Virus record (IMG/VR): IMGVR_UViG_3300036945_000747
Location: 1 to 45,602 of that record
Reading direction: 5' to 3' (one strand)
Length of the DNA stretch: 45,602 bases
Source of the DNA: a virus
A model generated the notes under the pieces. The model saw only the letters and a program-made list of their open reading frames with translations, was not told the DNA's origin and made no database searches. The first letter of the stretch is position 1. Each line of letters starts with the position of its first letter. A program made the translations under genes and the position numbers. Positions 1 to 45,602 of this stretch are shown one piece after another.

Positions 1-55
1 AGTCTTTCAACACCTCGGTCTAGTTTGACATCAAGGAGACTCCCTAGCTTGATAA

Positions 56-316
56 TCAATGACTTGCACAAGCCGATTGGCCTGACTTACGATCAAAACA
101 CCCGCAATAATCATCTTGCTCTAAACGTGGCCAGTTCGTCACCCATTCGTATATGGCCGGGAATGAGTCTCGATAGCTTATGGATGGCACACGCTGCATC
201 GTTGGCGGATTGCGACGGCACTCGCCATAAATAAACTCCTCCTTGCCGTTGACGTAAGGGACATAGTGCCGACACTTTGCGCAAGTCGGCTCGCATTCAG
301 TTTGATTTTGATTCAT
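56..316 (-). CDS. small Cys-rich phage protein, unknown function
   Basis: An 86-residue protein with a C-x2-C pair near residue 12, further Cys in a GEC context and a C-x-C close to the end (DDYCGCF), so a zinc-binding fold is plausible. The conserved-looking Trp/Pro and Asp-Tyr-Cys-Gly stretch resembles small Cys-rich early phage proteins, but I do not recognise a named family. An AAGGA sits about 11 nt before the ATG. It is the last gene of a leftward series (2179 to 56) in the left branch of the window. Function not assignable. Confidence 0.6.
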   Translation of the reverse strand: MNQNQTECEPTCAKCRHYVPYVNGKEEFIYGECRRNPPTMQRVPSISYRDSFPAIYEWVTNWPRLEQDDYCGCFDRKSGQSACASH

Positions 317-378
317 AATTTTTATCCTTGACCTAACGGCTCATGCCCTCCTTAAAATAAAGACGCGGGTTGATGCGC

Positions 379-858
379 TTACGACTGCAGCCTTTCCCGA
401 ATGGCCTTAGCTTGATTCACCATTTCCTCATGCTTTAAGGCCATTGGCTTGGTCAGCTCAATTCCTCTCTCAAGCTTGTCCAATTCCCATGTTTCAATAT
501 ACGGATTCATCTTTCGCAACCACATCATAAAGGACGTGTGAATGCCCTCGATGGTCACGATGGCCTTGGACTTGTCAGGCGGGTTTAGCCCTGGTGGCCG
601 CTCCTTGGACTCGATGCCTAAATCAAGCTCCATCTGTGCCTCTGACTCTGCCACGAAGTCTAGGCCATACGCTGCCACGCCGTAGTCACGGGATGCCTTG
701 TGCCACTTGGCGCATTGCTTGCGCATGTAGGTCAGCTTTCTGTGAGCCGTTACCCATGCGAGTTGATCGGTGCCGTCCTTGTATTCAATCATGCCGTGCT
801 CGTTTAGCCTGACAGGATCGGATTCGAGGATCATTACTGTGTTTTCGGTGATTTCCAT
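379..858 (-). CDS. hypothetical phage protein, 159 aa
   Basis: An acidic, Trp- and Lys-containing soluble protein of 159 residues with no signal peptide or membrane segment. It lies 62 nt upstream of the Cys-rich gene and 30 nt downstream of the 96-residue gene, so probably in one leftward operon. The start codon is directly preceded by TTAACACA, the same CA-rich leader seen before 16629 and 15080, with no Shine-Dalgarno sequence. The centre (GFxxxWLRKMNPYIE-like) could be helical. I do not recognise the family. Confidence 0.6.
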   Translation of the reverse strand: MEITENTVMILESDPVRLNEHGMIEYKDGTDQLAWVTAHRKLTYMRKQCAKWHKASRDYGVAAYGLDFVAESEAQMELDLGIESKERPPGLNPPDKSKAIVTIEGIHTSFMMWLRKMNPYIETWELDKLERGIELTKPMALKHEEMVNQAKAIRERLQS

Positions 859-888
859 AATGTGTTAATTTAAAGCTTCTTCCTTCCC

Positions 889-1179
889 TTATTCGTCAAC
901 GCAAACCCTTCGAAGTTTTTCAACCCACGGCACAAGAAATTCGTCCACCTGTTCTGGTGTCGCCTCGGCCCATGTCCCGTGCATTGCGTTTACGCGAATG
1001 ATTGCGACAAGTTCTCCAGCCATGGTTATGGCCTCATCACGCTGGCGCTCAAGCAATTCAACGCCGTTCTTGGCGCTTTCCATAAACGCTCGAAAATGAT
1101 CCCCATCCGTTTCTGGGTGATTTGCTAGCCGTATTTGAGAAAAGATCACGTCCGTTTTGGGAGTGTTGTGTGTGATCAT
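889..1179 (-). CDS. hypothetical early phage protein, 96 aa
   Basis: A 96-residue, mostly helical, charged protein. It carries a central LLERQRDEAI-type amphipathic helix and a C-terminal LVPWVEKLRRV helix. It starts only 5 nt after the stop of the helix-turn-helix gene (1185-1787), so the two are probably co-transcribed and translationally coupled. The composition is typical of small phage early-region proteins. No catalytic motif is visible and the function is unknown. Confidence 0.55.
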   Translation of the reverse strand: MITHNTPKTDVIFSQIRLANHPETDGDHFRAFMESAKNGVELLERQRDEAITMAGELVAIIRVNAMHGTWAEATPEQVDEFLVPWVEKLRRVCVDE

Positions 1180-1184
1180 GCCCT

Positions 1185-1787
1185 TTAGACCTCCGTGATC
1201 GACTTAACCTCCAGCCCCTCGTCAGTCGCCTGCTTTCGCGCAAGATCCTCGGTTTTGGCCTGAAAAATAAATCGCCTCTTGTCTGTCGTAATGATAATGT
1301 AGGATTTCATGTCTGTTTTGAAGATTTTAGCCTTTGCCGCCTGCTTGGCCGCTGTAAATGGATCGGTGGCTTTTTGCCGGAATACCTCGCGTGATTTTTG
1401 GCTTTTCCGGTATTTCAAGCAATCGAAATCCGTTCCAGATCCTGAGAGCAAATCGCGAATCCCGAGCACGTAATACGATACGAGCGCACGGGTGCATCCT
1501 AGCTCGCGTGCAATCTCAGATTGCGACCTGATCCCGTTTAGCTCATTGAGGCCGCTAGCGACTGCCACGGCGTAAATGACTAGCGGGCAGTTGTAAGACT
1601 GGATGATGATGCCGATGGCGCTGGCTAGGCTAATTGACTTGTTTTTCGAAACCTCGGCTTTGATTCTACGCAAAATCAAACGGGCTTTAGCAACCGAGAT
1701 TTCCAATTCATCGGCCAAGATTTCCTCCTGAGAATCCAGCTCAGAAGCCAAATCGACGGTGTAAGAATCTCGTAATCGCTCGCCCAT
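1185..1787 (-). CDS. putative helix-turn-helix DNA-binding protein
   Basis: A 200-residue protein from the ATG at 1787; the open frame extends to 1874 through non-ATG codons but overlaps the next gene. The segment reading IRSQSEIARELGCTRALVSYY has the spacing of a helix-turn-helix, like sigma-factor region 4 or phage transcription regulators, and is preceded by a hydrophobic helical region (VIYAVAVASGL). The C-terminal 60 residues are Lys-rich with a short beta-like stretch (SYIIITTDKRRFIFQA). No sigma region 2 is visible, so regulator is a safer call than sigma factor. The overlap of the longer frame with the 1826-2179 gene favours the shorter start. Confidence 0.5.
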   Translation of the reverse strand: MGERLRDSYTVDLASELDSQEEILADELEISVAKARLILRRIKAEVSKNKSISLASAIGIIIQSYNCPLVIYAVAVASGLNELNGIRSQSEIARELGCTRALVSYYVLGIRDLLSGSGTDFDCLKYRKSQKSREVFRQKATDPFTAAKQAAKAKIFKTDMKSYIIITTDKRRFIFQAKTEDLARKQATDEGLEVKSITEV

Positions 1788-1825
1788 TGCGTTTAATTCA
1801 TTCGAATCGTTTGATTTAAGCAAGG

Positions 1826-2179
1826 TTAAATTTTTGACCCGCACAGAAACCCTCGCAAGTGGTCCATGACCCACGTCCAGCCATGAGACTTGGTTGCCCT
1901 CCCATCCTGTGTGTGCAACGTCACACGGTCAGCCCTGTTGCCAATGCGCACCGTCCAGCGCCTAACTTTGCCAGTGCGGAAATCATGCCATTGAAGGCAT
2001 CCAATCGCATCACCTTGTTTCCGTGGCATGTTCTGAATTTCGATTTCCTCCAATTCTCGAATTCGCTCAGGCATTTCCGCGTCTCGCCGTTCACGGTCGA
2101 TCTTCCAACGGTATAAAGCCCGCTGTCGGTTTCGCTCGCTTAATGCTTTGGCTTTTCGGCGGTTGTAAAATCTCGGCAT
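1826..2179 (-). CDS. basic hypothetical protein, 117 aa
   Basis: Starts at ATG 2179 (MPRFYNRRK...). The longer frame up to 2353 reads through an apparent promoter region and is unlikely to be translated. The first 35 residues are strongly basic, followed by an acidic helix (ERIRELEEIEIQ) and a Trp- and Arg-rich C-terminus, which suggests nucleic-acid binding. It is divergent from the rightward pair starting at 2344, leaving about 160 bp of regulatory DNA between them. No family recognised. Confidence 0.5.
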   Translation of the reverse strand: MPRFYNRRKAKALSERNRQRALYRWKIDRERRDAEMPERIRELEEIEIQNMPRKQGDAIGCLQWHDFRTGKVRRWTVRIGNRADRVTLHTQDGRATKSHGWTWVMDHLRGFLCGSKI

Positions 2180-2343
2180 CTGGTTATTTCTTGGCAAGGT
2201 TGCTATAACTGCTTGTTGAGTGGAGAAAAAGAGCATGTTTCTGAGCCGTGAAAATAATTTAAGATTTTTCTTGCCAAACCCAAGCGGTTGGGTATTGTCC
2301 TTACATCGGCAGGCGATAAAGCCCCGATCAACCACACAATACC
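2180..2343. promoter_or_regulatory. divergent intergenic region with inverted repeat
   Basis: This spacer separates a leftward gene (start 2179) from a rightward gene (start 2344). It contains ACCCAA-GCGG-TTGGGT (2278-2293), a perfect 6-bp-arm inverted repeat. The repeat lies inside the spacer of a weak sigma70-like rightward promoter candidate, TTGCCA (2271-2276) and TATTGT (2293-2298), 16 bp apart. The arrangement would suit a repressor operator. The promoter assignment rests on consensus similarity only. Confidence 0.3.
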
Positions 2344-2628
2344 ATGACAACAAGACCTACTCCAAAGCTCGCCCTCGCTCGCGGCAACAACAACACCATC
2401 GTCCTCAAAGTCCTCCACGCTTATGGCTCCGCCATTGACGAGTTGACCACATCCCTCGGCATCCTCCCTGATGGATTTGCGGACTCCCGCTCGATCATTT
2501 GCAGCAGTCCCCAAGAATTGGATGCTGCTCGCAATCAACTCGCTCCTTATTTCGACGCTCGCGGCGAGTGGGCGATCAAAGATGATTGCCGTCTTGCCGA
2601 TTTCGCAAATCAACTCATTACAAAATAA
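2344..2628 (+). CDS. hypothetical protein, 94 aa, rightward cassette gene 1
   Basis: A 94-residue soluble protein on the opposite strand to its neighbours. It is followed 3 nt later by the 105-residue gene and then by a strong terminator, so the two form a self-contained two-gene cassette. The N-terminus is Thr/Lys/Arg-rich and the rest is alpha-helical with a final helix LADFANQLITK. A short, independently transcribed pair against the direction of a phage operon is typical of a moron or toxin-antitoxin-like insertion, but neither protein shows a recognisable toxin motif. Confidence 0.55.
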   Translation: MTTRPTPKLALARGNNNTIVLKVLHAYGSAIDELTTSLGILPDGFADSRSIICSSPQELDAARNQLAPYFDARGEWAIKDDCRLADFANQLITK

Positions 2629-2631
2629 TAA

Positions 2632-2949
2632 ATGAAAAATAAAGCAGCACAGCAATTGGGTCGCCTTGGCGGCAAAGCCAAGACAGAAGCCAAAGCGTCC
2701 GCAGCCCGCGCCAATGGCGCGGCGGGCGGTCGCCCAGGAATGTATTCCGTTTTGATCCGCCGGGAGTGGGGCGAGGATGAGTATCAGGCCGACAGTCTGT
2801 CCAAGTCCGCCGCCGCCGACATGGCCAAAGGACTTGTGGCCGCTGGCGAGTCCGGTATCTACGTGGAGTTTTTCCGCACATCGGATGGCCAGCGCGGGTA
2901 TCTCAACGCGGATGGGAATCACAACATCAACGGCGAGGACTGGTCCTAA
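2632..2949 (+). CDS. hypothetical protein with Gly/Ala/Lys-rich N-terminus, 105 aa
   Basis: The N-terminal 35 residues are basic and repetitive (GRLGGKAKTEAKASAARANG). This opening is often seen in small bacterial and phage proteins and may be disordered or nucleic-acid binding. The C-terminal part (YSVLIRREWGEDEYQADSL... to NGEDW) looks like a small alpha/beta domain. It ends 19 nt before a clear rho-independent terminator. Function unknown; it is the second gene of the 2344-2949 cassette. Confidence 0.55.
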   Translation: MKNKAAQQLGRLGGKAKTEAKASAARANGAAGGRPGMYSVLIRREWGEDEYQADSLSKSAAADMAKGLVAAGESGIYVEFFRTSDGQRGYLNADGNHNINGEDWS

Positions 2950-2968
2950 CAAAAAGACACTCAACAAG

Positions 2969-3016
2969 GCACGGCAGGACAACCGCCATGAGCGGTCAAG
3001 TCCTCCGTGCTTTTTT
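2969..3016 (+). terminator. rho-independent terminator of the rightward cassette
   Basis: GCACGG/AGGAC on the left pairs with GTCCT/CCGTGC on the right across a one-base bulge, with an inner hairpin ACCGC...GCGGT, followed directly by six T (3011-3016). It closes the 2344-2949 operon just before the convergent gene that ends at 3030. Confidence 0.85.
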
Positions 3017-3029
3017 ACGTCCAGTGCGC

Positions 3030-3476
3030 TCATGTCGGTGCCTGCGTTTTATCGTTCGGCAGAGAAGGGCGCGGGGGGATGTCCATGAAGTATTCGGCAT
3101 CATACCACGCCCAGCCCACGTCATCGCCATGTTCGTTGCATAGCATCCCGCCGTCATCAATGGAGGCAAAGTGCGTTTCGATGTCGCCGCTCGCCAGATA
3201 GACAAGGAAGAGTCGCGTTTCCTCATATCCAGCCCACAGCTTCCAGCGGTGTGACCCGTCTTCCATGTAGGCGATTTCACCAAGTTCCCCAATCGACTTC
3301 CACGGTAGCACGGAGGCTTTCTTTACTGCCGCCTCCGCGTCTTGGAGCGGCACCCATAGATCATCATCGTCCGGGTGGCCTTCAGTCACAAGGTCGCCGC
3401 AGCGTCTAATACAGCCGAACAAGGCGCGGATGGACAATCCGCCTTCTGGGGTTTCTTCTACGGTTTCCGGTGTCAT
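3030..3476 (-). CDS. hypothetical protein, 148 aa
   Basis: Starts at ATG 3476, overlapping the stop of the upstream gene (3473) by 4 bp in an ATGA arrangement. This supports the start over the longer open frame to 3590. The protein is acidic, has a WVPLQDAEAAVKKAS segment and a beta-rich centre (RWKLWAGYEETRLFLVYLASGDIETHFA). There is slight similarity to small phage proteins of the DUF551 kind, too weak to name. It exists only in the left branch: in the circular path the upstream gene is followed by the recombinase gene instead. Confidence 0.55.
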   Translation of the reverse strand: MTPETVEETPEGGLSIRALFGCIRRCGDLVTEGHPDDDDLWVPLQDAEAAVKKASVLPWKSIGELGEIAYMEDGSHRWKLWAGYEETRLFLVYLASGDIETHFASIDDGGMLCNEHGDDVGWAWYDAEYFMDIPPRPSLPNDKTQAPT

Positions 3477-3838
3477 AAAGTCGGTTCCTTCGGTGTGGTT
3501 TTCTCGTCGGCGGATGCCATCGCTTGAGCGTTCTCCGCATTGAATTTTCGTAGATCCAGTATCGCTTCCAGAGTATCCACGGCTGCGCACATTTCATTCC
3601 GCAGTCTTTTTGCCGTCGCCAGATCCAGGCCGTGCCAGCAGTAAGGAGTATCATCGTCTCCAGTCGGAACACGAAGTTCCACGGTGTCTTGCCCAAGGCG
3701 GTATCTAGCCGCAAAAGACGGAGAACCAGCCGTGAGAGCTAACCGCTCATTAGCATCTCTGTCGCAGCCACACTTAGCGCACGCAGATCCGTCATCTATT
3801 GTCGCGGTTGATCCGCAGGTTGGGCATTTATTGATCAT
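3473..3838 (-). CDS. zinc-ribbon phage early protein with branch-dependent C-terminus
   Basis: ATG at 3838 is preceded by AAAGGAAAG, one of the best ribosome-binding sites here. The N-terminus has two C-x2-C pairs (CPTCG and CAKCGC) spaced as a zinc ribbon, followed by a helical domain containing LDLATAKRLRNEMCAAVDTLE. In this copy it ends ...FNAENAQAMAS...PTL at 3473. Positions 3530-3656 of the gene are repeated exactly at 45476-45602. Through that junction the same protein would end FNAENSELSQPKP and be followed 5 nt after its tandem stops by the recombinase start codon. Confidence 0.65.
   Translation of the reverse strand: MINKCPTCGSTATIDDGSACAKCGCDRDANERLALTAGSPSFAARYRLGQDTVELRVPTGDDDTPYCWHGLDLATAKRLRNEMCAAVDTLEAILDLRKFNAENAQAMASADEKTTPKEPTL
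3530..3656. repeat. 127-bp exact direct repeat, internal copy
   Basis: Identical over 127 bp to 45476-45602, the last bases of the window. The match stops at its left edge (C versus T) and at the window end on the right. The length equals a common maximum assembly k-mer, so it is best read as the overlap that closes a circular or circularly permuted molecule rather than as a biological repeat. Confidence 0.9.
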
Positions 3839-4226
3839 TAGCTTTCCTTTCTCGCGGTAGCTCCACATCAGCGTTCTGCTGATCGGAATGGCGGTGCCAG
3901 AATCGGGACCGAAGGCGAGCTTCAGCGCATGAGAACCAGCCTTTTAGCGGTCCATTTTCAGCGAGGTTGCATCCCACTCGGAATTCGCAAGTGCTTGCGT
4001 AGGGGCAGAGTTGGCCAGCGGGGAAGCGACCACTATCATCAAGCCCGCATATAACGAGGCGAGAGTGGTGATGACGATTGGCAGCGCATACCACGCGGCG
4101 AGGGGTTTTCGTGTAGTCGGGCTTCCACTCTGATTCGGAAGAAGCACAACAAATCGTCGCATCCAACCCCTCATCTGTGGGTTGTTCGGCGGTGTCTGGC
4201 TTCGGTAATGGTTCTTGGTTTTGCAT
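3828..4226 (-). CDS. hypothetical Cys/His-rich protein, 132 aa
   Basis: A 132-residue protein with an acidic N-terminus and a central VVCAANRHHHSRLVICG stretch that resembles the opening of a widespread small phage protein (VCAAxR...GLxICG). After that the resemblance fades, and the Cys-rich remainder (CPYASTCEFRVGC) could bind zinc. The last 11 bp overlap the next gene start (3838). It starts 4 nt after the stop of the gene at 4231. Another minus-strand frame is open for 76 codons here (3944-4174), so an old frameshift cannot be excluded. Confidence 0.45.
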   Translation of the reverse strand: MQNQEPLPKPDTAEQPTDEGLDATICCASSESEWKPDYTKTPRRVVCAANRHHHSRLVICGLDDSGRFPAGQLCPYASTCEFRVGCNLAENGPLKGWFSCAEARLRSRFWHRHSDQQNADVELPRERKANDQ

Positions 4227-4230
4227 AGAT

Positions 4231-4749
4231 TTATGGCTTTGATTCGGGGTGGATGGACTCAGCGTTAGGTGTTGGCTTTTTCCGCTTCTGAATGCGTGGA
4301 CGGACGGTCAAGCCGAGAGCTTTGAAGCTGTCCAGAATCGCCTCTCGACGGTCGATGGCGGACTGCGCGTCGGATGTCCGCAGTCGGATGGCGATGCGCT
4401 TTCCTACGACCTTCTTGCCGATGTCGATCGTGAGTCTGAGCACCCAGCGCCGCTTGCTCGCGTCCCATGTCAGATTGTGGAGTCGATCCATTTCGCAAAG
4501 TGACCGCTTGGACGGCGGGGCGACACTAACGGCCGCCAGCACATCCCGCTGACGTCCCTCACACGGGACGGATTTACCCGCGATCCACGATTCAACAGTG
4601 CGTTGCGGTATGCGGGAAATTTGGACGATTTCAGCGACTGTAAATTTCCCTGAAATCCTAATACCCTCAAGGGTTTCAGCAAAGGAAATTTCTTTTTCTG
4701 ACGGTTTGAAAAATCCGCAACCCGCAGCATTTTGGGCGTTTTTTCTCAT
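4231..4749 (-). CDS. HTH protein with integrase arm-like C-terminal domain
   Basis: A 172-residue protein in two parts. Residues 30-75 ([30 protein letters not shown]) form a helix-turn-helix of the XRE/excisionase kind. Residues 85-160 ([16 protein letters not shown]...[28 protein letters not shown]) look like the AP2/arm-binding N-terminal domain of tyrosine integrases, a three-strand sheet followed by a helix. The basic tail ends in KRKK. It starts 3 nt after the ssb stop. It may be a DNA-binding regulator or recombination accessory factor; this is inference from domain appearance. Confidence 0.5.
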
Positions 4750-4752
4750 GGG

Positions 4753-5178
4753 TCAGAATGGTAGGTCCTCATCTTCATCGTAATTTGTCGCTGGAACGGC
4801 CGGTGCCGGAGGCATGCCCGGCGATGCGCGGCGGTCTTGCGGCAAATCTTGAGCGCGTGACGTGCCTTCGCGCCTCGGCTCGTAAAGGTCCAAATTCTCG
4901 CAAGTGACTTTGGTTTTCCGCTGCTTCTTGCCATCCTTGTCTTCCCATTCTTCTTGGGAAAGCCGTCCGCTGATGCCGATCCGGTCGCCTTTCTGGACCG
5001 CCTTCTTCGCCAGATCGGCGGTCGCTCCCCAGAGAGTGACGCCAATCCACGCGGTCTTTTTGTTTTCACCCCAACCGTCATCCACGGCCAAGGTCAGCTG
5101 AGCGACAGCCTTGCCGCTGGGGGTGTATCTAAGATCGACTTCGCCGCCAACGCGGCCCGTTATGTTTACTGAGTTCAT
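4753..5178 (-). CDS. ssb: single-stranded DNA-binding protein
   Basis: A 141-residue SSB with the OB-fold opening MNSVNITGRVGGEVDLRYTPSGKAVAQLTLAVDD and KTAWIGVTLWG. This is followed by a Pro/Arg linker and the acidic C-terminal tip DEDEDLPF, which in bacterial SSBs recruits replication and repair partners. It coats ssDNA during phage replication and recombination. Length is slightly short for the family but complete. It lies directly after the helicase loader gene in the replication block. Confidence 0.92.
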   Translation of the reverse strand: MNSVNITGRVGGEVDLRYTPSGKAVAQLTLAVDDGWGENKKTAWIGVTLWGATADLAKKAVQKGDRIGISGRLSQEEWEDKDGKKQRKTKVTCENLDLYEPRREGTSRAQDLPQDRRASPGMPPAPAVPATNYDEDEDLPF

Positions 5179-5198
5179 GGTGATTTTTTGGGTTCTGT

Positions 5199-5870
5199 TC
5201 AGCGCGTTTTGACCTTTAATGCGTTGTGAATGCGATAGGATGGTCCGTCGATTTCGAGGATTCCGCCTGTTTCCGTCAGTCGGGAGATGATTGAATCGCC
5301 CAAGCAGTCCACCAGCGCGGCCTCGGTCAGGTTGGCGATGACGATGGTTGGAGCCATCGCCCCGTAGCGGCGGTCAAGGATGTGGGTCAGGATCCTGTCT
5401 TCCCACGCCGAGTTCCCACGCTCCTGGACTTCATCGAGGATCAGAAGTTGCGTCTTCGCCATTTCTGAAACGATGTCATCCTCGGATTCCTTGGACGCCT
5501 TGCCGAAGCTGGCCCGGATTCTCAGGAAGAGGCCCATCGCGGTGGTGTAGTTGCCCTTATCCGGCGAGTAGTTCCGCATCGCCTCTGCCGCGAATCGGGT
5601 TTTCCCGGTGCCTCTTGGGCCGATCAGAGCGACGATTCCGCCGTCCTCGGATTTCTGCATGATCTTCGCGAAATGCCCCATCCATATCGGGTCCAGCTGA
5701 GGGCGCTGCCACTCAGCTCGGTAGCGTTTAGGGACGTTCGTCCGAGGGGAAATTTCCCTCGCAGCAAATGCGGTTCCCCGGATCTGCTCGGGAGCTTCCG
5801 GCGCTGCTGCAATCAAGGCTGCCAGGCCTCCAATCGTGGATGATACGTGTTCTTGTGTTGTTGTGTTCAT
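5199..5870 (-). CDS. AAA+ ATPase, DnaC-like helicase loader
   Basis: A 223-residue protein with Walker A GPRGTGKT (residues 84-91) and Walker B LLILDE (142-147), then a sensor-like IVIANLTEAAL. It matches the size and layout of phage and bacterial DnaC/IstB-type loaders, which place the replicative helicase on origin DNA. No DnaB-type helicase is encoded here, so it probably recruits the host helicase. Its ATG overlaps the stop of the upstream replication protein by 4 bp (5867-5870). Confidence 0.8.
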   Translation of the reverse strand: MNTTTQEHVSSTIGGLAALIAAAPEAPEQIRGTAFAAREISPRTNVPKRYRAEWQRPQLDPIWMGHFAKIMQKSEDGGIVALIGPRGTGKTRFAAEAMRNYSPDKGNYTTAMGLFLRIRASFGKASKESEDDIVSEMAKTQLLILDEVQERGNSAWEDRILTHILDRRYGAMAPTIVIANLTEAALVDCLGDSIISRLTETGGILEIDGPSYRIHNALKVKTR

Positions 5871-6610
5871 AGTCTTGGGAGTGTGATTTTTGGTTCAGGG
5901 TATTCGGTGGCCGCCTTCGTCTGGCGGTGCTCCGGTTTGGTGCCAGGCTTGGCTTTCTCGTTCTCATTCCACAGCGACGCGTAACGCCTCAGGGCCGCCC
6001 GCCAGTCGGCGATTGAATGGCCGTGCTTCGTAATCCATCCAGCGGCCTGCTGCGTGTCGTGGAATGCCACAGCACAGACCTCGCTGATCGGGATCGGCGC
6101 TGAGGCGGCATAGGCTTTCGCCTGCTCGACGGTCGGGATCTCATGCGCCCGCCCGCTTTGAGTGATGCTTACTTCTAATTCTCCTTCCTTTCCCTTCTCC
6201 TTCCTTTCTCCTTCCGCTTTCGCAGAATTAACCAACGTTGGTTTTTCGTAGGTTTCCGTTTGGGTTTCGACGTTGGTTTTTTTAGGACGCCCGCCTTTCG
6301 CTCCGTTGGTTTTCGCGCGCTCGCGTTTCTGTTGGACTTCATCCTCTTTCTCGACCGGGTATCCCCAGACAATCAGATCGTTCCCTTCCCACGCCCAGAG
6401 GTCGCATTGACGCATCGCCTCCTTCTTCGTGACGCGGACAAGCTGCTGCCACTTACGATCACCCCAGTCGCTGCAATCCACAATAATTCCGCCATTCTCC
6501 TGGCCGATGCAGTAGCGCAGTAGGCAGAGCCAAGTCGCACGATCAACGGGTTCAGATCCGAGAAAGTTTTCAGAGTCCAGTGTTTGAATATTCAGATTGA
6601 GCCAGTTCAT
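5867..6610 (-). CDS. replication initiator-like protein
   Basis: Start chosen at ATG 6610 (MNWLNLNIQTLDSENF), giving 247 residues; eight further residues are possible from 6634 but would overlap the DUF1064 gene. The N-terminal half looks like a winged helix (ATWLCLLRYCI... MRQCDLWAWEGNDLIVWGYP), followed by a basic KTNGAKGGRPKKTN linker of the kind seen in phage replication proteins. The C-terminal half (IPTVEQAKAYAASAPIPISEVCAVAFHDTQQAAGWITKHGHSIADWRAALRRYA, described by its W-x-x-ALRRY helix) recalls DnaT/DnaD-like and lambda O-type proteins. Its coupling to a helicase loader supports an origin-binding role. Confidence 0.7.
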   Translation of the reverse strand: MNWLNLNIQTLDSENFLGSEPVDRATWLCLLRYCIGQENGGIIVDCSDWGDRKWQQLVRVTKKEAMRQCDLWAWEGNDLIVWGYPVEKEDEVQQKRERAKTNGAKGGRPKKTNVETQTETYEKPTLVNSAKAEGERKEKGKEGELEVSITQSGRAHEIPTVEQAKAYAASAPIPISEVCAVAFHDTQQAAGWITKHGHSIADWRAALRRYASLWNENEKAKPGTKPEHRQTKAATEYPEPKITLPRL

Positions 6611-6612
6611 GA

Positions 6613-6963
6613 TTAGAATTCTTCCACGGCCCATCCGCCGCCGTCTTTTTTGGGTTTCACCTTCACGGCGATGAACCGGAATGGGTAGAGGTCCGCCGCG
6701 ATCTTGATCTTTGCCCTCGCATCATCCTGCCAGAAGCCTTTGACCTCGTGCATTTCCAGCTCTCCGCTGGCCATCATCACCGCGAAATCCGGGCTGTAGA
6801 ACGTGTTATCGGCGAGCCTGAGCTTTACCCCCTCAAACTTGAACCACGCGATCTCGCCAGAATGTTGGAGAAGCTTCAGTCTTTCGGCATAGGCCTGCTC
6901 AGTCTTGTTCATCTGCCCGGTCTTGAGGCGGCCGAGTGCGAAGTTCCGACGCTGCGCACTCAT
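6613..6963 (-). CDS. DUF1064 family phage nuclease-like protein
   Basis: A 116-residue protein with the DUF1064 pattern: Tyr/Leu-rich helix, GEIAWFKFEGVKLRLADNTFYSPDF, then EMHEVKGFWQDDARAKIKIAADLYPFRFIAV in consecutive short pieces. The Asp in SPDF and the E-x-K in HEVKG fit a PD-(D/E)XK nuclease site, so it may resolve or trim replication and recombination intermediates, as related phage proteins are predicted to do. It is coupled by a 4-bp overlap to the gene upstream. Catalytic activity is inferred from the motif, not shown. Confidence 0.75.
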   Translation of the reverse strand: MSAQRRNFALGRLKTGQMNKTEQAYAERLKLLQHSGEIAWFKFEGVKLRLADNTFYSPDFAVMMASGELEMHEVKGFWQDDARAKIKIAADLYPFRFIAVKVKPKKDGGGWAVEEF

Positions 6964-7160
6964 TTCCCAACCTCCTTCAACTTCCGTCGGATCGTCAGCG
7001 CTCGGTTCAATTCTTTAAGGTGGGCTGGATTTTGATTTGGCGCGAATGTCAGGTTAGAGATCGCCGAGCTCACATGTTTTTCGGCAGCTAGCTGGCGACG
7101 AAGCAGGTAGATGGTTTGCTTCATTTTGGCGTGAACCACCTTGTGCCGACCGATTGTCAT
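6960..7160 (-). CDS. small helical protein, 66 aa
   Basis: A basic, helical 66-residue protein (LLRRQLAAEKHVSSAISNLTF). It overlaps both neighbours by 4 bp (ATGA at 7157-7160 and 6960-6963), strong evidence that it is translated as part of the operon. No motif recognised. It may be an accessory factor to the methylase upstream or the nuclease downstream, but the sequence does not tell. Confidence 0.55.
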   Translation of the reverse strand: MTIGRHKVVHAKMKQTIYLLRRQLAAEKHVSSAISNLTFAPNQNPAHLKELNRALTIRRKLKEVGK

Positions 7161-8899
7161 GCCACCCCCCTTTCCATGTTCATTGCCTCTTCCGCATCGA
7201 CCAGCGCCGCGACGTTGGAGTTCTGTGAGAGAACCGCGGCGACGATGGCGCGAGCCAAACGGCGAGGAACGGCATTTCCGATCTGCTTCACCTGATCAGT
7301 CTTCGTACCTGTGAACTGGTAGCCCTTGGGGAATCCTTGAGCCAGTGCCAGCTCGTGGGGCTGCAGCATCCGGAATCGGATATCAAGCAGGTAGCGATTG
7401 CCATCGATTTCCACCACTGGGCGGACCAACCCGAAGCGGTCTTTACAAGTCACCGTAGGCGCTGGGCTATCGATGTCATGTGGTTGACCATTTCCGTAGA
7501 AACTCACAAGGAATGGTTCTACGAGCGCAATCGCTCCAGATGTGGCCACGGTTGGCGCTGGCTCACTGACAGGCCGCAACCGCCCATCGCTTTGCTGAGG
7601 CAAAAGATGAGGCTCGATCAAAGCCACATCGCCGCGGTTCCCGCAGACTGTCGGCATGGGCTGGTCTAGCGACTTGATGCGTGATTCATCGCTGCCGCTG
7701 GCGCCATTCGCGGTTTTCACGAGGAAAGGCTCGGCAATGTAGAGGTGTGGGGCGTGCGCAGTGATTGTAGGTGTGGGACAATCAATGTCGGCAGCATCAC
7801 TCTGCCCCTTCATGTTTACAAGGTATGGCTGAGCAAGTGCATGGTGGTTTCCATTGGCGGTGACAGTGCCACATGGGTCATTCAAGCTCTTAGCGGTGTG
7901 ATCACGGACGCCGCTGCCGCGCAACTCCACAAGAAATGGCTCAGCGACTCCGTGGCGGGCTTTGGTCACCACGGTAGAGAGAGGGTCTTCAATGGAAGTA
8001 ACACCCGCGCCCGAACCTCCGGACGTGTGATCCCATGCGACGATATAAGGCTCAACCAAAGCTCGATGGTCTCGGGTTAAAACCGTTCCCATCGGATCGT
8101 CTACTGGCCTCGCTGGACATGCAGGCCCACCTGCCGAAATGATCACGCTTTTCAAACCGAACTTTCTCAAGCCAGCTTCGATCCTGGCCAGCGTCTTTGG
8201 GCTGAGCGGCTTCTTCCGTTCATAGATCGATCCTGCCGGCAGTGACCAGTCGATGATTTCACGAGCTGGCGTCCACCGGCGGGTTGTCATCAAATCCGGA
8301 TGCTTCGTGTGAGTAGCCTCGGGCCAAACGATCTGCCGACGTCCACGCACACATTGCACAAACAGCCGCGTCCGCGTCGTTGGGTCTCCATAGTCGGCAG
8401 CGCAGAGTTGTCGATAGTCCGTCTTGTAGCCAAGGGCTCGGATCGCGGATAGCCATGCTTGGAAGATCTCACCTTTTTTGCTTTTGAGCGGGCGGTTGTT
8501 TGATCCTATCGGCCCCCAGGACTCAAACTCGGGAACATTCTCAATCAGGATCACGGGCGGCCGTAGAGCTTCCGCCCATCTGACCACGCACCAAGCGGTT
8601 GACCTCGACTGGTCGTTGATCGGCTTTCCGCCACGAGCGACGCTGTGATGCGTGCATTCCGGAGAAGCCCATAGCAGATCAAGCTCCCCCTCGCCGAACA
8701 GATCGCGAGGGTTCACCGCATCCACTCCGGTGCAAAGACTCCGCGCGGCCGGGTGGTTGACTTCGTGGGTGGTGATCGCAACTGGCCAGTGATTGATTGC
8801 TGTCAGCTCCGGTTTGCGCCCAAGAAACTCGGCAGCTTCCATCGCGCCTTCCGAGGTTCCGCCCGCTCCGCAGAAAAGATCGGCGATTCGGTATTTCAC
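7157..8899 (-). CDS. C5-cytosine DNA methyltransferase with repetitive recognition domain
   Basis: I place the start at GTG 8899, overlapping the upstream stop as GTGA and preceded by an AGGGGGGAAG purine run; this gives 580 residues. Motif I is DLFCGAGG (8-15), the catalytic Cys lies in SPECTHHS (variant of PCQ, around residue 81), motif VI is ENVPEF (120-125), and motif X is GNAVPRR (541-547). Residues 264-500, where the target-recognition domain belongs, contain seven repeats of 26-38 residues with the pattern D-x-P-x-x-TV...ALVEP(F/Y)LV. It methylates cytosine at C5, probably protecting phage DNA from restriction. Complete and likely active. Confidence 0.9.
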   Translation of the reverse strand: MKYRIADLFCGAGGTSEGAMEAAEFLGRKPELTAINHWPVAITTHEVNHPAARSLCTGVDAVNPRDLFGEGELDLLWASPECTHHSVARGGKPINDQSRSTAWCVVRWAEALRPPVILIENVPEFESWGPIGSNNRPLKSKKGEIFQAWLSAIRALGYKTDYRQLCAADYGDPTTRTRLFVQCVRGRRQIVWPEATHTKHPDLMTTRRWTPAREIIDWSLPAGSIYERKKPLSPKTLARIEAGLRKFGLKSVIISAGGPACPARPVDDPMGTVLTRDHRALVEPYIVAWDHTSGGSGAGVTSIEDPLSTVVTKARHGVAEPFLVELRGSGVRDHTAKSLNDPCGTVTANGNHHALAQPYLVNMKGQSDAADIDCPTPTITAHAPHLYIAEPFLVKTANGASGSDESRIKSLDQPMPTVCGNRGDVALIEPHLLPQQSDGRLRPVSEPAPTVATSGAIALVEPFLVSFYGNGQPHDIDSPAPTVTCKDRFGLVRPVVEIDGNRYLLDIRFRMLQPHELALAQGFPKGYQFTGTKTDQVKQIGNAVPRRLARAIVAAVLSQNSNVAALVDAEEAMNMERGVA

Positions 8900-9165
8900 C
8901 CTTCCCCCCTTTCCCACAACTGACAGGCCGGCGACTTCGCGCGGATGTCGGTTTTCGGCCCACGGGTCCAAGCATGTTTCACCAGCCCACATTTCAGATA
9001 GGTTTTCGCGTGCTGGATGCGGCACAGGTGCTTGCAGGTCTTGCAGCTTTCGCCCTCAGGGCCTGAGCCCGGGCGTGAAGCGTAACCGCGTGCAGATTCA
9101 TCGCGCTTGCCCTTGGTTTTGAATGTCCCGATTGGCCTTTTCCAAAGATCGACTTCTTCACTCAC
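8896..9165 (-). CDS. small zinc-finger-like phage protein, 89 aa
   Basis: Contains C-x2-C-x3-C (CKTCKHLC), KCGL and a PKTDIRAKSPACQLWE end, a combination I recognise from small unnamed phage proteins next to methylase genes. The Cys set suggests one zinc site. It overlaps the ASCH gene upstream (ATGA, 9162-9165) and the methylase downstream (GTGA, 8896-8899), so it is translated with them. The role could be an adapter or regulator of modification genes; this is inference. Confidence 0.7.
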   Translation of the reverse strand: MSEEVDLWKRPIGTFKTKGKRDESARGYASRPGSGPEGESCKTCKHLCRIQHAKTYLKCGLVKHAWTRGPKTDIRAKSPACQLWERGEG

Positions 9166-9548
9166 TCGACACCCCCTTCCACGTTGAAGAATCCGAGAGC
9201 GCCTTTCAGCGGACGGAATGGCAGTGGTTTGGCGTTCTCGATTTCAAAGCCGGATCCAAATGCAAACGCCATCAATGGCGGAGAGTCATGCCAAGCGATA
9301 ACTTCAGCCTCTCCCACAATGCCGCCTCGCTGAAGATCATCGAAACTCGGGAGAGTTATGCCCTCATCGGAGGCGTGATCGCATCCAATCAGATACTCCT
9401 CGCGCGTCATGCTCTTACTGGCGTGGATCAACACTCGGCCTCGAAACTTGCGGCCCGAATTTTTCGGTTGCCAATCCCGGTTTTCAAACTTCTTGTGACC
9501 GTTCACGATCAGCCATGCCCATGGTTGACGGATAGATAGAGCTTTCAC
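9162..9548 (-). CDS. ASCH domain protein
   Basis: A 128-residue protein opening with MKALSIRQPWAWLIVNGHKKFENRDW, the hallmark of the ASCH/PUA-like fold (I-R-Q-P-W-A...G-K-x-x-E-N-R). It also has GRVLIHASK and GGIVGEAEVIAW. ASCH domains are thought to bind RNA or modified nucleotides; in phages they often accompany DNA-modification genes, as here between two methylase genes. Linked to both neighbours by 4-bp overlaps. Substrate unknown. Confidence 0.85.
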   Translation of the reverse strand: MKALSIRQPWAWLIVNGHKKFENRDWQPKNSGRKFRGRVLIHASKSMTREEYLIGCDHASDEGITLPSFDDLQRGGIVGEAEVIAWHDSPPLMAFAFGSGFEIENAKPLPFRPLKGALGFFNVEGGVE

Positions 9549-12500
9549 GCTGCACCTTCCGTTTCCACAGACATGTCAAAGAGTGTTGGAACGTCCACTT
9601 GAGAAGCAGCGGCTTCACAGTATCCCACAGCGCACCTCCAGTATTCCTCATTGAGTTCACTACCCCATCCGTTTCGTCCCATCTTGATCGCTTGGAACGC
9701 GGTCGATCCAATCCCTAAAAACGGATCATAGACCACCTCGTCGGCATTGGTGTAGCGAGTGATCAATCGTTTGATGATATCGAGCTGGAGCGGGCAAACG
9801 TGCATTTCCTCATTCCGTCGGCTTTGCTCACTGTTGAGCGTTCGCATCCGGGCGATGTCGGTCCAGATGTCAGCATGGCGGGAAATCGGCGGGAAGAGCA
9901 TGAATGAACTCGGCAGCTTACCCATGCTTTCCAGCGCCTTGCAGATTTCGACATGGCTTTCATGATCGTATCCACCTTCCAGCGCGTGTTGAGTCCATAT
10001 CCGTTTGAGATCGGTCGGACTCATGTGTTTCATGATCTCAGGATCTGGCAGGCGGTTGCCGTTCGAGCGCCAGTATCCGGCAGCGTCGAGTTGCCAGTCG
10101 GCCCGGGTGTATTCTTCTTTCGGTTTTACCACCGGCACGTCTGCGTAGCCGTTGGATTGATCGCTCGGGAGCTTACGGAAGATCAACACATACTCTGGCA
10201 TTCCTGCCCCCATTTTCGAGCTATCCTTGGCGTTCTCACTCCACCCGAGGCGATACGTCTGATTGTTTTCTCTCACGACGTCAGTGTCGATGGTGATGCG
10301 AGCCATGAAGCGGAATCCTGCCTTGCGGAATGCGGCCACCGTCATATCGGAAAAAGGATCAACCGTCGGGAATCCGTCGCCAGTGACATTCCCGAAGCGA
10401 ATGCGGTCCTTGACGTGGATGGCAGCGATCCTCCCGGGCTTCAACACCTTCAAGAGTTGCGGGCAAAGGTGATCCATCTGTTCAAAGAATGCATCATTGT
10501 CGGAGTTGTGTCCGAAGTCATTGAAGCTCGGAGAGTATTCGTATTGATTCCCGAAAGGGATGGAAGTGAGTATCATGTCCACCTGATTCTCAGGCCAATC
10601 CATCAGCTCCAAAGTGGTATCGTTTCGGATGACTCTAAGGCGGTTTCCACGGACCTCTGCCCGCTCGCCTCCAGTTGTTAGTGTGCGGATTAATTCCATA
10701 GTTGTGTGTGTGCTAAGTTTATATTTTCTCATGATGCCAGTCATGGTGCGCTGAAGCTCATCGTGGCGCTGCCACTTGGCCTTGAGGTCCGCGACAATCG
10801 CGTCTTCGCTGTCGAGGTGGACGATATGAATGAAACATTTGAAAAGCTGTTGGAATCGGTGGACTCTGTGAATTCCCTGAATGAAATCCGCAAATTTGTA
10901 GCCGACTCCTACGTAAATCATCAGGTTGCATTGCTGCAAATTGACGCCCGCTCCATACATGATCGGCTTGGATAAAAAGACGCGTGTTTCCCCGCGCTTC
11001 CAAGCAAGCATTGTTCTTTCGCGCTCTTCGATCGATTGCGAACCAGTAAGTGAAGAATAGCTTATGCCGTTGGCGGACAGAAGCTGCTCAATCGCCTTTT
11101 GCTCATCATTGAGGTCGCACCAGATTATGATCTGGTCAGATAGCCCATCGCGGATTTCAGCAATTCCAGATTGTCCCTGAACATCCCGAGTCCCGCATTG
11201 CATTTCATGCAAAGCAAGCCCCTCACTTTCCCCGTCGTGTGGCAATGGTCCACATAGAGATTCTTCCCCTCGGGTGGCGGGTTGTTGCAAATCAGGCACC
11301 TGCCCCCTTGTGCTTTCTCCATCACCGCGAATTCTTCCAGCGTCAGCTGATATTCCCTCTTGAGCTTGCGGACCCTTGTTTCCAGTAGCGCACGGGTCCG
11401 GTTCTTTTGATAGAAGTCCCTTGATCTTTCCTTGAGCTTTTCGCCGTTTTCCATCTGATGATTTTTTTGGAGTTCCTTCATGCGCTCGGGATTCTCCGCC
11501 CGCCACTTCGATGATCTTGCTGCGTATTCCTCTTTCTTCGCGGCGTAGTTTCTCGCATTCCTTTCCCGCTGCTTTATCAAGAGGTGCTCCCTGTTTTTGG
11601 AGTAATAAGCTTCCTGATATGCCTTTCGGTCTTCGGTCATGTCGTATGATTTCCATCAAATAAGCGATCCGCAAGCCTATACTCTCACGTTTCGTTTCAG
11701 CGGATTCCTTCAATCCCACCGCTTGATCCATGAACATCTGAGCTTGTCCCCATCCGTCAACTTGGGACCATGCTTTTCTGTGATCGACTTCCAGCCTGTG
11801 CCAGTGGACGTGGATTTCTGGCAGATCATAGCCTTCGTCCGAGTATCCAAGATCGGACGGCCGTTGAATGAACGCGGCCCAGCTCGCAAGCCATAGCCAG
11901 AACTGCTGCTCCATGTGAGGGTAAAGCGTTAGATTTCCAGCTGTGGAGCTATCCCGTTGGAAAAACCGGGTCAGAGCCTCGCCCGTGTCCATCACCCCAA
12001 GGAATCCAGCATAGTGAATCAGCTCCTTGTATCTGTTCGGCGATGGCGTTGCGGTAAACACGAAGCGATATGGAACCGATTTGAAAAGTGGTAGAAAAGT
12101 CTGATAGGTCTTGCTCCCGTAGGATCTCAAAACGCTCGCCTCATCCATTCCGACACCTTGAAACAAGTTCACGTCAATCTTGCCATCACGGACGGATTCA
12201 TAGTTCGTGACATAGATCCCCGGCTCTTGAATCTCTTCAGTGCGGCGAATGAACGTGAGATCTAAGCCCATCGCGGGACCATCCGATTGTGTGAACTCTT
12301 GACGCACTCCAAGCGGGCAGATGATCAGGAAGCTACCTCCAGTTTTTTCGCAAACCCATTTGGCAAGTTGTAAGTGCATCCGGGTCTTGCCGAGTCCAAA
12401 GTTTGCAAAGATCGCCCGCCGTCCTCCACGGATTCCCCAAGTGCAAATGTCAACCTGGTGAGGAAACAGTGATTCATGCGGGGGCGATGGCGGCTCGAAT

Positions 12501-12682
12501 CCACAAACCTCTGCTTGAGGGATCTTCGCTTTCAGAAACTCGATGTAAGCCACCTTTTCCGGCGAATCCCCGCTAGCTGCTTCCACGTCACACCTCTTGG
12601 GGAAACAAGACGTTTCAGCTGGCACCTTTGCCACTAGCGGGTTTTCGACATCGCCACTCGGTGATGAGAAATCTGTGATCAT
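9545..12682 (-). CDS. SNF2-type helicase fused to DNA methylase, carrying a nested HNH gene
   Basis: A 1045-residue fusion. Residues 70-350 form the first helicase domain with Walker A FGLGKT (95-100) and a DEA box (180-182, GMDEAS). Residues 515-625 hold the second domain (IIIWCDLN, then QGIHRVHR as motif VI). Residues 680-1045 form an N4/N6-type methylase with motif IV SIPFGNQY (variant of NPPY) before motif I DPFLGIGST, a permuted beta-class order. Between the helicase domains about 165 residues (351-514) are low-complexity Lys/Arg/Glu/Gly: this DNA encodes an HNH nuclease in another frame. Likely role: ATP-driven DNA translocation coupled to protective methylation. ATG 10699 lies at the methylase boundary and could start a free methylase. 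Confidence 0.85.
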   Translation of the reverse strand: MITDFSSPSGDVENPLVAKVPAETSCFPKRCDVEAASGDSPEKVAYIEFLKAKIPQAEVCGFEPPSPPHESLFPHQVDICTWGIRGGRRAIFANFGLGKTRMHLQLAKWVCEKTGGSFLIICPLGVRQEFTQSDGPAMGLDLTFIRRTEEIQEPGIYVTNYESVRDGKIDVNLFQGVGMDEASVLRSYGSKTYQTFLPLFKSVPYRFVFTATPSPNRYKELIHYAGFLGVMDTGEALTRFFQRDSSTAGNLTLYPHMEQQFWLWLASWAAFIQRPSDLGYSDEGYDLPEIHVHWHRLEVDHRKAWSQVDGWGQAQMFMDQAVGLKESAETKRESIGLRIAYLMEIIRHDRRPKGISGSLLLQKQGAPLDKAAGKECEKLRREERGIRSKIIEVAGGESRAHEGTPKKSSDGKRRKAQGKIKGLLSKEPDPCATGNKGPQAQEGISADAGRIRGDGESTRGQVPDLQQPATRGEESLCGPLPHDGESEGLALHEMQCGTRDVQGQSGIAEIRDGLSDQIIIWCDLNDEQKAIEQLLSANGISYSSLTGSQSIEERERTMLAWKRGETRVFLSKPIMYGAGVNLQQCNLMIYVGVGYKFADFIQGIHRVHRFQQLFKCFIHIVHLDSEDAIVADLKAKWQRHDELQRTMTGIMRKYKLSTHTTMELIRTLTTGGERAEVRGNRLRVIRNDTTLELMDWPENQVDMILTSIPFGNQYEYSPSFNDFGHNSDNDAFFEQMDHLCPQLLKVLKPGRIAAIHVKDRIRFGNVTGDGFPTVDPFSDMTVAAFRKAGFRFMARITIDTDVVRENNQTYRLGWSENAKDSSKMGAGMPEYVLIFRKLPSDQSNGYADVPVVKPKEEYTRADWQLDAAGYWRSNGNRLPDPEIMKHMSPTDLKRIWTQHALEGGYDHESHVEICKALESMGKLPSSFMLFPPISRHADIWTDIARMRTLNSEQSRRNEEMHVCPLQLDIIKRLITRYTNADEVVYDPFLGIGSTAFQAIKMGRNGWGSELNEEYWRCAVGYCEAAASQVDVPTLFDMSVETEGAA
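11125..11640 (-). CDS. HNH/endonuclease VII-type nuclease nested out of frame in the helicase gene
   Basis: A 171-residue ORF reading the same strand as the helicase-methylase gene but shifted by one nucleotide. The C-terminal half is a recombination endonuclease VII-type HNH domain: CLIC (115-118), YVDHCHTTGKVRG (129-141, with D131-H132) and CMKCN (144-148), two zinc-binding Cys pairs around the catalytic His. The N-terminal 100 residues are repetitive charged helix (KNREHLLIKQRERNARNYAAKK), as in phage homing endonucleases. The ATG lies inside host codons for RHD and the stop inside those for DQII, so the ORF exactly fills the insertion between helicase domains. Probably a homing nuclease. 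Confidence 0.85.
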   Translation of the reverse strand: MTEDRKAYQEAYYSKNREHLLIKQRERNARNYAAKKEEYAARSSKWRAENPERMKELQKNHQMENGEKLKERSRDFYQKNRTRALLETRVRKLKREYQLTLEEFAVMEKAQGGRCLICNNPPPEGKNLYVDHCHTTGKVRGLLCMKCNAGLGMFRDNLELLKSAMGYLTRS

Positions 12683-13323
12683 GTGGCCTCCTTTCCAAGA
12701 AGCATTGGCATGATCTCTTTGCGTCTAGAACCATAGTAAATCACAAAGCGATCGATGGCGTCAGCCATCTTTTCAGTGTCCGAATCAGGATCACAAAGAA
12801 CGATGTGCGGGGCCATTCCCCGGCAGTAACTCATGAAATACCATGGAACATCGCAGACAGCCATGGAGAATTGAACTTGCGGACGGTATAGCTTCGGCAC
12901 ACCTCCCTCCACAAGATAAGCGGCGTGATTCTTGGCCATAGGGCATTTCAATTCCAGCCCAGCTACAATCTTTCCGTCTCGATAAATCAAACCGTCAGGG
13001 GAGCACCCAACTACGCCCTTGTATCGTATTTCATTGGTGACGAATCCAATCTCCTTAACTTCAAGTCCCGTGGTTTTGGTGAAGATTTCACGGGCTTCAG
13101 GTTCGAGGTCATTACCCCTGTCAGTGTGATGATTCCCGGTGAATGAAGGTAGCTCATCAGGCCGGATGCACTCTGCGGTCAACTCGATGGCATAGGAATC
13201 CCATTGGCTGGAATCCTTGCCCGTTGGCGTAAGGATGCGGTCCGCGTTGGATGCTGTCACCCGTCCCTTGCGAGCGCGGAACCACTCTTCAGATTGCTGG
13301 ATCATTTGAGGCCAGATCTTCAT
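12679..13323 (-). CDS. YqaJ/lambda-type exonuclease
   Basis: A 214-residue protein from ATG 13323, which overlaps the upstream stop by 4 bp; a longer frame to 13461 is not credible. It shows the YqaJ viral recombinase pattern: SEEWFRARKGRVTASNA near the start, RGNDLEPEAREIF, then VVGCSPDGLI (Asp 110) and GLELKCP (Glu 124, Lys 126), and the PQVQFSM segment. These form the PD-(D/E)XK metal site. It degrades dsDNA ends 5' to 3' to make ssDNA for the Bet/RecT annealase two genes upstream. The pair forms a phage recombination system. Confidence 0.9.
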   Translation of the reverse strand: MKIWPQMIQQSEEWFRARKGRVTASNADRILTPTGKDSSQWDSYAIELTAECIRPDELPSFTGNHHTDRGNDLEPEAREIFTKTTGLEVKEIGFVTNEIRYKGVVGCSPDGLIYRDGKIVAGLELKCPMAKNHAAYLVEGGVPKLYRPQVQFSMAVCDVPWYFMSYCRGMAPHIVLCDPDSDTEKMADAIDRFVIYYGSRRKEIMPMLLGKEAT

Positions 13324-14342
13324 GCCCACTCCTTCCACGCTTGGTTGATCGAATTCGCGAAACCTTGAGCCTTGGCGATGTTCGACGAATGCGTCAGACC
13401 TTCGCGGGCTTCCTTCAGTGGCTTGAATGCGGCAAGGCAAGCAGCTTTGAATGCTTTCCACTCTTCATCAGCGGTCGTGTTGCCAGTGGCGCTTTGTTCA
13501 TCGCCGATTGATGGCGTTGTGACCAACGGAGCGGGCGCAGATGCTGTGTTTGAAGCGTTAACCCAAGGCCCTTGCTCGACGTTCGCGGGAGCTGTATCAG
13601 CGGCGATTGAAGGAACTGCGGGCGGCTTGTTGGCTTCGGCAAGCGCTGCCTGTGCTTCCGCGGCCTCGGCCTTTGCGGCATCCGCCTCAGCCTTGAGCTT
13701 CGCGGCTGCATCAGCGGCCTGCTTTGCCTCGTAGCGGCGGAGCAATTCAGCTTCTACCGCCTCTCGACCTTTCAGTTCCAGTTCGCGGGCGTCCATCACC
13801 AGGTCTTTGCCGAATTTCCCGACAAAGCGCTCGATAGATGCGCGGGCCTCGATGATTTTCGCCTGTTGAGTGGTTTGGAAAACACGGCAGGCGGTCCGCA
13901 TACTTTCCAGAGTGCGCTTGCCCTTGATGGCGTTTTCCAAACCAGATAGGAAATGCTTCCGTGCGTCACGAGGGTCAATGTCGAACGCGGCGAGAAACTC
14001 TTCCACGATCTCCGATTTCACATCGTTCTTGCGCTTGGCGATTAACTTTTCCAGCTCAAGACGTGGGACGCGGATTTCCTCAGCGGTTTCGTTCAGACCA
14101 TCGACGAGCGCCTTCAATTGCTCATCAAATGCCTGAAGAGCTGCGGCGCGCACCTTGTCCTCGGCTTCCTTGAGCGACTTCACGTCCAGCTCGGCTTGCC
14201 CAAACTGTTCGTCAGTCTTGAGGTCCCTGTTGATGTTGCAGAGCGCCTCGCGAACCAGTTCGCGGAACTCTGGCAGGTTGTTAGTGATAATTTCACCACG
14301 GGCTTCAATGGTGAGAGGGATGATTGAAAATGCTTGGTTCAT
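13320..14342 (-). CDS. coiled-coil protein between exonuclease and annealase
   Basis: A 340-residue protein with a helical N-terminal half (LPEFRELVREALCNINRDL, then alternating charged helices to residue 200), a long Ala/Glu/Lys coiled coil (205-240, AAKLKAEADAAKAEAAEAQ), a Pro/Ser/Thr-rich linker and a final helical domain ending at NQAWKEWA. Its size, placement between the recombination genes and ETAEEIRVPRLELEKLIAKRK stretch recall DUF1351-like phage proteins. I cannot confirm the family. It probably works with the recombinase pair, perhaps as a DNA-end or host-nuclease-blocking factor; this is inference from position. Confidence 0.65.
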   Translation of the reverse strand: MNQAFSIIPLTIEARGEIITNNLPEFRELVREALCNINRDLKTDEQFGQAELDVKSLKEAEDKVRAAALQAFDEQLKALVDGLNETAEEIRVPRLELEKLIAKRKNDVKSEIVEEFLAAFDIDPRDARKHFLSGLENAIKGKRTLESMRTACRVFQTTQQAKIIEARASIERFVGKFGKDLVMDARELELKGREAVEAELLRRYEAKQAADAAAKLKAEADAAKAEAAEAQAALAEANKPPAVPSIAADTAPANVEQGPWVNASNTASAPAPLVTTPSIGDEQSATGNTTADEEWKAFKAACLAAFKPLKEAREGLTHSSNIAKAQGFANSINQAWKEWA

Positions 14343-14345
14343 GGG

Positions 14346-15080
14346 TCAGAGAAGGTCAGGGGTTTCGGTTTCCCAGTCGATGTTGGGAGCGTTGGATAGG
14401 TCGGGAGCCTGAGTGAATTCGGCAGCTGTTTGCGCGGCCTTCCGATCCCTCACGGCTTCCGACAGTGGCTTCGGTGTGTCATCGGCCTGCTTGAACGGGT
14501 CGATCACTTCGCCGCTCGCCTTGCCCTTCGATGGTGTTACGTCGCGCATTCCCGGTGTCTCTGCCGCTTCGTCTTCATCCGTCACGCCGGAGAATCCGAA
14601 GGCGTAGCGAGCGCATTGCATGAGTGCCTTGTGGCGCAGCATCCGGTGCTCCATCTTCCAAGGATCGGTTGCGCGTTTGCACTCACTCAGATGCTCGGTC
14701 ACTGAGATTGGACGATTGCGGTCCTTTCTCCACAATTTACAGGTGATAGCTTCCAGCTTCCCTTCGTCGCCGTAATGCTCTTCGAACTCCATGCCATCCA
14801 TGGCGGGGTGATCATTAACCATGGAAATCCATCCATCTACGGAGACGACCGGGACGATGCCTCCACCTTTCGCGGGGAATGCGTAGATTTCCTTCGTGAG
14901 AGGGTTGAGCCGGTATTCGTTCGCTACCACCACAAGGGCAAGTAGCTCGTCATCCGTCGCATTCTTGAAGACGGTGGCCTTCAGAGTGGACATAAGCTTG
15001 ATGGGATCGACGCTCAGGCGAGCGCCCATGATGTTAAGCGCTGAGACGCGCTCTGGTTTGATTGCAAGTTGTGTGTTCAT
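14346..15080 (-). CDS. bet: Bet/RecT family ssDNA annealing recombinase
   Basis: A 244-residue protein with the Bet/RecT signature ELLALVVVANEYRLNPLTKEIYAFP followed by GIVPVVSVDGWISMVNDHP. The C-terminal 70 residues are acidic and disordered, with a final DLL. It binds ssDNA and anneals complementary strands, working with the YqaJ exonuclease. The start is preceded by AACACACATC rather than a Shine-Dalgarno sequence. Conserved motifs are intact and length is normal for the family. Confidence 0.9.
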   Translation of the reverse strand: MNTQLAIKPERVSALNIMGARLSVDPIKLMSTLKATVFKNATDDELLALVVVANEYRLNPLTKEIYAFPAKGGGIVPVVSVDGWISMVNDHPAMDGMEFEEHYGDEGKLEAITCKLWRKDRNRPISVTEHLSECKRATDPWKMEHRMLRHKALMQCARYAFGFSGVTDEDEAAETPGMRDVTPSKGKASGEVIDPFKQADDTPKPLSEAVRDRKAAQTAAEFTQAPDLSNAPNIDWETETPDLL

Positions 15081-15175
15081 GATGTGTGTTCTGAAACTAA
15101 AGGGGAGCCTTTCACCCCATGGCCGCTTCGCTTTGATTCTCCAGCTTGAGAAACGTCCCTATGGGAATTCCGTTA

Positions 15176-16057
15176 TTACCAGGGCAGTGCCAGCCGCCCG
15201 CGGTAGATGGGTTGTGAGGTTTTCTCCTCGATCTCTTGCACGATGCGCTCGAACTCCTGATCCTTCGCGTCCTGCAGGTTGGTGAAGAGAAGCTTAAATT
15301 TCACTGATCCGCCTGAAATGACGAATCGGAGACGCGCTCCAAGCTTGTATTTGTCGCCATGCTCAAAGAGCGGGATTCCCAACGTGAGCAGGCGCGGAAC
15401 CTCGACGGTAGTTTCCACATCGTCCTGATAGCAGAGCTTGGTAGATCCGTTCTGGAGATTCATCTTGCCCTTGAATGATCCTTGCGAACTCGCTTCGAGG
15501 TCGGTCGCGATGGAAAGCAGATCTTGACCAGACGGAGTAAGCACGTCCTCGAGATGATCTTCGAGGAAGTTGGCAAAGTCAGTCTGGTTCATCCATTCCA
15601 GTGTCTTTTTCCACTCCTTGAGCTTACGGCTTTCGGCGAATCCGATAACTGCGCGGAGCTGACCCCATCCGGTCGCCCGGTTTTCCACGTCGCTCTTCAG
15701 GTCGCGACCTCCGGTTTGGAGGAAGTCGAACACCGCGACGACATCGCTCTTCTCATTGTCGGCAAAAACCTTCGTGCGGTCGTCGCGGTGATCCGTGATC
15801 GCACGGCTGAAGCTCTCTGGAGTCAGCAACGTGAGGGTGCCGGATGGATTCTCTGGACCGCGCTTGGATGCCTTCTCATCCTCCAAGAATTGGGGCCGAA
15901 GATCGGTTTTGACGAGATCCTTGTGGTGGATCAGAACCCCGGGAAAGACTTCAATTGGAGTCTGTGATTTCAAGCCAGCCTCGAACGCATCGAGAGGATT
16001 GCTTTCTGGAATGGCGGATTTGAGTGTGGCGGCTTCAGCCGCGATTGTTGTTTTCAT
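15176..16057 (-). CDS. DUF2303 family phage protein
   Basis: A 293-residue protein with the DUF2303 (YfdQ-like) layout: an N-terminal part giving VLIHHKDLVKTDL, a central AVFDFL...GWGQLRAVIGFAESRKLKEWKK region, an FANFLEDHLEDVL segment, and a beta-rich C-terminus (GIPLFEHGDKYKLGARLRFVI). The family is common in phage early regions near recombination genes and its function is unknown. It heads the recombination block here, 95 bp upstream of bet. Confidence 0.8.
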   Translation of the reverse strand: MKTTIAAEAATLKSAIPESNPLDAFEAGLKSQTPIEVFPGVLIHHKDLVKTDLRPQFLEDEKASKRGPENPSGTLTLLTPESFSRAITDHRDDRTKVFADNEKSDVVAVFDFLQTGGRDLKSDVENRATGWGQLRAVIGFAESRKLKEWKKTLEWMNQTDFANFLEDHLEDVLTPSGQDLLSIATDLEASSQGSFKGKMNLQNGSTKLCYQDDVETTVEVPRLLTLGIPLFEHGDKYKLGARLRFVISGGSVKFKLLFTNLQDAKDQEFERIVQEIEEKTSQPIYRGRLALPW

Positions 16058-16082
16058 ATAGTTATGGGAGATTGGTTAAAGG

Positions 16083-16247
16083 TTAGATTTCGGCGTAAGT
16101 GGCCTTTGGCGGCAGACCGCATTCAGCGCGGCGCATGTTTTTGATGCGGAGCCTCTCGGCCTTGAGCATCCCAATCGTCACCTTCCGTGAGTGGAAGCTT
16201 TGATAGTGGGGCTGCAAATGATCGTGGTTGTTCGATTCTCTCGGCAT
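16083..16247 (-). CDS. small basic protein, 54 aa
   Basis: A short ORF from ATG 16247 to TAA 16083, filling the space between the DUF2303 gene and the 125-residue gene with 4-nt and 25-nt gaps. It is basic (KAERLRIKNMRRAECGLPPK) and His-rich at the start. The MLKAERLRIKNMRRAE.. GLPP style is seen in small phage proteins of unknown role. Support is positional; coding potential was judged by eye. Confidence 0.45.
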   Translation of the reverse strand: MPRESNNHDHLQPHYQSFHSRKVTIGMLKAERLRIKNMRRAECGLPPKATYAEI

Positions 16248-16251
16248 GACT

Positions 16252-16629
16252 TTAGGCTTCTTTGGCTTCGCGGACTTCCTGAGTTTTCCCGACAGTGATC
16301 ACCTCGCGGATAGGAAGCTCGCGCTGGTTCGGGTTTGAGGTGACGAGTTTCCCGTCTTCATCCACCCAGAAGATTGAGCCTGCGAGCTTCTGTTGTGGCA
16401 GCTTTGCAGACGGCTGGATGGTGATGGCTACTTGATTGTCGGCACCGGGGATGATGGTCACCTTGACGTTGACCTCTGACTTCGCTCCGGTATCGACGGC
16501 GGCAGAAAGCGCGCGTTCCAAGAACGTGCTGCATTCGTTTCCGGCAATCCCCTTGCGGTGAGTATTTAGGAGTGTGGCGAACGCGTTCGATGGCGCGTCT
16601 TCCTGTGGTAGTGTGCTGTTGTTTTTCAT
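16252..16629 (-). CDS. conserved-looking phage early protein, 125 aa
   Basis: A 125-residue protein containing CSTFLERALSAAVDTGAKSEVNVKVTIIPG and a C-terminal SIFWVDEDGKLVTSNPNQRELPIRE. This pattern is familiar from small early phage proteins across many hosts, but it has no function. Two beta strands separated by a helix are likely. TTAACACACC stands directly before the ATG in place of a ribosome-binding site. Confidence 0.65.
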   Translation of the reverse strand: MKNNSTLPQEDAPSNAFATLLNTHRKGIAGNECSTFLERALSAAVDTGAKSEVNVKVTIIPGADNQVAITIQPSAKLPQQKLAGSIFWVDEDGKLVTSNPNQRELPIREVITVGKTQEVREAKEA

Positions 16630-16635
16630 GGTGTG

Positions 16636-16761
16636 TTAACGGAAATAGTTATATGCAATCGCGATCAGGCCGAATGAGATTAGCCCGGAGATGGTGATGA
16701 GGACGATCAACGTCCATTCGCGCTTGCGACGGCTCGGGTAGTGGATGATGGGTGTTTTCAT
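16636..16761 (-). CDS. single-pass membrane peptide, 41 aa
   Basis: Starts at ATG 16761 in an ATGA overlap with the 28-residue ORF upstream. After a basic N-terminus (HYPSRRKREW) it has one 24-residue hydrophobic segment (TLIVLITISGLISFGLIAIAY), so topology is likely N-in. Function unknown. Two neighbouring membrane peptides in an early operon could be superinfection-exclusion or membrane-remodelling factors. Confidence 0.5.
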   Translation of the reverse strand: MKTPIIHYPSRRKREWTLIVLITISGLISFGLIAIAYNYFR

Positions 16762-16844
16762 AGTAATAACTGGTGGCGCATCACATAGATGATCAGCGCG
16801 ATTGTGGCGGCGATCCCCATGCAAAATGCTAGGGCTTCTTTCAT
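16758..16844 (-). CDS. membrane micro-protein, 28 aa
   Basis: ATG 16844 to TGA 16758, almost entirely one transmembrane helix (ALAFCMGIAATIALIIYVM). It overlaps the gene before it (ATGA, 16841-16844) and the gene after it (ATGA, 16758-16761), so it sits exactly in the coupled-translation chain. That is the main evidence it is real. Function unknown. Confidence 0.5.
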   Translation of the reverse strand: MKEALAFCMGIAATIALIIYVMRHQLLL

Positions 16845-17041
16845 TTCGATGGTTGTTTACAGTTGAGTCCTCTGCGCCGTGCTTCGGCTTCCAGGCTCTC
16901 AAGGCGATCTCCACCCCATTTGCCGAGATAGTCTGCCGCCCTGAGTGATTCAATAGAATCCAACAGATACAAATCAGGGTAGGTTTCGATGGATGGCCTT
17001 CCGTTGTCGGATGGCTTGGTGTCTGTGTAAATGTGTGACAT
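16841..17041 (-). CDS. hypothetical protein, 66 aa
   Basis: Starts at ATG 17041 (MSHIYTDTKPSDNGRPS). The longer frame to 17113 lacks support. The C-terminal half (WGGDRLESLEAEARRRGLNCK) is an amphipathic helix. Coupled by ATGA overlap to the 28-residue membrane peptide. No family recognised. Confidence 0.5.
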   Translation of the reverse strand: MSHIYTDTKPSDNGRPSIETYPDLYLLDSIESLRAADYLGKWGGDRLESLEAEARRRGLNCKQPSK

Positions 17042-17134
17042 GAGGGTTAAAGGTTGGGATTCCCCGCTCGGGAGTTTTAAAACCAGTAAACAGCAGGCAT
17101 TGGAGGTCGCCACCTATCCGAGCGAGGGAAATAG

Positions 17135-17347
17135 TTAGAGCGTCGGGACCATCCCGGTGAACCGTTCGCGGTCGCGTTTGGCCATAGCTTCTGAGAGTTG
17201 CTTGCGGACCTTTTTCAGATCGAATCGCGGGGAGCGTCCGATCAGAAACTCCGCCTTGATCTTGCCCGCCCGGTGGTGGCGAAGAAGCACCTGCGAATTC
17301 ATGCGCAGCTCGGCAGCGAGTTCGACAGCAGTGAGGAGCTTGCTCAT
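17135..17347 (-). CDS. excisionase-like helix-turn-helix protein
   Basis: A 70-residue protein: LLTAVELAAELRMNSQVLLRHHRAGKIKAEFLIGRSPRFDLKKVRKQL, read in its two parts, matches the MerR-like winged helix of small excisionases and AlpA-type regulators (helix-turn-helix then wing with R-x-x-R-F). CAGGAGG lies close before its ATG. It is the third gene of the leftward early operon, near attP, so it could be the Xis partner of the integrase at 19904 or an early regulator. Confidence 0.65.
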   Translation of the reverse strand: MSKLLTAVELAAELRMNSQVLLRHHRAGKIKAEFLIGRSPRFDLKKVRKQLSEAMAKRDRERFTGMVPTL

Positions 17348-17472
17348 GGCTCCACCTCCTGATATCTATCAGCCAGCGCGAACCAGCGGGCGGCGCGTTC
17401 ACGTTTTCCGGCGATGGCCCAGTTGCGCAGGCCCCATACCAGAGCCATGATGCGGATATGTTGGCGGTCCAT
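17344..17472 (-). CDS. small basic protein, 42 aa
   Basis: ATG 17472 to TGA 17344, overlapping the excisionase-like gene by ATGA. It starts 3 nt after the stop of the ribbon-helix-helix-like gene. The sequence is helical and aromatic (MALVWGLRNWAIAGKRERAARWFALA). Its C-terminal codons contain the CAGGAGG ribosome-binding site of the next gene, so translation of this ORF may serve to couple it. Function unknown. Confidence 0.5.
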   Translation of the reverse strand: MDRQHIRIMALVWGLRNWAIAGKRERAARWFALADRYQEVEP

Positions 17473-17475
17473 GGC

Positions 17476-17685
17476 TTAGGCGGCGTGAGGGTTGGACGAT
17501 TCCAATGATGGCCCGCTGAATTTGATCTCACCGGATTTGATCCGTGCGATGCCGTCAAGGATCAGGACACGGGCGAAATTTGATTCGGAAGTCCCGCTCT
17601 TACCCGCAAGGGCTTTCAGTTCGGATTTTGCTTTGCCGAGCGGAACATTGACCCGGCCCTCTTTTGATGTTCGCGTTGCTGACAT
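17476..17685 (-). CDS. ribbon-helix-helix-like regulator, first early gene
   Basis: ATG 17685 gives 69 residues; the frame could begin at TTG 17703, but that codon lies inside an operator. The sequence RVNVPLGKAKSELKALAGKSGTSESNFARVLILDGI has the short strand plus two helices of a MetJ/Arc fold. It is the first gene of the leftward early operon, divergent from the repressor at 17765, and two operators cover its upstream region. This is the position of a Cro- or antirepressor-type gene. Confidence 0.6.
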   Translation of the reverse strand: MSATRTSKEGRVNVPLGKAKSELKALAGKSGTSESNFARVLILDGIARIKSGEIKFSGPSLESSNPHAA

Positions 17686-17696
17686 GCCGGATACTG

Positions 17697-17712
17697 TTTC
17701 CAATTTAGGAAA
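17697..17712. promoter_or_regulatory. operator O1 (TTTCC-N6-GGAAA)
   Basis: TTTCC-AATTTA-GGAAA, flanked by G and C so that the full 18 bp (17696-17713) has matching 6-bp outer arms. It lies 12 bp upstream of the first early gene start (17685). Probable binding site of the XRE repressor encoded at 17765. Confidence 0.7.
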
Positions 17713-17728
17713 CAGGTAAAGAAAAAAG

Positions 17729-17744
17729 TTTCCAATTTAGGAAA
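17729..17744. promoter_or_regulatory. operator O2 (TTTCC-N6-GGAAA)
   Basis: The same 16 bp as O1, centred exactly 32 bp (about three helical turns) away, and 20 bp before the repressor start codon. The spacing suits cooperative dimer binding that would shut both divergent promoters. Confidence 0.7.
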
Positions 17745-17764
17745 AAATATCTAAAGGTGTATTC

Positions 17765-18220
17765 ATGACCAACCATCCGATCAATGAACCAATGCGCCAA
17801 ATCACACTCCAGGCCATGCGGTTAAAGGGAATTTCCCAAACTCAGATGGCGGAAGCTGTTGGAAACGGAAAAGCGTGGGTGACTAAATTTCTCGATGGAT
17901 CTCTGAAAACCATCAAGGAAGAGAACATGCACGCGATTGAAGACCTGCTCGGAATAAAGTATTTCTCAATCGAGAAAGCTGCTGGCACCCGCTCGCCACT
18001 TGCTAACAAGATCGCGGCAATCGTAGATTCTGATCCTGCGTTTGCCAAGCTGGCAGCGGCTCTTGATTCAGCTCTATCAGAAGCGCGAGGCGCATTCACA
18101 CCTCGATACATACCAACTCAGGACATGACCAAGCTCGGCCAAGAAATCATCCGCCTTGCGTTTGCCAATGAGGACAAGCCCGGCAAGGTTGCCAGAGAAG
18201 TTTTGAAATTGCTCGCCTGA
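17765..18220 (+). CDS. XRE-family phage repressor
   Basis: A 151-residue protein. Residues 12-62 (ITLQAMRLKGISQTQMAEAVGNGKAWVTKFLDG and KTIKEENMHAIEDLLGI) form a classic helix-turn-helix. The remaining 85 residues are helical and probably dimerise. No Ser/Lys peptidase pair is visible, so it does not look like a self-cleaving CI. AAAGGTG precedes the ATG. Two operators lie before its start and a third, TTTCC-TGTTTT-GGAAA, 14 bp after its stop, which fits autoregulated lysogeny control. Confidence 0.8.
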   Translation: MTNHPINEPMRQITLQAMRLKGISQTQMAEAVGNGKAWVTKFLDGSLKTIKEENMHAIEDLLGIKYFSIEKAAGTRSPLANKIAAIVDSDPAFAKLAAALDSALSEARGAFTPRYIPTQDMTKLGQEIIRLAFANEDKPGKVAREVLKLLA

Positions 18221-18233
18221 GTTATGGAAAGAA

Positions 18234-18249
18234 TTTCCTGTTTTGGAAA
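18234..18249. promoter_or_regulatory. operator O3 (TTTCC-N6-GGAAA)
   Basis: TTTCC-TGTTTT-GGAAA has the same arms and spacing as O1 and O2 but a different centre. It sits just after the repressor stop codon. Possibly a third repressor site allowing DNA looping or control of the downstream RNA/HNH unit. Confidence 0.5.
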
Positions 18250-18297
18250 CTCTCTTCTTGCATCCAGGTAGGATGTGGGTATTATCCCGCCCGTCGA

Positions 18298-18393
18298 GAG
18301 GTGAGACTCAAGCGACAAAGACTTCGGAGACGCCTTGAAAGCGACTCCAGAAAGGCCAGCCCGGTTATTCTCACCTCCCGGCGCTGGCCTTTT
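18298..18393 (+). ncRNA. candidate structured RNA ending in a terminator
   Basis: AAAGGCCAGC (18351-18360) pairs perfectly with GCTGGCCTTT (18383-18392), and the hairpin runs into a T-rich tail, so it should terminate rightward transcription. Its loop holds TCTCACCTC (18369-18377), which is exactly complementary to GAGGTGAGA (18298-18306) upstream. The two pairings would form a pseudoknot or compete. No known riboswitch or intron core is recognised. Confidence 0.45.
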
Positions 18394-18608
18394 CCCTTTC
18401 CATGGGTTGAGACATCCGGCCTGTTCAAATCCGCGCACAGACCAAAAGCGAGCGGCGAGCGTGTCCCAAGGGTTAAAATCGGGCGGGACCAAAAATAAAG
18501 CCACCGATGGGTCACTCCGTTCCCTTCCATTTTCCAATGGGGGGAAGGGGGGTATTGAGAGGATGATGGATAGGATTCAGCAAGGATTGACTAATTTACC
18601 AAAATACA

Positions 18609-19190
18609 ATGAACACCAAAAAAGAATACCCACTTGCCGCCGTCCGCATCCGCGTGATGAAGCGGGACAAATTCCGATGCACCTACTGCGGAGCGTCTGG
18701 AAACGACGTGGAGCTAGAGATCGACCATATCCACCCAATATCCAAGGGTGGGAGCAATCACATAAGCAACCTCACGACGGCTTGTCGCTCGTGCAACCAA
18801 TCAAAATCAGACGGAAAACGTGAACCAATGAAACAATCAAGACAAACCTCTGGCCTAGTTGGAATCTTCATTCACACACTGAAAGATGGCCGAATACACA
18901 ATCAGGGAGAAATCATTGGAACAGATGACGAAGTGTGCTTAGTGCAACGCTACTCTTGGTTGTCTGGATGCCCCACGGACGTAATAGGAATTCCAAAATC
19001 TGACATTTTAAATCAAGAGAAATGCCGTATGTATTCTTCGGGAGATGATGCGGTTGAAGCGTGGAAGGAAGAACGTAGGCGAGTGGAGTCTGCCGATCTT
19101 TATCCTCGTCATCAATTTTCAAGAGATCTCGACATTGGAGTTGAATTCAAAGATTTGTTTTCGAATTCAGAGCCGAGGAAATCTCCTTGA
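18609..19190 (+). CDS. HNH endonuclease with extra C-terminal domain
   Basis: A 193-residue protein. Residues 15-68 make a textbook HNH domain: CTYCG, then ELEIDHIHPISKGG (D-H pair) and SNLTTACRSCNQSK with the second Cys pair. The remaining 120 residues do not resemble a known DNA-binding module; they contain a beta-rich part (GRIHNQGEIIGTDDEVCLVQRYSWLSG). It lies in the lysogeny region, not the packaging module, so a free-standing homing or defence nuclease is more likely than a packaging HNH. Its last 44 bp overlap the convergent GYF_2 gene. Confidence 0.8.
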   Translation: MNTKKEYPLAAVRIRVMKRDKFRCTYCGASGNDVELEIDHIHPISKGGSNHISNLTTACRSCNQSKSDGKREPMKQSRQTSGLVGIFIHTLKDGRIHNQGEIIGTDDEVCLVQRYSWLSGCPTDVIGIPKSDILNQEKCRMYSSGDDAVEAWKEERRRVESADLYPRHQFSRDLDIGVEFKDLFSNSEPRKSP

Positions 19191-19650
19191 GCCGAGTCAA
19201 GACCTCGGCAATGGCCAAGAAAAACACTCCCGACAAGGCGCAACAAATTACCCCGGTGATAAGCTGGAAAATTGGCTTTCCTTCTTCTACTGCCGCCAAG
19301 GTCACGCAGATCAAAACGCAAGCCATGGCGATATTGATCCATCCAAAAAGCTGTAAGAATCCACCGACAGAACCTTCCTGAATTCTTTCTCGTGGAGGAT
19401 CTGGCGCAACCTCTGCCGCCGCGCTTCTGGAGAGATTTTCAGCCTTCAAGGAATCCAGTCTCGCAGACTCAAAAGCAGCTACCCCGAACCGTGACAGATC
19501 GTCGAGACTTGCCCAAGGCTCCGCCCCATCTCGGCTGACCATGGTTGCCGCGCTCAATCTGCCGGATTTCGCCGCTGCCTGAATCGACTCCAATGGAAGG
19601 GGCCCCATGGTTTTCCCGCCTGGCTCGCCGTAAAAATACTGTGCACTCAT
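19147..19650 (-). CDS. GYF_2 domain membrane protein
   Basis: From ATG 19650 (MSAQYFYGEPGGKTMGPLPLESIQAA), 167 residues. The N-terminal 55 residues are a GYF_2 domain (YFYG...GPLPLESIQ...GRLSAATMVSRDGAEPWASLDDL). It is followed by a charged linker and two transmembrane helices near residues 95-118 and 125-148. GYF_2 membrane proteins are common in Verrucomicrobiota and Planctomycetota, so this gene looks host-derived. Expressed on the opposite strand from the repressor and integrase, it is a candidate lysogenic conversion or superinfection-exclusion gene. Confidence 0.7.
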   Translation of the reverse strand: MSAQYFYGEPGGKTMGPLPLESIQAAAKSGRLSAATMVSRDGAEPWASLDDLSRFGVAAFESARLDSLKAENLSRSAAAEVAPDPPRERIQEGSVGGFLQLFGWINIAMACVLICVTLAAVEEGKPIFQLITGVICCALSGVFFLAIAEVLTRLKEISSALNSKTNL

Positions 19651-19712
19651 CGCCGCGCTTCTATCCATTTTTAGCCCGTCCAGCAATTACAATCCGCCAC
19701 CTGAATTCTCGG

Positions 19713-19901
19713 ATGAGGCGATGAAAGGGCGATTTCCTGATAGATGCTCAAAACCCTTAGAGCCACATAGAAACCTTCACCATTCGTAATGAATAGGTCG
19801 TCGGTTCGATTCCGACCAGCGGCTCCAATTTCCCCTGAAATTGCGTGATTCTATTTTACTAAATTTTACTTGTCTTTACTCTTAATGAGGCGATAAGGGC
19901 G
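19713..19901. other. attP region with arm-type direct repeats
   Basis: ATGAGGCGATgaAAGGGCG (19713-19731) and ATGAGGCGATAAGGGCG (19885-19901) are direct repeats flanking a tRNA 3' fragment (19783-19827), about 170 bp apart. Inside the right arm, TTTACT recurs at 19855, 19865 and 19875, exactly one helical turn apart. This is the expected P-core-P' layout of a tyrosine integrase attachment site; the second arm repeat also supplies the integrase ribosome-binding region. Confidence 0.7.
19783..19827 (+). repeat. tRNA-Thr(CGU) 3' fragment, attP core
   Basis: Reads as the 3' half of a tRNA: anticodon loop TTCGTAA, 3' stem half TGAAT, variable loop, T-arm GTCGG-TTCGATT-CCGAC, acceptor CAGCGGC, discriminator T and CCA (19825-19827). 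The 5' side of the anticodon stem (CACCA) does not pair with TGAAT, so host identity begins at the anticodon loop and no intact tRNA is present. On integration this fragment would restore the 3' end of the host tRNA gene. Confidence 0.8.
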
Positions 19902-19903
19902 GC

Positions 19904-20956
19904 ATGGCAAAGCGTCCGGACTTCGAACCTTGGGAGAGTGAACGCGGCTGGGTTGTGAACATCCCGAAGTCGATGAGCGTCTCGGGAAAGCGGTCGCGAA
20001 AGTACTTTTCCAGCGAGACGAAAGCGAAAACCTACGCGGCGTCCGTCCGAGCTTCACACACTTCCGGCATTCGCGGGGCGATGATCTCGGCCACTCTCGC
20101 GCTTCAGGCGGCGGAGGCGGAGCGCATCCTTGCCGGGTCAAGTGTTTCACTCGTGGAAGCCGCTCGGATGGCCGTCGCGCAGATGGGCGGTGCTGAGTCA
20201 CGCGAGACGTTCGGAGATCGTTACTGGCGAGCCATGGCGGCAAATGAGGGAACATGGTCAGACAAGTATCAAAGCCAGATGGATGACCTCCCCAAGTGGC
20301 TTCCAGAGTCGTTCATGAAGCGGGCCTGCGGTGTGATCGACCGGAAAGCCGTTGAAGCCGCATGTCGAGAAATCCGGCCATCCTTGAAGCAGTCCTCGCT
20401 TGATATGAAAGCCTCTCGGATTCTGGCGATTCTCAATTTCCGGCCAAGGCACAAAAAAGCGGGCGGGATTTCGATCTTGGATCCTGGTCAGGTTGGGAAA
20501 TGCTTGCGGGTGTGCGAGACTCCAGACGAGCGGCGGGTGGTTGCGGTGCTGTTTTTCGCGGGCATCCGGCCTGATTCTGAATTCGGGGAAATATCCCGGC
20601 TCGAATGGGATGCTTTCGGGGAGTCTGAAATTTACATTTCCAGTGATGTCAGCAAAACCCCGAGTGATCGACATATCCCGATCAGCGGGCGATTGAGGCG
20701 ATTGATTCGCGGGCATCCGTCGGAAGGGATGGTAATGCCGACCGGATGGAAGAAACGCTGGCAGCGAATTCGGCGAGACGCTGGAATTTCCGACATGATC
20801 GACGTCACTCGGCATACCTATTGCAGCAACATGCTCGCAGCCGAGGGAATGGAAGCCACTCAGGCGGCGATGGGGCATGTTCCGATGTCGCAGACGACCC
20901 GGCGCCACTACGTGAGATCGGTCCTCAAGGCTGACGGGATTCGGTTTTTCCGTTGA
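19904..20956 (+). CDS. int: tyrosine integrase (tRNA-Thr site)
   Basis: A 350-residue integrase. The N-terminal 60 residues are an arm-binding domain (WVVNIPKSMSVSGKRSRKYFSS), residues 95-180 a SAM-like core-binding domain, and the rest the catalytic domain: R222 in FAGIRPDSEFGEISRLEW, K251, DVTR (300-303), H325 in MGHVPM, and Y336 in TTRRHYV. The first His of the H-x-x-R box is replaced by Asp, a tolerated variation. It lies directly beside attP, so it mediates integration into and excision from a host tRNA-Thr gene. Confidence 0.88.
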   Translation: MAKRPDFEPWESERGWVVNIPKSMSVSGKRSRKYFSSETKAKTYAASVRASHTSGIRGAMISATLALQAAEAERILAGSSVSLVEAARMAVAQMGGAESRETFGDRYWRAMAANEGTWSDKYQSQMDDLPKWLPESFMKRACGVIDRKAVEAACREIRPSLKQSSLDMKASRILAILNFRPRHKKAGGISILDPGQVGKCLRVCETPDERRVVAVLFFAGIRPDSEFGEISRLEWDAFGESEIYISSDVSKTPSDRHIPISGRLRRLIRGHPSEGMVMPTGWKKRWQRIRRDAGISDMIDVTRHTYCSNMLAAEGMEATQAAMGHVPMSQTTRRHYVRSVLKADGIRFFR

Positions 20957-21263
20957 GCCATGCCTTGCGTTTCGCGCACTTGCTCTCCGGGCGAAGATCG
21001 CGAGTCGCAGGGTCGATGCAGGTCAAGTGCATCGCTCTTGCAATCGGCGTCGCCACCATCGCCACAAGGTCGCCCAAGCCACGCTTTGCCGGAGCGGGCT
21101 GAGTATTCGGCGGCGTCCGGTAGATCGCCCTCAGCTCGCCCAGTGCCTGCGAGCTGATCTCCAAGTAGTCACCCTCGATTGTGCCGCGTGCGGTGACAGC
21201 CTCGTAGTAGCCCGGTGGACGGTCCTTGGCGGCAGCGTGGATTTTAGCGAGCGGGAGTCTCAT
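20925..21263 (-). CDS. last gene of the late operon, 112 aa, unknown
   Basis: ATG 21263 overlaps the upstream stop by 4 bp. The protein begins MRLPLAKIHAAAKDRPPGYYEAV and ends with a Cys-containing basic segment (CIDPATRDLRPESKCAKRKAWLNGK). Similar short proteins with a Cys pair stand at the end of some phage tail operons, but I cannot name it. Its last 32 bp overlap the 3' end of the convergent integrase gene, leaving no room for a terminator between them. Confidence 0.6.
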   Translation of the reverse strand: MRLPLAKIHAAAKDRPPGYYEAVTARGTIEGDYLEISSQALGELRAIYRTPPNTQPAPAKRGLGDLVAMVATPIARAMHLTCIDPATRDLRPESKCAKRKAWLNGKTESRQP

Positions 21264-22348
21264 GGTGCGGCTGGCTCCCATGCCGGGTCAGGGTAGCCGT
21301 TAGGTTGCATGTTTTCTTCGTCGGAGATATCCGGCTCGTATCCTTCGACGCAGGAAAATTTTAGCACGCTTACGGAAATCGAACCTGCCGTGGCCGGTGG
21401 TAAAACCTCCACAGCGTCCGCCGAAATCTTTTGGACACTAGCGCCCGCTGATGCAAGCGGCACTGGCAAGCATGGTTTGCCCGTGCCTGCCCATTCGTAG
21501 GTGGTGATGACGGGCGCGGATGGCGCTTCCTCTCCCAATGTTGTCACCGTCGCGAGCCACACTTTAAGGTAGCAGGTCCCGCTCGGCAGGTGTCTCAGCC
21601 GATACTCAATTTGCGTTTTGCTCTCCGGTGGCCCGGCATTCTTTACCGCCGTCGATTCCGCCCCTTGGCCTTCCGTCCATTCCGAAGACTCCACTTCGCT
21701 TGGCCAGCCTGGGTAATCAGGCGGCGTGCATGGCTCCACAGGGGTCGTGTATTTTGCCTGTCTAGAGATCAAAAAGGTCGTAAAAGCAAAACTCTCAGTG
21801 GATTCTTGGCTGAAGATTCCACCCGCAAAATCAAAATCGGCATTCGGGAAAACAGCCGGAGCCGCCGATGAAGATGCCACCGACCTGTTAGACGCTGGAT
21901 TTGACTCGGAGCTAATGACAAAAGTGCCGGTCCAGACTCCTGTCTCATCCGCCGTCGTCGTGTCCGTTGCCAGGTCTGTGTAATTGTATCCGAACTCCGG
22001 GTCAGCATTGGTCGAAATGCTTGTCTCAACCGAACTCCAGCTACCCTCTACGAAACTCTCCACACACTCGCCATCGACCACCGCCATCGTGTATTTGAGC
22101 GATCCAGATTCCTCGACCGTGATCGTAACAGACGAGTAAAAATCACCCTCTCCCGACTCTGAAAAATAGGTCGAAGATCTCGAATAGACCATCTCCAAAT
22201 CCGCATACACCTGCTCCCGATCTTCCGCCGTCACGTCCGGGTGACTTGGCAGCACAAATCCACAGGTCTCGCACGTCGAGGAACGATACTCCAGCTCCGG
22301 CGCGGCGCACGGCGGCTGCTGGCAGCAGTTGCACCCGCCCCTGCTCAT
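21260..22348 (-). CDS. putative tail tip or fibre-type protein with Cys-rich N-terminus
   Basis: From ATG 22348 (MSRGGCNCCQQPPCAAPE), 362 residues. It has a Cys-rich head with a C-x2-C (CETCG), a long Ser/Thr/Glu-rich beta region with many EYR/SYEW-type strands, and an FN3-like stretch (TQIEYRLRHLPSGTCYLKVWLATVT). The gene lies downstream of the hub-like protein at the end of the tail operon, where receptor-binding or tip proteins are found. No catalytic motif. The structural assignment is from position and composition. Confidence 0.55.
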   Translation of the reverse strand: MSRGGCNCCQQPPCAAPELEYRSSTCETCGFVLPSHPDVTAEDREQVYADLEMVYSRSSTYFSESGEGDFYSSVTITVEESGSLKYTMAVVDGECVESFVEGSWSSVETSISTNADPEFGYNYTDLATDTTTADETGVWTGTFVISSESNPASNRSVASSSAAPAVFPNADFDFAGGIFSQESTESFAFTTFLISRQAKYTTPVEPCTPPDYPGWPSEVESSEWTEGQGAESTAVKNAGPPESKTQIEYRLRHLPSGTCYLKVWLATVTTLGEEAPSAPVITTYEWAGTGKPCLPVPLASAGASVQKISADAVEVLPPATAGSISVSVLKFSCVEGYEPDISDEENMQPNGYPDPAWEPAAP

Positions 22349-24411
22349 AAAAACGTCACCCCATGGAAGGGGGCCTCCGCCGTGAACCAATTCCGGCAGA
22401 TCGTCACCGGGATCGGTCCAAACCTCAAGTTGTTCGCCGAAATCTCCGCCGCCGCGCCTGATCCCGTCACCGTGAACGAGCCGATCTGCTCGTGGTAAAT
22501 CGGCGGTGCATCTACCGGCATTTCCGATGCTTGTTCCAAGGTCACCGAGACCACCGAACCCTCAGTGTCGTCGATGGTCAACTTCGCATAAATCACCCCT
22601 GAGCCGGTCGAAACGGTGAACTCTTTCACCCCATCCGCGAACCCGTCTGGAACCTCACCAGACACCGTCGATTCCCGGATTTTCAGCTTGTTTCCACCCG
22701 TCGAAAACAGCTCGAACGGCATCTCCACTCCACCATCACCGCCACCGCCTGCCGTCACCGTTTCCGGCCCGTCGTAAGGCCCGATGGTGTCTCCATTCGC
22801 AGAGATTCCATTCTCCTTTCCGATCTCGTCGCCGGTCCGCTCCGACTGCGTGTAAACATTGTGCGGCCGCTTGTTGAGCAACCGCAAATAGTCCAAAAAA
22901 TCCTGGAACGACAGCTCCGGATTCGGCCCGAAATAAACCGTAGTCCGACCCGCCGCAATGTCATAGCTCACCCGATGCACCGGCGCGTCCATCGTAGTCC
23001 ATTCCCCATTCGCGCAACCCGTCAGATTCAGTTTCTTCCCGTGGAAAAGCGTCGGATAAATCTCCTCGCCCACAATCGTGATTTGACCCTCAAACTTAGC
23101 CGCGTTCAAGATGTTCGCATAGAACGCGGCCGCGATTCCCACTGGCACGTCATCGGCCGCCGTGAATGATGAGATCCCCCGGTAAGTCTTCGTGGTCGCA
23201 TTCGTTGCGATCACTGTGAAAGATGGAGGCAGCGCCTTGATTTTCTTCTTCTCCGCATCCGTCGCGTCCACCGCTTCGACCTTCATTTGCACCAGCACAC
23301 GGCCCACCTTTTTCCGCATCCATTCCGTCACCTGACCCTTGACCAGCTCCCTCGGTAAATCCGACCGACTGCCCCCTGGAATCCGCACCAGCTTCTCGTC
23401 GATAGGAGGCGACTCGTCATCGCTCGAAGCGATCACGGCCGTAGTCCATTCCGTGATATCCATCTTCGCATCAGCGATGTCCTTGATCGCCGGGAATTTG
23501 ATCTTCAGATAAGCCAGCGCGCCGCTCTCGGTAGTCGGCAAATCCCGGGTTTGGATCTGCTGCTTTTGGATCTGCACTTGCATCCCCGCAAGCTCCACTG
23601 ACGTGACCAGAACACCAGCCGCTGCAGGAGCCACAAGCTCGGCATCCGTCACTCCGGGATATTGATCGACCGAGAGAGTTCGGTAAACATTGTCACCGAT
23701 CAACCCGGCAGTGATATAGCAGATTCTCACCCCCTCAGGCACCCGGTCCTCGATCTCGCTCACCTCCACGCTTTCACAATCCGTCACCGCCACGCTGACG
23801 GCCGTTGCGCTCGCCCTGGGCGTCACGCTAAAAGTCGGCGGAGAGGTCGTGTGATTGATCCAAGGAACCCAGTCAGGATAGTATTTTAAGCACTCCCGAA
23901 TCACCGCCGCGCAACTCATCCCCACCGCTTTTGATGGCCACAACATCATCCCCGCAGGAATGCTCCCCACGGTCATCGACACACCCCGCGCAACCGCGAA
24001 ATTCAGCGCCTCCAGAATCTGCTCACCGACTGAAATTCTCACGCCGGAAGAGTTCATCCCGAGGATCACCGTGGGGAGCCACGCCGTCCCCGTGTAGTCA
24101 GTCTGACGGATCGCCCACGGCTCCTGATAGGTCAACCGCTCCAGGTCCGCCCAGACATCCTCCACGGCGTAGTCAATCCCCTCGCTTCGTGAGTTGCCAG
24201 CCTTCGAAATCCGCCTCGCCTTGCCACGGAAAAATGGAACCGAATCCTTCGCAATCGTGATCGTCGAGCCATAAGGGAAAGCCTCCGTCGCGTCGAATTT
24301 AGAAGAAGCCCTCAGCGTCACCGAAGACACCCTCGCCGCGTTGAAATCCACCCGCACCACCGTCAGCCCATAAGACTCGGGAGGGTTTCCATTGATTAGC
24401 CAAACACTCAT
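22345..24411 (-). CDS. tail hub-like structural protein
   Basis: A 688-residue protein directly after the tape measure gene, the usual place of the distal tail/hub proteins of siphoviruses. The N-terminal 130 residues (LTVVRVDFNAARVSSVTLRAS..., GSTITIAKDSVPFFRGKARRISKAG) look like a beta-barrel shared by hub proteins. A central mixed region contains a repeated IQKQQIQTRDLP stretch, and the C-terminus is a Gly-rich linker (AGGGGDGG) plus a beta domain that could be a fibre adapter. Function inferred from synteny. Confidence 0.6.
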   Translation of the reverse strand: MSVWLINGNPPESYGLTVVRVDFNAARVSSVTLRASSKFDATEAFPYGSTITIAKDSVPFFRGKARRISKAGNSRSEGIDYAVEDVWADLERLTYQEPWAIRQTDYTGTAWLPTVILGMNSSGVRISVGEQILEALNFAVARGVSMTVGSIPAGMMLWPSKAVGMSCAAVIRECLKYYPDWVPWINHTTSPPTFSVTPRASATAVSVAVTDCESVEVSEIEDRVPEGVRICYITAGLIGDNVYRTLSVDQYPGVTDAELVAPAAAGVLVTSVELAGMQVQIQKQQIQTRDLPTTESGALAYLKIKFPAIKDIADAKMDITEWTTAVIASSDDESPPIDEKLVRIPGGSRSDLPRELVKGQVTEWMRKKVGRVLVQMKVEAVDATDAEKKKIKALPPSFTVIATNATTKTYRGISSFTAADDVPVGIAAAFYANILNAAKFEGQITIVGEEIYPTLFHGKKLNLTGCANGEWTTMDAPVHRVSYDIAAGRTTVYFGPNPELSFQDFLDYLRLLNKRPHNVYTQSERTGDEIGKENGISANGDTIGPYDGPETVTAGGGGDGGVEMPFELFSTGGNKLKIRESTVSGEVPDGFADGVKEFTVSTGSGVIYAKLTIDDTEGSVVSVTLEQASEMPVDAPPIYHEQIGSFTVTGSGAAAEISANNLRFGPIPVTICRNWFTAEAPFHGVTFL

Positions 24412-26090
24412 CGGTTTTTGAGTTGGTTTTGAAGGATTACAATCTGCTGTTTCGCAGCCGCGATTTCAGATTTGAGACCAGCCACGGCGCTGTTGGTTGA
24501 TCCTCCGAGTTGCGCCAACAGAGTCGCCATTTCGGACAACTCTGCCGCCGTTCCTCCGTCTTGCAGTGCCGCCGAAGCTTTCTCAATCGACGCCCGGAAA
24601 TCCGCCGATACGCCATCCGGGATGAGCTTCTCAATTCCTAGACCAACCTTGCCAGCATCCGGCCCGCGCCCTGCATCACGCTCGCGTTCCCTTTGTGCAC
24701 GCTCTGCAACCCGCGCTTGCTCATCCGCAGCACGCTGATCCGCAGCCGCCTTTCGGTCCGCTTCCTCCTTCAGTCGATCCGCCTTGTCAGCGCCCAGTCC
24801 TGCCACCCGGTTCACCGTCCCTTGCCGCACCTCGGCCCGTTGCACATTCGCCACCGCGTCCACCTGAGCCACCTCGCGCTTCTGCCTCTCAAATTCATCC
24901 TTTGCAGCCTTCTCAGCCGCCCGTGCTTCATCTATTTTTGCCCGCAGTTCGGGAGACGCGCTTTCTGAAATCCTCAGCTTTGCCCTCTCCTGGCTTTCCT
25001 TGTTGCTTTTTTCGAACTCCGTAAAATTAACAACAGATTTCGCGCTGCCGTCCTTTTGAAGTTCCGCTTTCCTCTCATCAAATTCTTTTTGAAGTTGCGC
25101 CAAATCCGCGACCGCTTGATCCTGACGCTTTTTGTTAGCCTTCTCCAGCGCCTCCCGATTCTGCTGCGTCTGACCCACATTCGAGAACTTCTCTTGCAGT
25201 CCAGCCCGTGCCTCGATCTGCCGCCGCTCAATCGCCGCCAGCGCCTGCTCCTCGTCGAACTTCGCCCGCTCCGCAGCCACATCCTCAGGAGCCTTTCCGG
25301 CCCTCACCGCCGCCGCATCCTCACCGTCACGCTTCGTCGCAGCCAGCTTCGCCTCAGCGTCTAACAAAGCATTTGCATCACGGATCGCAGCCGCCAGCTT
25401 TCGGATCTCAGCCTCTTGCACCACCCCCTTGGCGATCATCCGGTCAATCGCCTCAGCCTGACTCTTTGCCGTCGCGTCGATCTGCTCATTCAGCCCCGCG
25501 AACGCCGTCGCAATCGTCTCCCCGGTCGTCAGCTTCAGCAGCGCGGAAATCGGATCGCTTAACGCCAGCGCCCAATTCTTCGCCGTGTCGATCTGCTCCG
25601 CCATCGCCGCTTCGATTCCCCGCAGCTTCACCAGGTCGATCCCATCGAAAGCATCCTTCACCTGTCCCGCCGTGCGAGCCGCTGCACCCGCCGCCACGCC
25701 GATTGCTCCCATCGCCAAAGCGATCTCCTTCTTCCGCCCGATAGATGCCCGTTCACCCGCATCATCATTCAGCTTCGCAGCATACTCACGCGATGCCCGT
25801 TCCTTCTCCGCCATCGAGGCCAGCTCCTCATCCAGGGCAAGCTTGTCCGCCCGCGCCAATTCATCCACCGCCTCCTTTTCCGCAGCCAGTTGTTTCAGCC
25901 GCTCTGTATTCGCGATCTCCCGCGCTTCACGGATTCTCTCTCCCGCCTCCAGCATCCCGCCGAAGCCAGTCGTCCCGCCGGGATTCTCCCCCAGATCCTT
26001 CGTCGCAGCCCCCACCTTCCGCACCTCCGCAGCCGCCTGGTCAGCCCCAGTCGCTGCGATTCTAATCTCGATATTTTTCCCGTTGGACAT
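24408..26090 (-). CDS. tail tape measure protein (short)
   Basis: A 560-residue protein that is almost all coiled coil (long runs of Ala/Glu/Lys/Arg from residue 50 to 500), with one hydrophobic stretch near 125-140 (LAMGAIGVAAGAAARTAG). The start motif NIEIRIAATGADQAAAEVRKVG is typical of tape measure proteins. At about 0.15 nm per residue it predicts a tail of roughly 84 nm. Upstream lie tail genes, downstream the hub-like gene. The usual frameshifted tail chaperone pair is not evident. Confidence 0.75.
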   Translation of the reverse strand: MSNGKNIEIRIAATGADQAAAEVRKVGAATKDLGENPGGTTGFGGMLEAGERIREAREIANTERLKQLAAEKEAVDELARADKLALDEELASMAEKERASREYAAKLNDDAGERASIGRKKEIALAMGAIGVAAGAAARTAGQVKDAFDGIDLVKLRGIEAAMAEQIDTAKNWALALSDPISALLKLTTGETIATAFAGLNEQIDATAKSQAEAIDRMIAKGVVQEAEIRKLAAAIRDANALLDAEAKLAATKRDGEDAAAVRAGKAPEDVAAERAKFDEEQALAAIERRQIEARAGLQEKFSNVGQTQQNREALEKANKKRQDQAVADLAQLQKEFDERKAELQKDGSAKSVVNFTEFEKSNKESQERAKLRISESASPELRAKIDEARAAEKAAKDEFERQKREVAQVDAVANVQRAEVRQGTVNRVAGLGADKADRLKEEADRKAAADQRAADEQARVAERAQRERERDAGRGPDAGKVGLGIEKLIPDGVSADFRASIEKASAALQDGGTAAELSEMATLLAQLGGSTNSAVAGLKSEIAAAKQQIVILQNQLKNR

Positions 26091-26094
26091 CTAT

Positions 26095-27306
26095 TTAAAA
26101 TGGATTGTTAGGGCCTCGCGAAATCCCCATCCGCATGAACTGCTTTATCACACCCGTCCGAACTCCGAACTCATTGACGAAAAAGCCCAAGAAGTCTGCT
26201 CCATTGACGTCTGTGATGAAGTTTGTAAACAGGTTCTGGACCGGATAGCCCGGCCAAGATACCCGAGATGATAGATTGTAGTCAGTCAGAGTGACGTCCG
26301 TAATGGTGATCTCCCAGTCCAGATTGGAACTAGCCGTCACCGCCGCGCCCGTCCACCCCAGCGCAATCAGCCGGGCCTGCAAGGCCGCCGCATCCTGCGG
26401 CATCGTGTAGCTCACCCCGAGCAACGGCTGCACCACACCCGCTATGGTAATCCCCGTGATCGGATTGTTTCGAGCGTCGCCCTTAAAAGTCCCGTCCCCG
26501 AAAAGTGTCCCAGACTTCAGGCTTAAGCGCCCGGCCTTCACGGCCGAGTCGATTGGATACTTGGATCGGACCCAATACATATAATCCCCATCCCCCACAG
26601 CCACAGGAGACCCCGGCGATGGAATCCAATCAGAGTCCCAGTTCACCAGATCCTCGCTCCGTTCCGGCTTGAAAAGCAAACTCCCAGTCGGGTCAAGAAA
26701 CCCAGTCACAGCATCACCCGTGAGAGTGTTTACCGGAGACAGCCATCCAAACTCGGCCCATTTCTCGCCGCCCGAGTTCACCACCCGAAACACGATCCCA
26801 TCACCGAAGGCGTCTTCCAACTCTTCAGGAAACGTCCCGCCTCCACCCGGCGAAACCACCAGCCCGCCACCCCCGCCACTTGAAATGACCGCCAACGGCA
26901 ACCGCCGCTCAACCACCGATCCGGTCGCCACATAATCCACTCGCACCGCGCATCCATCCACCTCCACGGACGGGCGACTCACCACCGCATCGAGCAGGTG
27001 ACGCGATCCAGCCTCCGTCCAGAACATCACCTCGCCGGCGCGCTCGTTTTCAGACTCCAAGTCAGCCCCGTAAACCATAGCCTCCGCATGAGACGTTAGA
27101 ACTCTCCGCGTCGAGAAACTCACCGTCGTCGCCAAGTTTCCACGGTGAAAGACGCGCGCATTGGCAGACCTCACGCGCAGGTTCTGTTCCGCCACATGCT
27201 CCCCGCTGATTCGGAAATCCACAGCCCCGGAAAACTCACGCTCGCCAAGCTCATAGCTCCCTGCCAAAGGGTATCTCTCGCCCAAAGTATTCAACACGAT
27301 TCTCAT
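26095..27306 (-). CDS. tail-associated protein, paralogue A
   Basis: From ATG 27306, 403 residues. The first 145 residues (YPLAG... FRISGEHVAEQNLRVRSANARVFHRGNLATTVSFSTRRV) match the next gene (27303-28337) residue by residue along most of their length, so the two arose by duplication. After a Gly-rich hinge (SSGGGGGLVVSPGGGG) the C-terminal 240 residues differ entirely. Placed between tail tube and tape measure, it is likely a tail or tail-decorating protein. The 4-bp overlap with its paralogue shows co-translation. Confidence 0.65.
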   Translation of the reverse strand: MRIVLNTLGERYPLAGSYELGEREFSGAVDFRISGEHVAEQNLRVRSANARVFHRGNLATTVSFSTRRVLTSHAEAMVYGADLESENERAGEVMFWTEAGSRHLLDAVVSRPSVEVDGCAVRVDYVATGSVVERRLPLAVISSGGGGGLVVSPGGGGTFPEELEDAFGDGIVFRVVNSGGEKWAEFGWLSPVNTLTGDAVTGFLDPTGSLLFKPERSEDLVNWDSDWIPSPGSPVAVGDGDYMYWVRSKYPIDSAVKAGRLSLKSGTLFGDGTFKGDARNNPITGITIAGVVQPLLGVSYTMPQDAAALQARLIALGWTGAAVTASSNLDWEITITDVTLTDYNLSSRVSWPGYPVQNLFTNFITDVNGADFLGFFVNEFGVRTGVIKQFMRMGISRGPNNPF

Positions 27307-28337
27307 GATCCCACAACAGTTGGAGTTCCGCTGCCGAATCCTGGAAACGCAGCCCATCCCGTGGTGTTAGGCCGTTGTCCTTGCACCGACCATGTGCCCG
27401 TTTGCGTGGCCCCTGAAAAGTAACGCATAACCCACAGCCAAGTCACATCAGTCGCCACCTGCCACGTCGCACCCAGCCCACCCACGAATCCCACTCCCGG
27501 CGATAATTCTGGGAACACAATCCGCCCGGCAGGGATCGAAACCGCATCCCGAGATGCCAGCGCACCGTCACCGGCGAGCACCCATCGAGCTGTGCCAGCA
27601 TCATTATAGAGCCAATAAAGCGACGATGATGCAAAATCCGCCGTAGCTACCAAAACCCTGGACGCCGTCGATTGTGAACCCGTCGCCACATACCCACCCT
27701 TCGGTGCCAGCGCGACCAGCGTCGTGGTGGACGGCGTGACGAGATATCCCTGATAGACATCCTTCCACGCACCGGACCCCGGAGCCGCAGCGTTGCCGTT
27801 AGAACTCCACTGCCATCCGCCCGGGAAATTCAGCGCCCAGGGCGTTGTCACCCGAGTCATCACGCCCGTCGCGTCCGGCGTCAGGCTCCCGGTCACCGTC
27901 AGAGTCTCAGGCAAGCCCTCATTCACAATCGCCCCGCCCGTCGCCGTGTAATCCAGCAACACCGTGCAACCGATCACCCGTCTCTCCGGAGGATTGATCA
28001 CCATGTCCATCAGCCAGCGGCTCGACACCGCGCCACCCGGGGCCACCGCATCGAGCACGAGCACGCCTTGCCGTGGGATCAGTGAGTCGTGGTCCAGGCT
28101 GTAGAGAAACGCAGCCGCCGGCGTCGCGAAAACCCGCGTCGTGGAAAAGCGGATCGTCGTGGATAAATTTCCACGATCCACCACCCGCGCACTCGCAGCC
28201 CTCACCCGCTGGATCAACTCTTGCACAGACTGCGCGGAGATCGTGAAATTACTCGCGCTGCTATGCGTCCGCTCATCCACCCCAGCCTGACCGGCCAGAG
28301 GGTAAACCGTTGATCCGACTTTGAGGGCGACTCGCAT
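27303..28337 (-). CDS. tail-associated protein, paralogue B
   Basis: A 344-residue protein. Its N-terminal 145 residues are homologous to paralogue A (VYPLAG..., VRAASARVVDRGNLSTTIRFSTTRVFATP, LLDYTATGG). Its C-terminal half is a Thr/Ser/Gly/Trp-rich beta region (TPSTTTLVALAPKGGYVATGSQS, WLYNDAGTARWVLAGDGAL) that could bind carbohydrate. The shared domain probably attaches both proteins to the same tail structure. Five bases separate it from the tail tube gene. Confidence 0.65.
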   Translation of the reverse strand: MRVALKVGSTVYPLAGQAGVDERTHSSASNFTISAQSVQELIQRVRAASARVVDRGNLSTTIRFSTTRVFATPAAAFLYSLDHDSLIPRQGVLVLDAVAPGGAVSSRWLMDMVINPPERRVIGCTVLLDYTATGGAIVNEGLPETLTVTGSLTPDATGVMTRVTTPWALNFPGGWQWSSNGNAAAPGSGAWKDVYQGYLVTPSTTTLVALAPKGGYVATGSQSTASRVLVATADFASSSLYWLYNDAGTARWVLAGDGALASRDAVSIPAGRIVFPELSPGVGFVGGLGATWQVATDVTWLWVMRYFSGATQTGTWSVQGQRPNTTGWAAFPGFGSGTPTVVGS

Positions 28338-28342
28338 CTCGG

Positions 28343-29281
28343 TTAAGCAGTCTGAGCGATGGTGAACAGCGGATCAGGAGTTCCAGCCGTGATCGTCCGT
28401 GTGGGAATCCACTCACAGGTGCCGATGCGTTTGACCTGGTTGCCATACTTGAACTCCGCATCCACCAGCGCGGCCTTGTTAAGAGTGAACGTCGGAGATC
28501 CCGTGCCAGTGCCACCCAGAACCAAGTTGTTAGCCGATGCCAGCGAAGTCCCCAGCGCCTGGTCAGTCTTCAGCGCCGTCATGACTTGCGCCACGGTAGG
28601 ACCGACCGGGATGGCCTTCACGGAAATCTCAAGCCCCTGGAACGTCATGTCCACCGTGCCAAGTCCATCCACCGCCTGCTCTGCAAGCTGAAGCGAAAAA
28701 GCTACCTCCCAACCAGCCTCGGACATAAACGAGGACCACGGTGCAGAGCCTCCCCACACCGCAGAGGGCGCTTGCGTCCAGATGTTAGTCAGCACAAATC
28801 CGGTATCGCCAGGATAGGCCACCGAGGTGGACGTATAGTATGCCGCCGCGTTGGTCGGATCGGTGGACTTCGCAAGGAGGCCAGTAAATTTCACCTCGCC
28901 GATGGTCGTCTTGTCCACGCCCATGCGGATGTTTGGCATCTGAGTGAGGCTGGCGTTATTGACATTGTAGCGGATGCCGTCGCGGCCATGCACTTGCAAG
29001 GCCCGGTCCGTCGCGCCGTAGATGCTGGCACCCACCTGGGTGGCAGCATAAGGCCAAAGCACCGCCGCAAGCGCAGTGGTAAACTGTCCGGCAGGCTCGA
29101 AACTCACTTCGATTCGGCGGTCGGAAAAACGCTCATCCACCGTCCCGAAATGAGATGATCCCACCTTGAACCGTGTGTTGACGGGTTTAAGCGTAACGTC
29201 TCCCTTGCTCCAAAAACTGGAACCCGCGAAGACGATGAGGGCTGGCCCGGTGATAATAGTAGTTCTGTCGATAGCAGGCAT
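28343..29281 (-). CDS. major tail tube protein
   Basis: A 312-residue protein with the beta-rich layout of siphovirus tube proteins. It starts MPAIDRTTIITGPALIVFAG, has VTLKPVNTRFKVGSSHFGTVDERFSDRRIEVSFEPAG read in two strands, and ends in a small Ig-like part. Similar proteins follow the tail terminator gene and precede the tape measure, as here. Size is on the high side, which suggests an added C-terminal domain. Confidence 0.7.
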   Translation of the reverse strand: MPAIDRTTIITGPALIVFAGSSFWSKGDVTLKPVNTRFKVGSSHFGTVDERFSDRRIEVSFEPAGQFTTALAAVLWPYAATQVGASIYGATDRALQVHGRDGIRYNVNNASLTQMPNIRMGVDKTTIGEVKFTGLLAKSTDPTNAAAYYTSTSVAYPGDTGFVLTNIWTQAPSAVWGGSAPWSSFMSEAGWEVAFSLQLAEQAVDGLGTVDMTFQGLEISVKAIPVGPTVAQVMTALKTDQALGTSLASANNLVLGGTGTGSPTFTLNKAALVDAEFKYGNQVKRIGTCEWIPTRTITAGTPDPLFTIAQTA

Positions 29282-29312
29282 TTTCTTATTTTGTTAGTGT
29301 TTCAAAAAATCA

Positions 29313-30374
29313 TCATTCCGTGATCACAAGTTCCAACACATCCCCCGGCGGCATCCCTGCCAGATAGGCAGCGGCTCTCACCACCGTCCCCGGCGCCAGA
29401 TTCAAAATCGGTGTCGTGTAAAGCGTCTTCGCCGGACTAGGAAAGCTCCCGTCAGTCGTATAGCGGATCGAGCTGCCCGCGCTAGCGCAAGAAAGGCTCA
29501 ATGAACTCGGCGACCCGCTCCCACCCGACAAAGCCGTCGGCCCGAACGAGATATCCGCTGTCGCAGGCTGGCAAACCGCCCCGGTTCCATTGTTACCAGG
29601 AGCAAGCTCCACCGTCACCAGTGCCATCGCCGGAGTGGAGGCCATGATCAGCGTCCGGATCTCCGAGGCCGTCAGATAAAAAGAGCTGAAGTTCGTCCTC
29701 AAAGTCACCACGATTGCCGTCCCCGTGACCGCCACCGAGTTCACCCCGGAAGACTGCATTACAAACCGCACCGTCGGAGCGGTCCCAGTCCCCACCTGCG
29801 AGAAAATTAAATCATTGTTCGTCCCCGCAAAGGCAGTCGTCAAAGCATTCGGCACAAGCGTCCCCTCCGCAAATGTCGGAGTCACACCGAGAGGCCTGCT
29901 CACTGGATTCATCCCAGATTGAGCGAAAAGCGTCACCATATGCGAACTCATTCCCTCGGGAACGGTTTGAGGCGCGATGGGGGTTTTTTCGCCGTAAATG
30001 ACATGACTCCCGAGGCTGGCTAACTGAAGAGTGTTGAGGATGTTTAATGCGGCCTGCGAGGATCGCTGAAGCGTGCCTTTTGTCGCGGAGCGGTTGATCA
30101 CAATGTTTTCAATGACCAGCACCCGGACGCGTATTTTAAGAGGTGGCCCCGGGAGGTTTTTATCGGCTTCCACAACGTCAACTTGCAATACGATGATCGC
30201 CAAGCCGCGCTTGCCAGTAGATCCGACCGTCTTGGTGCCGAGGCTCTTTTCCAATCGGCTGTTGAAGTCTCCCTCATTGTCCGAAAAGACATGCCCCTTC
30301 AACGATGGGGTAGCGTGCAGGATACCGAGGATGTCGGCCTGCATCACCTCAAGGACTTCGTCGTTGTCGATCAT
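29313..30374 (-). CDS. tail terminator-like protein with C-terminal Ig/CHB_HEX_C domain
   Basis: A 353-residue protein. The first 135 residues (LEVMQADILGILHATPSLKGHVF...LAIIVLQVDVVEADKNLPGPPLKIRVRVLVIEN) fit the tail terminator or completion fold by composition and by position between head-tail connector and tube genes. The C-terminal 85 residues carry LSLSCASAGSSIRYTTDGSFPSP...GTVVRAAAYLAG, the chitobiase/beta-hexosaminidase C-terminal (Ig-like) domain, often found as a surface decoration. The fusion would place Ig-like domains at the head-tail neck or on the tail. Confidence 0.6.
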   Translation of the reverse strand: MIDNDEVLEVMQADILGILHATPSLKGHVFSDNEGDFNSRLEKSLGTKTVGSTGKRGLAIIVLQVDVVEADKNLPGPPLKIRVRVLVIENIVINRSATKGTLQRSSQAALNILNTLQLASLGSHVIYGEKTPIAPQTVPEGMSSHMVTLFAQSGMNPVSRPLGVTPTFAEGTLVPNALTTAFAGTNNDLIFSQVGTGTAPTVRFVMQSSGVNSVAVTGTAIVVTLRTNFSSFYLTASEIRTLIMASTPAMALVTVELAPGNNGTGAVCQPATADISFGPTALSGGSGSPSSLSLSCASAGSSIRYTTDGSFPSPAKTLYTTPILNLAPGTVVRAAAYLAGMPPGDVLELVITE

Positions 30375-30379
30375 GGGTT

Positions 30380-30805
30380 TTAGAAATCTAGTAGGGCGGA
30401 TCCTCCGTAACTTGGAGTAGATGTAGCAGAGTCGGTGGATTCAGATGGATCAGCGGCAAAGGCTTTCGGATTCATCGTGGGAAGAGATTCCAGCATCTTT
30501 TTCGCGGCGTTGTATTCATCGCGGCGGGGATCCGTGACACCTTCGGTCACAGGTGAGAGAGCGATTAGCGCGGTGCGAGCGATGATGGATGCATCGAAAA
30601 TACAGAAATCCGGCAGAGTGCCAGCTGCGCCCATTTCCGTGACTTGTGGATTCGAACGGATCGCGCCTCGAAATTTCGCGCAAGTCTGAATGACGATTTC
30701 AGCCAGTCGGTCAACAGCATCGCCCGCGACATCGGCATAAGCCTCTTCCTCGCTATCGTAGAGGCGGGCTTTGACGTGATCGGTGGTGAAAGTGATCCAA
30801 GGCAT
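30380..30805 (-). CDS. head-tail connector protein (gp6/DUF1320-like)
   Basis: From ATG 30805 (MPWITFTTDHVKARLYDSEEEAYADVA), 141 residues. It is all-helical with a conserved-looking FRGAIRSN stretch and DYA-type helices, matching small head-completion proteins that stack under the portal. The longer frame upstream runs through a strong terminator and the neighbouring gene and is rejected. Assignment from size, helical content and position after the capsid gene. Confidence 0.55.
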   Translation of the reverse strand: MPWITFTTDHVKARLYDSEEEAYADVAGDAVDRLAEIVIQTCAKFRGAIRSNPQVTEMGAAGTLPDFCIFDASIIARTALIALSPVTEGVTDPRRDEYNAAKKMLESLPTMNPKAFAADPSESTDSATSTPSYGGSALLDF

Positions 30806-30813
30806 GGGTGTTG

Positions 30814-30851
30814 AAAAAGTAAGCCCCCGCCGCCTGGCAGCGAGCGGGGGC
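30814..30851 (-). terminator. internal terminator after the capsid genes
   Basis: On the minus strand GCCCCCGC (30851-30844) pairs perfectly with GCGGGGGC (30830-30823), followed by TTACTTTTT. It lies between the 71-residue gene and the connector gene, so it should reduce transcription of tail genes relative to the capsid genes. Confidence 0.8.
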
Positions 30852-30881
30852 CATGAGCACACAATCAATTTACAAATAGAA

Positions 30882-31097
30882 TTACTTACCAGCCTTGGCT
30901 TCCGCTTCCGCTTTGGCTGCAGCTTTTTCAGCCGCCTTGGCGTCAGCTTCGGTGGAGCCTTCCATTTCGGCAACTTGCTTGAAGTGAATGAAGGCATCGA
31001 GAACAGCGCCTTCAGGAATGGAGACTTTCGACCCCTTTTCGTGATGCTTGCCGTCGATGTAGATACCCTTTTGATCAATGACCTTGAAATTTTTCAT
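30882..31097 (-). CDS. small protein with Ala/Lys/Glu tail, 71 aa
   Basis: A 71-residue protein: an SH3-like N-terminal half (KVIDQKGIYIDGKHHEKGSKVSIPEGAVL) and a repetitive Ala/Lys/Glu C-terminal helix (KAAEKAAAKAEAEAKAGK). It lies between the major capsid gene and the internal terminator, so it should be made at capsid-like levels. A minor head or neck component is likely. No named family. Confidence 0.6.
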   Translation of the reverse strand: MKNFKVIDQKGIYIDGKHHEKGSKVSIPEGAVLDAFIHFKQVAEMEGSTEADAKAAEKAAAKAEAEAKAGK

Positions 31098-31132
31098 GGT
31101 GGTGAATTGTGGAGGTTTGATTACCGAATGGC

Positions 31133-32053
31133 TTAGCTGAGCACGGCGCTGAAGTAGTAACCGGCACCAGATGCGACGACCTTCTCGTCGGTGTATTGAC
31201 GAGCACGGACGATGCGAGAATCGATCTCGTTTTGGTCGTAGCTGAAGGTCGAGATACCAGCAGGGCCGGAGCCTTCCATCGCCGTCCAGTTGAACGTGCG
31301 AGCGAAGTTGAGCGCCTTGATGTCGTCTCCAGGGGCGGAGTAAGAAAGGAAAGCTTCGTTGCTCCAGATGTCGCCCAAGCTGGCGGTTTGACCTTCTTGG
31401 GCTGTGTTGATGAGGTCGCCGGAAACGGCGATTTCCAGTTCCAAGACGGCTTCGATTTGCCGCTTGGTGAGGATACCGTCGGTATTGGCGTAGTAGCCCT
31501 TCAGCTCGGGAGCTTGGACCAACTTCCGATAGACGTTGTAGGGCAAAGTGAGCAGGTTGGGAACCACACCGATCTGGCCACGGATGACGTTTTTCCCGGC
31601 TTCAATATCGGCGACGATGGTAGTGCCCGAAGACGCGCCCCACTTCGTGGAAGGCGAAGCGGTTTGAGTGACTGCACGGGCAAGGTTGCGAACGCGGATG
31701 TCATGGTTGATTGCGACAACGCGAACGCAACGCTCCATAGCTGAACGGTCAGCCGCGAAGATGCTCGCGAACATGCGGATCTGTGCGGCATCCATCGGCT
31801 CTTCGATGCCGTAATCCTTACAGAGGAAGGTATCGTCAGAGAGTCGAGATTGAAGACGCTTGAATCCACTGGAAGGAGCGTGGCTGATATCCGTGGGGAT
31901 GTCTGTATGGTTGCTGCGGTCGTAAATGTAAAACTCAGAAGCATGCAACGGAGTGTTGAGAACAGGCGCGATTTTCAGGCCGACAGTAGGCAAGCCCACC
32001 ATGTAGCGCGAAGCGATCCCGGTCAGGAGCGGATTGAGGAGAGGAGTTTTCAT
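31133..32053 (-). CDS. major capsid protein (HK97-fold, gpE-like)
   Basis: A 306-residue protein starting MKTPLLNPLLTGIASRYMVGLPTVGLKIAPVL, with YDRSNHTDIP, FLCKDYGIEEPMD and AFLSYSAPGDDIKALNFARTFNW: the pattern of the capsid family partnered with DUF2190 cement proteins. It follows the scaffold/protease and cement genes, exactly as in Mu-like head modules. The protease gene upstream suggests maturation cleavage. Length is typical. Confidence 0.85.
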   Translation of the reverse strand: MKTPLLNPLLTGIASRYMVGLPTVGLKIAPVLNTPLHASEFYIYDRSNHTDIPTDISHAPSSGFKRLQSRLSDDTFLCKDYGIEEPMDAAQIRMFASIFAADRSAMERCVRVVAINHDIRVRNLARAVTQTASPSTKWGASSGTTIVADIEAGKNVIRGQIGVVPNLLTLPYNVYRKLVQAPELKGYYANTDGILTKRQIEAVLELEIAVSGDLINTAQEGQTASLGDIWSNEAFLSYSAPGDDIKALNFARTFNWTAMEGSGPAGISTFSYDQNEIDSRIVRARQYTDEKVVASGAGYYFSAVLS

Positions 32054-32093
32054 CGTGGTGATTTAGCAGTTGAGAGTTATGATGGTGGTCGCG

Positions 32094-32477
32094 TTATGCG
32101 ATGGTGCGGAATGCGTCGATGATCTCGATCACGTCATTGTCAGCAGAGCTGCCGTGACTGACCTTTTTGCCGAGCGTATTTCCAGTGGCCATGGTTACCA
32201 CCTTGCCACCGGTGCCCCATCCGACGTTTGCGCCTTTGGCGATAACGCCACCGGCCTTGACTTTGACGGTGCCGCCCTTGCCGAGCAGACGCACATTCAC
32301 ATTAGGGTTGCCCTTCTGCTTTTCCTTTAGCACGCCAATGGCGAGGTTTCCGGAAGTGGCGAGCTGAATGGTGCCTTCAGCAGTTCCCAGCTCGACAAGG
32401 AATCCCTCTTTGTCGAGGAGGGCATCGAGAGTTGCTTCCTTGAAAGCTTTGTATGCGGTGTCTTCGTAAGTGTCCAC
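32094..32477 (-). CDS. DUF2190-like capsid decoration protein
   Basis: A 127-residue protein with GFLVELGTAEGTIQLATSGNLAIGVLKEKQKGN and a Gly/Lys/Val-rich middle (LLGKGGTVKVKAGGVIAKGANVGWGTGG), as in DUF2190 cement proteins that stabilise capsids by binding on the outside. Gene order protease-scaffold, cement, capsid supports the call. Confidence 0.8.
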   Translation of the reverse strand: MDTYEDTAYKAFKEATLDALLDKEGFLVELGTAEGTIQLATSGNLAIGVLKEKQKGNPNVNVRLLGKGGTVKVKAGGVIAKGANVGWGTGGKVVTMATGNTLGKKVSHGSSADNDVIEIIDAFRTIA

Positions 32478-32515
32478 GGTATTGGATAGTTGGAGTTATG
32501 TGGAGGGGTGAATGA

Positions 32516-33556
32516 TTAACCGAGAGTTTCCAGGTATTTGGAGTAAGCGGTCGGGTCGGATGCGACGACGAGACCGATGGCTTCGTCGAAGGTCTTGGCA
32601 TCGCCAGCGGCAATAAGAGCCTTGGCTTTGCCCTCGAAGTCGGAGGCTTGAACAGGCTTGCCGTCAGCGGCGAGAACGATTGCTTTATCGAGGCCCTGAT
32701 TAACCTTCGGCAGCTGGGCGAGGATCTCTTCGGCGAAGGTGTCGCCTGCTTCGATCTTTTCGCGGAACTTGGTTTGCTTGTCCTCATCCTTGGGAGCAAT
32801 GCGGCCATCGGCTACAGCGGCCTTGACGAGGGTCTCGGCGCGATCCTTGCGAGTCTTCTTCGCTTCGGCCTCGGCAGCTTCAACCTTGGATTTCAGGCCT
32901 TTGTTTTCCTCTTCAAGAGAGGCGGCTTTCGCGGAAACGGTCTGATGGTCAGACTTGAGTTTTTCGATGGCCTGGACGGCGGCGGTTTCAGCGTTCTCAG
33001 CGGCGGCGCTGATCGCGAGGGCGGCAAAAATGAGTTTGGACATGACTGGTGGTTTGGTTGGTTCGTGATCAACAGCCGCATCACTCGCGGCGATACGCGG
33101 AATCTCTCGGAAAGCGGGTTCGTTGACCAACCCGCCGAGTGGTCCCCGTGTTGGCAAGCCGTCAGGCATTCCGTCATCACCCATGTAAAACTCTGGCGAG
33201 AAGTAGGAGAAATCCTTGCCCTCGATGGCGGTGCGTCCGGCACCTGTCCACTCCACCGAGCACATGATTCCCTTTCCCGCCTCGTAGCGGAAAGCCTTTG
33301 GAAGGGCGGATGCAACGCCGCGCTTGTGTTCGAAGTCGAACCACGGGCGAACGTTAGATCTATTGCGCTCATCCAGCAGCTTTTGAAGAGATGCCGCGAT
33401 CTCAACGCCCTTGGCGGCCGGCACCTTTACGGTGATCGTCTTCGGCTTTCCGTCAACGGTGGCGGTGATCTGGTGTTCACCTTCTGGAAGATAGACGATC
33501 TCGTCCGGAGTCCCGGTGATGGAGGATGCGAGCGCGGCAAAAATCAGTATGGACAT
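32516..33556 (-). CDS. Mu gpI-like capsid protease with scaffold domain
   Basis: A 346-residue protein. Residues 1-155 are a Mu gpI-type protease (RPWFDFEHKRGVASALP, GIMCSVEWTGAGRTAIEGKDFSYFSPEF, GLVNEPAFREIP). Residues 172-346 are helical scaffold (KLKSDHQTVSAKAASLEEENKGLKSK and KFREKIEAGDTFAEEILAQLPKVNQG). At residue 172 (ATG 33043) an in-frame start opens MSKLIFAALA, nearly the same as the protein's own MSILIFAALA. In Mu the scaffold Z is made from such an internal start in gene I, so two products are expected. Autoproteolysis clears scaffold before packaging. Confidence 0.85.
   Translation of the reverse strand: MSILIFAALASSITGTPDEIVYLPEGEHQITATVDGKPKTITVKVPAAKGVEIAASLQKLLDERNRSNVRPWFDFEHKRGVASALPKAFRYEAGKGIMCSVEWTGAGRTAIEGKDFSYFSPEFYMGDDGMPDGLPTRGPLGGLVNEPAFREIPRIAASDAAVDHEPTKPPVMSKLIFAALAISAAAENAETAAVQAIEKLKSDHQTVSAKAASLEEENKGLKSKVEAAEAEAKKTRKDRAETLVKAAVADGRIAPKDEDKQTKFREKIEAGDTFAEEILAQLPKVNQGLDKAIVLAADGKPVQASDFEGKAKALIAAGDAKTFDEAIGLVVASDPTAYSKYLETLG
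33138..33146 (-). promoter_or_regulatory. GGGACCACT motif inside gpI gene
   Basis: The nine bases GGGACCACT on the coding strand, 94 nt upstream of the internal scaffold start codon (33043). The spacing is about twice that of the four main copies, and the site lies within coding sequence. Confidence 0.4.
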
Positions 33557-33599
33557 GGGAGCGGTTTACTCCCCTGTCCTGTCACCCGCCACATGGGGG

Positions 33600-33608
33600 A
33601 GTGGTCCC
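33600..33608 (-). promoter_or_regulatory. GGGACCACT motif before the gpI gene
   Basis: Coding-strand GGGGACCACTCCC; 43 nt lie between the motif and ATG 33556. One of four copies with near-constant spacing to a late gene start. Confidence 0.65.
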
Positions 33609-33611
33609 CGG

Positions 33612-35345
33612 TCAGTCCACTCGTTTCAGCTCAAACCGCACATCGGTCCAACCGAAGGCGCGAATAAAATCACCGGCCCTCTCGTTAGCGATGCTCGCCG
33701 CAAATGGTTCATCTGGCGATGATACAAAAAAGTAAAGAAGCAGATCATTTCCTTTGAAGAGCCTTACTTCGTGCGAGGGCCTAACGATCATGCTTCGTGC
33801 TCCGTATCCGAGCAATTCACCGTTTTGACTATCATTTGAGACTCTCACGATTGATTCAAAATCAGTCTCCCCGTCACGACGGTAAAATTCCGGATCAGCA
33901 TCCAAAATTGGCCGGACGGCTTCTTTGCGATACACAAACAGCGTTCCTCCCGCCGATTTCACCTCAACGTCAGCAGGAATAACCGGTCGATAAGCAGCCT
34001 GAAACCGTGAAGCCACATCGGGGTCTCCCCAAGGCTCAAAATACAGAGGCTTCCGTCCCTCGACAGCAGCAGCGATTTGCGCCTCTATTGCCCGGTCAGA
34101 AGTGCTTCCCGGATCTGAATCACCCTTCGGCTCCGTCCATCCGGGGTAAACATTGCGGCTTGCTGCTCGGATAGCTTCCGCTGCTGCTTTGGCGTCGGAG
34201 CTTTGATCCTGACCGGACCTTCCGGGGTTGCCAGGAATGCCTTCCATTGCTGGTTTGAGTTGATTGTTCGGCGATTTTTCATCTGGCAGCACCGAGATAA
34301 TACCAGTAATTAGCTCAGTCTCAAGCACGATTTTGTCCCCGTCGTCACGGACTTTCAGGCCAGGATCAGGTAGCTCGGAAATCGCCTTCTTGTATTTCGC
34401 GGCCTTGGCTGCGTCTCCTCTTGATTCCGCATCCAAAAGGCCGCGAGATAGCATTTCCCGGCGAGCGTTCTCACCCGCCCTGCGACCAGCTTCACCGGCG
34501 CGCTCGATCGCGGATCCTGAACGTGATTCGCGTTTTGCTCGAAGCTCTTCCAAAAGCTTCGCCTTGATGTCCGGTTGCATCTTGGCAGTGGAAGCGGTCA
34601 AGCCTTCGTTGATCGACTTATCTGGCATCTCCCGAACCTCCGATTCAACATCAATGATTTCAAGCCCCATCTTCCGCGCTTCACGCCGTGAAACGTCTTC
34701 CTGAGTCACGCCAGACTGAAATCCGTATGGCCCCCATGGCACGCCAAAACCTCCGATGTCACGGGCGTTGTGAAACTCTGCCCAGCGCGGATCCGTTTTC
34801 AACCTCACTTCTCCAAGATTGTTCTGATGCCGGGGACGTGGCTCTTTGACTCCGCGCTCGCGAATGAGGCGGGCAGCTGGGAATGCCCTGAGAACCGCTG
34901 GCTTCATGCCCTGCTTCCATTGGCCGTATCCGTAAGCTTGGCGGACGTTGGTATCGAAGATCAAGCGGAGACGGGCCACGCTGCGGATGTCCGTGATGTC
35001 CTTCTGATCGACGTTCACAAACTCGCCCGGCGCCGCCATGCCCTCGGCAATCATGAAATCCCGAATGCGCTTCACGAATTGCTCACGCCCTCCGATCTGA
35101 AGAGCTGTGACAACGGTCCCGTCAGGTTGCACGATGGTTTCTCGAACCTTGGCCAAATAATCGAAAAGGAATCCATGAGAGCGGTCAAGGAAGCGGGCGT
35201 TCTCAACCTTCGCTGACCAGAAAGCCCGGGTGCGAAAATCCGGCTCTTGTTCGCTCCAATCTGACGCCTCCCACTCTGCGGGTAGATCTTCCTTATTAAG
35301 CAGAAAGCTGATAGCCTCCGTGAACGGTATCGGGTCGGTGATCAT
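33612..35345 (-). CDS. Mu gpF-like head morphogenesis protein with long C-terminal extension
   Basis: A 577-residue protein. The N-terminal 240 residues follow the Mu gpF/SPP1 gp7 pattern: SWDVEN-like SAKVENARFLDRSHGFL, then VARLRLIFDTNVRQAYGYGQW and RAFPAARLIRE, ending GVPWGPYGFQSGVTQEDV. A helical, Ala/Arg/Glu-rich linker follows (about 250-330). The C-terminal 200 residues form an alpha/beta domain (VEVKSAGGTLFVYRKEAVRPILDADPEFYRRDGE) I do not recognise; it could be an ejected or internal protein. It overlaps the gpG gene by 4 bp. Confidence 0.8.
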   Translation of the reverse strand: MITDPIPFTEAISFLLNKEDLPAEWEASDWSEQEPDFRTRAFWSAKVENARFLDRSHGFLFDYLAKVRETIVQPDGTVVTALQIGGREQFVKRIRDFMIAEGMAAPGEFVNVDQKDITDIRSVARLRLIFDTNVRQAYGYGQWKQGMKPAVLRAFPAARLIRERGVKEPRPRHQNNLGEVRLKTDPRWAEFHNARDIGGFGVPWGPYGFQSGVTQEDVSRREARKMGLEIIDVESEVREMPDKSINEGLTASTAKMQPDIKAKLLEELRAKRESRSGSAIERAGEAGRRAGENARREMLSRGLLDAESRGDAAKAAKYKKAISELPDPGLKVRDDGDKIVLETELITGIISVLPDEKSPNNQLKPAMEGIPGNPGRSGQDQSSDAKAAAEAIRAASRNVYPGWTEPKGDSDPGSTSDRAIEAQIAAAVEGRKPLYFEPWGDPDVASRFQAAYRPVIPADVEVKSAGGTLFVYRKEAVRPILDADPEFYRRDGETDFESIVRVSNDSQNGELLGYGARSMIVRPSHEVRLFKGNDLLLYFFVSSPDEPFAASIANERAGDFIRAFGWTDVRFELKRVD

Positions 35346-35950
35346 GAGCGGGAAATGATATCTTCGATGTGCTCGAGATATGATTCTGTAAATGCGTCGG
35401 CGATTTCATCCTCATCTGGCAGTGAGCCTGGCCATGGCCCCATGGTGACGGATTTCACCAACGCATAGACGGCTCGCACTCCGCCATTTTCGGTTTTTTC
35501 CATCAGCACGTCTTTGCCTTTTGGTTTGAAAAGTCTCCGCCCGGTGTTTTGCTGGTAAACCGATGCGTAAAGCCCTTTGGCGGCTTGAATGAGAGGGATG
35601 GTGAGATTCTTCGCTCGCTTCGGGGTGATCGTGCCGCCGGTGACCTTGAAAGCATAATAGCTCGCCTCATTTCTGATAGTTGCGCCGTCCTTGTCGGAAT
35701 CGACAAAGTGCCAGCCGCGGGCGACGTCGGCACCGAAAGAACTGCCGTCATTCGGTCCCGGCCCCAGGTATCGCTTCCCCTTCCATCCTCCCGCTTTGTC
35801 AAACTCGCGATGGTATTGGATCGCAGCATTGAGCGCTGCTCGACCTGCCACTTCGTTTGCTTCGGACGCCTGTTGACCGCTCAACGAGGAAATGACCTCG
35901 GCGAGCATCGGGCTGATGTCATCGGTGACGTTGACGTTGATCTGGATCAT
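35342..35950 (-). CDS. Mu gpG-like virion morphogenesis protein
   Basis: A 202-residue protein starting MIQINVNVTDDISPMLAEVISSL, with GRAALNAAIQYHREFDKAGGWKGKRYLGPGPNDGSSF and SYYAFKVTGGTITPKRAKNLTIP, which fit the gpG family (phage virion morphogenesis, tail-completion-like). The neighbours, portal above and gpF below, both overlap it by 4 bp, as expected for the Mu-like head module. Confidence 0.8.
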   Translation of the reverse strand: MIQINVNVTDDISPMLAEVISSLSGQQASEANEVAGRAALNAAIQYHREFDKAGGWKGKRYLGPGPNDGSSFGADVARGWHFVDSDKDGATIRNEASYYAFKVTGGTITPKRAKNLTIPLIQAAKGLYASVYQQNTGRRLFKPKGKDVLMEKTENGGVRAVYALVKSVTMGPWPGSLPDEDEIADAFTESYLEHIEDIISRS

Positions 35951-38103
35951 TGTTCATACCGGCTCACGCTCCCCGCGATGGCAGCGCTTGAGATTGCATT
36001 CATGAAGGCGGATTCCAGCGCCTCAGTGTCCATCAGGTCGAACAGCTCGGGGAGCTGGGTTTGCGCTTTCTCCAAGGCGGCGATGAAGTCGGCATCGGTC
36101 ACCTGCTTGGACATGGCGAGTGCCGCCAGACGCTCGAACACGGGGCGCACTGGTGAAAGCCACTCGCGGGAGACTCCGGTCAGGCCTTCGAGCACCGATG
36201 CTGAAAGCTGGTCGATGGTGGACGCGATGTCGGATGCATCCGCAGCCGCAACCGTGGTGCTCGGCATCCGGTGGGCCATCATGAGCACGCGGGCAATGGG
36301 GGCCATCAATCGCACTACCTCGATGTCCTTTTCGTCTTCGGCAGACGCCATCCACTGGTGATGCCCATCGACGACTCTGCTATCCTCGGAAATGAGGATT
36401 GCGCGGTTGCCGCCCTTGTATTCCTTGGCGGCTTTTACCTTCGCGGGAGAGTATTCGCGCTGAGTGGGTTTGAGTGAGGTTGCAGAAACGGTTTCACGCT
36501 TCGACTCGATGCCGCGTGCTCGCAGGAACTGCACCATAGCCCCTCGGTTACCGCTGGCGATCTGAGGCATCTCCCGACGCGGGATGCCGAGTGAGTATTC
36601 GAAGTTCACCCACTCGCCAGCGTCTGCAGCTTCCACTGGCTTCTTCACCAGCGGTTTCGACTCTGGCAGCGGCTTGCCGTCCGGTCCGAGCTTTGGATCC
36701 GTATTCGGATCGACGGGAGGCTCTTCGATTTCCTCGATTAGGAGTTCATCGGTTTCCGCCGGCATGGGCACACCATGGCGCTCGTAGAACCACGCCTTGC
36801 TGACTGGCACCTTGCCCGATGTGATGCCGATCTTCTCGTCACGCTCGGCAAGGGCCTTTTCATCTTTGACCTCCTCGCGCTTCGCCCACATTTCAGGCAG
36901 CTCGGAGAGGCTTTCTCCGTAGTTTGCCGAGGCGATTGCGGGGATGAGTTGATGAGTGAGCACACCTCCGACGAAATCCGCCACGCCGTCCACAACACCG
37001 TCGAGAGTTCCTTGATGGACTTCGCCCAGCGCACGGCTTCCGCCGTCTGCGCTGACACCGCTGGTGAGGGTTTGGCCAAGGATAAACTGATCACACTGTT
37101 GGTCAGCGAGGGCAATGAGTTCGCGCTGCGGTAGCGATGCCGCGGTTGTCGATCCCGGCGCGAGGATGTTGATCTTGGTCCCCGGCCTTGTCACGATGTA
37201 GCCATTTGCGCCGATGCTGGCGAGAGCCGCCTTGACCGCGTTGTCATCCTTGGAATCTCCAACTTCCGCGTGCCTCCACGGAATGCCGTAAAGCTGCGTG
37301 AAATTCATGAACCACTTCAGGCCATAGACGGCCGCCAGCCAGTAAGCGGTCAGTGCTCGCAGCGGCGCTGAAACAGAAGGATGACCGTTATGACCGCGAT
37401 GGATAGAAACAAGAAAACGATTTTCAGGGAAATCAACAAACCGTCGCATCCCCATTCCACCTTCAGGGTCAAACATGAGACGGTCCTCGGGATCATCTTG
37501 GAGACCGTAATCGGCCGGATACCCGAAAAATCGGGCAGGGACAGCCTTCGTGCATCGTGGCGCCCATTCTCCATCCTGATTCTGGCTCCATCGGATTTCA
37601 TTCAATCCGTGACCATAGTAATAGCCGCGGACGATGTCCTTGATGGTGTCTTCAAGACCGCATTCCAGCCTGGCAGCGCGTGGTTTCATGCCCCAGATCG
37701 AAGCTTCAAAATCCTTGGCAACGGCTTCGGCTTTTGGCGTTGGCTTCTCGCCACGCTTGGAAAATGGGTGAACTTTCCACGGCGCAACTGAGACTTTGCG
37801 CCCGATCTCTTCGATTGCCTTTTGGAGCTTCGGCCAGGTGTCGAGCATGGCATTGAAAAGCATCGACTGAAGGTGAAGGTCGCCATTCAAAGCGGCAGCA
37901 AGAGTGGATCGAACGTCCCCAGGAAGCTGCTCGCGCTCGAAATACTCAAGCATCCGGTCACGGGCGAGCGGGACGTTGATCGAGTTGCTATAGTCTGACC
38001 GAGAATTGGCAGTTTCATTTACGACAGCGACGTTAGCAGCTGAGACAAGAGAGTCGCGACGCGGCGGCAAAGCTGCGCCTACGGGAAGTAATCCGGTGGC
38101 CAT
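35947..38103 (-). CDS. portal protein (DUF935) fused to a ParB-like domain
   Basis: A 718-residue protein. Residues 60-430 match the Mu gp29-type DUF935 portal (GYYYGHGLNEIRWSQ, FPENRFLVSIHRGHNGHPSV, GLKWFMNFTQLYGIPWRHAEV, GSRALGEVHQGTL). Residues 535-610 carry a ParB/Srx-like nuclease fold: VSATSLKPTQREYSPAKVKAA followed by ILISEDSRVVDGHHQW. The last 100 residues are helical. Portals normally end near 500 residues, so the ParB part is an addition, and may be freed by proteolysis or packaged. A GGGACCACT motif stands 43 nt before the start. Confidence 0.8.
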   Translation of the reverse strand: MATGLLPVGAALPPRRDSLVSAANVAVVNETANSRSDYSNSINVPLARDRMLEYFEREQLPGDVRSTLAAALNGDLHLQSMLFNAMLDTWPKLQKAIEEIGRKVSVAPWKVHPFSKRGEKPTPKAEAVAKDFEASIWGMKPRAARLECGLEDTIKDIVRGYYYGHGLNEIRWSQNQDGEWAPRCTKAVPARFFGYPADYGLQDDPEDRLMFDPEGGMGMRRFVDFPENRFLVSIHRGHNGHPSVSAPLRALTAYWLAAVYGLKWFMNFTQLYGIPWRHAEVGDSKDDNAVKAALASIGANGYIVTRPGTKINILAPGSTTAASLPQRELIALADQQCDQFILGQTLTSGVSADGGSRALGEVHQGTLDGVVDGVADFVGGVLTHQLIPAIASANYGESLSELPEMWAKREEVKDEKALAERDEKIGITSGKVPVSKAWFYERHGVPMPAETDELLIEEIEEPPVDPNTDPKLGPDGKPLPESKPLVKKPVEAADAGEWVNFEYSLGIPRREMPQIASGNRGAMVQFLRARGIESKRETVSATSLKPTQREYSPAKVKAAKEYKGGNRAILISEDSRVVDGHHQWMASAEDEKDIEVVRLMAPIARVLMMAHRMPSTTVAAADASDIASTIDQLSASVLEGLTGVSREWLSPVRPVFERLAALAMSKQVTDADFIAALEKAQTQLPELFDLMDTEALESAFMNAISSAAIAGSVSRYEQ

Positions 38104-38146
38104 GTCGGGAGGTTGGCACAGTCACACGTGGAGGTCGTCATGGGAG

Positions 38147-38155
38147 AGTGGTCCC
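38147..38155 (-). promoter_or_regulatory. GGGACCACT motif before the portal gene
   Basis: Coding-strand GGGGGACCACTCTCCC; 43 nt separate it from ATG 38103, identical to the spacing at the gpI gene. Confidence 0.65.
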
Positions 38156-38242
38156 CCACCCCCGCGAGACACGGCCGTCGAAACGGTGGCTCCGCTGTTT
38201 CTCGCTTTACGGGGTGAGGGTATTGCCAACTGCCCCGGCTTC

Positions 38243-38380
38243 TTACTCCGGACAAAGTGCGGGGCGGTGGTTGTCCAGTGACCCTTGTTGGTGGCGCCGC
38301 CTCATGGTTTGGGTCTCGGTCCCGGTGGGTCGCTTCTCTTTCGATACGTGCTTGTCACCGCTGGCAAAAATTGTCATCAT
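38243..38380 (-). CDS. small basic ORF, 45 aa
   Basis: Starts at ATG 38380 in an ATGA overlap with the TM/coiled-coil gene and ends at 38243. The sequence is basic and His-rich (MRRRHQQGSLDNHRPALCPE) with no family match. The overlap is the only support, and the downstream 95 bp before the motif are non-coding. Confidence 0.35.
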   Translation of the reverse strand: MMTIFASGDKHVSKEKRPTGTETQTMRRRHQQGSLDNHRPALCPE

Positions 38381-38676
38381 TGTCGCTCTAGCCTCCCAAG
38401 CCTCTCTTTCACACTCTCCAGAGCGGACTCGTGCTTGTCCACATCGCGCCGCATCGTCTTCGTATCGCTGGCTACTTCCGCTAAGGTCTTGAGCGCTTCG
38501 GTCTGGACCGCCTGAGTCTGCTGCATTCCTCGGACGTCGTGTTGCATGTCGCGAACGTCGCCGGGGAGTGTTTTGAGAGGCGCTAGAAAAAAGACGCAAG
38601 TCCCGATCACCGAAAGGATCGAAAGCAGTCCGATGATCGTATTGAGGTTGAGCTTGGAGTTGGCGGATGGCGGCAT
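38377..38676 (-). CDS. membrane-anchored coiled-coil protein, i-spanin-like
   Basis: A 99-residue protein with one N-terminal transmembrane helix (TIIGLLSILSVIGTCVFFLA) and a periplasmic-type coiled coil to the end (VRDMQHDVRGMQQTQ..., HESALESVKERLGRLERQ). This is the layout of an inner-membrane spanin (Rz-like). Together with the amidase just upstream in the operon and a small lipoprotein 900 bp further up, it suggests a complete three-step lysis system. A holin role is less likely because of the coiled coil. Confidence 0.6.
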   Translation of the reverse strand: MPPSANSKLNLNTIIGLLSILSVIGTCVFFLAPLKTLPGDVRDMQHDVRGMQQTQAVQTEALKTLAEVASDTKTMRRDVDKHESALESVKERLGRLERQ

Positions 38677-38684
38677 GGTGGAAA

Positions 38685-39242
38685 TCAGCGTTTGGGAAAA
38701 TCACTAAAGACGTCAGCAATAGCTTCGCACGCTTTATGTCGCAATGCAGGATCAAGCAATTTTGAACGATCGTTAGGGTTGTCGATAAAGCCTAATTCGA
38801 TGAGCCAGCACTTATCAAACTCCATCACCGCCAAAATGGCGTGTTGGGATTGCTGTTCTGTCTTCGGCCCGCGATTTGGCAGTCCGAGCACGGCGCTCAA
38901 TGTGTTGGTCAGTTTGACGGCAATTTCCCGGTCATCCGCGCCGCGATAGAAGGTCTCGACACCACTGGCCTTGCCGGTTGCAGCGTTGAGGTGCAGCGAA
39001 ATCATGACGTCACCGTCATAGGCCAGAGCGATGTCATCCCGACGGGAAACTGGACACGGATCTTTTGCGTTAACTCGTGTCCTGATGACCTCAAACCCGC
39101 GCTCATGCAAAATCCCACGAAGCTCATTTGCCCAAACCATTGCAATCTCCGCCTCAGTGTGTCCAGCGGCCGTCGCGCCTGGATCATAGACGCCGCGCTT
39201 CCGATTGGACATGCCGTGCCCCGGATCAAGGATGAAAGTCAT
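38685..39242 (-). CDS. N-acetylmuramoyl-L-alanine amidase (endolysin)
   Basis: From ATG 39242 (MTFILDPGHGMS) with GGAGGAA 9 nt upstream, 185 residues. It has the Amidase_3 zinc site: first His in DPGHG, Glu in HTEAEIAMV, second His in ISLHLNA, and the catalytic Glu in IELGFIDNPND. It cuts the amide between muramic acid and the stem peptide, so it is the phage lysin. There is no signal peptide, so release depends on a holin. The longer frame to 39344 overlaps the micro-ORF upstream and is rejected. Confidence 0.9.
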   Translation of the reverse strand: MTFILDPGHGMSNRKRGVYDPGATAAGHTEAEIAMVWANELRGILHERGFEVIRTRVNAKDPCPVSRRDDIALAYDGDVMISLHLNAATGKASGVETFYRGADDREIAVKLTNTLSAVLGLPNRGPKTEQQSQHAILAVMEFDKCWLIELGFIDNPNDRSKLLDPALRHKACEAIADVFSDFPKR

Positions 39243-39301
39243 GATCCGTTCCTCCATTGCTCGATTTCTTTCATGATCCGGCGATTCTTTTTGGCTTCGG
39301 T

Positions 39302-39394
39302 TTACGGTGGCGGGGAAAGTTTCGCCCGCCGAAAACACAGGCACAGCAGCAGCGCTGCCGCTATGATGATCAATCCTGCATTTCCGACGGGCAT
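39302..39394 (-). CDS. membrane micro-protein, 30 aa
   Basis: ATG 39394 to TAA 39302. One hydrophobic helix (GLIIIAAALLLCLCF) then a basic tail (RRAKLSPPP). It lies between the tRNA and amidase genes in the lysis block, so it might be a pinholin-like or lysis-timing peptide. No upstream overlap supports it; coding is inferred from composition. Confidence 0.4.
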   Translation of the reverse strand: MPVGNAGLIIIAAALLLCLCFRRAKLSPPP

Positions 39395-39410
39395 TGTCGT
39401 ATGGGGTAAG

Positions 39411-39488
39411 TGGTTGCGGAGGTCGGATTCGAACCGACGGCCTCGAAGTTATGAGCCTCGCGATCTAACCAGGCTGATCTACTCCGCT
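39411..39488 (-). tRNA. initiator-like tRNA-Met(CAU)
   Basis: A 78-nt tRNA with encoded CCA (39413-39411 as TGG on the plus strand). Acceptor stem AGCGGAG/CTCCGCA pairs at six positions but has an A1-A72 mismatch, the formylation hallmark. The D-stem GATC/GATC contains A11-T24, another initiator trait. The anticodon loop is CTCATAA (CAT). The three G-C pairs at the base of the anticodon stem that help initiators enter the P site are replaced by A-T, G-T and G-C. Overall similarity is to bacterial tRNA-fMet (CAGCCTGGT, GGCTCATAAC, CCGCAACCA). It is transcribed with the late genes between lysis genes. Confidence 0.85.
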
Positions 39489-39496
39489 GTTGGAAA

Positions 39497-39679
39497 TTAT
39501 TTCTGAGGGATGATGATCGGACGGGGCGCGATCACGAAATGACCATTGGCATCGGTTGAAACATCGCCGTAGGGAGTCTGGGCGGAAATGGTCAACCCGG
39601 CGCATCCTGTCATGGCGGCAATGCCGAGAGCGAGCATCCCAAGCAGGATGGATTTCACAATAAATGATGTGGATTTCAT
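39497..39679 (-). CDS. small lipoprotein, o-spanin-like
   Basis: A 60-residue precursor with a basic start (MKSTSFIVK), hydrophobic core (ILLGMLALGIA) and lipobox AMTGC, so mature Cys 26 would be lipid-modified. The 35-residue mature part ends in Pro/Ile (APRPIIIPQK), like short Rz1-type o-spanins. It supports a host with an outer membrane. It sits 8 nt upstream of the tRNA and 3 nt after the holin-like gene. Confidence 0.6.
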   Translation of the reverse strand: MKSTSFIVKSILLGMLALGIAAMTGCAGLTISAQTPYGDVSTDANGHFVIAPRPIIIPQK

Positions 39680-39682
39680 GGC

Positions 39683-39886
39683 TTAATTATCTTTGGGGAC
39701 TTCAGACTCGGACTTGTCGATGTAGCTGCGAGCCGTAATCATCCCGGTGACAATCACGGAGAGCGCGAATTGAATGACCTGCTTGGAATCTGCAAAGTCA
39801 ACGGAGGCGATGCCCGCGCTGGCAGCGGTTCCCATGGCGACTGCGACATAGAGCGCAAGACGTAGGTTGGATGCTTTAGGACTCAT
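39683..39886 (-). CDS. holin-like membrane protein, 67 aa
   Basis: A 67-residue protein with two hydrophobic helices (LALYVAVAMGTAASAGIASV and VIQFALSVIVTGMITARSYI) and a charged C-terminus (DKSESEVPKDN), the layout of class II holins. It is the first gene of the lysis block and is preceded at 46 nt by the GGGACCACT motif. Holin function is inferred from topology and position. Confidence 0.6.
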   Translation of the reverse strand: MSPKASNLRLALYVAVAMGTAASAGIASVDFADSKQVIQFALSVIVTGMITARSYIDKSESEVPKDN

Positions 39887-39932
39887 GACGAGCCGACCAT
39901 GTTCCCGGCGTCAGGGAAATGGTAGCTGCGGG

Positions 39933-39941
39933 AGTGGTCCC
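39933..39941 (-). promoter_or_regulatory. GGGACCACT motif before the holin-like gene
   Basis: Coding-strand GGGGACCACTCCC, 46 nt before ATG 39886. It lies in the 57-bp gap between terminase and lysis genes, the only sizeable gap there. Confidence 0.65.
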
Positions 39942-39943
39942 CA

Positions 39944-41326
39944 TCAGAAGCCGGAGACGTGACCAGTTCCGAACGCGTTGCTGACTGAGGCATCACTACC
40001 CAAGTCACCCGCTCTTACCGCACCGGTGATCCTCGATCCGCAGGCGATACATCCGAGTATGGCATCGCCGCGGTCGGGAGATGGTCGGCCCTCAGCTCGC
40101 ATCTTGTCCTTGGACTCAATGCGCAGCTTCCCAGCTTCGTTCCACTCGCTCTTTCTGGTGGAAAGTTGCTTGAAAGTGATCGGGTCTAGCACACCCAGAT
40201 TCACGCGGCCTCGCTCGATCTCCCGGGCGCCCACATGCCACACCTCAGCAATGAGGTTGGCGTATTCCTCAGGCTCGCTGGATGGAATCCCGCCATGGAA
40301 GCGATTGATCCGGAAATCCAGCTCTGCCATGGCGTCGATCATTGCGGTGCCGAGGCCGTCGGCATCGCCCCACACCTGAGACGCTTGCAGGCCTTCGACC
40401 TTGCAAAGATGCACGAACTCGCGCGCGGCCTGCATGGTGTCCTTTTCCACCCACGCCTTGATGATCCGAGCCTTATTGCCGCGACGAATCGCCAGCACGT
40501 TCTCATCACGTCCAGCTGCGAAGTCGCAGAATGCTACCACCTCCCCATCGGTGTATTCCTGAGGCTGGCCATCAAGTGCCTTGGTGAGCTTGTCGGGAGC
40601 CAACACAAGCCTCTCAGCATCCTCGGTGAACTCCGCATCATGCATCGAGCGGTAAAGCGGGTGATCCTTGCCATATTTCTCCAGATCCCTGGCACGTTTT
40701 GCAGGGTCGATGTGCGGGCACTCGTCAGACCGAACCTTGCGGGTCCAGAAATACTTTGCGCACGAGTGGAACGCCTCGTAAAACTGACCCCACGGCTTGC
40801 CGGGTGAGGAAACCCACAGCTGGTAAACCCGCGTGCATCGGTCGAAGGCCTCGAACACCCCATCCGGCACCGTCTTAGCCTCATCCACGATGATCAAAAC
40901 CGGATCGGTTGCGCTGTTGATCTTCGGGTGCCATCCCTCCGCGCGGCCCGGATCATCCGTTGAGAATCCGAGCGCGAATCCACCTTCAGGTGTCTTGAGT
41001 TCGGTCTGCAGGAATGTCCACCCGGGAAACTTCCGTTGGTGCACCCTCAGCGCCGGCCACAACTGCTTTTCCACCTGGCGGAAAGATCCCGAAGTGACGA
41101 TCACCTGACCTTGCGGAAACTTGCTCAGAAACCAGCAGATCAACGCCGCAACCACCTTCGCAGTCTTGCCCGAGCCGTTCGCAGCTGCCAATGCAACCGG
41201 CGGCCCGCCGAACTCTTGAAGGCCGACAGCTTCGAGCGCTTCGATCTGCCAGTCGTAGAGCGTCTTCTCGCCGAGCTGGAACCACGCGAATTCACTCGGA
41301 CTGAGGATGGTCCGCTGGGTTTTCAC
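39944..41326 (-). CDS. terL: terminase large subunit
   Basis: A 460-residue terminase. The ATPase domain has Walker A AANGSGKT (48-55), Walker B VLIIVDEAKT (143-152) and a coupling-type SSPGKPWG. The nuclease domain has FCDFAAGRDENV, WGDADGLG and DRGDAILG with the acidic residues that bind metal. It packages DNA into the prohead and cuts it. Length is typical. Its start overlaps the small-subunit stop by 4 bp. Headful packaging would fit the circularly permuted assembly. Confidence 0.92.
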   Translation of the reverse strand: MKTQRTILSPSEFAWFQLGEKTLYDWQIEALEAVGLQEFGGPPVALAAANGSGKTAKVVAALICWFLSKFPQGQVIVTSGSFRQVEKQLWPALRVHQRKFPGWTFLQTELKTPEGGFALGFSTDDPGRAEGWHPKINSATDPVLIIVDEAKTVPDGVFEAFDRCTRVYQLWVSSPGKPWGQFYEAFHSCAKYFWTRKVRSDECPHIDPAKRARDLEKYGKDHPLYRSMHDAEFTEDAERLVLAPDKLTKALDGQPQEYTDGEVVAFCDFAAGRDENVLAIRRGNKARIIKAWVEKDTMQAAREFVHLCKVEGLQASQVWGDADGLGTAMIDAMAELDFRINRFHGGIPSSEPEEYANLIAEVWHVGAREIERGRVNLGVLDPITFKQLSTRKSEWNEAGKLRIESKDKMRAEGRPSPDRGDAILGCIACGSRITGAVRAGDLGSDASVSNAFGTGHVSGF

Positions 41327-41883
41327 GCTTCGGTTTGCTCCTTTTGGAGCTTGGCGCGTGTCTCGGCGATGCGCTTGATCACCGCCTCGTCCTCTGCCGA
41401 CGGGCGGAAGTCACCTTCCGTCTTCACAGGTCCGCCGTTAGGCCCGCTAATCTCCTGAGTGATCTTCTCGCCGTAGCGCTTCGGGTCCCACTTGGCGAGG
41501 AGTTTCAGACGCGTCTCCACCCGAAGCTTGGTCCGCAAAATCCATTCCTTGTCCGGAATCTCAACCATCTGGCCAGCCCGCTCGAAAGCGATCGTGTCGC
41601 GATCTGAACCGTCTGCAATTGCAAGCGCGTCCAAGGCGATCCGGTCAAATCCCGACTCCCTTGCGCGCGCGATGTCCCGAGAAAACTCCGGGTTTTCGGC
41701 GGCCCAATTCCGAACTGTGTCATCGCTAGGCATCCTGCTAGAAGCGCAAAGAATCGTCAGCGGTGTGCCGTCGGAAAGGCCATCGATGATCTTGCGAGCG
41801 ATTGCTGGCGTGAACTTGGAGGGACGCCCGCGCTTCTTTGGTGCCCGCTTCTTCCCGCTCTTCTTTACTCGCTTCGATGCCAT
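41323..41883 (-). CDS. terS: terminase small subunit
   Basis: A 186-residue protein. A basic N-terminus (KRVKKSGKKRAPKKRGRPSKFT) is followed by a helix-turn-helix (GLSDGTPLTILCASSRMPSDDTVRNWAAENPEFSRDIARARE) as in Sf6 gp1-like small terminases, then a helical oligomerisation part (TKLRVETRLKLLAKWDPKRYGEK) that is common at the end of this family. It recognises the packaging site and loads TerL. Confidence 0.85.
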   Translation of the reverse strand: MASKRVKKSGKKRAPKKRGRPSKFTPAIARKIIDGLSDGTPLTILCASSRMPSDDTVRNWAAENPEFSRDIARARESGFDRIALDALAIADGSDRDTIAFERAGQMVEIPDKEWILRTKLRVETRLKLLAKWDPKRYGEKITQEISGPNGGPVKTEGDFRPSAEDEAVIKRIAETRAKLQKEQTEA

Positions 41884-41916
41884 GCGCTCATTTTAGCGTC
41901 CGGGGCTGTAGATAGA

Positions 41917-42321
41917 TCAAAGCTTGGCAGTGGTCCCGACGATGGATGCCTTGCGCTTCAGAAACGCCTCATCCTCCGGCGTCAGCGCCAGCGGTGCCAC
42001 CTTCTCCGTGATGGTCGCCTCTTGAACCAGCTCCCGCTTGTCCGCCTGATCGAGCATCTGCTTGCCCAGCCAGATCAGCATTGCGACGCTTCCGCCTTTG
42101 GCGATTTCGATCTGCTGGCGACGCAGGGAGATTTTCAGGCGGCCGAATCCCTTTTCATAGGCCCGCCGAAATTCTCCGTCCGGCTTCGCCATTCTCCGCT
42201 CGATGGTCCGCAAGCCGCAGTTGAACCACGCGGCGATTTCGGGCGCGGTCGCTCCCAGCATCCCGAGCTTCTCGACCTCGGCGATGTCGAACTCCATGCT
42301 TGGACGTCCTCTTGCCGCCAT
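41917..42321 (-). CDS. second terminase-small-subunit-like HTH protein
   Basis: From ATG 42321 (MAARGRPSMEFD), 134 residues. It has a helix-turn-helix (GMLGATAPEIAAWFNCGLRTIERRMA), FRRAYEKGFGRLKISLRRQQIEIAKGGSVAMLIWLGKQMLDQADK, and an acidic C-terminus. This pattern is often annotated as a small terminase in phages, which would make two such genes in a row. One may serve as DNA-recognition partner or transcription regulator. The last codons contain the GGGACCACT motif for terS. Confidence 0.65.
   Translation of the reverse strand: MAARGRPSMEFDIAEVEKLGMLGATAPEIAAWFNCGLRTIERRMAKPDGEFRRAYEKGFGRLKISLRRQQIEIAKGGSVAMLIWLGKQMLDQADKRELVQEATITEKVAPLALTPEDEAFLKRKASIVGTTAKL
41929..41937 (-). promoter_or_regulatory. 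GGGACCACT motif before terS
   Basis: Coding-strand CGGGACCACTGCC, 45 nt before ATG 41883, inside the last codons of the preceding gene. Conservation of exact bases across a coding overlap supports a DNA- or RNA-level function. Confidence 0.6.
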
Positions 42322-42323
42322 GG

Positions 42324-43748
42324 TCAGTCTCCCTCCCCGTCTTTCAGCCACGGCAGCGCTCCGACAATCTCGTCGGCGCGACCGTAGCGCTTTCCGCCTG
42401 GCAATGGCAGGTCGAACTCGAACCGTAGGCCTCGCTCGATGTCAGTCGCAGGCGCTGGCCGCTCATTGACCGCCACGACCGACCATCCCGTCGTCTGGAT
42501 TGGCCCCTTTGTGATTTCCCGCCCGTCGGAATCCCGGATCTCATACCGGTTGCCGATGAACCGTTCGGTAAGCTCACGGATGTGCTCGATTGCGTGGAAT
42601 TTCTGATAACGCCAGACGCCGCGCGAGAAAATCGCGGAAATCCGCTCCCCATCGAGGAAGTTCACCTGTCGTCGGGTGTGGGTTTTCTCGACGCACTTCC
42701 GGTTATTCAACCTCACCAGCTCGGAATCTAGACTGCGGCCGCTGAAGATCACCTTACCTCCGCGCCGACATAGAGCAGACAGCGTGAGCATCACCGCCTC
42801 CTCAGCCTGCACGGAATCCACGCTGTTCAGCACGGAGTCACAGACCACGACGTCGTAAGTCCCGAGCGTCCGCAAATCTTCGAGCACGCGGTCGATGTGG
42901 CGCTGCACCTCGCCATGGGCGATCTTGCCATCCCGCTGCAGGTAGAACTCCAGCCCGCGAATCTGATACCCCTCCGCGGCGAGCCGCTTCACGTAGGCGA
43001 GCTTCCCGGCGCCGAAGTCGATGATGCGCTCTCGTTTCGTCACATTCGGAAGCACCGCGTGCTCATAGGTCCGGCTCCGGAGTTCACGGAGGCCTCCGCC
43101 GTTGAGGCGGTTCATCTGTGCCAGCGCCTGAGCCCAAGTGGTTCGCGGGAGGTGGTCGTAGGAATAGACACCGTAGGAAGCGGAGAGGAACGAACGCGCA
43201 AGGGTCTCCATTTCCGTCGGGATCACGCGGACGTGAAGGGGGGTGCCCAGTTGCACGCAGCAGGCCGCATAGTCGCCTGAGGAGATCACCCGCCCGTTGT
43301 CGAGCGCCACAGCGCCGCCCCATGGTCCGTGCTTGGCGAGCAGACGCAGCATTTCCTTTCGCCGGATGGCCCCGCGGGCGAGCGGGTTTCTCACCGTCAC
43401 CTGGGACGGCCTGAGAACGTGCCATCCGGTCGGGAGAGCGGGAATCGTGACGCCGAGCTCGTCAGTTTCGTCGAGGTCGGAACCGTTGTGGATCTGGTTG
43501 AAGCGGATTTCCTCAGTCAAGGAAACCGGCCCGAGCAGGTGCACCGGCGTGGTTTCGAATCCCTCTGCAGTCATCGCCTTGGTGCGTTGGTGGCCAGCGA
43601 TGATGGTTCCTTCGGACACGATCACCGGCTTGACCGCTCCCAGGGCCCGCATGCTTTCGCGGAGCTTGGCGAATTCCTCGGGCGAGATCCGGCGCGGGTT
43701 GTAGGCGGCCGGCTTCAGCTTGGCGATGGGATGGCGTTCTTCAAACAT
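42324..43748 (-). CDS. ParB-domain protein fused to a class I methyltransferase
   Basis: A 474-residue protein. Residues 1-95 are a ParB/Srx-like nuclease domain (IAKLKPAAYNPRRISPEEFAKL and IIAGHQRTKAM). A linker domain follows, then residues 230-390 form a Rossmann methyltransferase: motif I IIDFGAGKLAYVKRL, GLEFYLQRDGKIAHGEV, and DVVVCDSVLNSVDSVQAEEAV (the position of the catalytic motif, without the NPPY of N6/N4 enzymes). The substrate may therefore be a base already altered, a protein or another target. It overlaps the ParB gene upstream by 8 bp and precedes the terminase genes. Confidence 0.75.
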   Translation of the reverse strand: MFEERHPIAKLKPAAYNPRRISPEEFAKLRESMRALGAVKPVIVSEGTIIAGHQRTKAMTAEGFETTPVHLLGPVSLTEEIRFNQIHNGSDLDETDELGVTIPALPTGWHVLRPSQVTVRNPLARGAIRRKEMLRLLAKHGPWGGAVALDNGRVISSGDYAACCVQLGTPLHVRVIPTEMETLARSFLSASYGVYSYDHLPRTTWAQALAQMNRLNGGGLRELRSRTYEHAVLPNVTKRERIIDFGAGKLAYVKRLAAEGYQIRGLEFYLQRDGKIAHGEVQRHIDRVLEDLRTLGTYDVVVCDSVLNSVDSVQAEEAVMLTLSALCRRGGKVIFSGRSLDSELVRLNNRKCVEKTHTRRQVNFLDGERISAIFSRGVWRYQKFHAIEHIRELTERFIGNRYEIRDSDGREITKGPIQTTGWSVVAVNERPAPATDIERGLRFEFDLPLPGGKRYGRADEIVGALPWLKDGEGD

Positions 43749-44403
43749 CGTCGTCGATGGCGAGGAGTTGGCGGACGAATCCGAAATAGGAACCGATCGC
43801 TTCGGCGTGTTGGTCGATGCGGCGCCGTAGCTCGAGACGCTCGGCTTCCGTCAGCGGGATGGACAGACCGTCGAACTTCAGTAGGCACGCCTGTTCGGAA
43901 GCGTCGGAATCCTCCGCGATGTCATCGGCTTCGGAATCGTCGGCAAGCATCCTGTCGATTTCGGTGGAGTCGAAGCCGGTCAGCTCGAGGTCGAATTCTT
44001 CGACGTCGCCGAGATCCTTCAGCAGACCCTCCAAGCTGCCCGTGTCCATGTCCGCCAGCTCGGCGATGCGGTTATCCGCCACGAGATGCGCCCATTCGTC
44101 GGCTTCCGTGGCGAATTCCTGCACGTCCACCGGCACCTCTAAGACTCCAAGCTGGATTGCCGCCTGTAAGCGTCCGTGGCCAGCGATGACGAAGCCGCTG
44201 CGTGCCGAAACTACGATCGGATTGCGCCATCCCTGATAGTGGATGATCCGGGCCAGCATGTCGATTTGCCTGACACCGTGTTTGTTCGGATTGCGAGGAT
44301 GCTGGATGAGCGTCGCCGGATCGCGCAACTCCCGGTAGCTGCATCTGATTTCTGGGCGGCTTTGATCGTTTTTATTGTTCACATGAACAATAAAACAAAG
44401 CAT
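43741..44403 (-). CDS. ParB/Srx-like nuclease-domain protein
   Basis: A 220-residue protein from ATG 44403; a TTG at 44445 overlapping the recombinase stop is possible. Residues 22-125 follow a strongly conserved phage pattern: RELRDPATLIQHPRNPNKHG, IIHYQGWRNPIVVSARSGFVIAGHGRLQAA and VDVQEFATEADEWAHLVADNRIAELADMD, described here by these shorter blocks. VIAGHGRL contains the ParB box II-like active site. The C-terminal half is acidic and helical. Such genes stand before terminase genes in many phages; DNA nicking or CTP/ATP-related roles are possible. A GGGACCACT motif lies 22 nt before the ATG. Confidence 0.8.
   Translation of the reverse strand: MLCFIVHVNNKNDQSRPEIRCSYRELRDPATLIQHPRNPNKHGVRQIDMLARIIHYQGWRNPIVVSARSGFVIAGHGRLQAAIQLGVLEVPVDVQEFATEADEWAHLVADNRIAELADMDTGSLEGLLKDLGDVEEFDLELTGFDSTEIDRMLADDSEADDIAEDSDASEQACLLKFDGLSIPLTEAERLELRRRIDQHAEAIGSYFGFVRQLLAIDDDV
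44371..44394. promoter_or_regulatory. 24-bp palindrome in the ParB gene start
   Basis: Arms TTTATTGTTCA and TGAACAATAAA separated by CA, a perfect 11-bp-arm inverted repeat in the first codons of the ParB-domain gene. The centre (GTTCACATGAAC) resembles bacterial parS (TGTTTCACGTGAAACA), with 11 of 16 positions equal by hand alignment. It may be a binding site for this protein or an operator. Confidence 0.5.
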
Positions 44404-44425
44404 CTTTGAGGGGTCTACTGCCGCC

Positions 44426-44434
44426 AGTGGTCCC
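44426..44434 (-). promoter_or_regulatory. GGGACCACT motif before the ParB gene
   Basis: Coding-strand AGGGACCACTGGC, 22 nt before ATG 44403, closer than the other copies. Confidence 0.5.
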
Positions 44435-44441
44435 TGCCAAA

Positions 44442-45443
44442 TCAAGCCAACTTCTCGAACTGCGTCACATTCGCTGGAAGTGCTACCGGTGGATAGTCCA
44501 TCGGTGAAATTACCGCGTTGCTGCCGTTGGTATGAAGATAGATTTCTGTCGTCTCCAAATGGGTATGGCCAAGGTGTTCCTGAAGAGCTCGAGGATTCTC
44601 ACCACGTTCCAACAGTGACGTGGCATTGGAGTGTCGGAATACATGGGGGCTGACCCGCTTCATGATCCCTGCTTCTTCCGCTGCCTGTTTGAGTCCGTCA
44701 GTGATGGCATGATCCGTCGCGTGCCAGCGTTCTGGCCCGAGCACAGTCATTCTCAAAACGGCAGAAGGGAACAGCCAGCAATAGGGGAGCGTGCCGAATC
44801 GTTTGCGGCCAAGCTTCTTCATGTCTTCCGGCTCAGAGGTTGGGTAGATCACTCCACGCGCCTTGTCCTGCTCCCATTGCATACGAACCGCCGCGACGTG
44901 CGTCATGAGTCGATGCATCACCGATCTAGGCAAGCGCAAAGTCCGCGATTTCCCTCCCTTGTCGTGGCGAAAAGTGATTAATCCCTTTTGCGGATCAATG
45001 TCTTTGAGCCGAGCCGTCAGAAGCGCGGTGATGCGGCTCCCTGTGCCATAGAGCATTTCAGCTTGAAGCCTTTCATCTCCGCTCATTCTGGAAATCAAAT
45101 CCATCGCTTCCTCATGAGTCAGCCACACCGGGATGTTCCGATTTTTGTTGATTGCCGGAACTGTCAGCGAGTTTGGCGGGATCTCGATGCCTAGCACCTT
45201 CTCATGATAGAACTTCAGAGCGTTCAATGCCTGCCGAACCGTCTTAGGATTTACCTTTGCCCTTGGGTCCGTCGAGAGGTAGGTTAGATAACCTTGAAAA
45301 TTGCGGCAAATTCCCATTTTTCTGGCCAATCGATACCGCATCACCCAACCGCGATAGGACTTCCGGGTATTGATCCGGTGCCCAGCTTCGAGCTGTGCAT
45401 TCTTCAATCCCATAATTGCTTCACGATCAGAGAGCGGATTCAT
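44442..45443 (-). CDS. second tyrosine recombinase, integron-integrase-like
   Basis: A 333-residue recombinase. The N-terminal SAM-like domain covers residues 10-95. The catalytic domain has R137 (LYGTGSRITALLTARLKDID), K165 in DKGGKSR, the H-x-x-R box VSPHVFRHSNATSLLERG (267-270), H293 in LGHTH, and Y302 (TTEIYLHT). All six signature residues are intact. The stretch HATDHAITDGLKQAAEEAGIMKRVSPH recalls IntI and XerC/D-type enzymes. It lies between early and late genes rather than at an attachment site, and in the circular path it is read directly after the zinc-ribbon gene. Role uncertain. Confidence 0.85.
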   Translation of the reverse strand: MNPLSDREAIMGLKNAQLEAGHRINTRKSYRGWVMRYRLARKMGICRNFQGYLTYLSTDPRAKVNPKTVRQALNALKFYHEKVLGIEIPPNSLTVPAINKNRNIPVWLTHEEAMDLISRMSGDERLQAEMLYGTGSRITALLTARLKDIDPQKGLITFRHDKGGKSRTLRLPRSVMHRLMTHVAAVRMQWEQDKARGVIYPTSEPEDMKKLGRKRFGTLPYCWLFPSAVLRMTVLGPERWHATDHAITDGLKQAAEEAGIMKRVSPHVFRHSNATSLLERGENPRALQEHLGHTHLETTEIYLHTNGSNAVISPMDYPPVALPANVTQFEKLA

Positions 45444-45448
45444 AGTTA

Positions 45449-45602
45449 TTAAGGTTTCGGTTGGGATAATTCACTGTTCTCCGCATTGAATTTTCGTAGA
45501 TCCAGTATCGCTTCCAGAGTATCCACGGCTGCGCACATTTCATTCCGCAGTCTTTTTGCCGTCGCCAGATCCAGGCCGTGCCAGCAGTAAGGAGTATCAT
45601 CG
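45449..45602 (-). CDS. 3' part of the zinc-ribbon early gene (circular-path version)
   Basis: Cut by the window end. It repeats codons of the 3473-3838 gene from DDTPYCWHG to KFNAEN, then diverges to SELSQPKP and tandem TAA stops, 5 nt before the recombinase start. It shows the gene's alternative C-terminus and its operon link to the recombinase. Confidence 0.75.
   Translation of the reverse strand, partial: DDTPYCWHGLDLATAKRLRNEMCAAVDTLEAILDLRKFNAENSELSQPKP
45476..45602. repeat. 127-bp exact direct repeat, terminal copy
   Basis: Identical to 3530-3656 and running to the very last base of the window. See the internal copy; together they indicate that the sequence closes on itself at 3530. 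Confidence 0.9.

What the first reader, a model, noticed from the sequence alone, without database searches (positions are those of the whole stretch)
11100..11660. HNH homing-type nuclease gene nested out of frame inside a helicase-methylase gene, with the host frame kept open
Seen: a complete endonuclease VII-type HNH ORF (171 codons) lies in the +1 frame of the 1045-codon helicase-methylase gene. Its start codon is inside the codons of RHD and its stop inside those of DQII, exactly between the two helicase domains. The host frame stays open through about 165 low-complexity residues. There is no spare sequence for a group I or II intron core, and no intein motifs. So one DNA stretch may encode a nuclease in one frame and a domain linker in another: a dual-coding mobile insertion that needs no splicing. 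I know of no described class with this design.
Basis: partly seen in the sequence, partly recalled or inferred. Interest (0 to 1): 0.88.

Follow-up and report, generated by a model that had tools for sequence, protein, structure and literature searches.

The report
Nuclease gene hidden inside helicase gene
A selfish DNA-cutting gene sits inside a phage helicase gene in a different reading frame, and the helicase frame stays free of stop codons so both proteins can be made without splicing; the design was first described in 2025, and this is a separate, larger branch of it with strong evidence that the open frame is kept by selection.

Summary
A complete 171-codon endonuclease VII-type HNH ORF (11125-11640, minus strand) lies in the +1 frame of a 1045-codon helicase-methylase gene (9545-12682), exactly between the two helicase lobes, and the host frame stays open throughout.

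It is not chance. I found 23 distinct such insertions (IMG/VR contigs, Gordonia phage isolates, a Dactylosporangium isolate genome, a Sphingobium MAG), in two lineages of opposite phase and at two sites of the same gene family. All 23 keep the host frame open (joint P about 1e-31 to 1e-49). HNH residues are conserved while the overlapping linker residues drift, so the host frame appears constrained mainly to lack stops. Empty alleles exist, distribution is patchy, and a ~75-codon tract beside the insert matches other invaded hosts rather than the window's own relatives, as expected for homing with co-conversion. Introns, inteins and split genes are not supported.

The window's nuclease family and insertion site differ from both, so this is a new variant of a recently described kind.

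The parts
9545..12682 (-). host gene: helicase-methylase, 1045 codons, single open frame across the insert
   Evidence: AF2 model
11642..12682 (-). host part 1: N-terminal region and first RecA-like helicase lobe (host residues 1-347), ending in helix 335-348
   Evidence: alignment with empty homologues; model
11125..11640 (-). nested endonuclease VII-type HNH gene, 171 codons, ATG start, TAA stop, +1 frame of host; D131 H132 H134 N148 and C115 C118 C144 C147 invariant in lineage A
11138..11641 (-). dual-coded stretch: in the host frame a 168-residue linker without Pfam match, predicted disordered (pLDDT mostly below 50)
11650..11654 (-). GGAAA, weak Shine-Dalgarno-like sequence in host codons (M-E-I) upstream of the nested ATG; the same host codons give GGAG in L017 and L019
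   Evidence: function is inference
9545..11137 (-). host part 2: second RecA-like helicase lobe (starts QIIIWCDLNDEQ) and N6/N4 methylase domain
10913..11137 (-). putative co-conversion tract: ~75 host codons after the insert, 60-76% identical (25-residue blocks; the middle block 40-60%) to other invaded hosts but 28-40% to the window's own relatives, while most blocks away from the site are 80-96% identical to L001

Best explanation
A homing-type endonuclease VII (HNH) gene has inserted into the loop between the two helicase lobes of a phage helicase-methylase, in the +1 frame and with a length that keeps the host in frame. Ribosomes translating the host read straight through the insert in its stop-free shadow frame and make a helicase-methylase with a ~165-residue disordered linker between lobes, where a loop is tolerated. 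Ribosomes starting inside the gene, at a start codon that overlaps host codons, make the free nuclease. The nuclease is inferred to cut uninvaded alleles at this site, so that repair copies the insert plus neighbouring host sequence into them. Shown here: nesting, openness under selection, empty alleles, patchy distribution, a foreign flanking tract, intact catalytic motif. Inferred: translation of both products, cleavage of the empty allele, tolerance of the linker by the helicase.
For: (1) Nesting and openness; synonymous-recoding null P = 0.007 / 0.0007 for the window, joint log10 P -31.5 / -48.9 over 23 nested EndoVII copies. Lineage A: 0 of 182 stop-forming codon contexts use a T-ending codon against 89 of 423 elsewhere, Fisher 6e-16. 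(2) Every nuclease ORF found between two helicase halves has an open host frame (23 EndoVII plus 3 Pacc40-type, counting Pacc40 itself); about 9 of 162 EndoVII ORFs elsewhere have a covering open frame, none longer than 415 codons and none matching Pfam where tested. (3) Asymmetric constraint: for L263/L264/L265, insert DNA 71-75%, HNH protein 81-83%, linker protein 39-51% identical. (4) Empty alleles: L001 for the window; Holliday, GMA1 and prophiFSQJ01-1 for Malisha, net +561 nt against Holliday and GMA1, a multiple of 3. (5) Patchy distribution: lineage A needs 5 changes on the host tree; the window is sister to empty L001. (6) Co-conversion-like tracts in the window and Malisha. (7) Lineage B HNH in the same phase at two different host sites. 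(8) Catalytic residues invariant; fold best matches T4 endonuclease VII. (9) Linker predicted disordered between helix 335-348 and strand 518-522. (10) Found in isolates: Malisha, Squiddly, Dactylosporangium sucinum JCM 19831.
Against: No RNA or protein data. The nested start has only a weak SD-like sequence in the window. The foreign tract could come from ordinary mosaic recombination between two allelic types rather than homing. Loci were ranked by match to intact queries, so split helicases may be under-sampled. The window itself is a metagenomic virus fragment. The 23 copies belong to two lineages, so they are not fully independent, although the pairwise HNH identities measured are about 37-83%.
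Confidence: 0.82

Rival explanations
1. Undescribed or highly reduced self-splicing intron carrying an HNH ORF; the host frame is restored at RNA level and openness is incidental.
For: HNH ORFs are common in phage group I introns (established knowledge); insert positions are precise and empty alleles exist.
Against: In lineage A the ORF fills the insert from one host codon to the next, leaving no room for a core. No Rfam intron hit in the window or six sister loci. A spliced insert would not need a stop-free host frame, yet all 23 have one.
Confidence: 0.06
2. The insert breaks the helicase in practice (an allele on its way to loss) and the open frame is a chance by-product of codon bias.
For: In lineage B with own codon usage a single copy is open by chance with P 0.003-0.38; the window alone is only P 0.007.
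Against: The joint probability over 23 copies is negligible. Host halves remain conserved around the insert. Invaded hosts persist as divergent lineages.
Confidence: 0.05
3. The HNH is not mobile by itself: it is carried by ordinary mosaic recombination between allelic types of the helicase, without homing cleavage.
For: The tract beside the insert matches a different allelic type, which plain recombination would also give. Nuclease genes are reported at recombination boundaries in phages (PMC10448857, title and abstract only).
Against: The tract is centred on the insert in two independent lineages. Catalytic residues are invariant. The same HNH lineage in the same phase sits at two sites.
Confidence: 0.2
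4. Intein-like protein splicing removes the linker after translation.
For: Inteins do occur elsewhere in this gene family (Job42, Pacc40, L045, L182).
Against: The linker matches no Hint or intein model, is predicted disordered, and its residues are only 29-51% identical between relatives.
Confidence: 0.02

Closest known systems
[quoted passage not shown]
   Same: HNH endonuclease in an alternate frame inside a phage methylase gene; host frame open; no intron or intein; patchy distribution; loop predicted in the host protein.
   Different: Different HNH family (HNH_3 plus zinc finger against Endonuclease_7; no BLASTP similarity); different host (plain methylase without helicase domain); the paper proposes leaderless initiation, whereas some members here have GGAG upstream.
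Pacc40 gp60 hidden HNH-like ORF (same paper)
   Same: Nested out of frame in the same helicase-methylase gene family; host frame open. Related environmental copies L028/L345 and L346/L347 found here.
   Different: Inserted at a different site (after RPSDI/L in the first lobe); unrelated nuclease (no significant Pfam hit, no similarity to the window HNH).
T4 mobA in gene 39/60 and Aeh1 mobE in nrdA (PMC2988022)
   Same: HNH homing endonuclease inserted inside a functionally important phage gene without a known intron.
   Different: Those hosts are split into separate polypeptides; here one host frame runs through.
Free-standing phage endonuclease VII-type HNH genes (PF02945; T4 endonuclease VII fold)
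   Same: Same Pfam family and catalytic motif; Foldseek best hit T4 endoVII.
   Different: Normally separate genes; about 9 of 162 sampled elsewhere have any covering open frame and none tested has a recognisable host.
Group I intron-encoded HNH endonucleases
   Same: HNH gene interrupting a phage gene at a precise site.
   Different: No intron core, no Rfam hit, host frame kept open.

Membership tests
Out-of-frame HNH insertion elements (ShiLan type, PMC11855218) | insertion in a phage host gene with no in-frame stop | tested here: met
Out-of-frame HNH insertion elements (ShiLan type, PMC11855218) | complete endonuclease ORF in another frame of the insert | tested here: met
Out-of-frame HNH insertion elements (ShiLan type, PMC11855218) | no recognisable intron or intein | tested here: met
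Out-of-frame HNH insertion elements (ShiLan type, PMC11855218) | patchy distribution over host genes (mobility) | tested here: met
Out-of-frame HNH insertion elements (ShiLan type, PMC11855218) | nuclease homologous to the ShiLan or Pacc40 nuclease (needed for membership in those two element families, not in the kind) | tested here: not met
   no similarity, different Pfam family; it works like them but is a separate family
Endonuclease VII (PF02945) | Pfam gathering score and conserved D-H-H-N with four cysteines | tested here: met
   fold
Endonuclease VII (PF02945) | nuclease activity | not testable with these tools
   needs a cleavage assay
Group I / II intron | intron core RNA | tested here: not met
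   lineage A insert fully occupied by the ORF
Intein | Hint splicing domain in the host-frame insert | tested here: not met
   no Pfam match
Homing endonuclease | cleaves the uninvaded allele near the insertion site | not testable with these tools
   only indirect: co-conversion-like tracts
Split-gene HEG insertions (mobA, Aeh1 mobE) | host gene split into two polypeptides | tested here: not met
   one 1045-codon frame

The most novel reading that the evidence does not exclude
These are portable dual-coding cassettes, a third class of intervening element beside introns and inteins. The nuclease gene has evolved a stop-free shadow frame of fixed phase, so it can enter protein-coding genes at tolerant loops, in one of three phases, with no splicing at all. 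Several unrelated nuclease families (endonuclease VII, Pacc40 type, HNH_3) reached this design, in at least two phases and three sites of one gene family and in phages or prophages of actinobacterial and proteobacterial hosts. Lineage B carrying the same phase and 5' leader to two sites is the key sign.
Probability: 0.55. Interest if true: 0.8.

Novelty: new variant of a known kind. Interest (0 to 1): 0.62.

Why it matters
Mobile elements inside genes are generally thought to need an intron or an intein to be harmless. Here selection on the nuclease gene's shadow frame seems to do that job, and the size and spread of the set (23 EndoVII copies, two phases, two sites, diverged to below 40% identity) turn a recently reported curiosity into a statistically tested class. 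It gives a clean system for asking how a protein tolerates a 165-residue nearly unconstrained insert and how selection acts on two overlapping frames with very unequal demands. It also shows that genes annotated as one long ORF can hide intact nuclease genes.

Tried and rejected
Intron: Rfam at relaxed threshold on the window gave only a spurious IRES hit far below its gathering score; six sister loci gave none. Intein: no Hint match in the linker. Split gene or bypass: one continuous host frame. Selection on linker composition: hydropathy does not differ from stop-free synonymous recodings (mean z 0.06); large hydrophobic residues only slightly low (Stouffer -3.6), measured on lineage B only because too few random recodings were open for lineage A. 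Other hosts for endonuclease VII: long covering frames in L186, L205, L180 and L318 match no Pfam family and look like chance open frames. JN020142 fetched in error (Mutaforma13); ShiLan is JN020143. Klebsiella phage endonuclease VII next to internal virion protein genes is a separate gene, not nested. Two scripts failed: an indexing error after the first row and a time-out. First literature query too narrow.

Full report
OBSERVATION. The window is a 45,602-base IMG/VR virus record with integrase, ParB-like, portal, head protease, Bet/RecT-like annealing and methyltransferase genes. On the minus strand a single ORF (9545-12682, 1045 codons) encodes a SNF2-type helicase fused to an N6/N4 methylase. 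Inside it, in the +1 frame, lies a complete 171-codon ORF (11125-11640) with a strong Endonuclease_7 match, 5e-24. Start and stop overlap the host codons RHD and DQII as described. The closest relative, L001 (DNA about 74-75% identical in the matching segments), carries the gene without the insert. Empty homologues in Arthrobacter, Pseudomonas, Pseudanabaena and Mycobacterium phages run directly from the helix ending the first lobe to the ...IIWCDLN-like strand of the second.

IT IS A FAMILY. tblastn of the HNH in phage records found it inside annotated helicase genes of Gordonia phages Malisha and Squiddly. There the HNH lies in the +2 frame of a helicase gene of about 620 codons at the equivalent inter-lobe position, again with the host frame open. 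The close empty allele Holliday differs by a net 561 nt, a multiple of 3. Scans of IMG/VR and GTDB contigs plus scripts brought the total to 23 distinct nested endonuclease VII genes. Lineage A (window, L017, L019, L099, L152, L182; always +1) lies at the inter-lobe site. Lineage B (Malisha, L132, L176, L183, L260-L265, L267-L269; always +2) lies at the same linker. Lineage B also occurs at a second site before the ...ISK... strand (L145, L270, L272, L273; still +2). Several lineage B copies at both sites share a 5' leader (host frame ...DKLA... or similar; for example TGATAAACTGGCAAC-ATG). L182 is an isolate genome (Dactylosporangium sucinum JCM 19831), which with Malisha and Squiddly argues against a metagenome assembly artefact.

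THE OPEN HOST FRAME IS SELECTED. Holding each HNH protein fixed and drawing synonymous codons, I computed the exact probability that the host frame is stop-free. For the window it is 0.007 (own usage) or 0.0007 (GC3-matched); over 23 copies log10 P is -31.5 or -48.9, while the third frame carries 1-14 stops in every copy. In lineage A, codons ending in T are absent from all 182 contexts where they would make a host stop, against 89 of 423 elsewhere (Fisher 6e-16). This does not depend on having searched for open frames: the nuclease scans ignored frame, and every nuclease ORF found between two helicase halves has an open host frame, against about 9 of 162 endonuclease VII ORFs elsewhere with any covering frame. 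The copies share two lineages, so the joint figures overstate independence, but at 37-83% protein identity the stop-forming positions have largely been re-drawn.

WHAT EACH FRAME IS SELECTED FOR. In close relatives the HNH protein is conserved while the linker is not: L263-L265 show 71-75% DNA, 81-83% HNH and 39-51% linker identity. Hydropathy of the linker equals that of random stop-free recodings. So the host frame appears constrained to be open and little else. AlphaFold2 of the host (17 sequences, mean pLDDT 63) gives pLDDT mostly below 50 over residues 352-514, flanked by helix 335-348 and strand 518-522: a disordered loop between lobes. The HNH model (pLDDT 88, pTM 0.51) has T4 endonuclease VII as best PDB match with probability 1.00 but a modest E-value, 2e-3, and low TM-score. 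D131, H132, H134, N148 and C115, C118, C144, C147 are invariant in lineage A.

MOBILITY. On a tree of 107 helicase domains lineage A needs five changes, and the window's sister is the empty L001. In the window the ~75 codons after the insert are mostly 60-76% identical to other lineage A hosts but only 28-40% to L001, L020, L021 and L022, although most of the gene away from the site is 80-96% identical to L001. In Malisha identity to Holliday drops from about 90-100% to 25-60% from about 30 codons before to 50 codons after the insert, then recovers. Both look like co-conversion of flanks during homing; plain mosaic recombination between allelic types is the main rival. Direct cleavage evidence is missing.

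HOW IT PROBABLY WORKS. Ribosomes on the host message read through the insert in the shadow frame and make the linked helicase-methylase. Internal initiation makes the nuclease. In L017 and L019 the conserved host codons V-E-I supply GGAG upstream of the nested start; the window has only GGAAA. The nuclease then cuts empty alleles. Translation of both products and cleavage are inference.

KNOWN OR NEW. Arsenault, Gosselin & Gogarten (2025, PMC11855218) described out-of-frame HNH insertions with an open host frame in mycobacteriophage methylases (ShiLan) and in the helicase-methylase Pacc40 gp60; a genome announcement (PMC12613952, abstract) mentions another. I located both of their cases in the sequence records. 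The window's nuclease is unrelated in sequence to either, sits at a different site, and belongs to lineages not named in that paper's main text (no mention of endonuclease VII or Gordonia). Older HNH insertions in phage genes split the host (mobA, Aeh1 mobE; PMC2988022). I rate it a new variant of a known kind, with the added value of a statistical test, two phases, two sites for one lineage, and unequal constraint on the two frames.

CAVEATS. No expression, splicing or cleavage data. Locus lists are capped at 80 per scan and ranked by match to intact queries. The paper library covers open-licence papers only; the bioRxiv survey of actinophage inteins cited in PMC11855218 was not found here and may include further cases.

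Noticed in passing
L410:470-3274 (+), nested ORF 855-1487: A phage gene that looks terminase-like by eye (no Pfam hit) contains an intein-like insert (CLAAGT...VHNC), and an HNH-type endonuclease ORF related to the Pacc40 type lies out of frame inside it: intein and endonuclease in overlapping frames.
   Followed up: partly
L045:82-3774 (+), nested ORF 509-1552: A helicase-methylase homologue carries an intein (Intein_splicing/Hint match) in the first helicase lobe, with a 347-aa DUF559-type nuclease ORF out of frame inside the intein.
   Followed up: partly
L182 (Dactylosporangium sucinum JCM 19831, NZ_BMPI01000035.1): One helicase-methylase gene in an isolate genome holds both a nested out-of-frame endonuclease VII gene and a Hint-type intein.
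   Followed up: partly
L068:2501-5461: Helicase-methylase homologue with an in-frame ~150-residue insert in the second lobe and no nested ORF of 90 aa or more spanning it; nature unknown.
   Followed up: no
L028/L345, L346/L347: Environmental relatives of the published Pacc40-type hidden nuclease, nested at or near the same first-lobe site (after RPSD/RPS) of the helicase-methylase with the host frame open.
   Followed up: partly
window 44442-45443 (-) and 19904-20956 (+): Two separate integrase genes (PHROG_216 and PHROG_1 matches) on opposite strands of one virus fragment.
   Followed up: no
window 42324-43748 (-) and 43741-44445 (-): Two adjacent, slightly overlapping genes both matching ParB-like partition protein families.
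   Followed up: no
window 7157-9025 (-): C5-cytosine methyltransferase of 622 aa with an extended repetitive region (repeated ...EPFLV...DPxxTVT-like motifs) between its conserved parts.
   Followed up: no
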